Part shown: positions 1 through 32,143 of the stretch, piece by piece
How positions within the stretch are numbered: the stretch's first letter is position 1
Layout: each line of letters begins with the position of its first letter
Assembly (NCBI GenBank): GCA_007127745.1
Contig: SKYV01000046.1
Location: forward strand, 1-32,143
Source: Balneolaceae bacterium
GTDB lineage: Bacteria > Bacteroidota > Rhodothermia > Balneolales > Balneolaceae
DNA: 32,143 nucleotides
Direction of reading: 5' to 3'
The notes under the pieces: generated by a model
The model's input: the letters and a program-made list of their open reading frames with translations, nothing else
What the model was told of the DNA's origin: nothing
The model's database searches: none
Position numbers and translations under genes: made by a program

Positions 1-405
1 GGAATCTGGGGGCCAAAAGTGATGATCATCAATGAAAATGCGGGATCGGGTGGCGACCTGCTCCCCTACATGTTCAGAAAAATGGAAATCGGCCCGCTGA
101 TCGGTACGCGAACGTGGGGCGGCCTGGTGGGCACCTGGGACACTCCGCGATTTATTGACGGCGGCGGAATGATCGCACCTCGCGGCGGCTTTTTTGACCT
201 GGACGGTGAGTGGGCAGTAGAAGGCGAAGGTGTTGCCCCGGACATCGAAGTATTTCAGCACCCGGCCGAAGTGCTGAAAGGCAACGATCCCCAGCTTGAA
301 GCAGCGGTAGAAGAAGCGCTCAGGCTGCTGGAATTGAATCCGGTTGAGCTTCAGTCCGAACCGGAACCTCCGGTGCGCTGGAAACGGCCCGACAGGAGTG
401 AATGA
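1..405 (+). CDS. Tricorn-type S41 protease, C-terminal fragment
   Basis: The reading frame is open from base 1, so the gene begins outside the window; only the last 134 codons are present. The fragment starts GIWGPKVMIINENAGSGGD. It then has GPLIGTRTWGGLVG and a FIDGG segment, the arrangement of the C-terminal catalytic core of tricorn protease homologues (S41 family). The serine in AGSGGD (bases 46-48) is in the position of the family nucleophile. Family knowledge: these are large beta-propeller/PDZ/S41 peptidases that degrade peptides; in Bacteroidota-like bacteria they are often exported, but the N-terminus that would show this is missing. The tail after about residue 100 is acidic and charged, as in homologues. 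The gene converges on the acyl-CoA synthetase, with a repeat element and a terminator between. Confident in family; no substrate can be stated. Confidence 0.88.
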   Translation, partial: GIWGPKVMIINENAGSGGDLLPYMFRKMEIGPLIGTRTWGGLVGTWDTPRFIDGGGMIAPRGGFFDLDGEWAVEGEGVAPDIEVFQHPAEVLKGNDPQLEAAVEEALRLLELNPVELQSEPEPPVRWKRPDRSE

Positions 406-487
406 TTTTATTTGATTTTTGACACTTTAGATTATCGTGATTTCAAGATAAAATCATTGAAATTGGTTATATAAAGGTGTTGTAGTT

Positions 488-681
488 CAAAAAGGGCGTC
501 ATCCCGTGCCCCGACACGGGATCTCCACCTTATGCATAGAAATATCCTGGAACAACGTTTGGAGATTCCTGATCAATTCAGGAATGACGGGTTTTGGCAG
601 GAGATGCCAGCTTGTCCCTTCGAGAGTTCAGGGTCCGGCATGACGAAATTGATTTTGTTTTTTGACTTCACGCCCTTTTTG
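488..681 (+). repeat. MITE-like intergenic repeat, copy A (diverged)
   Basis: The element is bounded by a 12-bp inverted repeat, CAAAAAGGGCGT at 488-499 and its complement at 670-681. Inside are smaller hairpins (around 501-522 and 565-586). Blocks match the reverse complement of copy B in the same order: the left end through ATCCCGTGCCC, an ATCTCC block, GGAGATGCC, and TCCGGCATGACG near 634. The middle differs, so this copy is diverged or chimeric. It contains no credible gene; a 63-codon frame across it is a by-product of the repeat. It lies between convergent genes. Confidence 0.7.
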
Positions 682-742
682 GATAACCTCAGATTTATTT
701 CCCAAATTCTTATGTCGAACTGACGTTAGATTATTAAAAATG

Positions 743-776
743 AACCCCGGATTTGGAGGATATTCGGGTTTTTTTT
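743..776 (+). terminator. Rho-independent terminator, plus strand
   Basis: A short stem (AACCC..CG pairing with CGGGTT) with a loop of about 16 bases is followed directly by a run of eight or more T on the plus strand. It would end transcription arriving from the tricorn-protease gene across copy A of the repeat. On the minus strand the same hairpin is followed by only a weak T run (CATTTTTAA), so it may also help stop the convergent acyl-CoA synthetase transcript. Confidence 0.6.
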
Positions 777-839
777 ATTGCTGTAACAATGCGGAAAACA
801 TTTTCTATCAATAATTTTGGAAATTCCGGATTAAACGGG

Positions 840-2552
840 TTAGGTATACAAAAAGCGTTTGATATTTTTCTTGGGGGTTTTCTCAAATTCCTGGTCCACA
901 AGTTCAATACCTGAAAGCTGCTCGTAGGATGCCACTGCCTTATTAAAAGCCTGACGTGTTTTTTCCAAAATATCATCCAAGTCATCTTCATCTAAACCGG
1001 CATTTGTCATCATTTCTGAATCAGGATATATTTTTGCCACCAGCCGGTTATTTCGTTGTATGATCACACATTCCTGCACAATCGGAAAGTTTGTAAGCCG
1101 TGACTCCAACTCCTCAGGATACACGTTCTGTCCGCTGGGCCCCAGCAGCATATTTTTTTTCCGCCCTTTAATGTAAATAAATTTCTCCTTGTCAATAATC
1201 CCCAAATCTCCTGTTTTCAGCCAGCCATCGTCAGTAAATGCCTGTGCGTTGACTTTTTCATTTTTGTAGTATCCCAGCATAACATTCCGGCCTCTTACCT
1301 GAATCTCACCTGCTACCTCATATGGGTTGTTACTGTCAATCCGAACATCCATCCGGTCAACTAATTTCCCCGATGAGCCTTTTTTAGTTTCGTTGTGTGG
1401 TGCATAGCTGATGAGTGGCCCGCATTCGGTCATTCCATAGCCAATGGTAAACGGAAACCTGATTTTTCTGAAAAATGCTTCCACCTCAGGGCTCAGGGCC
1501 GCTCCGCCAACCACTGCTTCAAGAAAGTTACCTCCAAAACTTTCGATCAGGCTCTTTCGCGTTTTTTTATAGATCAAATTTCTGATTCCCGGAATGGCTA
1601 ATAAGGTTTTCATCACCGGTTTTTCGAGTGTCGGTACGATTCGTTTTTTATAGATCTTTTCAATAATCAGCGGGACCAGCAAAATGAGATTAGGTTTAAC
1701 CTCTCCCAGTGCTTTTAACAATATCTGAGGTGTGGGTACTTTGGTCAGAAAGGTAATGTGGCATCCAAGCGTAACAGGAAACATGTTTTCAAAAGCCAGG
1801 CCAAATATGTGCGCCATGGGTAGAATTGAAACAATTCGGTCACCGGCTTTAAGCGGCATGTGTTCCCTCGCATAAATAATGTTCGACTCAATACTCCGAA
1901 CAGGGAGCATCACACCCTTAGAAAATCCCATAGACCCGGAGGTATACGATAGAATAAAAAGATCTTCCTCCTCACGTTTGGGAAAAGAAAAATTCTGTTT
2001 TTCTACATTCAGAGAATCATCAATCGCGAATTCAGGGGATGATTTGGATTTTTTGTTAAGGATTCTGAAATCATCAGTGGAAATACAGAGTTTTAATTCC
2101 TTCAATTTGGATTTATCCAGATTTGAATAGAGGGAATCTGCCACAAACAACACCTTTGCACCGGAATGCTTCAAGATGTGAAGAGCGTTTTCGGGGGTAA
2201 AATCCGGCAGAATTGGGACAACTACTCCTTCAAATGCCATGATTGAAAAGAAGGTTGTAGCCCAATTCGATGAATTTCGCGCATAAATCGCAATCTTGTC
2301 GCCCGGTTTTAACCCTGCTTCACTCATGGTGATCTTTAATGCTTCAATCCTCCGGGCCACATATTCGAACGTGAATGTTTCACCCCCATAATCAGTAAAC
2401 AGGGGTAACTCCCAGTTTTGCTGAAATGAGGTGGTGTACATTTGGTCTAAACGTAATTGAGAATCTGAATTTTTCATCGATGAGATCATAAATTTTGCAG
2501 AAGGAATTTTCACTTCATTGAGGAAGTGTTGTACCATAATCAAGGTAAGCAC
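840..2552 (-). CDS. AMP-dependent acyl-CoA synthetase/ligase (long-chain type)
   Basis: This 570-residue ANL-superfamily adenylating enzyme should activate a carboxylic acid, probably a fatty acid, to acyl-AMP and then acyl-CoA. Visible motifs in order are the phosphate-binding loop SYTSGSMGFSKGV (near residue 202), GYGMTECGP (near 372), DGWLKTGDLG (near 444) and KGRKKNMLLGPSGQNVYPEELE-like sequence at the C-terminal hinge. The last resembles long-chain acyl-CoA synthetases more than acetyl-CoA synthetase. The C-terminal end, with KTPKKNIKRFLY, carries the expected lysine-rich region. The first 25 codons look non-conserved; a start at the methionine whose codon ends at 2477 (MKNSDSQLRL) is at least as likely. 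It stands alone, divergent from the lipoprotein gene. The substrate cannot be read from sequence; MenE further right is a separate, recognisable member of the superfamily. Confidence 0.88.
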   Translation of the reverse strand: MLTLIMVQHFLNEVKIPSAKFMISSMKNSDSQLRLDQMYTTSFQQNWELPLFTDYGGETFTFEYVARRIEALKITMSEAGLKPGDKIAIYARNSSNWATTFFSIMAFEGVVVPILPDFTPENALHILKHSGAKVLFVADSLYSNLDKSKLKELKLCISTDDFRILNKKSKSSPEFAIDDSLNVEKQNFSFPKREEEDLFILSYTSGSMGFSKGVMLPVRSIESNIIYAREHMPLKAGDRIVSILPMAHIFGLAFENMFPVTLGCHITFLTKVPTPQILLKALGEVKPNLILLVPLIIEKIYKKRIVPTLEKPVMKTLLAIPGIRNLIYKKTRKSLIESFGGNFLEAVVGGAALSPEVEAFFRKIRFPFTIGYGMTECGPLISYAPHNETKKGSSGKLVDRMDVRIDSNNPYEVAGEIQVRGRNVMLGYYKNEKVNAQAFTDDGWLKTGDLGIIDKEKFIYIKGRKKNMLLGPSGQNVYPEELESRLTNFPIVQECVIIQRNNRLVAKIYPDSEMMTNAGLDEDDLDDILEKTRQAFNKAVASYEQLSGIELVDQEFEKTPKKNIKRFLYT

Positions 2553-2942
2553 TTTAATACTTTATATCAGGAAAACAGGTGGTTCTGATGCCTATCAAAT
2601 GGGATTCTTCATACTGAATAACCAAAGCATTTACCGGTAGTGTGGTGTCAAGATTAGAATGTCGAGCATATGAGACTTCGGAAGTCTTTCTCTACCTAAT
2701 AATCTATAATTAACATAACAGTAGTTTGGTGTGATAATATTTTAGTGATGCCTGAAGTATTGCTTAATCATTTGACTGAATTGAATGAAACATTTTTAAT
2801 AGTATTAAAAGCTGTATAAGACATGTAAAATTAATATGATATATCTCTTGAAAATTTGATTTATTGCTTTTTAAGGATTATCAATAACCTGTTTCAAATA
2901 CTGCCATAAAATCAATTTATAAATAATAAAAGTTGACAACCC
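2553..2942. other. AT-rich divergent intergenic region
   Basis: These 390 bases separate the divergent acyl-CoA synthetase and lipoprotein genes and should hold both promoters. I see no credible small gene. One 15-base palindrome (AGACTTC, one base, GAAGTCT) lies at 2673-2687. The 150 bases before the lipoprotein start are very AT-rich. I could not identify a convincing Bacteroidota-type promoter (TTTG, spacer, TAnnTTTG) by eye. Confidence 0.5.
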
Positions 2943-3584
2943 ATGAAAAAGCAAAATTCATCAATATTATTCTCAGAAATTAAATTAAAACTATTCGTTG
3001 TCTGCTTTTTGGTGTTCACTGGTTTTTCAGCGTGCGATGACAATAACAATGATATCGGAAATGATCACGACATCGATGAATCAGAGTTTGTCGGAATGGA
3101 AACCATTTTTGCCGAGGAAACTCATGAGCTTGAACATATTGACCCTGCAGCGCCCGGAACGGCGGTAGTTTGGATAGATGGTGACGTTTATGAATTCAAG
3201 GATTATCCAAATTGCAGATACACAGGCAGCTCAATCACAGCAGGTGCTGAAACGGACCCTGAAGATGCAGTGAATTTTTGGGTTTACATTCACCGGCTGA
3301 TTCAAGGCGGTGACTTCGAGGCCGGTGATGATTATCGGTTTGAACGCGAAGAGACAACTGTTGAAATTGCATACGGTGATAATCATAATGAGCGCGGCTG
3401 GTTGATTTGGGACCAAATGGATGATGAAAATCCCGACTGGCAGGCTGGAAGTGGTAATCCACCGACAATCCGCGCAACAGAAGATGGTGATATTACTATA
3501 AAAGGCGAGTTCAGCGGACACGATCTGTTTACGGGTGAGGTTGAAATATCGATGACCTGCGAAGATGGCTGGGAAGAAAATTAA
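2943..3584 (+). CDS. Unrecognised acidic lipoprotein
   Basis: This 213-residue protein starts with a charged n-region and hydrophobic stretch (residues 16-30) ending FTGFSAC, a good signal peptidase II lipobox with Cys31 as the lipidated residue. After it comes an Asp/Asn-rich linker (DDNNNDIGNDHDID) typical of surface-exposed or outer-membrane-tethered lipoproteins in this group. The mature part is strongly acidic, without internal repeats, and has two further cysteines (Cys91 and Cys206) that could form a disulfide. A segment near residues 100-125 (DPEDAVNFWVYIHRL) and a C-terminal beta-rich part ending in EISMTCEDGWEEN are the most structured-looking stretches. I do not recognise a family and assign no function. 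The ATG at 2943 is well placed for the signal peptide. Copy B of the repeat follows 11 bases after the stop. Confidence 0.8.
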   Translation: MKKQNSSILFSEIKLKLFVVCFLVFTGFSACDDNNNDIGNDHDIDESEFVGMETIFAEETHELEHIDPAAPGTAVVWIDGDVYEFKDYPNCRYTGSSITAGAETDPEDAVNFWVYIHRLIQGGDFEAGDDYRFEREETTVEIAYGDNHNERGWLIWDQMDDENPDWQAGSGNPPTIRATEDGDITIKGEFSGHDLFTGEVEISMTCEDGWEEN

Positions 3585-3594
3585 TCTCCATCAA

Positions 3595-3757
3595 GAGGCT
3601 GTCCAAAAAGGACGCTCGACAAAATATAATAACTACAATACCGTCATGCCGGACACCGATCCGGCATCTCCTGCTTATAACAAAGAGAGGAGATTTCGCT
3701 TCGCGTTCAAAAAATGAGCGTATCGGGCACGGGATGACGCCCTTTTTGGACAGCCTC
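3595..3757 (-). repeat. MITE-like intergenic repeat, copy B (best preserved)
   Basis: The 163-bp element has 20-bp terminal inverted repeats, gaggctgtccaaaaagg plus three bases at 3595-3614 and the complement at 3738-3757, with one mismatch. Outside these, TCAA on the left and TTGA on the right extend the symmetry with a one-base offset. An 8-bp stem (ATGCCGGA/TCCGGCAT) lies at 3646-3667. It has no coding capacity for a transposase. Relative to copies A and C it is inverted. I saw no flanking direct repeat. It lies between convergent genes, where it could also act as a transcription barrier. Confidence 0.8.
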
Positions 3758-3888
3758 CTTGATTTTTTATTTCTTTTATAGAGCCTCCGACAACCGGCGG
3801 AGCAAGACAAAAGAATGAAGAAAATCGCGAAGAGAATTATTTTAAAAATGGGGTAATTCCTCGTAAGTGATCCTGATTTTTTATGGCA

Positions 3889-4758
3889 TTATCTCCTCAA
3901 ACTTCTCAGGTACTCAATACTTTCGGGAATCTGTTCCAGGACACGGCTGCTTTCATCCTCAATAAAATAATGGTTAACACCGGCTTCTTTCGCTGCTTTC
4001 ATAATGCCATAAATATCAATCTCACCGGTTCCCAAAACTACATTGTATTCCGGATCTGTAAGGCCGGTCAGGTCTTTTTCAATTCCCTCTTTCATATCTT
4101 TCAGATGCATGGTTTCGAAGCGATCGCCGTGAGTTTTAAGCAACTCAACGGGATCGGCTCCGCCAAACTGAATCCAGAACGTATCCATCTGAAAAGCAAC
4201 ATATTCGGGATCGGTGTTGTCCAGAATATAATCCATCAGGGTGCCATCTTCGTGGGGGCGCATCTCATATCCGTGGAAATGATAAGTCAGCGTTAATCCG
4301 TGTTCACTCAAAATTTTGCCGGCCCTGTTAAAAACCTCAACTGCCTGCCGTGCATTTTCATAATTAAAATTGCCTACGTCGTGCGGTATCCAGGCAACCA
4401 TCACATAATCTGAACCGAGGATTTTGGCACGTTCGGCAACTGCTTCGGGATTATTTACCAGTTCTTCATAACCCGTTCCGGTAGAAGGAATAGTGAAACC
4501 ACGCGCTTCACACATTTCTCTGAACTCTTCGGCGGTCAGCCCCTGAGGCACACCACCCTCAATCTCGGTAATGCCCATATCCCTGATTTTATCGAGTGTG
4601 GCTTCCAGGCCTATTTCGGGGATAATGTTACGAAATGAGTACATTTGCACCCCAATATCGGAAGAGAACAGCGGTTCACCCTGTTGCTGCGCTGTTGCGG
4701 CTTCCGGTTTCGAAATAAGTGCAAAAACAAATGCGGTTAGCAGAATCAAATTCTTCAT
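3889..4758 (-). CDS. Exported sugar phosphate isomerase/epimerase-like TIM-barrel protein
   Basis: The product is 289 residues with an N-terminal signal peptide (MKNLILLTAFVFALISKPEAATAQQ). I chose this start because the frame's 18 upstream codons lack features and would bury the signal. The mature part begins FSSDIGVQMYSFRN and follows the xylose-isomerase-like TIM-barrel pattern. Likely metal ligands are the Glu in ITEIEGG, the His in TYHFHGYEM, the Asp in FQMDTFW, the His in ETMHLKDM and the Glu in YFIEDES. Family knowledge: such proteins isomerise or epimerise sugars or related polyols, and exported versions are common in Bacteroidota-like bacteria. The true substrate is unknown. It lies 99 bases downstream of the TrpB2-type gene on the same strand and could share its transcript, though no functional link is obvious. 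Confidence 0.85.
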   Translation of the reverse strand: MKNLILLTAFVFALISKPEAATAQQQGEPLFSSDIGVQMYSFRNIIPEIGLEATLDKIRDMGITEIEGGVPQGLTAEEFREMCEARGFTIPSTGTGYEELVNNPEAVAERAKILGSDYVMVAWIPHDVGNFNYENARQAVEVFNRAGKILSEHGLTLTYHFHGYEMRPHEDGTLMDYILDNTDPEYVAFQMDTFWIQFGGADPVELLKTHGDRFETMHLKDMKEGIEKDLTGLTDPEYNVVLGTGEIDIYGIMKAAKEAGVNHYFIEDESSRVLEQIPESIEYLRSLRR

Positions 4759-4857
4759 AAAAATTATTTCTTTCAGGTTATGTATTGATTGCTCAAAAAT
4801 TCCTGAGCCCATTTCCTTACATAATACTGAACTTTTTTTACAAAAAACTCCGAACTG

Positions 4858-6219
4858 CTATTTTGGCTGCATATCAACAACCTCTTTCAGGCTGCCTTTT
4901 AACTCATTTTCCGTAAATGTGTGGTCGTCCAAAATGCCAGCAAAATAATCCTCATATGCCTGCATATCCACAAAGCCGTGCCCGCAGAGATTGAACAGTA
5001 TTGTTTTTGATGTTCCCTCCTTTTTGGCCTTTTCAGCTTCGCGAATAACCTGGGCAACGGCGTGTGTTGCCTCGGGTGCGGCGATAATTCCTTCTGATTT
5101 TGCAAATTTCACTCCTGCCTCAAAACACTCGAGCTGCTGCAGGGCAACCGCCTCAATCAAACCATCTTTCAATAACTGACTGCAGAGTACACTTGCCCCG
5201 TGGTACCGGAGTCCGCCCGCATGAATGGCAGCAGGCCTGAAATTATGGCCCAGTGTATACATCGGCAGCAGAGGTGTGTACCCGGCCGAATCCCCAAAAT
5301 CATACAAAAACTCTCCCTGGGTCAGTTTCGGACACGAGGCCGGTTCAACGGCCACAAAGCGGGTATTTTTGCCATTCAGCAAGTTTTCTCTGAGAAACGG
5401 AAACGATATTCCTGCAAAGTTGGATCCGCCGCCGAGAGGTGCAACAATTATGTCGGGATAATCTCCTGCATATTCGAGCTGTTTGATGGATTCCTGCCCG
5501 ATCACGGTTTGATGCAGCAGTACGTGGTTCAGCACTGAACCGAGAGAATATTTGGTCTGATCGTCCATCACCGCCCGTTCGATGGCTTCTGAGATAGCAA
5601 TCCCCAGGCTTCCGCTGGTTTCAGGATCTTCAGCCAAAATTTTTCGTCCGGCCTCGGTTCGGTCACTCGGTGAGGGATAGACATCCGCTCCAAACGTGTT
5701 CATCATCACTTTTCGATAGGGCTTCTGATCATAACTGATGCGAACCATGTACACTTCGCATTTTATATCGAACTGGGCACACGCAAAAGCAAGGGCCGTT
5801 CCCCACTGTCCGGCGCCGGTTTCGGTAGCAATGCTTTTTACACCCTCCTCTTTGTTATAATAGGCCTGAGCAACAGCTGTATTTGGTTTGTGCGAACCGC
5901 TTGGGCTCACACCTTCATATTTATAGTAAATTTTTGCAGGTGTATCGAGCATTTTTTCAAGTCCCCTGGCACGATACATCGGTGAGGGCCGCCAGATGCG
6001 ATAAATGTCTCTCACCTCATCCGGAATTTCTATATATGGCTCGGCCGACACTTCCTGCTGAATTAATCCCATCGGAAAAATCGGGCTCAAATCATCGGGA
6101 CCGGCAGGCTGTTTGGTTTTTGGGTTGAGTGGCGGTTTGGGCTTATTGGGCATATCTGCCACAATGTTGTACCAGTGAGTCGGGATTTCTGATTCGTTCA
6201 GGAAAATTTTTCTTTCCAT
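4858..6219 (-). CDS. trpB: Tryptophan synthase beta chain, TrpB2 type
   Basis: This 453-residue PLP enzyme should make L-tryptophan from indole and serine. The N-terminal half has [13 protein letters not shown] and [11 protein letters not shown] (near residue 108), where the lysine should carry PLP. Next come [12 protein letters not shown] and the phosphate-binding loop [10 protein letters not shown] (near 260). The C-terminal part has [12 protein letters not shown] and LCGHGF. The long N-terminal extension, and insertions compared with the ~400-residue TrpB1, are those of TrpB2, the form found alone and not needing TrpA. No other trp gene is nearby, which fits a stand-alone TrpB2 that salvages indole or acts on serine or phosphoserine. 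It has a good ATG start ([10 protein letters not shown]). It is followed by the TIM-barrel gene on the same strand. Confidence 0.9.
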
Positions 6220-6418
6220 AAAAAGCCTGTTGATTTTAGATGATATTAATTTTTGTTGTAGGTGAACACGTTTTATCTAAGCAATCCCGGTTAAAAGTCA
6301 TTTAACTGGAATTCACATTCATGGTTCTTCAAAACCTGATTAAAATAAGAAAAAATCCTGTAACTGATAGATTGTGAGAGGAGTTTTAACAATCAATATT
6401 TCAGACAGAACCCATTAC

Positions 6419-9400
6419 TCAGGTTGACCGAATATTAATGCGAATACTGAACCGAATGTCATGCGTGGTACGCTTAAACGTTCGGGACGATTTTGGCAGA
6501 ATCTGGCTGAAGGCGTATTCAAAATTGGCCTGAAGTGTTGTTGAAAAACGATATCCGACAACAGCCGATCCGTTGATGCGGGATTGACCGGTGGGCGGGC
6601 TTGGATTGAAACTGTATACCGACGGATCTCTCTCAATGGTCTGGCTATCTTGCTGCAAGGCTCGGTCCAGGTCGGCATCCAGCAGAAAACGCTGCTCCGT
6701 GTCTTCAATAAAACTGCCGTTAAACGTCAAATCTACATTGCTTGCCGTACGCCGGGAGAATGGAATTCTGAAGTTGCGAACTGTATAAGCCATGGTGAGT
6801 CTCAGCCCTTTTGATGTTCGCTCAATTACCTGTGTGTTCGACAGAGACAGACTGGATATATGGCTCGTTTCATACCCAACCTGGGTTCTGAGGCCATTTT
6901 CCCACGTAATGTTAAGCTGGGCAAGCGGCGAGAATCGCTTTTCAATATTTACGGAAGAAGGCTCATATTCCGGTCGGAAATCCTCAATCGTGTAAACACC
7001 AATTCTTCTTGTAATTAAATCTCCCGGATTGTTGTTCAGGTTCCACCCTGTACGATGCAGTCCGGTGTAGGAATGTGTGATTGTTGCCCTCTGGATATAC
7101 TCACTTACAAATGGAATCAGGTTTTCCACACCGGTCCAGTTAATTCGCCAGTTGGGCAGCGGAATTGCCGTAAAACCACGTTTGCCAACAGAACTTGATG
7201 ATCCAAGATAGGCTTCACGGAAATCCTCCTGAAGTTTTACTCTGTTCAGCAACGTATTGTTGTCTCCTTCGGTACCATGAATCACATTTTCCGAATCACT
7301 CATTCCTTCAAAGGCCGTTTCAAGCTGATTTCTGAAGAGTTTTTTATACCCGTCACCAAATGCCCACACACTTGATGAAATGTTACCACTTGCCGTACTC
7401 ACCGAAGAGATCTCATTATCCGGATCCAGTGAAAAGGATTCTGTAAATCGCTCATCCCATTGTGTTTGCCAGTTTAAATCCACCGAAATATTCTGGAACG
7501 GATTCATCCGGGTGCTGAGTGTAATATTATCTGAATAGGTATTGGTTGCCGGCAGCTGAAGTGTTGTTTCGCCATCGGGATTCGCAATAAGTCTGTCCTG
7601 TGAAATTCGTTCTTCAATTCCAAGCCGATACCGGAAGGATGGTGTGAAGGTATCGCCACCAAACATATCAATGATTCGGGATCCGCCATCGTATCCACTC
7701 TGTGCCGATGTTTTTGAATTATTGTAGTTGATGTCGATACTCCCAAAACTGAACAGGGCCAAAGCCATTTTTCGCCCGTAATAGGTAACATGTTCTCCAA
7801 ATCCATAAATATTTTCAGCCTCTTCAGAACCTCCGTTTTCGGCCTGATTGTTTGAGGCATTTCTTGCTGCCTGCCTTTCGTTTCGCTCTCTGCGGTTGGC
7901 TTCTACAGCCCGATCATAAAACGGCAATTTGCTCAACAAACTGCCTGCATCCACGCGCAAAGTATGATCGAGCCTGAATGTATTGGAAACCCGAGCTCCC
8001 AAATTGGAACCGAAAGGTGTATTTTCCCACCTGAAACCGCCCGAATACCGGGCATTGTAGGTTAGCCAGTCCAGATATCGTATTTGATTGATGCGTGGCT
8101 GCCAGCTCGCCGTATAATTTTCGTTATAGTTGCTGCGTCTTGGAGAGATATCACCGGCTAAAAGATCCCTGTAAACATCGAAAGATGGCATCGGGTCGAA
8201 CGCGGTGCTGTCTATCCCGGCAAATTCCCCATCTCGCACGGAAACCCTGGCAAGATCGAAGACGGTTTGAGACTGAAATGAGGTGGAAATGGAGCGGGTC
8301 AGGTTATAGCCAAACCCGAAGTTTGTATTATAAGTAAAACTGTGAGTCTGTTGCAGCGGCTGTTCAGGTTCACCGGTAAGTATCCTTCGTTTTCGTTCTT
8401 CGTAAGAGCGGCGGGTGCTGACCGATGTTGTAATATTATTGGGTGTATAACCAAGCTGGAAACCAGAAATAGCGTTCATTACAGGAACGTCTTCCAGAAA
8501 TCTGAACGGGCTGAAAAACCGCACATTCCGGATGGCCAGATTGTACCTGACAGATGCATTATAATTCCAGTTATCCTGAAAACTATACTGTGGATTTCTG
8601 CTGTCAGTTGTGTTGTAATTATAGTTTAGCGTGGTATTGTCCAGCAGATAACGCGATGCTGCACTGCGGGAATTTCGTTTGGATACATTCGACAGGTTAA
8701 CGGCGTAACTTTGGCTGAATGTTTCCACTTCACGCTTTTGCTGATCAATCAAAAAATCCTGTTGTGATTCGCCCAAATCATCCCGCGCACGAACGGCTTC
8801 CTCAAAATCAGTAAAACGAATGTCACCCTGATTTGGCAGATATTTCGGAACTGAAGTGGATCTCCTTGCCGAAAGGTTCAGCGGAATATTCCAGCCATAC
8901 CGATCCGGAATAAAACTGTCGAGATTTATAGAGGTATTTACATCATAGGCAAATTCATTACTCACACGCCTTTGGCCAAGCCTGGAATCTATGGCACCAA
9001 AGCCCTGGGTTTGCCGGGTAATGTTCGCATCAATTGTGGCAAAATCGGCCAGTTTGAGCGACGACCGGGCATTGGCTGCCCAGCCCTTTTCATTGTCGAA
9101 ACCGGACACCCTCAGTTCATTCAGCCAAAATTGGGCTCTAAGAACCGGTGTTCCGTTACCGGATGGATCTTCCGGGTCAAACGGATTTCGGATTCCCATC
9201 CCGATTTCGGTAACCCGCCCCAGTGAGGGATTTCCTTTGATGGCTACAACAGCTCCCGGAACAGCATCTTCCAAAATGTCCGAGCGTTCATATACATCAT
9301 CAAAACTGTCGGATGATGCCTGATCGCGAAGCTGCTTCAGCTGATTGAAGGCAGCCAGAACAATATTCATGCTGTTTTCATCATACAACCAGATTCGTTC

Positions 9401-12400
9401 AGCCTCTTCCATCAATTGGCCAGAGTTTCCGGGATCAAAATCCTGAAATGGAAAATTGGGATCCGACGGTGTTACCGGTTGGCGGTATTCGTAGTAATTA
9501 TTTTCGAGGTCGTTGCCAAAACGCATCACCATCTCGGCATCACCACGGTTTTCATATCCCTCGCCGTGCACAAACATTCTCATGTTCGAATAATTGAGCA
9601 GATTCAAACCGCCCGGATATACCCGTTTGATAAACTGAACAGCCCCCGGACTCAGATTGTCCACATCAAGTACAATTGACTGCTCGTTCTGAAGCGACTG
9701 AAGCTGCGTGCCACGATCCTGCGCCCTTATAGCCCCGGCCGGCTGCCGGTAGGGAAACGGCCGACGGTTCGAATTTTCTTCAATATTGATGGTACTGATG
9801 CGCAGATCAGCATTGGGATCACTGTTTTCGTTGATGGTTTCGTCCTGACGCCACTGACTTCCCACAAACTCCAGAGTGGCAAACCGCAGGGTAAACGGTT
9901 TTTCGTAGCCAGACATCCAGATGCGTATGTAGGTGATATTTTGAAAGTCGTTGATGTCTCCCACTCTTCGTTTAAACTCATCAATCGGGATTCGCACCTG
10001 ATACCAGCGATCTTCCTGGCGGTTTCCCGGCACACGATCAATAATGTACGTTCCCTCCTCACCGATTTGCAGGCGCGATTCATCTGCGGGGTTCAGGTCA
10101 ACTTCATATTGAAAGTAGGCATTGGTCAGGTTTACAGTTGAGGGATTCACCAGGCCCTCTGTATCGGGCCGGTTTGTGATGGCGCGTTTGTCACTCTGAT
10201 CCAGCGGCGTATTGCCTTCGGTATATGCGAGCAGCCTGTGGAAGCGTTCGTGAAGCGGCAAATCCTGAACATCAGACTGTCCATAGAAAAAATATTCATC
10301 ATTTGACGGATCTTCCAAAATTTGCTGAAATTCCGCACTTTGAGGGCCATATTGTTCCCGCATCGCATCAATAAAATCAGCAAAAACTGTCTGTTCATCC
10401 AGCCCGTTAAATCCATTTGATGAAGGCAAGCCATCCAGGCCCACATCTTCCAGTTCACGGTTTACATTTGAAAACTGACCTTCCGGCGGCGGGGGATTTG
10501 CAGGCATCGCAGATCTTGGATTTGTTGTGTTATCCAGTATCAGATTTTCCGGATTTAGCGCAAGCCCGTCTTCAGTATTCAGTTTTGAGTTGGGAATTAC
10601 ATCCTCGGAAATCAAACCAATGTCGATGTAGATGGTCCCCTCATAATCTTCAATTGCCGCTGCTGATGGCATTTGACCTCCGGGAAGAATGGGTTGCACC
10701 CAAAATTCAAGAAACTCAATATTATTTTGAGTAAAATCTTCCTGTCCGGATGGAAGTACGGCTGTCATCCCACCCCAGGTTCGCTCCGACTCATTTTCGA
10801 GCAGGTTCCGAAGCTCCATATTGTAATTATAGGGCCCCCTTTTTGTAGGATTATAAAAAACATCCAGTGTGTTAATAATTTCTTCCTGCGGACTTCGTGT
10901 TTCTCTTCCTTCAAACACATCGTTCACATGTACCTGACGTGATTCCGGAGTGTATTCAACATTTTCAAGAATGGATGATATGTTTCGCGGAATGGTGTAC
11001 CAGGAAAATTTGGAGCGTAGATCGGAACGGTTCAGTCTCGATTGCTGGGTTGAAACCGGCTGACCCGGAAAATCATCCTCTTCGAAAATGGCTTCGTCGG
11101 GCTCATAACCCGGTACTGCGGCCGGTGCAGCAGCAAGACTCCAGCGAGTGGCATTCAGCAGGTTGATTTTTATGCTGGCTCCTTCAAAATCATCAATAAA
11201 TGAGAGCCCCTGTTCTTCATCAGGAAATAATTCATCGTTGCGGATAGCCCGCCTTACTGCCCTGGTTTCCGACACGCCCGGCCTCAGTTGAGCAAATTCT
11301 CCGCTGAAACTGAATTCTGAAGATTCTCTTGTCTGAAGTACCGGCAGTGCATCAAGCATGCGGGTAACAAACGGGGTATCGAAACGGGCATTGGCATCAA
11401 ACCCGATAACAGAATTGCTGATCGGTTCGTCTCCGATTCGTATTTTATCATCCAGGGGCCGTTCACTAAAACGGAAAAGTGTTCCGCCCAGCTGGATATC
11501 ATTGGAGATCTCATATTCCGCACGCAGCCCGGTAAACGTTCTCTGTTCGATGGAGGTCAAAGACTGGTTTTCGTACTCTATGCGAATATCCTGCCCGGGA
11601 GCCGTATATCGGTCATTTAAAATGGTGATACTGCCAAATGAATAATCTACCTGATAATCCACGTTTTCCTGTAGCTGAGATCCGTTTGCATACACGCGTA
11701 CGGAACCTTCAACAAGTGCAATTCCCAGATTAAAATTATCCTGAACTCCACCGCGGGATGATCCGGTGAACTGGTAGAAACTGTTTTTGGAACTTTGAGC
11801 TGCATTCCTCTGGCGCTGTGTGTAGAGTTCGGAATAGGTAAGCCGCTCTATGTCTTCTTCGGTAGCCGGAGAATCTTCCAGAATTTCGCGCATTCTGCTG
11901 CCAAACGGTTCAAGGTACGGAAAGATAATCAGTCCATTTTGGGCATCCAGTGTTCCGGTTCCAAAATCGATCTGGTTATCCGGTTCAAGTGCGCCCTGCG
12001 AATCCACCCGGTCTAAACCGAGATCTTGCAGTAACGTCGAGTTGCGGCCGGGCAGTCGGTTTCTTGCTACGTTTTCTTCGGTGTATTGTAGCTCAAGTTC
12101 AAGTGATTCTCTCGTAATGCCGCTCACACCCAGCGAATAGATATTTCGCATGGTGATGGGAAAAAGTATGTTGTCGGTAGAGATATTTTTGGGCCTGAGC
12201 ATTTTCAGGTAAATCCGGTCACCGCCGCCCCGGTTGATCTCTCCAACCTCAACAATTTCATTACCTGCGCCACGGTAATTGTATGATACAGCCAAAACCT
12301 CGCGTGACCCCAATGCTCTCCGAAGCGATATAAATCCGGTAATTTTATTGATCGTGTAATCTTCTCCCTCCTGAAGCAGTGTAAAATATCCTTCTTCAAA

Positions 12401-13720
12401 ATTTCTGGAATCCTCGATGCCCAGGTCAGAAGCTGATACGCCATCCTGGGGATCGCGAAACTGATCGAGCAGTTCATCAGAAAACCGATCCAGGCGATTA
12501 TCGGGCGGTCCGTGCGAGCCGTCCGGCTGTTCGTTTACTCCTAACCCGGCCAATGCCACAGCCAGCCTCGAGCCCTCTTCTGCCTGAATGTTTTCCCGTA
12601 ACACCCATACCTCTACATCAGCAATTTGCAGGGTCTGGCTTTGCTGCTGAGGGTTTGCCATACTGGATTCAAACTGTTGGCGGGTGTAAAAATCAAGGAA
12701 AAAGTGCCTGTCGTCACTGTAATCGGCCGGACGAATTTGTATTTGTCTCTCTTGCGATCCTCCGCTAATTGTCTCCACATTGCTTTCGCCATCCTGCTGA
12801 GACAGTACGCTGGTTAACCGAAGCGAACCCAGCTCGGCAACCGATTTGATCCCGAAAAGTGCGCCGCTTCCCCGAATCAGAGAATTTCCTGTGTTCATCG
12901 TAACATTACCCATTTCAATGCTTTTGATGATCTCATCATCGTAGCCTTCATAAATAATATTCAGCCGGTTTTGATAGTCGAATGTTCGTTCGGTATCCCA
13001 ATCGGTCTGGATGGTCAGCTTATCACCAATATTTCCCTGTATATTTAGCTGGAGGCTCTGGTCGAACGTCGGGTCAATGCGGGTTTGCTGATCGGGCGGC
13101 AAAGAAGGATCTTCCGACTGCTGTATAGAAGCCCCCACATTCATCTGCGCCACACCGTTCACACGCAGGTTCACAACCGGCTCACCAAAAATAGTGGTAA
13201 ATGCCGACTCGCGGCCCCCGGGTATTTCAAGCCGAAAATCGAGCAGACCTCGCTGTCTCTCTTCCCTCTGGCGGGATTCAAATATCAACTGTTTCCAGTT
13301 TTCTTCCACGGCATAGTGTTTATGAAGAGCCGAATATTCTTCGAAACTCATGGACGATGGAGCGCCGGAACGCTGGCCGGCCAACTGTTTTTCGACGTAG
13401 AAACCACCATCAAATCGGCGGGCTATATGCACCTCTTCGTGTGGCAGATTGATAAAATAGAGCCGGGGTATGGAGCGCAAAAACGGATAGGAAACTGTGC
13501 TGCCATATACCGGCCTGAACGCACGGCTAAACTCAACAGAACGGAGAGTATCGGTGGTATCAGGCTCAGAAACTTCTGAAATTACATTTTCCGAAACTCC
13601 CTGAGCACCTGCCACAGTTCCGCCAGCGATGCACAAAATACATCCTAACCATGCAGAAAGAATAAAACGACGTAAATCAGGCACAGATTTTATGACTTTA
13701 CAAAGCTGAGGAACTATCAA
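6419..13720 (-). CDS. sprA: SprA/Sov: giant outer-membrane translocon of the type IX secretion system
   Basis: The 2433-residue length matches the SprA/Sov family (about 2400-2500 residues). These proteins form the 36-strand outer-membrane pore through which T9SS cargo leaves the cell. A signal peptide is visible (RRFILSAWLGCILCIAGGTVAGAQG). Around residues 230-310 is a SprA-type block (GNIGDKLTIQTDWDTE, then FDYQNRLNIIYEGYDDEI, then IEMGNVTMNTGNSLI), typical of family repeats. The rest is dominated by alternating beta-strand sequence and ends with aromatic and basic strand residues (HDIRFSIRINIRST). The first codon is uncertain: the frame is stopped directly upstream of a TTG at 13720 and no ATG precedes the signal peptide. 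A GTG at 13684 is an alternative. No T9SS cargo with a C-terminal sorting domain was seen in the window. It lies divergent from the Lpt-like permeases. Confidence 0.93.
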   Translation of the reverse strand: MIVPQLCKVIKSVPDLRRFILSAWLGCILCIAGGTVAGAQGVSENVISEVSEPDTTDTLRSVEFSRAFRPVYGSTVSYPFLRSIPRLYFINLPHEEVHIARRFDGGFYVEKQLAGQRSGAPSSMSFEEYSALHKHYAVEENWKQLIFESRQREERQRGLLDFRLEIPGGRESAFTTIFGEPVVNLRVNGVAQMNVGASIQQSEDPSLPPDQQTRIDPTFDQSLQLNIQGNIGDKLTIQTDWDTERTFDYQNRLNIIYEGYDDEIIKSIEMGNVTMNTGNSLIRGSGALFGIKSVAELGSLRLTSVLSQQDGESNVETISGGSQERQIQIRPADYSDDRHFFLDFYTRQQFESSMANPQQQSQTLQIADVEVWVLRENIQAEEGSRLAVALAGLGVNEQPDGSHGPPDNRLDRFSDELLDQFRDPQDGVSASDLGIEDSRNFEEGYFTLLQEGEDYTINKITGFISLRRALGSREVLAVSYNYRGAGNEIVEVGEINRGGGDRIYLKMLRPKNISTDNILFPITMRNIYSLGVSGITRESLELELQYTEENVARNRLPGRNSTLLQDLGLDRVDSQGALEPDNQIDFGTGTLDAQNGLIIFPYLEPFGSRMREILEDSPATEEDIERLTYSELYTQRQRNAAQSSKNSFYQFTGSSRGGVQDNFNLGIALVEGSVRVYANGSQLQENVDYQVDYSFGSITILNDRYTAPGQDIRIEYENQSLTSIEQRTFTGLRAEYEISNDIQLGGTLFRFSERPLDDKIRIGDEPISNSVIGFDANARFDTPFVTRMLDALPVLQTRESSEFSFSGEFAQLRPGVSETRAVRRAIRNDELFPDEEQGLSFIDDFEGASIKINLLNATRWSLAAAPAAVPGYEPDEAIFEEDDFPGQPVSTQQSRLNRSDLRSKFSWYTIPRNISSILENVEYTPESRQVHVNDVFEGRETRSPQEEIINTLDVFYNPTKRGPYNYNMELRNLLENESERTWGGMTAVLPSGQEDFTQNNIEFLEFWVQPILPGGQMPSAAAIEDYEGTIYIDIGLISEDVIPNSKLNTEDGLALNPENLILDNTTNPRSAMPANPPPPEGQFSNVNRELEDVGLDGLPSSNGFNGLDEQTVFADFIDAMREQYGPQSAEFQQILEDPSNDEYFFYGQSDVQDLPLHERFHRLLAYTEGNTPLDQSDKRAITNRPDTEGLVNPSTVNLTNAYFQYEVDLNPADESRLQIGEEGTYIIDRVPGNRQEDRWYQVRIPIDEFKRRVGDINDFQNITYIRIWMSGYEKPFTLRFATLEFVGSQWRQDETINENSDPNADLRISTINIEENSNRRPFPYRQPAGAIRAQDRGTQLQSLQNEQSIVLDVDNLSPGAVQFIKRVYPGGLNLLNYSNMRMFVHGEGYENRGDAEMVMRFGNDLENNYYEYRQPVTPSDPNFPFQDFDPGNSGQLMEEAERIWLYDENSMNIVLAAFNQLKQLRDQASSDSFDDVYERSDILEDAVPGAVVAIKGNPSLGRVTEIGMGIRNPFDPEDPSGNGTPVLRAQFWLNELRVSGFDNEKGWAANARSSLKLADFATIDANITRQTQGFGAIDSRLGQRRVSNEFAYDVNTSINLDSFIPDRYGWNIPLNLSARRSTSVPKYLPNQGDIRFTDFEEAVRARDDLGESQQDFLIDQQKREVETFSQSYAVNLSNVSKRNSRSAASRYLLDNTTLNYNYNTTDSRNPQYSFQDNWNYNASVRYNLAIRNVRFFSPFRFLEDVPVMNAISGFQLGYTPNNITTSVSTRRSYEERKRRILTGEPEQPLQQTHSFTYNTNFGFGYNLTRSISTSFQSQTVFDLARVSVRDGEFAGIDSTAFDPMPSFDVYRDLLAGDISPRRSNYNENYTASWQPRINQIRYLDWLTYNARYSGGFRWENTPFGSNLGARVSNTFRLDHTLRVDAGSLLSKLPFYDRAVEANRRERNERQAARNASNNQAENGGSEEAENIYGFGEHVTYYGRKMALALFSFGSIDINYNNSKTSAQSGYDGGSRIIDMFGGDTFTPSFRYRLGIEERISQDRLIANPDGETTLQLPATNTYSDNITLSTRMNPFQNISVDLNWQTQWDERFTESFSLDPDNEISSVSTASGNISSSVWAFGDGYKKLFRNQLETAFEGMSDSENVIHGTEGDNNTLLNRVKLQEDFREAYLGSSSSVGKRGFTAIPLPNWRINWTGVENLIPFVSEYIQRATITHSYTGLHRTGWNLNNNPGDLITRRIGVYTIEDFRPEYEPSSVNIEKRFSPLAQLNITWENGLRTQVGYETSHISSLSLSNTQVIERTSKGLRLTMAYTVRNFRIPFSRRTASNVDLTFNGSFIEDTEQRFLLDADLDRALQQDSQTIERDPSVYSFNPSPPTGQSRINGSAVVGYRFSTTLQANFEYAFSQILPKSSRTFKRTTHDIRFSIRINIRST

Positions 13721-14057
13721 TCAGCCAGTAATTTACATTCATGAGGGTTTAAAAATTATAACGTCGTAACGATGTTGCTATAAGAATTGATTAAATTGCA
13801 GAGTTGTAAATAGAATATGGATATTTCGCATAATAAAAGATTACACAATATGTTAAAAGTCAGAACCATCTAAAACTTCTCTTTCAATGCAAAAAATCCC
13901 TATTCTTTGGCGTTGGAAATTAATGACATGATACATTCTTTACAGGTGAACAGATCATATTATATTCAATGTCGGTTTTGATCCGTTTATTTTAAAATGA
14001 AATCTCCAACTCAACAAGTAATCTTCGGATAAAAGCGCTCTGTTCGATCATTTGCAT
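13721..14057. other. Divergent promoter region of sprA and the Lpt-like pair
   Basis: This 337-base AT-rich stretch separates sprA (minus) from the first permease gene (plus), so it must hold both promoters. I see no small gene. A weakly symmetric AACGTCGTAACGATGTT lies at about 13760-13776 on the sprA side. Partial matches to the TTG/TAnnTTTG promoter pattern occur near 13905-13945, but none is good enough to call. Confidence 0.45.
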
Positions 14058-15473
14058 ATGCTGAATCACGTTCAAAAAGATATCATAAAAAAGCACTTCG
14101 GCCCGTTTTTTTTCTGCTTTTTTACGGTGATGTTTATTCTTCTGATGCAGTTTCTGATACTGCACGTGGATAAACTGGTGGGGAAAGGTCTGCCCATGAT
14201 GATTGTGATTGAGCTAATTGCCAATAATCTGGCATATATGGTGGTATTGGCTATTCCCATGTCGGTACTCATCTCAACGTTGATTGCCTTCGGCCGTTTT
14301 TCTGAATGGAATGAACTCACGGCAATACGGGCAGCCGGAATCAACCCCATAAAATTGATCGCCCCGGTCCTTTTACTGGGATTTCTCCTGTTTCTGTTCA
14401 CGGGATATTTTTCTAACTACATTCTGCCGGAGGCCAATCACAAAGCACGTTCGCTGTTTATTGATATCCGCACGCAAAAACCGGCTTTCGACCTTCAACC
14501 TGCCACATTTTATGACAATATTGAAGGCTATACATTTCTGATACGTGAAATAGATTCAGACACCGATTCGCTTTATGATGTACGCGTGATGCAGGAACCC
14601 TCGGACAACCGCAACCGTGCCATCATTAACGCAAAAAAAGGATGGCTGGAAAGCCCCGATGATTATACACTCTCACTTTTTTTACTGGACGGATCCATCA
14701 TCCGCTACATCCCCGGCCAGGGAGGGCGCCAGGAAACACTTGAACGTAGCTCATTTGAAAGATACCGGATGAGCTTTGACCTGTCTGATCTCTCCTTCTC
14801 GCGTTCCAACCCCGAACAGCGCAGCCGCACAGACAGAACTATGAGCGCACAGGCCATGCTCGCCGTTATTGACACCCTGAGGAGCGAACAGCGAAACGAA
14901 TTCAATAAATTCCGTGATGCCATTTCGCAGCACGAAGCCGTCCCGTTTCACTACGAACCATCCCGGGTGTTTGAGATCAATATCGAGTCTCTGGTTGATA
15001 CACTTCAATTATATGAATCGGAGTTTTACAGCCTGAACTTCTTGCCAAATCCCAGTACGCAGAGAGCATCACTTAACAGAGCCCTCAGCGCCATTGACCG
15101 CTACCGGCCCGAACTCGAAAGCCTCAAATCAAACATCAACTGGCGAGATTTCAGAATTGCCGAATTTCTGGTTGAGGTACATAAAAAACTCTCCATACCG
15201 TTTGCATGTATTGTTTTTGTATTGTTGGGTGCGCCCATCGGTATTTTAACACGTAAAGGAAATATTGGTTTTGCCGCCATCATCAGTTCCGTCCTGCTCA
15301 CGGTCTATTTTGTGGCCATCATTCAAGGCGAAAAATTGGCCGACCGGATGATTATTTCTCCATTTATGGGTATGTGGGGCATCAATATTCTTTATCTGGT
15401 TTTCGGGATCATTCTGACCCTGCACGTTAGCACATCCCTTCGAATTACTAATTTGCTCAGACGAAATGAATAA
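14058..15473 (+). CDS. LptF/LptG (YjgP/YjgQ) family permease, first of pair
   Basis: The 472-residue membrane protein has three N-terminal transmembrane segments (about residues 15-38, 50-83 and 95-120). A long soluble, presumably periplasmic part follows (about 125-375) and then three C-terminal segments from IPFACIVFVLLGAPIGIL onward. That is the LptF/LptG topology of the ABC exporter that moves lipopolysaccharide from the inner membrane toward the outer membrane with LptB and LptC. A conserved N-terminal stretch, IRAAGINPIKLIAP, sits between segments 2 and 3 as in the family. I chose the ATG at 14058 over a TTG two codons earlier. It overlaps the next gene by 8 bases, so the two are translationally coupled. 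Compared with E. coli LptF (~366 residues) the soluble part is longer by about 100 residues, as is common in Bacteroidota-like bacteria. Which of the pair is F or G cannot be decided here. Confidence 0.9.
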   Translation: MLNHVQKDIIKKHFGPFFFCFFTVMFILLMQFLILHVDKLVGKGLPMMIVIELIANNLAYMVVLAIPMSVLISTLIAFGRFSEWNELTAIRAAGINPIKLIAPVLLLGFLLFLFTGYFSNYILPEANHKARSLFIDIRTQKPAFDLQPATFYDNIEGYTFLIREIDSDTDSLYDVRVMQEPSDNRNRAIINAKKGWLESPDDYTLSLFLLDGSIIRYIPGQGGRQETLERSSFERYRMSFDLSDLSFSRSNPEQRSRTDRTMSAQAMLAVIDTLRSEQRNEFNKFRDAISQHEAVPFHYEPSRVFEINIESLVDTLQLYESEFYSLNFLPNPSTQRASLNRALSAIDRYRPELESLKSNINWRDFRIAEFLVEVHKKLSIPFACIVFVLLGAPIGILTRKGNIGFAAIISSVLLTVYFVAIIQGEKLADRMIISPFMGMWGINILYLVFGIILTLHVSTSLRITNLLRRNE

Positions 15474-16548
15474 ACTGGACCGCTACATTTTTTTCCGGAT
15501 TCTGACCATCACGGTTTTCATGCTGGTTGTGCTGATCTGCATTTTTATCCTGATCGATTTTTCCGAAAACAGTGATGATTTTGCCGATCAGGGAGCTGCC
15601 CTGGCAGAGATCTGGAACCGGTATTATCTCAATTACATTCCCGAAATGACCCGCCTCGTTATGCCGGTGGCTGTTTTTGTGGCTTGCCTCTACTTAACCG
15701 GGCAGATGTCTGAAAGAGTCGAAATTATTGCCCTGAAAGCATCCGGGGTTAGCCTGTATCGCCTGCTGATTCCATATATTTTTATCGGAATTTTTCTGGC
15801 CGGTATCACAAGCTATCTCGATGCTTACATTATTCCCGAGTCGAATGCCGAACGCATAGAATTTGAAAATGAATATTTGTCGCGATCGGGCGACCGGATT
15901 GACCGCGGTGGCATTTTCCGGCAGGATTCTGACAGTACGATTATCAACATCAATTTTTATGATGCCAATGCCGATGTGGGCTATCGTGTTTACCTGATGG
16001 AATTTCAGGGAGAAGAAATTACCCGTATTGTACAGTCAAACCGGATGATGTGGATTGACTCTACTTCTCAATGGATTACAGACAGGGCAACCATCCGAAC
16101 GTTCGGAGACAACAATTCCATCCAGGAGGTAGAAACGGAACGCGAGCGCTTTGATATCAATATTTTACCGCGGGATATCACCCGGCGGACATCCGACATC
16201 TACCAGCTCACTTATCCGGATGCATTGCAATATATCGAATCTATAGAACGGATTGGCGCCGGTGGTATTGATCTGCCCAAAGTACAACTATACGGGCGCA
16301 TGGCTTATCCCATCTCAATCATTACCGTTTGTTTGATAGGGTTTGCCCTTGCTGCTGAACGGCGCAAAGGCGGTAAAGGATTTTATCTCGCCACGGGGTT
16401 GGGCGTAAGTTTTATTTATCTTGCAATGATGAAAGTGATTGAACCGTTTGGGGCTGCAGGTACCATTTCACCTCTGTTTGCAGCCATTTTCCCCCATGCC
16501 TTTTTCTTGTCGGTTGGAATATTCTTGCTATTGTTTACCAAAAAATAG
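15466..16548 (+). CDS. LptF/LptG (YjgP/YjgQ) family permease, second of pair
   Basis: The 360-residue length is close to E. coli LptF/LptG. The N-terminus (MNKLDRYIFFRILTITVFML) with a first membrane segment at about 10-30 is typical. Two more segments follow near 60-80 and 98-120, with the family stretch ALKASGVSLYRLLIP between them. A soluble beta-rich domain occupies about 125-265, and three closing segments start at ISIITVCLIGFALAAERRKGG, whose basic motif resembles the cytoplasmic loop of LptG. With the upstream gene it should form the membrane part of the LPS exporter (LptB2FG); lptB and lptC are not in the window. The start codon lies inside the preceding gene (ATGAATAA overlap). The gene converges on the DUF3467 gene with only 8 bases between stops and no visible terminator. 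Confidence 0.9.
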   Translation: MNKLDRYIFFRILTITVFMLVVLICIFILIDFSENSDDFADQGAALAEIWNRYYLNYIPEMTRLVMPVAVFVACLYLTGQMSERVEIIALKASGVSLYRLLIPYIFIGIFLAGITSYLDAYIIPESNAERIEFENEYLSRSGDRIDRGGIFRQDSDSTIININFYDANADVGYRVYLMEFQGEEITRIVQSNRMMWIDSTSQWITDRATIRTFGDNNSIQEVETERERFDINILPRDITRRTSDIYQLTYPDALQYIESIERIGAGGIDLPKVQLYGRMAYPISIITVCLIGFALAAERRKGGKGFYLATGLGVSFIYLAMMKVIEPFGAAGTISPLFAAIFPHAFFLSVGIFLLLFTKK

Positions 16549-16556
16549 CACGGGGA

Positions 16557-16877
16557 TCAGGCTTCCGGCTTGGGCCCGCGGTAATTGTACGGAACGTCAA
16601 ACTTCTCTTTTATGGTAATGGCACCATGCTCAGCTTCGTATTTCCTGATGTTTTCATTCAGTGCATTTGCCAGTCTTTTGGCATGATCCGGGGTTAAAAT
16701 AAGCCGCTTCACAACTTTAGCTTTTTTTACTGCCGGCATCATCGCAATAAAATCAAAAACAAATTCTGATGGTGAATGTGTGATCATCACAAGATTCGAA
16801 TAGGTGCCGGTGGCCTCATCTTCTTTCAATTCAATTTCTATCGGTTTCCCTTTTTTGGGTTTGTTCGGTTGATTCAT
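16557..16877 (-). CDS. DUF3467 family protein
   Basis: This small soluble protein (106 residues) has the look of the DUF3467 family. A lysine-rich start (NKPKKGKPIEIELKEDEA) is followed by TYSNLVMITHSPSEFVFDFIAMMP and then VVKRLILTPDHAKRLANALNENIRKYE. The function of the family is not known to me. There is no signal peptide or membrane segment, so it is probably cytoplasmic. It starts 43 bases after the stop of the PLP beta-synthase gene on the same strand and is probably cotranscribed with it. Confidence 0.82.
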   Translation of the reverse strand: MNQPNKPKKGKPIEIELKEDEATGTYSNLVMITHSPSEFVFDFIAMMPAVKKAKVVKRLILTPDHAKRLANALNENIRKYEAEHGAITIKEKFDVPYNYRGPKPEA

Positions 16878-16920
16878 AGCAGTAATAGATATTTAGTGTT
16901 AAATATTCAGTTTATATATT

Positions 16921-17928
16921 CTATTGGCCGTTGCCTTCAGATTCATCATCCAGAAAGCCGTGTTCTCTCATCCAGTCGTCATTATATATTTTTGAAACGT
17001 ACCGGGTGCCGCTGTCGGGTAAAATCACAACCATGAGGGCATCTTTTCCGGGACGGGCTTTCCGGGCATATTCCAGGGCTCCGTACACAGCCGCACCGCA
17101 AGAACCACCGATAAAAAGTCCCTCTTTTTGAGCAACTTCTCGGGTCATGGTCAGTGCATTTTTGTCATTCACCTGAACAACATCATCGATGTAATCAAAA
17201 TCCACATTTTCGGGAATCAGGTCTTCCCCGATACCTTCTGTAAGATAGGGCTTAATCTCGTCTTTACTGAATTCTCCGGTTTCGAAGTAATGTTTATACA
17301 CAGAACCTACACTGTCAACCCCAATGACCTGAATATCGGGGTTTTGCTCTTTCAGATATTTTGCGGTGCCGGTAATGGTGCCGCCCGTTCCGATTCCGGA
17401 AACATAATGGGTAATTTTTCCTTCGGTTTGCTCCCAAATTTCGGGCCCTGTAGTTTCGTAGTGGGCCTGCAAATTGCTCAAGTTGTCGTACTGATTGGGA
17501 TAGTAGGAATTTGGAATTTCTTCACTGAGCCGCCTGGCTACTGAGTAATAACTTCTGGGATCATCCGGATCCACATTGGTGGGACACACTTCCACTTTCG
17601 CACCGAGTGCTCTCAAAAGGTTTACCTTTTCCGGACTCTGCTTGTCTGTGGTCGTAAAAATACATTTATAACCCCTGACGGCAGCAACCAGTGCAAGCCC
17701 CATTCCGGTATTGCCTGAGGTTCCTTCAATAATAGTGCCACCCGGTTTGATAAGACCCTTTTTCTCGGCATCGTCGATCATTTTTACGGCAATGCGATCT
17801 TTTACACTTTGCCCGGGATTCAGAAATTCCACTTTTGCAGCAACGGTCAGATCCAGGCCTTCAGTAACCCGGTGTAATCTGACAAGTGGTGTGTTGCCAA
17901 TTGTATCAATTATTGAATCGTAAATCAT
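16921..17928 (-). CDS. Cystathionine beta-synthase/cysteine synthase family PLP enzyme
   Basis: The 335-residue fold-type II PLP enzyme begins MIYDSIIDTIGNTPLVRLHR. The lysine of PGQSVKDR (Lys43) should bind PLP. TSGNTG (70-75) is the substrate-carboxylate loop and GIGTGGTITG the phosphate loop. The TTTDKQSPEKVNLLRALGAKV segment and the DPRSYYSVARRLSEEIPNSYYPNQYDN stretch resemble cystathionine beta-synthases more than CysK/CysM. However, the C-terminal CBS regulatory domains of the eukaryotic enzyme are absent. It could make cystathionine from serine (or O-acetylserine) and homocysteine, or cysteine from O-acetylserine and sulfide; sequence alone does not settle this. It precedes the DUF3467 gene on the same strand and is divergent from the DUF4290-like gene. 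Confidence 0.88.
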   Translation of the reverse strand: MIYDSIIDTIGNTPLVRLHRVTEGLDLTVAAKVEFLNPGQSVKDRIAVKMIDDAEKKGLIKPGGTIIEGTSGNTGMGLALVAAVRGYKCIFTTTDKQSPEKVNLLRALGAKVEVCPTNVDPDDPRSYYSVARRLSEEIPNSYYPNQYDNLSNLQAHYETTGPEIWEQTEGKITHYVSGIGTGGTITGTAKYLKEQNPDIQVIGVDSVGSVYKHYFETGEFSKDEIKPYLTEGIGEDLIPENVDFDYIDDVVQVNDKNALTMTREVAQKEGLFIGGSCGAAVYGALEYARKARPGKDALMVVILPDSGTRYVSKIYNDDWMREHGFLDDESEGNGQ

Positions 17929-18165
17929 ACAAATACTTCGTTTTTTATCGCCAAAATTAACTCCGCGTTAAGATAGCAATTTTTGTTACACCTGTTTAAT
18001 GGAATAATGATGCGCTCAGTAAAACGAAACTTCATGTGCGTAAGATCAAAATAATTTTAATTTATACAGCGTTCAGCATGATCCCGTCATAAATTTGTTA
18101 CGTTTTTCGCAGTTATTCTTTTTACCTTCAATATAAATTGTATTACATAACCTTATTTGAACAGC

Positions 18166-18441
18166 ATGTTTCTTGATCAGAAAAAACCCAAAGATTTTGA
18201 TTGCGGCTACAACCTCGATCTGATGATTGATGCCATCCCACGGATTGATGAGCAGGATGAACGCCTGAGATATGCCAAACGTGTCGTTGGGCTAATCAAG
18301 CAGAGCCATCCGAACTGGGTTGATAAAAATGGGCAGAGCAAAATGGCCTGGGATTACTATTTTGAACTGGCCGATTACAATCCGAGAGACTACGGCATTG
18401 AAAATCCCTTTGACAGCGGACAGCCCGACGACGCCGAATAA
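18166..18441 (+). CDS. Short DUF4290-like protein
   Basis: This 91-residue protein starts at ATG 18166 (a TTG three codons earlier is less likely). The pattern Y-N-L-D, then RIDEQDERLRYAKRVVGLIKQSHPNW, then KMAWDYYFELADYNPRDYGIENPF recalls the DUF4290 family of Bacteroidota. In that family a helical segment is followed by a W-D-H/Y-L motif and D-Y/F near a Pro-rich end. Typical members are longer (about 200 residues), so this may be a short relative or only the core. No signal peptide or membrane segment is visible. It stands alone, 150 bases upstream of menF, and could be cotranscribed with the men genes. Function unknown. Confidence 0.65.
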   Translation: MFLDQKKPKDFDCGYNLDLMIDAIPRIDEQDERLRYAKRVVGLIKQSHPNWVDKNGQSKMAWDYYFELADYNPRDYGIENPFDSGQPDDAE

Positions 18442-18536
18442 CCCGAAAGGCCCCACAGTGATAGGTACTTTTCCGCTGCTCTTTCCTGCGAGAAAATTTT
18501 AGTTCGGTTATCGGGATTAATTTTTTGGAATGATTA

Positions 18537-18558
18537 ACTTTCAATTTATATTGAAAGT
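18537..18558. promoter_or_regulatory. Perfect palindrome upstream of menF (possible operator)
   Basis: ACTTTCAAT at 18537-18545 and ATTGAAAGT at 18550-18558 are exact complements around a TTAT centre. The palindrome ends 33 bases before the menF start codon. There is no T run after it, so it is not a standard terminator. The position and size suit a dimeric repressor site or a 5' leader hairpin; the protein that would bind it is unknown. Confidence 0.4.
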
Positions 18559-18591
18559 AATGAAAATCAAGTTTACGATTAATATCTCAAT

Positions 18592-20046
18592 ATGAGTACT
18601 AAGGATTCTGATTTTATTACTCCAACCACATTTATTGAATCACTCGAATCTCCGGCTTTTACCGATTTTTTAAAGTCCATCAACAACCTCCCCGTACCAC
18701 TTGTTTCTATAACTCTTCCAATTGCAGGCATCGATCCTCTTGCAGCTCTTGAAATTAACAATGAATATCAAGAGAAATTCTACTGGGCGCAGCCTGAACA
18801 TTCTATCTCTATATCAGCGGCCGGAAAAGTGCGAGAATTGAAAGCTACCGGAGCAAACCGGTTCAGGGATATATCCCGAAAATCTCTTGAACTGAAAGAT
18901 CAAATTCAGGCCTACACCGCAATTGATCATTCAATGGCAGGGCCTCTTTTTTTGGGCGGTTATTCGTTCAACGATTATAATATCGGCAAGGCATGGAAAT
19001 CTTTTGGAGCTGCACGATTTGTTCTCCCTGAATGGATGCTTGTTGAAATTGGCCACCTGCATCTGCTTACCCTTACTATCGAAAAAAACGATCGTACAGC
19101 TGATCAGATTTATCAGGATGTGATTTCACGCATCACTGACTTTTTAAGTATTGCCGGCCATCTGAATCATTCCAAAGCATCCAAACACAGCAAGCCAAAT
19201 ATTCTATGTACCCTTCAAGCCGCTGAAGATCGTGAACAATGGATTCTCAATGTAAATAAGGCAAAAGATCTCATCCGCCAAAAGAAGTTCGAAAAAATTG
19301 TACTTGCACGATCTGCCACACTGGAGTCCAAAAGTGAACTGGAACCCACCATACTGGCACACCACCTCAGAGAAAAATATCCTGCCTGCTATAATTTCCT
19401 GATCCAAAAAGATGGGGATTTGTCTTTTATCGGGGCCACACCCGAACGGCTTGCCTCATTTAAAAACGGAACGTTTATGACTGAGGGCCTCGCCGGGAGT
19501 ATTTCACGCGGACGCAGTGCGTTCGAAGATGCATCCCTTGCCCACTCCCTGATGCAGAGCCGGAAAAACCGGGAAGAGCACCACTTTGTTGTGCAGGCCA
19601 TCGACAACAGCCTGCGGCCGTACAGCCTGAACATTGATCATCCGGAAAAACCTCAGATAAAAAAACTTCAGAATGTGCAGCATCTGTTCACGCCAATAAC
19701 AGCATCTATCAAAGAAGATGTGCAAATACATCAGTTGATTCAGGAACTCCACCCCACACCCGCGGTGGGAGGTTTTCCGGGTGAGGCTGCCATTCCTTAT
19801 ATTCAGGAAATTGAACAAATAGATCGCGGCTGGTATTCTGCCCCTGTTGGTTGGTTTAACCTGAATGGCTGGGGTGAATTTGCCGTGGCTATACGCAGCG
19901 CACTGCTTCATAAAAACCAAGTAACACTCTATGCCGGTTGCGGAATTGTTTTAGATTCTGATCCCGAAACAGAATGGGAAGAAACTTTGCTGAAGTTCAG
20001 GCCGCTGATGGACGCCTTAAACCAGCTTGATGCACATTATGGTTAA
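18592..20046 (+). CDS. menF: Isochorismate synthase MenF
   Basis: The 484-residue enzyme converts chorismate to isochorismate, the first step of menaquinone synthesis. The C-terminal chorismate-binding domain is complete. KKFEKIVLARSATLES (near residue 235) has the expected lysine base, TEGLAGSISRG (near 297) the acidic residue, and PTPAVGGFPGEAA (near 388) and DRGWYSAPVGWFN (near 410) complete the active site and Mg2+ region. The N-terminal ~200 residues are the variable domain, including GPLFLGGYSF. MenF, EntC and salicylate synthases share this fold; the neighbours menD and menH make MenF the clear choice. The stop codon lies inside the start of menD, so the two genes are coupled. A palindrome 33 bases upstream could regulate the cluster. 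Confidence 0.95.
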   Translation: MSTKDSDFITPTTFIESLESPAFTDFLKSINNLPVPLVSITLPIAGIDPLAALEINNEYQEKFYWAQPEHSISISAAGKVRELKATGANRFRDISRKSLELKDQIQAYTAIDHSMAGPLFLGGYSFNDYNIGKAWKSFGAARFVLPEWMLVEIGHLHLLTLTIEKNDRTADQIYQDVISRITDFLSIAGHLNHSKASKHSKPNILCTLQAAEDREQWILNVNKAKDLIRQKKFEKIVLARSATLESKSELEPTILAHHLREKYPACYNFLIQKDGDLSFIGATPERLASFKNGTFMTEGLAGSISRGRSAFEDASLAHSLMQSRKNREEHHFVVQAIDNSLRPYSLNIDHPEKPQIKKLQNVQHLFTPITASIKEDVQIHQLIQELHPTPAVGGFPGEAAIPYIQEIEQIDRGWYSAPVGWFNLNGWGEFAVAIRSALLHKNQVTLYAGCGIVLDSDPETEWEETLLKFRPLMDALNQLDAHYG

Positions 20047-21736
20047 TCCGCTAAAGTGGACATCACAATTGATTCGCTCTCTTCACCGACAGGGTGTGGA
20101 GTATGCTGTCATTTCGCCGGGATCCCGATCCACCCCACTCACTATTGCTGCAGCCATCCATCCGGGAATTCAAAAAAAAGTAGTGCTCGATGAGCGTTCT
20201 GCGGCTTTTACCGCACTGGGAATGGCTAAAACCACTGGCAGACCCGCTCTTTTAATTTGCACTTCCGGCACAGCAGCGGCAAATTATTTTCCGGCAGTAA
20301 TTGAGGCAAAAATGTCTGGTGTTCCCATGATTGTCCTTACATCTGATCGTCCGCCTCATCTTAGAAACCTGGGAAGTTCACAAACCATCGATCAACTGAA
20401 ACTTTTTGGGAATTACAGTGTGTTTTTTCATGATGCCGGTGAACCGATGGATGATGAAACGGATTTTGAACGACTGAAATATCTTGCCCGGCAGGCTATT
20501 GAGATCTCTATTCAAAAAGGTGGTGCGGCACATATCAACCTGTCATTCAGAAAACCACTGGAACCCACAGACGCTCAGATTACAGAAGAGATACGGCTGA
20601 TTCACGAATCCGGCAATCATAAAGATGGGCCTGAGTACATTTCACGCAGCAAAGTTGAACTTTCGGAGGAGCTTGAAAATCTGCTGTCATCTTCCTCTCG
20701 CCCGCTGCTGATTGCCGGTCCGGTCAACAGGCATCACTCGCTGGAGCGCCAATTGGAAAAGCTTGCTGAACAAATGGATGCACCGGTAATTGCAGAACCG
20801 GGCAGCCGTGTTGAACTCCCTGTGCATCAAATTCATCGATTTGAACAGATACTGCGTAATACAACCTTATTAAACTCATTAAAACCGGACCTGATCATTC
20901 GGTTTGGCGATCAGCCCTTCACGAAATCGCTCATTAACGCGCTGAAATTCTGGAAAAATGTACCGTTAATTCATTTTACTGCACGGCAATCTTTTCAGGA
21001 TCATGCCATGTCGGTAGATTTTACAGTTCACTGCAATCCGCCTGATATCATTCACTCCGGCAATATCCCCAAAAAAGATCACTCGAAATGGAAAAAGAGC
21101 TGGTTTACAGCTGAGGAAGAAGCCACCCAAAAACTGGAGTCGGCTCTGAAAAATGAGCATCAATTAACCGACGGGCATATTTTTTCGTACCTGGGAGATC
21201 ACATCACGAATAAATGGAATGTAATGCTATCCAACTCTCTGATCCCCAGAGATATGGCCATGTTTGGGAAAAGCCGGAACTTACAATATGTGAACCGTGG
21301 AGCAGCCGGAATTGACGGGATCACGTCAACAGCATCTGGTATCCATTTTGCATCAAAAGCACCAACCTGCTGCATTACCGGGGACCTGGCTTTTCTTCAT
21401 GACAGCAACGCCCTTTTGTCCATCAAACAACACAAACATCCTTTTGTGATTTTTGTGATTAATAATGGCGGAGGCACCATTTTCCGTATGCTGCCGATTT
21501 ATAGTTCCGACCCCAATCATCTTCTATCAGAAATTTATCCCCGCTATTTTGAAACGCCTCAAAGCACCAACATCCAAAAACTTGCCGAGGCATCCGGGTT
21601 GATGTACCAGCGGATTGCGACATTACAGGAACTTCAGGAGATCAGGCTGGACCTGATCAGACAAAACCGGATTATTGAATGTGAGACAAATGCAGATGCC
21701 GGTATGAAAATCAGGAACGAGCTCTGGGATTTTTAA
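20030..21736 (+). CDS. menD: SEPHCHC synthase MenD
   Basis: The 568-residue ThDP enzyme adds 2-oxoglutarate-derived succinic semialdehyde to isochorismate, giving 2-succinyl-5-enolpyruvyl-6-hydroxy-3-cyclohexene-1-carboxylate. Visible are SPGSRSTPLTIAA (near residue 29), the cofactor-activating Glu in VLDERSAAF (near 54) and LICTSGTAAANYFPAV. LTSDRPPHLRNLGSSQTIDQ follows, and the ThDP/Mg2+ motif GDLAFLHDSNALL (near 450) is followed by FVINNGGGTIFRMLP. All are typical of MenD. Two ATG codons are possible, at 20030 and 20039; both overlap the end of menF (17 or 8 bases). MVNPLKWTSQLIRSL from the second is an equally good N-terminus. menH follows after a 94-base gap. Confidence 0.95.
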   Translation: MHIMVNPLKWTSQLIRSLHRQGVEYAVISPGSRSTPLTIAAAIHPGIQKKVVLDERSAAFTALGMAKTTGRPALLICTSGTAAANYFPAVIEAKMSGVPMIVLTSDRPPHLRNLGSSQTIDQLKLFGNYSVFFHDAGEPMDDETDFERLKYLARQAIEISIQKGGAAHINLSFRKPLEPTDAQITEEIRLIHESGNHKDGPEYISRSKVELSEELENLLSSSSRPLLIAGPVNRHHSLERQLEKLAEQMDAPVIAEPGSRVELPVHQIHRFEQILRNTTLLNSLKPDLIIRFGDQPFTKSLINALKFWKNVPLIHFTARQSFQDHAMSVDFTVHCNPPDIIHSGNIPKKDHSKWKKSWFTAEEEATQKLESALKNEHQLTDGHIFSYLGDHITNKWNVMLSNSLIPRDMAMFGKSRNLQYVNRGAAGIDGITSTASGIHFASKAPTCCITGDLAFLHDSNALLSIKQHKHPFVIFVINNGGGTIFRMLPIYSSDPNHLLSEIYPRYFETPQSTNIQKLAEASGLMYQRIATLQELQEIRLDLIRQNRIIECETNADAGMKIRNELWDF

Positions 21737-21762
21737 ATTAAGCTTCAATGAATTTTTTATTT

Positions 21763-21785
21763 CCGTGTTTCTCTGTGTTTCTGTG
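21763..21785 (+). repeat. Short GTGTTTCT direct repeat between menD and menH
   Basis: GTGTTTCT occurs at 21765-21772 and again at 21775-21782, giving a pyrimidine/GTG-rich stretch with about 10-base periodicity. I see no hairpin and no coding role. Confidence 0.4.
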
Positions 21786-21830
21786 ACGAGACAAACTTCA
21801 GTAAGTTCAAAAATTTATCCGTAAAACAAG

Positions 21831-22634
21831 ATGCAATTCTTTACCGATTCCACCTACTACCATTCCACCATCCATCAGTCCGGCCGTAATCTCCCCTGGC
21901 TTTTGATGCTGCACGGATTTATGGGCTCGGAAGAGGTTTATGAACCGATCATTCAGCCACTCTGCCAATTTTGCAACCCTCTAACGATAGATCTTGCAGG
22001 GCACGGAAAAACCCAAAGCCCTGTTCGCTCCGAACTTTTTTCTGCAGAAAGACAGTGCAGCCAGCTCCGTTCTATCGTTAAGCGATTACAGCTTGATAAT
22101 CTCTGGCTTTACGGTTACAGCATGGGCGGCAGGCTGAGCTTTCAGATGGCTGCCAGATATCCCGGATTATTTCGAGGTGTGATTGTTGAAAGTGCCCATT
22201 GTGGTATTCTGGACGATAAAAAACGGAAAAAAAGAGTCGGCACCGATGAGGAACGGACTCAGAAAATTGAACAAAATTTTAATCAATTTTTGGATGAATG
22301 GCAGAAAATGCCCCTTTTTCAGCACACTCCGAAACCAGAAAAAAACCGCTACGGCAAGATTATGGCTTCTCAAAAGCCGGAGCTGATGGCTGCCTCCCTT
22401 CGGGGTTTTGGGGCAGGTATGATGCCACCGGTCTGTGAATCTTTTAGAACATCAAAACTTCCGGCCTGCCTGATCACCGGCGAGTATGATTCAAAATATG
22501 CTGAACTACTATCTGATTTGGCTGATACGAGGCCCGATACAGAGCTTAAGATCATCAAAAATGCCGGGCATCGTGTACATGCTGATCAGCCTGAAAAATT
22601 GGTTTCCGTTTTAAGAGATTTCACCCGTCTGTGA
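21831..22634 (+). CDS. menH: SHCHC synthase MenH (alpha/beta hydrolase)
   Basis: The 267-residue alpha/beta-hydrolase should eliminate pyruvate from the MenD product to give 2-succinyl-6-hydroxy-2,4-cyclohexadiene-1-carboxylate. The oxyanion-hole region LMLHGFMGSEEVY lies near residue 27. The nucleophile elbow GYSMGG (near 94-99) supplies the serine. The Asp of ITGEYDSKY (near 220) and His of NAGHRVHADQPEKL (near 246) complete the triad. FQMAARYPGLFRGVIVESAHCGI resembles the MenH lid and substrate-arginine region (ARYP). General alpha/beta hydrolases look alike, but the position between menD and menB makes MenH very probable. The 355-base gap to menB holds a strong hairpin and a repeat element. 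Confidence 0.9.
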   Translation: MQFFTDSTYYHSTIHQSGRNLPWLLMLHGFMGSEEVYEPIIQPLCQFCNPLTIDLAGHGKTQSPVRSELFSAERQCSQLRSIVKRLQLDNLWLYGYSMGGRLSFQMAARYPGLFRGVIVESAHCGILDDKKRKKRVGTDEERTQKIEQNFNQFLDEWQKMPLFQHTPKPEKNRYGKIMASQKPELMAASLRGFGAGMMPPVCESFRTSKLPACLITGEYDSKYAELLSDLADTRPDTELKIIKNAGHRVHADQPEKLVSVLRDFTRL

Positions 22635-22640
22635 TGTCAT

Positions 22641-22673
22641 TTCGTAAGCCGAGTGCTTTTCTCGGCTTACGAA
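22641..22673 (+). terminator. Strong hairpin just after menH
   Basis: TTCGTAAGCCGAG at 22641-22653 pairs perfectly with CTCGGCTTACGAA at 22661-22673 over a 7-base loop. It begins 6 bases after the menH stop. It lacks a run of T (TTACTTACTG follows), so it is an atypical terminator. It could instead protect the menFDH mRNA end or attenuate read-through to menB. Confidence 0.5.
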
Positions 22674-22725
22674 TTACTTACTGATGAATTTTACATTCTC
22701 TCCAATAACCGGGGACTCTGTCAGG

Positions 22726-22869
22726 AGAGGCTGTACTCGATACACTCATTTTTTTGAACGCGAAGCGATATCTCCTTTCATTGTTAAGAGCAGGAGATGC
22801 CGGATCGGTGTCCGGCATGACGGTATAGTAGTTATTATAGTTTGTTGAGTGCCCTTTTTGGACAGCCTC
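22726..22869 (+). repeat. MITE-like intergenic repeat, copy C, flanked by an 11-bp direct repeat
   Basis: From the ATGCCGGA hairpin rightward this copy is a close match to the reverse complement of copy B, including the right terminus (gccctttttggacagcctc, 22851-22869). The left terminus keeps only GAGGCTGT; about 20 bases present in copy B (the rest of the arm and GGGCGTCATCCCG) are missing. ACTCTGTCAGG occurs exactly on both sides, at 22715-22725 and 22870-22880, as expected for a target-site duplication. There is no coding capacity. It separates menH and menB. Confidence 0.82.
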
Positions 22870-22989
22870 ACTCTGTCAGGTCGCTCAATCCCTTTTTTTA
22901 ACCTGCAAATTCCAAATCAAATTGCCAGGAGAATATTTTATATTTTGTGATCAGATCTTAATCACCTTAAACTCTAAATTTTACTCTCC

Positions 22990-23826
22990 ATGGCTGACTG
23001 GAATACTGTTAAAGAATTTGAAGATATCACCTATAAAAAAAGAAACGGTGTTGCCCGTATTGCCTTCAACCGGCCGGATGTTCGGAATGCTTTCCGCCCT
23101 CAGACACTGTTTGAGCTGGAAGAAGCCCTGATTGATGCCCGTGAAGATACTTCTATTGGTGTGATACTCCTTTCAGGCGAAGGTCCTGCCAAAGACGGTG
23201 TTTACTCTTTCTGCTCGGGCGGAGATCAAAAAGTACGGGGCGCCAAAGGATATGAAGGCGGCGATGGCGTACAGCGGCTCAATGTGCTCGACATCCAGCG
23301 GCTGATCCGATTTATGAGCAAAGTGGTGATTTGCGTTGTTCCAGGATGGGCTGTGGGTGGCGGGCACAGTCTCCATGTGGTTTGCGACCTGACGCTTGCC
23401 AGTAAGGAGCATGCCATCTTCAAGCAAACTGATGCCGATGTGGCCAGTTTCGATGGTGGATTCGGATCAGCACTTCTTGCCCGTCAGGTGGGGCAGAAGC
23501 GGGCGCGCGAAATCTTTTTCCTTGGCCGTGATTACTCCGCTCAGGAGGCATACGAGATGGGAATGGTGAATGCTGTAGTACCTCACGATAAGCTGGAAGA
23601 AACCGCGTTCGAATGGGCACAGGAAATTCTCGGTAAAAGCCCGACAGCCATCCGCATGATCAAGTTCGCCTTCAACCTGGTGGATGACGGTATGGTGGGC
23701 CAGCAGGTTTTCTCCGGTGAAGCCACCCGCCTTGCCTACATGACCGAAGAAGCCGAAGAAGGCCGAAATGCATTTCTCGAAAAACGAAAACCGGATTATA
23801 AAAAGTTTCCTTGGCTTTCGTTGTAA
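22990..23826 (+). CDS. menB: 1,4-dihydroxy-2-naphthoyl-CoA synthase MenB
   Basis: The 278-residue crotonase-fold enzyme closes the second ring of o-succinylbenzoyl-CoA (Dieckmann-type condensation). CSGGDQKVRGAKGY (near residue 76), GWAVGGGHSLHVVCDLTLAS (near 119) and FKQTDADVASFDGGFGSALLARQVGQKRAREIFFLGR (near 145) are diagnostic. The DADV in the last stretch, rather than the Gly of the E. coli enzyme, places it with the bicarbonate-independent MenB type known from Mycobacterium, by family knowledge. The C-terminus (RKPDYKKFPW) is also typical. A possible promoter with a TTG and a TAnnTTTG-like box lies about 45-70 bases upstream, near 22920-22946, so menB may be transcribed separately from menFDH. 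This promoter is inferred by eye only. Confidence 0.95.
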   Translation: MADWNTVKEFEDITYKKRNGVARIAFNRPDVRNAFRPQTLFELEEALIDAREDTSIGVILLSGEGPAKDGVYSFCSGGDQKVRGAKGYEGGDGVQRLNVLDIQRLIRFMSKVVICVVPGWAVGGGHSLHVVCDLTLASKEHAIFKQTDADVASFDGGFGSALLARQVGQKRAREIFFLGRDYSAQEAYEMGMVNAVVPHDKLEETAFEWAQEILGKSPTAIRMIKFAFNLVDDGMVGQQVFSGEATRLAYMTEEAEEGRNAFLEKRKPDYKKFPWLSL

Positions 23827-23874
23827 AAATGTCGCAGTAACTGCATTAAAAATTGAATGGATGCCACGATAACA

Positions 23875-23900
23875 CGTACAACGGGCAGCCTGCCCTTTAC
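23875..23900. repeat. Palindromic repeat, GGGCA...TGCCC type (copy 1)
   Basis: The sequence CGTACAACGGGCAGCCTGCC and the next bases CTTTAC share all but two bases with 24331-24353. The GGGCA/TGCCC arms are intact, but the outer AAC/GTT pairs are partly lost. It lies 48 bases after the menB stop codon. Confidence 0.6.
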
Positions 23901-24002
23901 TCATCAGTTGTGCAAAGGAGTTGAATAGTCAGTAGTGCCTGGTTTATGTCGCTGATTTCCAATTGGTTACAAAGGGATGATTCAAACTACGTGAGTGATC
24001 AC

Positions 24003-24045
24003 TAGCAAAATAGCTGTTTAAGCGTCATATTCATCTATTTTGCTA
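24003..24045 (+). terminator. 11-bp inverted repeat followed by TTTT (possible menB terminator)
   Basis: TAGCAAAATAG (24003-24013) and CTATTTTGCTA (24035-24045) are perfect complements around a 21-base spacer, followed by TTTTAAA. The loop is long and the distance from menB (177 bases) large, so a terminator is possible but a regulator site is not excluded. The flanking 10-base palindrome AGTGATCACT sits immediately to its left (23994-24003). Confidence 0.35.
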
Positions 24046-24305
24046 TTTTAAATTCATACGTAATCGTGAGTGTTTTTACAGTGTTTTGAAAACATTTTCT
24101 GTTAATACGAATCTTCAGAACAGTATGTGATCGTTCAAATATACTCAGGATTCAAGTCAATAAAATTTTATATAATTCTTTTATGTTGTCGCACAATGAG
24201 TTACATAATATTACTTCTTATTTAACCGGACACTACTGTTGAATAGTGTTTATTGGAACAGGTATTTTTGAGTTTAGATTCTGAAGTAATTCGAAGTATT
24301 TCCCT

Positions 24306-24353
24306 GCCGGACAGGCTGTCCGGCATACATGTACAACGGGCAGCTTGCCCGTT
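24306..24353. repeat. Paired palindromes GCCGGACAG-CTGTCCGGC and AACGGGCA-TGCCCGTT (copy 2)
   Basis: The first palindrome, at 24306-24324, has perfect 9-bp arms around one base. The second, at 24335-24353, has perfect 8-bp arms around GCT. They are separated by ATACATGTAC. The first recurs exactly at 24482-24500 and the second recurs imperfectly at 23875-23900. They lie in a gene-free stretch between menB and glnN. Confidence 0.7.
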
Positions 24354-24481
24354 ACTCAATATCCAAACAAAATCAACCACCGTCCAGTCAATGACACAAG
24401 CGGATGGTTACGCCAGGTCAGGACCACCAAAACCGAACCATAACCCTGTTCCCATTCTTTCCCCGTTCATAATCTTTCCAA

Positions 24482-24500
24482 GCCGGACAGGCTGTCCGGC
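24482..24500. repeat. Palindrome GCCGGACAGGCTGTCCGGC (copy 3)
   Basis: The 19-base sequence is identical to 24306-24324. It is followed by GTAC and then the A run that is the T-tract of the glnN terminator on the other strand. The element therefore stops right at the end of the glnN transcript. Confidence 0.7.
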
Positions 24501-24503
24501 GTA

Positions 24504-24542
24504 CAAAAAAAAAGCGGCATCTCAAATCGAGATACCGCTTTT
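24504..24542 (-). terminator. glnN: Rho-independent terminator of glnN
   Basis: Read on the minus strand, AAAAGCGGTATCTC pairs with GAGATGCCGCTTTT (one U-G wobble) around a 5-base loop, followed by a run of nine T. It starts 25 bases after the glnN stop codon. This is the cleanest terminator in the window. Confidence 0.85.
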
Positions 24543-24567
24543 AAATTTAGATGTTCTGGTTGGATTA

Positions 24568-26742
24568 TTACTTCACAAAAAGCATTTCGCGATAGATCGG
24601 CAGCGGCCAGTAATCATCCGGGCTGTAGCGTTCAAGGAAGTCTACCGCATCTCTGACTTTTGTCATCGCCGGAATTACTTTTTCCTTGTATTCTATGCTC
24701 TGCTCTAAAATGTCGCCGCCCTTCAGTTCTGCCTGAACTTCCGCGAGATCATCGAGAGCTGTTCCCAGGTTGTTTACTGCATCCACCATAGTTTTCAGCA
24801 TGCCTTCAACCCCGGAATTTTCGATTCCCAGGCCTTTGGTATCACGTACCGCTTCACCCAGCTCATTAATATACCTTACGGCAGCCGGATAGACCATTGT
24901 TTTGGCAATCGCCTCGGTGGTGTCCACTTCTATCGTAATATTTGTCACGTACTGTTCAGCCCATATTTCCAGACGGGAATGAACTTCCGCTTCATTCAAA
25001 ACTTTATATTTCTCAAAAAGTTTGATGTTCTTTTCACTGGCAAGATGTGGCAGTGCATCCGGGGTGGTTTTAAGATTCAACAGGCCGCGTTCTGCAGCTT
25101 CTTCCTGCCACTCATCCGAATAACCGTCACCGTTAAAGATTATATTACGTGCTTCTTTCATACTGTCAACAAGCACGTCTTTCAGTGCACTCTCAAAATC
25201 TTTCTCTTCAAGAGCGGCTTCGAGTTTCGTGCAATAATTATCAATTGCTTCGGCAACGATGGTATTCAATACCACGGTTGGGAAAGAAACCGACTGACTT
25301 GATCCCACAGCTCTGAATTCAAACTTGTTTCCGGTAAATGCAAATGGCGATGTTCGGTTTCTGTCGCCGGCATGCAACGGAATTTGAGGCAGCACGGGTG
25401 TTCCCAGTCCAAGTAACCCTTTCTTCTTCGAATTCTTCAACCCGCCGTTAAGAAGCTGCTTGATGATATCTTCAAGCTGCTCGCCTATGTAAGCCGAGAT
25501 GATGGCCGGTGGTGCTTCGTTGGCTCCAAGACGATGGTCGTTACCCGCATGCCCGATGGATACCCTCAGCAAATCCTGGTGCTTGTAAACGGCATTCAGC
25601 ACTGCACTAAAGAAAAACAGGAACTGCATATTTTCATGGGGGCTGTCGCCGGGTTCAAGTAAATTCATCCCTTCTTTCGTGCTGATAGACCAGTTCAGGT
25701 GCTTGCCGCTTCCGTTGAGTCCGTCAAACGGTTTTTCGTGAAGCAGGCATTCAAAACCGTAACGTTTGGCCGTTTTTTTCAGGATAATCATCATCAGTTG
25801 CTGATGGTCGGCCGCAATGTTACAATTTTCAAAAATCGGGGCCATTTCAAACTGGCCGGGTGCCACTTCGTTATGGCGGGTTTTTACAGGCACACCCAAT
25901 CTGTACAATTCACGTTCTACTTCGAGCATATATGAAAGTACTCTTTCGGGGATGGAGCCAAAATAGTGGTCGTCAAGCTCCTGACCTCTCGGCGGTTTTG
26001 CACCAACCAGTGTTCTTCCTGCAGTCATCAGATCGGGCCTTCGATAGAAAAATTCCTGGTCAATAAGGAAATATTCCTGCTCCGAGCCCACTGTTGATGT
26101 AACACGTTTCGTTTCCACGCCAAACAGTTTAAGGGCACGTTTGGCCTGTTTGTTTAATGCCTCAACAGATCGCAGAAGCGGAGTTTTATGGTCAAGTGCC
26201 TCCCCTTTCCAGGATGCAAATGCCGTTGGTATGCAGAGATACTTTCCGTTTTGGTTTTCAATTAAAAATACTGGTGAAGTGGGGTCCCAGGCGGTATACC
26301 CTCGTGCTTCAAAGGTTGGCCTCAGTCCCCCGCTCGGAAAACTGGAAGCATCCGGCTCACCCTGAATTAAATCTTTTCCTGAAAATTCGGATACCGCTCC
26401 GCCTCCCTGGTTCGGGGTAATGAAACTGTCATGCTTTTCGGCGGTGGCTCCGGTCAGCGGCTGAAACCAGTGCGTATAGTGAGTGGCTCCTTTCTCCATC
26501 GCCCACTCTTTCATAGCCAGAGATACAACATCGGCCACTGTTGAATTCAGTGGCTCTCCTTCAACAATTGTTTTTTTCAGTTCTTTCCAGACAGTTTTCG
26601 GCAAACGCTCCTTCAGTTTATTCAATGTAAGCGTGTTTTCACCAAAAATTTCAGTGACCTGCATTTTAAAATCACCATTCTTCAGGGGCGACCAGCTTTT
26701 TGCGGCTGCTAATGCATCATATCGTTGTACTGTTTGTGGCAT
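24568..26742 (-). CDS. glnN: Glutamine synthetase, type III (GlnN)
   Basis: This 724-residue protein is the size of GSIII (about 730 residues, as in Bacteroides), much larger than GSI or GSII. It condenses ammonia and glutamate to glutamine with ATP. Markers in order are [18 protein letters not shown] near residue 90, [24 protein letters not shown] near 135 and [10 protein letters not shown]. Then come [28 protein letters not shown] (near 345), [19 protein letters not shown] and [24 protein letters not shown]. These are the GSIII forms of the catalytic-domain blocks that bind glutamate, ATP and metal. The long C-terminal helical region is also typical. It stands between menB and menA on the opposite strand, with its own terminator and a 301-base upstream region shared with menA. 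Confidence 0.95.
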
Positions 26743-27043
26743 GATTCAAGTAATAGTTAGTAGTTGTTACGGTTTAAGTTTCTCCTTTCAAAAGGATCAG
26801 CTACAATATATTGACAACCTTCTTTTTATACAAAATTATTTTAATCGAAAATTTCGAATTAATTAACTGTAAGTAAATAAAGTTTATTTTACTTTAATTT
26901 TTTAAAGTGTAAGCGCTTTTTTATTTGATTAAGTTAATTATGAATAAAATATGAAGACACATCCCAAAAATTTTTAGGGTCTTTAATATTCGCTATCTTT
27001 CTTTTCTCAAAATAATCACACCAAACAGCGTGAATTTCACTCA
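26743..27043. promoter_or_regulatory. Divergent glnN-menA control region with several AT-rich palindromes
   Basis: This 301-base, very AT-rich stretch must contain both promoters. Symmetric elements visible are TCCTTT..AAAGGA near 26781, CGAAA-TTTCG near 26846, and AAGTAAATAAA facing TTTATTTTACTT at 26871-26894. ACTTTAA-TTAAAGT (four-base centre) lies at 26891-26908 and CCCAAAAATTTTTAGGG at 26963-26979. Several could be regulator sites or leader hairpins. No clear TAnnTTTG promoter box was identified, and which element belongs to which gene is unknown. Confidence 0.4.
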
Positions 27044-27931
27044 TTGAAATACTCAAAATTTTTTATTTGGCTGCGTGCTGCGCGTCCGCAAACTCTGCCT
27101 GCTTCATTTGTTCCCATACTTGCCGGTGCATCTCTTGCATGGCATCATTCAGTTTTCCGCTGGGATGCCTCTCTTGTTGCACTTTTGTGTGCTCTTCTCA
27201 TTCAGATCGGTACCAATTTCGCCAATGATTACTACGACTTTCTGAAAGGTGCTGACACTCCCGACCGCATCGGGTTTGAACGTGCCACAGCTGCGGGTCT
27301 TGTTACTCCCAATGCCATGTTTCGGGCAACCTATCTGACGATGGCACTGGCTTTTGTCCTCGGGTTGTATCTTGTCTGGATTGGTGGGTGGATTATTTTG
27401 ATGATTGGCCTGCTTTCTCTGCTTTTTGGTGTTTTATACACTGGTGGCCCGTTTCCACTGGGTTATAATGGCCTTGGAGATCTTTTTGTATTTATCTTTT
27501 TTGGCATTGTTGCTGTGATGGGAACCTATTATGTAAATGCCCTGCAGTGGAGTGTGCAATCATTTTGGTTGTCGGTTCCCGTGGGGGCGCTTTGCGTAAA
27601 TATTCTGGTTGTAAATAATCTGCGTGATATAGAACAGGACAAACAAACCGGCAAACGCACGCTTGGAGTACTTCTGGGAGAAAAAGCCCTGCAGACAGAA
27701 TACCTTCTGTTAGTTATCGTCTCGTTTTTAACTCCTTTCATTTTTTTCCTGCTCTATAATTTTTCACTCTGGATATTTTTGCCCTTCCTGAGTCTTCCCT
27801 TTGCCTTGCAGCTGATCCACCACATCTGGTATCACGATGATAAAAGAGAGCTCAATCAAACACTCGAACGAACTGCAAAGTTTATGGTTTTTTTTGGTGC
27901 CCTGCTTTCAATCGGCATACTTTTTCAATAA
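27044..27931 (+). CDS. menA: 1,4-dihydroxy-2-naphthoate polyprenyltransferase MenA
   Basis: The 295-residue integral membrane prenyltransferase (UbiA superfamily) attaches the isoprenoid chain to DHNA, giving demethylmenaquinone. The first Asp-rich motif is NDYYDFLKGADTPDR (near residue 60) and the second NNLRDIEQDKQTGKRTLGVLLG (near 190). Both are essential for Mg2+-diphosphate binding. About eight to nine hydrophobic segments are visible. The start appears to be TTG: the sequence KYSKFFIWLRAARPQTLPASFVPI right after it is the normal MenA N-terminus, and the next methionine is about 80 residues in. It is separated from menC by only 9 bases, so menA-menC-menE form one transcript, divergent from glnN. 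Confidence 0.95.
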   Translation: MKYSKFFIWLRAARPQTLPASFVPILAGASLAWHHSVFRWDASLVALLCALLIQIGTNFANDYYDFLKGADTPDRIGFERATAAGLVTPNAMFRATYLTMALAFVLGLYLVWIGGWIILMIGLLSLLFGVLYTGGPFPLGYNGLGDLFVFIFFGIVAVMGTYYVNALQWSVQSFWLSVPVGALCVNILVVNNLRDIEQDKQTGKRTLGVLLGEKALQTEYLLLVIVSFLTPFIFFLLYNFSLWIFLPFLSLPFALQLIHHIWYHDDKRELNQTLERTAKFMVFFGALLSIGILFQ

Positions 27932-27940
27932 GCTTGGTTT

Positions 27941-29026
27941 ATGCTGAATTTTTATGAATATAAACTCCCATTTGCCCGGCCGTTCAAAACAGCAAAAGCA
28001 GAATTTTCATCCAGAAGAGGAATTATCCTTCAATTCAAAAATCAGAAATTTGAGCTTCTGAGTGAGGCCTCCCCCCTTCCCGGCTTCTCGAAAGAAACGG
28101 TTCAGCAAATCAATAAAACTCTCCATCAACACCGGTATACTCTGGATGATTTTTTTCAATCCGGATTTTCCCTGGCTGATCTGAAAATTTTTCTGCATGA
28201 AATCCCCCGGTTTCCATCCTTACAATTTGCTATCAGTTATTTGGGGCTGGCCATTTTATCAAAAAAAAACAAACGAAGTATTTCCGACCTGACCGGAATA
28301 CAGCCTGCCAAAGAGCTTTTTATCAATCAAACGATCGGTCACACAAATGAAAAATCGGTTTTAGAGCAGATTGATGAGGCAGCCCAAAACGGCTTTCAAA
28401 CAATTAAAATCAAGGCTGACTCAACCCCCAAAAAACTTGCCGCCACTCTTGCTGAAGCTTCGGTAAAACACCCTCATATTTACTTCAGGATTGATGCAAA
28501 CCAATCCTGGCCCGAAGAAAAAGTTCACGAATACAGCTCCCTTTTCTCCGGGATCAACATTCAATATATCGAAGAACCCACTCCGGTAACAACTCCGGAA
28601 CATCTGCAAACTATTCAAAAAAAATGTGCCCTGCCGGTTGCAGTGGACGAATCCATCGAAACCCCGCAGCTGTTACAGGCATTTCTTGAATCTGGCCCGG
28701 ATCTGGTTGTTGTTCTTAAACCGATGCTGCTTGGAAATATTTTTACGCTTTTGGAAACAATTGGAAATAACAGGAGTACGCATCAAAATGTAGTGGTTAC
28801 CACGGCACTGGAATCAAAAATTGGGCGAACAGCAGTAGCTGTAATAGCAAGCCTGGTCGGTGACCCTGCCACAGCTCACGGATTGAATACCGGTCAACTT
28901 TTTGAGCACGACCTGTTCCCTGATTTTCCTTCTGTTAAAAACGGAGTCATCAAGGATCCGGAGGCTGAATATCACCTGTGTACGCTTCAAAACGTCGAAC
29001 CCTCATTAATCAAACATCTTGAATAA
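27941..29026 (+). CDS. menC: o-Succinylbenzoate synthase MenC
   Basis: This 361-residue enolase-superfamily enzyme dehydrates the MenH product to o-succinylbenzoate. The N-terminal capping domain contains LPFARPFKTAKAEFSSR. The barrel carries the expected residues: the lysine pair in TIKIKAD (near residue 156) and the metal-binding Asp in RIDANQSW (near 186). The Glu in IEEPTPV (near 212), the Asp in VAVDESIE (near 235) and the lysine in VVVLKPML (near 258) follow. The length and motifs fit MenC rather than dipeptide epimerases, and the position between menA and menE supports this. It ends 6 bases before menE. Confidence 0.93.
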   Translation: MLNFYEYKLPFARPFKTAKAEFSSRRGIILQFKNQKFELLSEASPLPGFSKETVQQINKTLHQHRYTLDDFFQSGFSLADLKIFLHEIPRFPSLQFAISYLGLAILSKKNKRSISDLTGIQPAKELFINQTIGHTNEKSVLEQIDEAAQNGFQTIKIKADSTPKKLAATLAEASVKHPHIYFRIDANQSWPEEKVHEYSSLFSGINIQYIEEPTPVTTPEHLQTIQKKCALPVAVDESIETPQLLQAFLESGPDLVVVLKPMLLGNIFTLLETIGNNRSTHQNVVVTTALESKIGRTAVAVIASLVGDPATAHGLNTGQLFEHDLFPDFPSVKNGVIKDPEAEYHLCTLQNVEPSLIKHLE

Positions 29027-29032
29027 ACAATC

Positions 29033-30526
29033 ATGAGCAGGAACACTTTTCATGTTCCGGAATTTTTCCTCCCCGCCAGTAACCTGATCTTTCTGGCTGA
29101 TGGAGAAAAACGGTTCATTTACGGCGACCTGTACCAACTTGCACATCAGCTTGAATCTGAGGCCAGCCGATTACACATTTCTGAATCGAATCCACTGCTG
29201 ATATTTTCCGAGCCTTCAGCAGAATCTGTTTTCCTGATTGCCGCGGCATTTCTTTCAAAAACTCCCATTCTGCCTCTGCATCCCGAAACGAGTAACGCTG
29301 AGCTGAACAATATTCTGGATTTGATTAAACCTGCTGCATTTTTCGGCTCCGGAGAATCACATCAAGACTTTACAAACAACACCCCTGCTTTAAAAATCAG
29401 CCCGGAATTTGACTCTCAAAATAGTGATTCTGAACTGATAAAATTCCAATTTGATGCCCCCGATCAGGTTGCCGGCTATTTTCTGACATCCGGCTCAACC
29501 GGAACCCCGAAAATTGTACCCGTAAAGCGGCGCCAGGTGTTTTTTGCAGCAAGAGCATCATCAGAGAACATCAAACCGGTTGAGAATAAATACTGGTTGT
29601 TGTGCCTTCCCCTGAATCATGTGGGAGGCATCAACGTGATATACCGCTCACTACTTTACAATTCAGCTATTTATTTGGCCCAGTCGTTCGATGCAGACAG
29701 AATTCACTCTCTTTTGAACGAAAATAAAGATTTCGAAGCGGCATCTATGGTTCCAACGATGCTGGATATGCTGCTGGAAAATTCATTTTTCAGGGTCCAA
29801 TTTAATTTTAAAGGCCTGCTTCTTGGGGGCGGGCCCATTTCGATGGACTTAATCAACCGAAGCCTGACCCGCGGAATTCCTATCGTAACAAGTTATGGCA
29901 TGACAGAAACATGTGCTCAAATTGCCGCCAACCCTATGCTGAAGCCCCGCGGTGATTATACACCCAAACAGAGTGTCGGCAGAATTTTTGAGCCGAACCA
30001 GATCGAAATTCGTACCGAAAGCGGCCAGGCTCTTCCTTATAACGAATCCGGAATTATCTGGTTGAAGGGTCCGCAGGTGTTCGACGGGTATTTGGATGAA
30101 TCTCACAACAAAGGTGCCTTCGATTTTGATGGCTGGTTAAACACCGGTGATTATGGCCACTTGAATCGAAAAAACCAGTTATTTATTGAAAACCGCCGTA
30201 CCGATCTGATTATTACCGGCGGAGAGAATGTAAATCCTGCTGAAATGGAAGAATGGCTTCTGAAACAGAATGAAATCCGGGAAGCGGCTGTGGTTGGTAT
30301 TCCCGACAAAAAATGGGGACAAAAAGTTGTGGCCTTTTTGGTGATTGATCCGGATACGTTTGATATGGATTCACTCAAAATTGAACTTAAAGAACAGGTA
30401 CGCAGGTATAAAATTCCCAAAGAGATTATTTTGACCCAATCACTCCCAAAAACGGATACCCTGAAAGTAAAAAAGGGAGAACTGCTGAAAATTTATAACA
30501 AGCAATTCAACAATGAATCAAGCTGA
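29033..30526 (+). CDS. menE: o-Succinylbenzoate-CoA ligase MenE
   Basis: This 497-residue adenylating enzyme activates o-succinylbenzoate to its CoA thioester, which MenB uses. ANL motifs in order are FLTSGSTGTPKIVPVKR (near residue 151), LLCLPLNHVGGIN, SYGMTETCAQIAANP (near 287) and WLNTGDYGHLNRKNQLFIENRR (near 369). GGENVNPAEMEEWL and the C-terminal lysine in LPKTDTLKVKKGELL (near 473) complete the set. The close spacing after menC and the LNHVGG segment favour MenE over the acyl-CoA synthetase encoded at 840-2552. Twenty-four bases separate its stop from the convergent GH130-like gene; no terminator is visible between them. Confidence 0.93.
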   Translation: MSRNTFHVPEFFLPASNLIFLADGEKRFIYGDLYQLAHQLESEASRLHISESNPLLIFSEPSAESVFLIAAAFLSKTPILPLHPETSNAELNNILDLIKPAAFFGSGESHQDFTNNTPALKISPEFDSQNSDSELIKFQFDAPDQVAGYFLTSGSTGTPKIVPVKRRQVFFAARASSENIKPVENKYWLLCLPLNHVGGINVIYRSLLYNSAIYLAQSFDADRIHSLLNENKDFEAASMVPTMLDMLLENSFFRVQFNFKGLLLGGGPISMDLINRSLTRGIPIVTSYGMTETCAQIAANPMLKPRGDYTPKQSVGRIFEPNQIEIRTESGQALPYNESGIIWLKGPQVFDGYLDESHNKGAFDFDGWLNTGDYGHLNRKNQLFIENRRTDLIITGGENVNPAEMEEWLLKQNEIREAAVVGIPDKKWGQKVVAFLVIDPDTFDMDSLKIELKEQVRRYKIPKEIILTQSLPKTDTLKVKKGELLKIYNKQFNNESS

Positions 30527-30550
30527 AGGGCAGTTATATGAAAAATGTAA

Positions 30551-31525
30551 TTATTCGCCGGGATCGTAAACAGCCACCCCGATTCCAGAATCTCCCATTC
30601 CAAAATAGAGAAACCATGTTCCGTCAAGTTCGGCAAGCCCTTCAATGAAAACCACATTCGGAATTTGCCCCCCAACCTCAAGATCAGTATCAGGTTCCAT
30701 AAAAAAATCGTCTGAGCGCTCTAACAGCCTTGTCGGGTCGTTGATATCAAAAAGCGCCTGTCCCGTACGATAAACAAGGTCATCATCAGCAGAGTTGTAC
30801 AACATTAAAATTCCATGTTCGGTAATCAAAGGTGTGGGGCCCGGCTCCACTAGACCGCTGTCGAACATCCCCTCTCGCGGTTCCATCACCGGTTCCTCAA
30901 TGGGATTCCAGTTGATAAGATCTTCCGACCAGGCAGACCATATGTTGGTGTCACCGAAGTACATCCAGTATCGTCCGTTAATTTTTTTTGGAACAATGGC
31001 TCCGGCTTTTGTCCATCCCAGCTCCGGAAAAATCAACCCGTGACGCTCCCATTCAAACAGGTCTTTGGAGGATGCCAGTGCCTGCCGGGCTGTTTCACCA
31101 TCGTAAGCGGTGTAAGTAAGCCAAAATGTATCATTAATTTTGGCAATTCTTGGATCTTCTGCTCCTCCGGGCAGCTCCCAATCGTCTGCAGGCTCAAAAA
31201 CAGGATCGGGATGCCGATCAAAATTAAACCCGTCGGTACTGGTTGCCAGCCCGATGCGGGACGTCCCGTTCCAGTTGCCAATTCCTGTTGAATCTTCTGC
31301 TCTGTATAGCATATAAATGGTTTCTCCGTCGGACCAGGAAGCGGGATTGAACACATCTTTTGCCTCCCAAGTATCACCCTGCGGAGTGATAACCGGGTTA
31401 CCGTCATACTTTACAAACGGTCCCATTTGCCAGTCAGACAGTTCAAAGTCTGCAGAACAGGAAATTAAAGTTAATGAGAGTACGATAATTGAAATGGCAG
31501 CCCAGATTTTTTTCAACAGTTCCAT
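30551..31525 (-). CDS. GH130-family glycosidase/phosphorylase-like lipoprotein
   Basis: The 324-residue product has a signal sequence ending LTLISC, a lipobox with Cys23 lipidated, so it is membrane-anchored. The mature part is a five-bladed-propeller type with the GH130 order of motifs: DVFNPASWSDGE, YMLYRAED, TSRIGLATSTDG and GGAEDPRI (residues 120-127). TYTAYDGETARQALASS, AIVPKKINGRYWMYFGD, MFDSGLVEPGPTPLITE and GGQIPNVVFIEGL follow. The Asp in EDPR (Asp124) is the expected catalytic acid. Family knowledge: GH130 enzymes cleave beta-mannosides, by phosphorolysis or hydrolysis; some related sequences in GH43/GH32 look alike. The substrate cannot be stated. No transporter or other carbohydrate gene is adjacent. 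Confidence 0.85.
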   Translation of the reverse strand: MELLKKIWAAISIIVLSLTLISCSADFELSDWQMGPFVKYDGNPVITPQGDTWEAKDVFNPASWSDGETIYMLYRAEDSTGIGNWNGTSRIGLATSTDGFNFDRHPDPVFEPADDWELPGGAEDPRIAKINDTFWLTYTAYDGETARQALASSKDLFEWERHGLIFPELGWTKAGAIVPKKINGRYWMYFGDTNIWSAWSEDLINWNPIEEPVMEPREGMFDSGLVEPGPTPLITEHGILMLYNSADDDLVYRTGQALFDINDPTRLLERSDDFFMEPDTDLEVGGQIPNVVFIEGLAELDGTWFLYFGMGDSGIGVAVYDPGE

Positions 31526-31683
31526 AGCAGTTTTTTATTTAGTCAATTGGTTTAGTAAAGACCATTGCAATTTATTTATATCCAAAAGATGAATAATCTG
31601 ACAATAAAATTACAAAAAAAATTTACTCTGACCTTTTTTATTCATCCTGTTGCTTCTTAACTTTTCATCCTGCAATCAGTGAT

Positions 31684-31724
31684 GCCCGGGTGGCGGAATT
31701 GGTAGACGCGTTGGACTTAAAATC
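31684..31724 (+). tRNA. tRNA-Leu(UAA), 5' half only, interrupted after the anticodon loop
   Basis: The sequence matches the 5' half of bacterial tRNA-Leu. The acceptor strand is GCCCGGG at 31684-31690, then the D-arm (GCG..CGC with GGTAGA), the 5' anticodon stem TTGGA, and the loop CTTAAAA (31716-31722) with anticodon TAA at 31718-31720. The 3' anticodon stem should read TCCA-; only TC is present and then ATTACG follows. No variable arm, T-arm (GGTTCGA) or closing CCCGGGC follows in the next 180 bases. The tRNA is therefore split here, most simply by integration of an element. Whether the 3' half lies at the other end cannot be seen. Confidence 0.85.
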
Positions 31725-31761
31725 ATTACGATAAGCCTTAATGCGCTGCAAACGCCGATTT

Positions 31762-31793
31762 TTGGTAATTTTAGTTACTAAAATAGTTACCAA
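31762..31793. repeat. Hairpin and TAGTTAC direct repeat near the tRNA junction
   Basis: TTGGTAATTTTAG (31762-31774) pairs with CTAAAA..TTACCAA (31778-31793) with a 3-base bulge. The same stretch holds TAGTTAC twice (31772-31778 and 31784-31790), starts 12 bases apart. These could be integrase arm-binding sites or a hairpin; the assignment is inference. Confidence 0.4.
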
Positions 31794-31866
31794 CTCCCTC
31801 CTATGAACGTACTTTGGATATAAGAAATCTGCTACGTCCCAAATACGTTTTTTAGAAAAAGGCAAA

Positions 31867-31904
31867 GTTGTTCTTCGTAATCATTAACCCATAACGAAGA
31901 CAAC
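31867..31904. promoter_or_regulatory. Inverted repeat directly before the integrase start
   Basis: GTTGTTCTTCGT (31867-31878) and ACGAAGACAAC (31894-31904) are inverted repeats apart from one missing base, with a 15-base spacer. The right arm ends directly at the ATG of the integrase gene. It could be an operator or an mRNA hairpin that limits integrase translation. Confidence 0.45.
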
Positions 31905-32143
31905 ATGACGTATAAAATCTATCCCTTTCAACGAGACAACAAATACCGATTCTTTGTTCGGTTTGAAGATGAACACGGAAAAGTAAGAAACCTGTCAACC
32001 GGTGTGACTTTACCATTGCGACACACCAATAAGCAGCGGAAAAAGGCCGAAAAAAAGGCTCAGAAAGAAGCCAAAAAGCGTGTACTTAAAGCGATGGGCA
32101 TGCATAACCCTTCCGTACGGCAACAAATTCAAACGCTCCGTGA
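31905..32143 (+). CDS. Tyrosine-recombinase (phage-type) integrase, N-terminal fragment
   Basis: The frame opens at ATG 31905 and runs off the end, giving 79 codons. The protein begins MTYKIYPFQRDNKYRFFVRF and contains LSTGVTLPLR, the strand-turn pattern of the arm-DNA-binding N-terminal domain found in many Bacteroidota and phage integrases. A very basic helix (KKAEKKAQKEAKKRV) follows, leading toward the core-binding domain. The catalytic domain (R..HxxR..Y) lies outside the window, so assignment rests on the N-terminal pattern plus its place beside a split tRNA. It probably drives excision and integration of the element to the right. Confidence 0.72.
   Translation, partial: MTYKIYPFQRDNKYRFFVRFEDEHGKVRNLSTGVTLPLRHTNKQRKKAEKKAQKEAKKRVLKAMGMHNPSVRQQIQTLR

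Follow-up and report, generated by a model that had tools for sequence, protein, structure and literature searches.

The right end of the DNA analysed here most probably (at a probability of about 0.9) represents attL, the integrase-proximal end, of a genomic island that displaces the 5' half of a tRNA gene and rebuilds the working tRNA at its far end. The analysed stretch, referred to as the window, comprises all 32143 bases of contig C94, one of 287 contigs in a 3.07-Mb draft genome that belongs to the Rhodohalobacter clade of the Balneolaceae. The reading follows from the combination of a tRNA half with an integrase in the window, from the far ends of elements in related genomes and from one element (in G033) inserted outside a tRNA gene. 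The relatives display the half with its integrase at one end, an intact tRNA with a conserved cassette at the other, an element-borne half and empty sites. The assembly contains the fragment end of the window's element and not the other, so the far end is inferred from these relatives.

The displaced tRNA-Leu 5' half occupies positions 31684-31724 of the forward strand and contains the 5' strand of the acceptor stem, the D arm, the 5' strand and loop of the anticodon arm and the first two bases of the 3' stem. It reads GCCCGGG TGGCGGAATTGGTAGACGCG TTGGA CTTAAAA TC, after which the sequence continues with ATTACG..., and the same type of half precedes the integrase in 11 relatives. Identity to the 5' half of an intact tRNA-Leu(CAA) of a relative amounts to 38 of 41 bases, against 21-23 for the best matches in shuffled windows and 24 for the best match elsewhere in the window. 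ARAGORN and Rfam found no complete tRNA in the window, Rfam returning nothing but chance matches at permissive thresholds, and neither a T-loop motif nor a 3' half was detected from 31725 to the contig end, where the best scores (20/45 and 20/49) fall in the null range. A search for the 3' half behind the integrase side and in the rest of the genome recovered only the complete tRNA-Leu(UAA) on contig C25. The half is followed on the same strand by a leader at 31725-31904, the P' arm of the attachment site, which aligns with the leaders of the relatives, and by the N-terminus of a tyrosine-type integrase (31905-32143, 79 aa), which is cut by the contig end. A tyrosine integrase inside the island is identified for the window through this N-terminus and its closest homologue, a full-length integrase of 374 aa in G002 that is 89% identical over the 79 aa. 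As for the catalytic residues expected in the initial annotation, PF00589 and the R...H-x-x-R...H...Y residues are present in the G002 protein, while the corresponding part of the window's own protein lies beyond the contig end.

Searches for the integrase family recovered 14 intact members in Balneolaceae and one broken copy; above a strict threshold it was detected in 12 of 129 genomes of the order, in addition to the window, and its carriers also include Gracilimonas, Balneola and Aliifodinibius. Twelve of the 14 intact integrases are immediately preceded by a tRNA 5' half terminating at the anticodon loop, eight of these halves being of Leu type (window, G002, G013, G014, G057, G116, G130 and G106) and four of Met(CAU) type (G109, two copies in G126, and G116b). 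The clean edge of the window, at which the half runs to AAAATC and gives way to a homologous leader, recurs at 11 other family integrase loci, and the cultured isolate Gracilimonas amylolytica (G057) has the identical half-leader-integrase arrangement. In a midpoint-rooted integrase tree, the Met users form one supported clade within the Leu users, a topology that is consistent with a single Leu-to-Met target switch with the geometry kept. G018 counts against the model, as its integrase is found downstream of an intact tRNA-Leu(UAA) and without a half. At this locus (L092, G018:C45, 15724-16137) the family integrase lies about 320 bases downstream of the tRNA, and a nearby TCTTAAAACC stretch could be a secondary site.

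Contigs that span the element are available for four relatives, and in each an intact tRNA is present at the far end, on the same strand as the half and 25-40 kb away from it (25.3 kb in G106, 39.8 kb in G116, 37.2 kb in G130 and 35.1 kb in G109). The far-end tRNA is the only complete gene found for that Leu isoacceptor in G106, G116 and G130. The configuration by which Islander recognizes 5'-fragment islands, in which a fragment and its cognate intact tRNA flank the island in the same orientation with the fragment upstream, is seen in G106, G116, G130 and G109. Upstream of the intact tRNA, a conserved, element-borne cassette provides a tRNA-type promoter (TTG-N17-TATATTT, at a distance of about 209 bases from the tRNA), direct repeats G(T/A)(T/C)ACC(A/T) spaced 11 bases apart (pairs at about -118/-107 or -129/-118) and, downstream of the repeats, the motif GTACG at -71 to -74. 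The integrase leaders mirror this cassette in their repeats and in CGTAC, set against the inverse GTACG. On the forward strand of the window, an arm-type repeat pair is formed by GTTACTA (31774-31780) and GTTACCA (31786-31792), at +50/+62 from the end of the half (+50/+61 in relatives), and CGTAC follows at 31808-31812, at +84 (+83 to +85 in the four Leu relatives tested, +98 in the Met element of G109). Inverted copies of 11 and 14 bases were detected in the GTACG regions of G106 and G130, lengths reached in 2 and 0 of 100 shuffles, and in G116, G057 and G109 the longest inverted match was no better than chance. Mirrored motifs of this kind have the look that would be expected of integrase arm sites flanking a core. 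A conserved far-end protein, whose three known members are about 23% identical, was not found in the source genome by a search that had no positive control. Two loci in which a far-end-like stretch precedes a displaced half (L094, G014:C73, 2548; L100, G126:C28, upstream of 13182) give the appearance of tandem islands, in which one element would have entered a tRNA that an earlier one had regenerated. At L146 (G012:C41, 14216-14302), a tRNA-Leu(CAA) has cassette-like upstream sequence and an acceptor 5' strand, GCCCGGG, that mismatches its 3' strand TGGGGGC; this tRNA is possibly a hybrid left by an integration.

The origin of the two 5' halves is indicated by two relatives. The G033 element has inserted between two protein genes, which six relatives have in one uninterrupted stretch, and its far end presents the 5' half of a tRNA-Leu(CAA) despite the insertion site not being a tRNA; the element itself therefore supplies the 5' half, and the exchange falls within the anticodon-loop region. 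In G106, the far 3' strand is a better pairing partner for the displaced acceptor strand GCCCGAG than for the element-borne GCCTGAG, with which it forms a T-G wobble. Taken together, these two cases identify the host's original half as the one beside the integrase, and the element's half as the one within the intact gene. The halves of the window and G002 are identical from base 6 to the end though they lie in different isoacceptor genes, a pattern that a crossover further 5', or drift of the dead half, could produce. These results bear out the initial annotation in its description of a tRNA-Leu broken after the anticodon loop beside an integrase, with no 3' half in the sequence that follows, as the edge of an integrase-bearing island attached in a tRNA, an order repeated in independent Balneolaceae genomes; the cargo was likewise correctly placed to the right of the window. 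Its proposal that the element holds the missing half elsewhere survives in spirit, except that a replacement 5' half with a promoter is carried instead of a 3' half; this replacement stands at the far end beside the chromosomal 3' half, and the window accordingly shows the original half after displacement. The far end was anticipated as TTAAAATC followed by a tRNA-Leu 3' half, which has the right form, but in the relatives a full 5' half precedes it and makes an intact tRNA.

The left flank of the half identifies the locus. A chromosomal lipoprotein gene (30551-31525, reverse strand) has orthologues of 80-87% identity that adjoin an intact tRNA-Leu(CAA) directly in G006 and G009, and that share a contig with tRNA-Leu(CAA) in G012, G013 and G020. 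The comparison with relatives lacking the element, which had been recommended at the outset, thus yields two empty sites (G006 and G009). The tRNA had at first been named tRNA-Leu(UAA), and the anticodon loop of the half does read UAA; the locus is nevertheless, to judge from synteny and the acceptor stem, that of tRNA-Leu(CAA) and not the native UAA gene. The acceptor strand GCCCGGG belongs to the CAA type; in its place, the UAA genes of the genus show GCCTCGG, with a single exception among the genomes checked. The source genome's tRNA-Leu(UAA) is on contig C25. Two bases of the half, T28 and T34, are of UAA type. At a CAA locus these two bases are not accounted for by a clean crossover in the anticodon loop; the element may have introduced them, the CAA and UAA genes may have exchanged sequence, or the dead fragment may have drifted. 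The source draft genome yielded no tRNA-Leu(CAA), in keeping with a far end that is missing from the assembly.

The tRNA-Leu(UAA) on C25 (L035, G000:C25, 116-204) is itself accompanied by a far-end cassette, with the promoter at -208 and a repeat pair as in the window leader, and appears to mark the right end of a further element of this kind. Lycopene cyclase and beta-carotene dioxygenase genes lie about 1.5 kb further in (1760-3963) and are possibly cargo for retinal synthesis. As the far end of the window's element in its present form, C25 was rejected: its 3' half is of UAA type and, combined with the 5' half in the window, would mismatch at two acceptor positions, so that either two elements or a rearrangement is needed. 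In the latter case, the window's attL and the C25 tRNA would be the two ends of one element, split between the tRNA-Leu(CAA) and tRNA-Leu(UAA) loci by integrase-mediated recombination, similar to the chromosome inversion of pTN3. We consider this unlikely, although it is the alternative that fares best. The genome has a single attL (C94) and a single attR-like end (C25), both with one arm-site subtype (GTTACTA and GTTACCA, 12 bases apart), a partner is absent in the genome for both ends, and the half in the window combines a CAA-type acceptor with a UAA-type anticodon arm; yet two separate elements with unassembled partners account for the same facts. One flank gene of the UAA locus in the source genome is inside an unrelated-looking contig and the other is at a contig start.

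The window itself contains no cargo. In relatives, the elements hold a BREX set (BrxL, PglZ, PglX and BrxC; G116), type I restriction-modification and SIR2-HerA (G130), or McrBC-like genes, SRAP, LexA-like and UmuC-like proteins and a primase (G106); the sampled cargo is defence genes. No relaxase or type IV secretion genes were recognised among the scanned proteins of three relatives, a subset of their ORFs. A prophage edge in place of a non-viral island would equally place a tyrosine integrase in a tRNA gene, but is very improbable: no relative of the integrase occurs in 2.9 million IMG/VR contigs, phage records match at below 60% identity only (about 26% for the best among the matches listed), no virion or lysis genes were recognised among the G106 proteins tested against Pfam and PHROGs, and defence systems are among the cargo of three relatives. 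Apart from the island, four segments of the window (433-507, 598-728, 3663-3751 and 22733-22870) all match one segment of G012:C41 (9637-9899), which suggests a dispersed repeat common to genomes of the Rhodohalobacter clade.

Restoration of the 3' half is the rule among tRNA islands, with 3760 of 3919 cases in Islander (PMC4383910), and dead tRNA halves are known debris. The window could on these grounds be an ordinary 3'-restoring island that has since lost the 3' half it carried, so that the tRNA-Leu is truly broken. An identical clean edge at 11 other loci of the family, four of which have an intact far-end tRNA behind a carried 5' half, speaks against such a loss; the explanation is refuted for the family and retains only a slight chance for the window. 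An assembly artefact joining unrelated sequences at 31724, a point raised in the initial annotation, might be suspected of a draft metagenome-type contig that stops 420 bases past that position, but is excluded for practical purposes by the same junction in independent genomes, namely the alignment with G002, which runs at 80% identity and without interruption from the half through the leader into the start of the integrase, and the arrangement in the cultured G. amylolytica.

For an island that displaces the 5' half, the following course of integration is proposed. The attachment site of the circular element would consist of a tRNA-type promoter, arm sites and a copy of the tRNA 5' half, followed by the leader and the integrase gene. 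The integrase would recombine this site with the chromosomal tRNA gene inside the identity block that is shared by the 5' half and anticodon loop. Integration would strand the host promoter and its own 5' half beside the integrase, as in the window, and at the far end the host 3' half would be joined to the element's 5' half and promoter, giving an intact tRNA. The regenerated tRNA would then presumably be transcribed from the cassette promoter, and the integrase from the stranded host promoter in the integrated state and from the cassette promoter in the circular state. Such a reciprocal promoter exchange, in which the tRNA-type promoter of the element would serve the host's sole gene for that tRNA-Leu isoacceptor in the integrated state and the integrase gene in the circular state, is put forward tentatively and with less than even confidence, together with a crossover in the window's subclade that may lie 5' of the anticodon stem, outside the three usually listed sublocations. 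Visual inspection of the window showed no clear TAnnTTTG box upstream of the half, as might be the case if a stranded promoter had decayed. If the exchange is true, the supply of the tRNA is tied to the element. Elements in tRNA genes almost always leave the host promoter in place, whereas the present clade replaces it; equipped with its own tRNA promoter, it targets tRNA-Leu(UAA), tRNA-Leu(CAA) and tRNA-Met and brings in defence systems. This opens the question of how an element takes over the expression of a tRNA for which the genomes checked have a single copy, and of whether the host becomes tied to the element. For annotation, a 5' tRNA half beside an integrase is a reason to seek the intact gene at the far end of the island.

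The 5'-displacing tRNA island is a known, minority kind, since both the 5'-fragment islands of Islander and archaeal pTN3 belong to it. A bacterial clade of such islands, the Leu-to-Met target switch and the carried cassette of promoter and arm sites are new; a limited literature search found no description of the clade, the cassette or the switch. Islander contains 159 islands with a 5' fragment among 3919, which resemble the present ones in having a tyrosine integrase, a 5' tRNA fragment at one end and an intact tRNA downstream at the other (PMC4383910). They are listed case by case, whereas here the geometry is kept by a whole integrase clade with two tRNA targets, and a conserved, element-borne cassette of promoter and arm sites precedes the regenerated tRNA. 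In pTN3 of the Thermococcales, attP and attB share 41 bp that correspond to the 5' half of tRNA-Leu(CAA), and the tRNA is detached from its promoter (PMC5495485), a use of the 5' half that a review describes as unique among archaea and rarely encountered in bacteria (PMC8371274). Integrases of this type likewise rebuild an intact tRNA away from the original promoter (PMC5495485; PMC8371274), but the integration site of the archaeal pTN3 lies within the integrase gene, which is disrupted, whereas the present, bacterial integrase ORF starts 180 bases past the half and is intact in relatives, so that the attachment site does not split the gene. A parallel for integrase expression is found in ICEs such as ICEKp1, whose integrase is read from the host tRNA promoter if integrated and from a promoter at the element's end if circular (PMC13023037). 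The present layout would allow similar state-dependent integrase promoters; in ICEKp1, however, the adjacent tRNA stays on the host promoter, whereas here the promoter at the element's end would serve the host tRNA.
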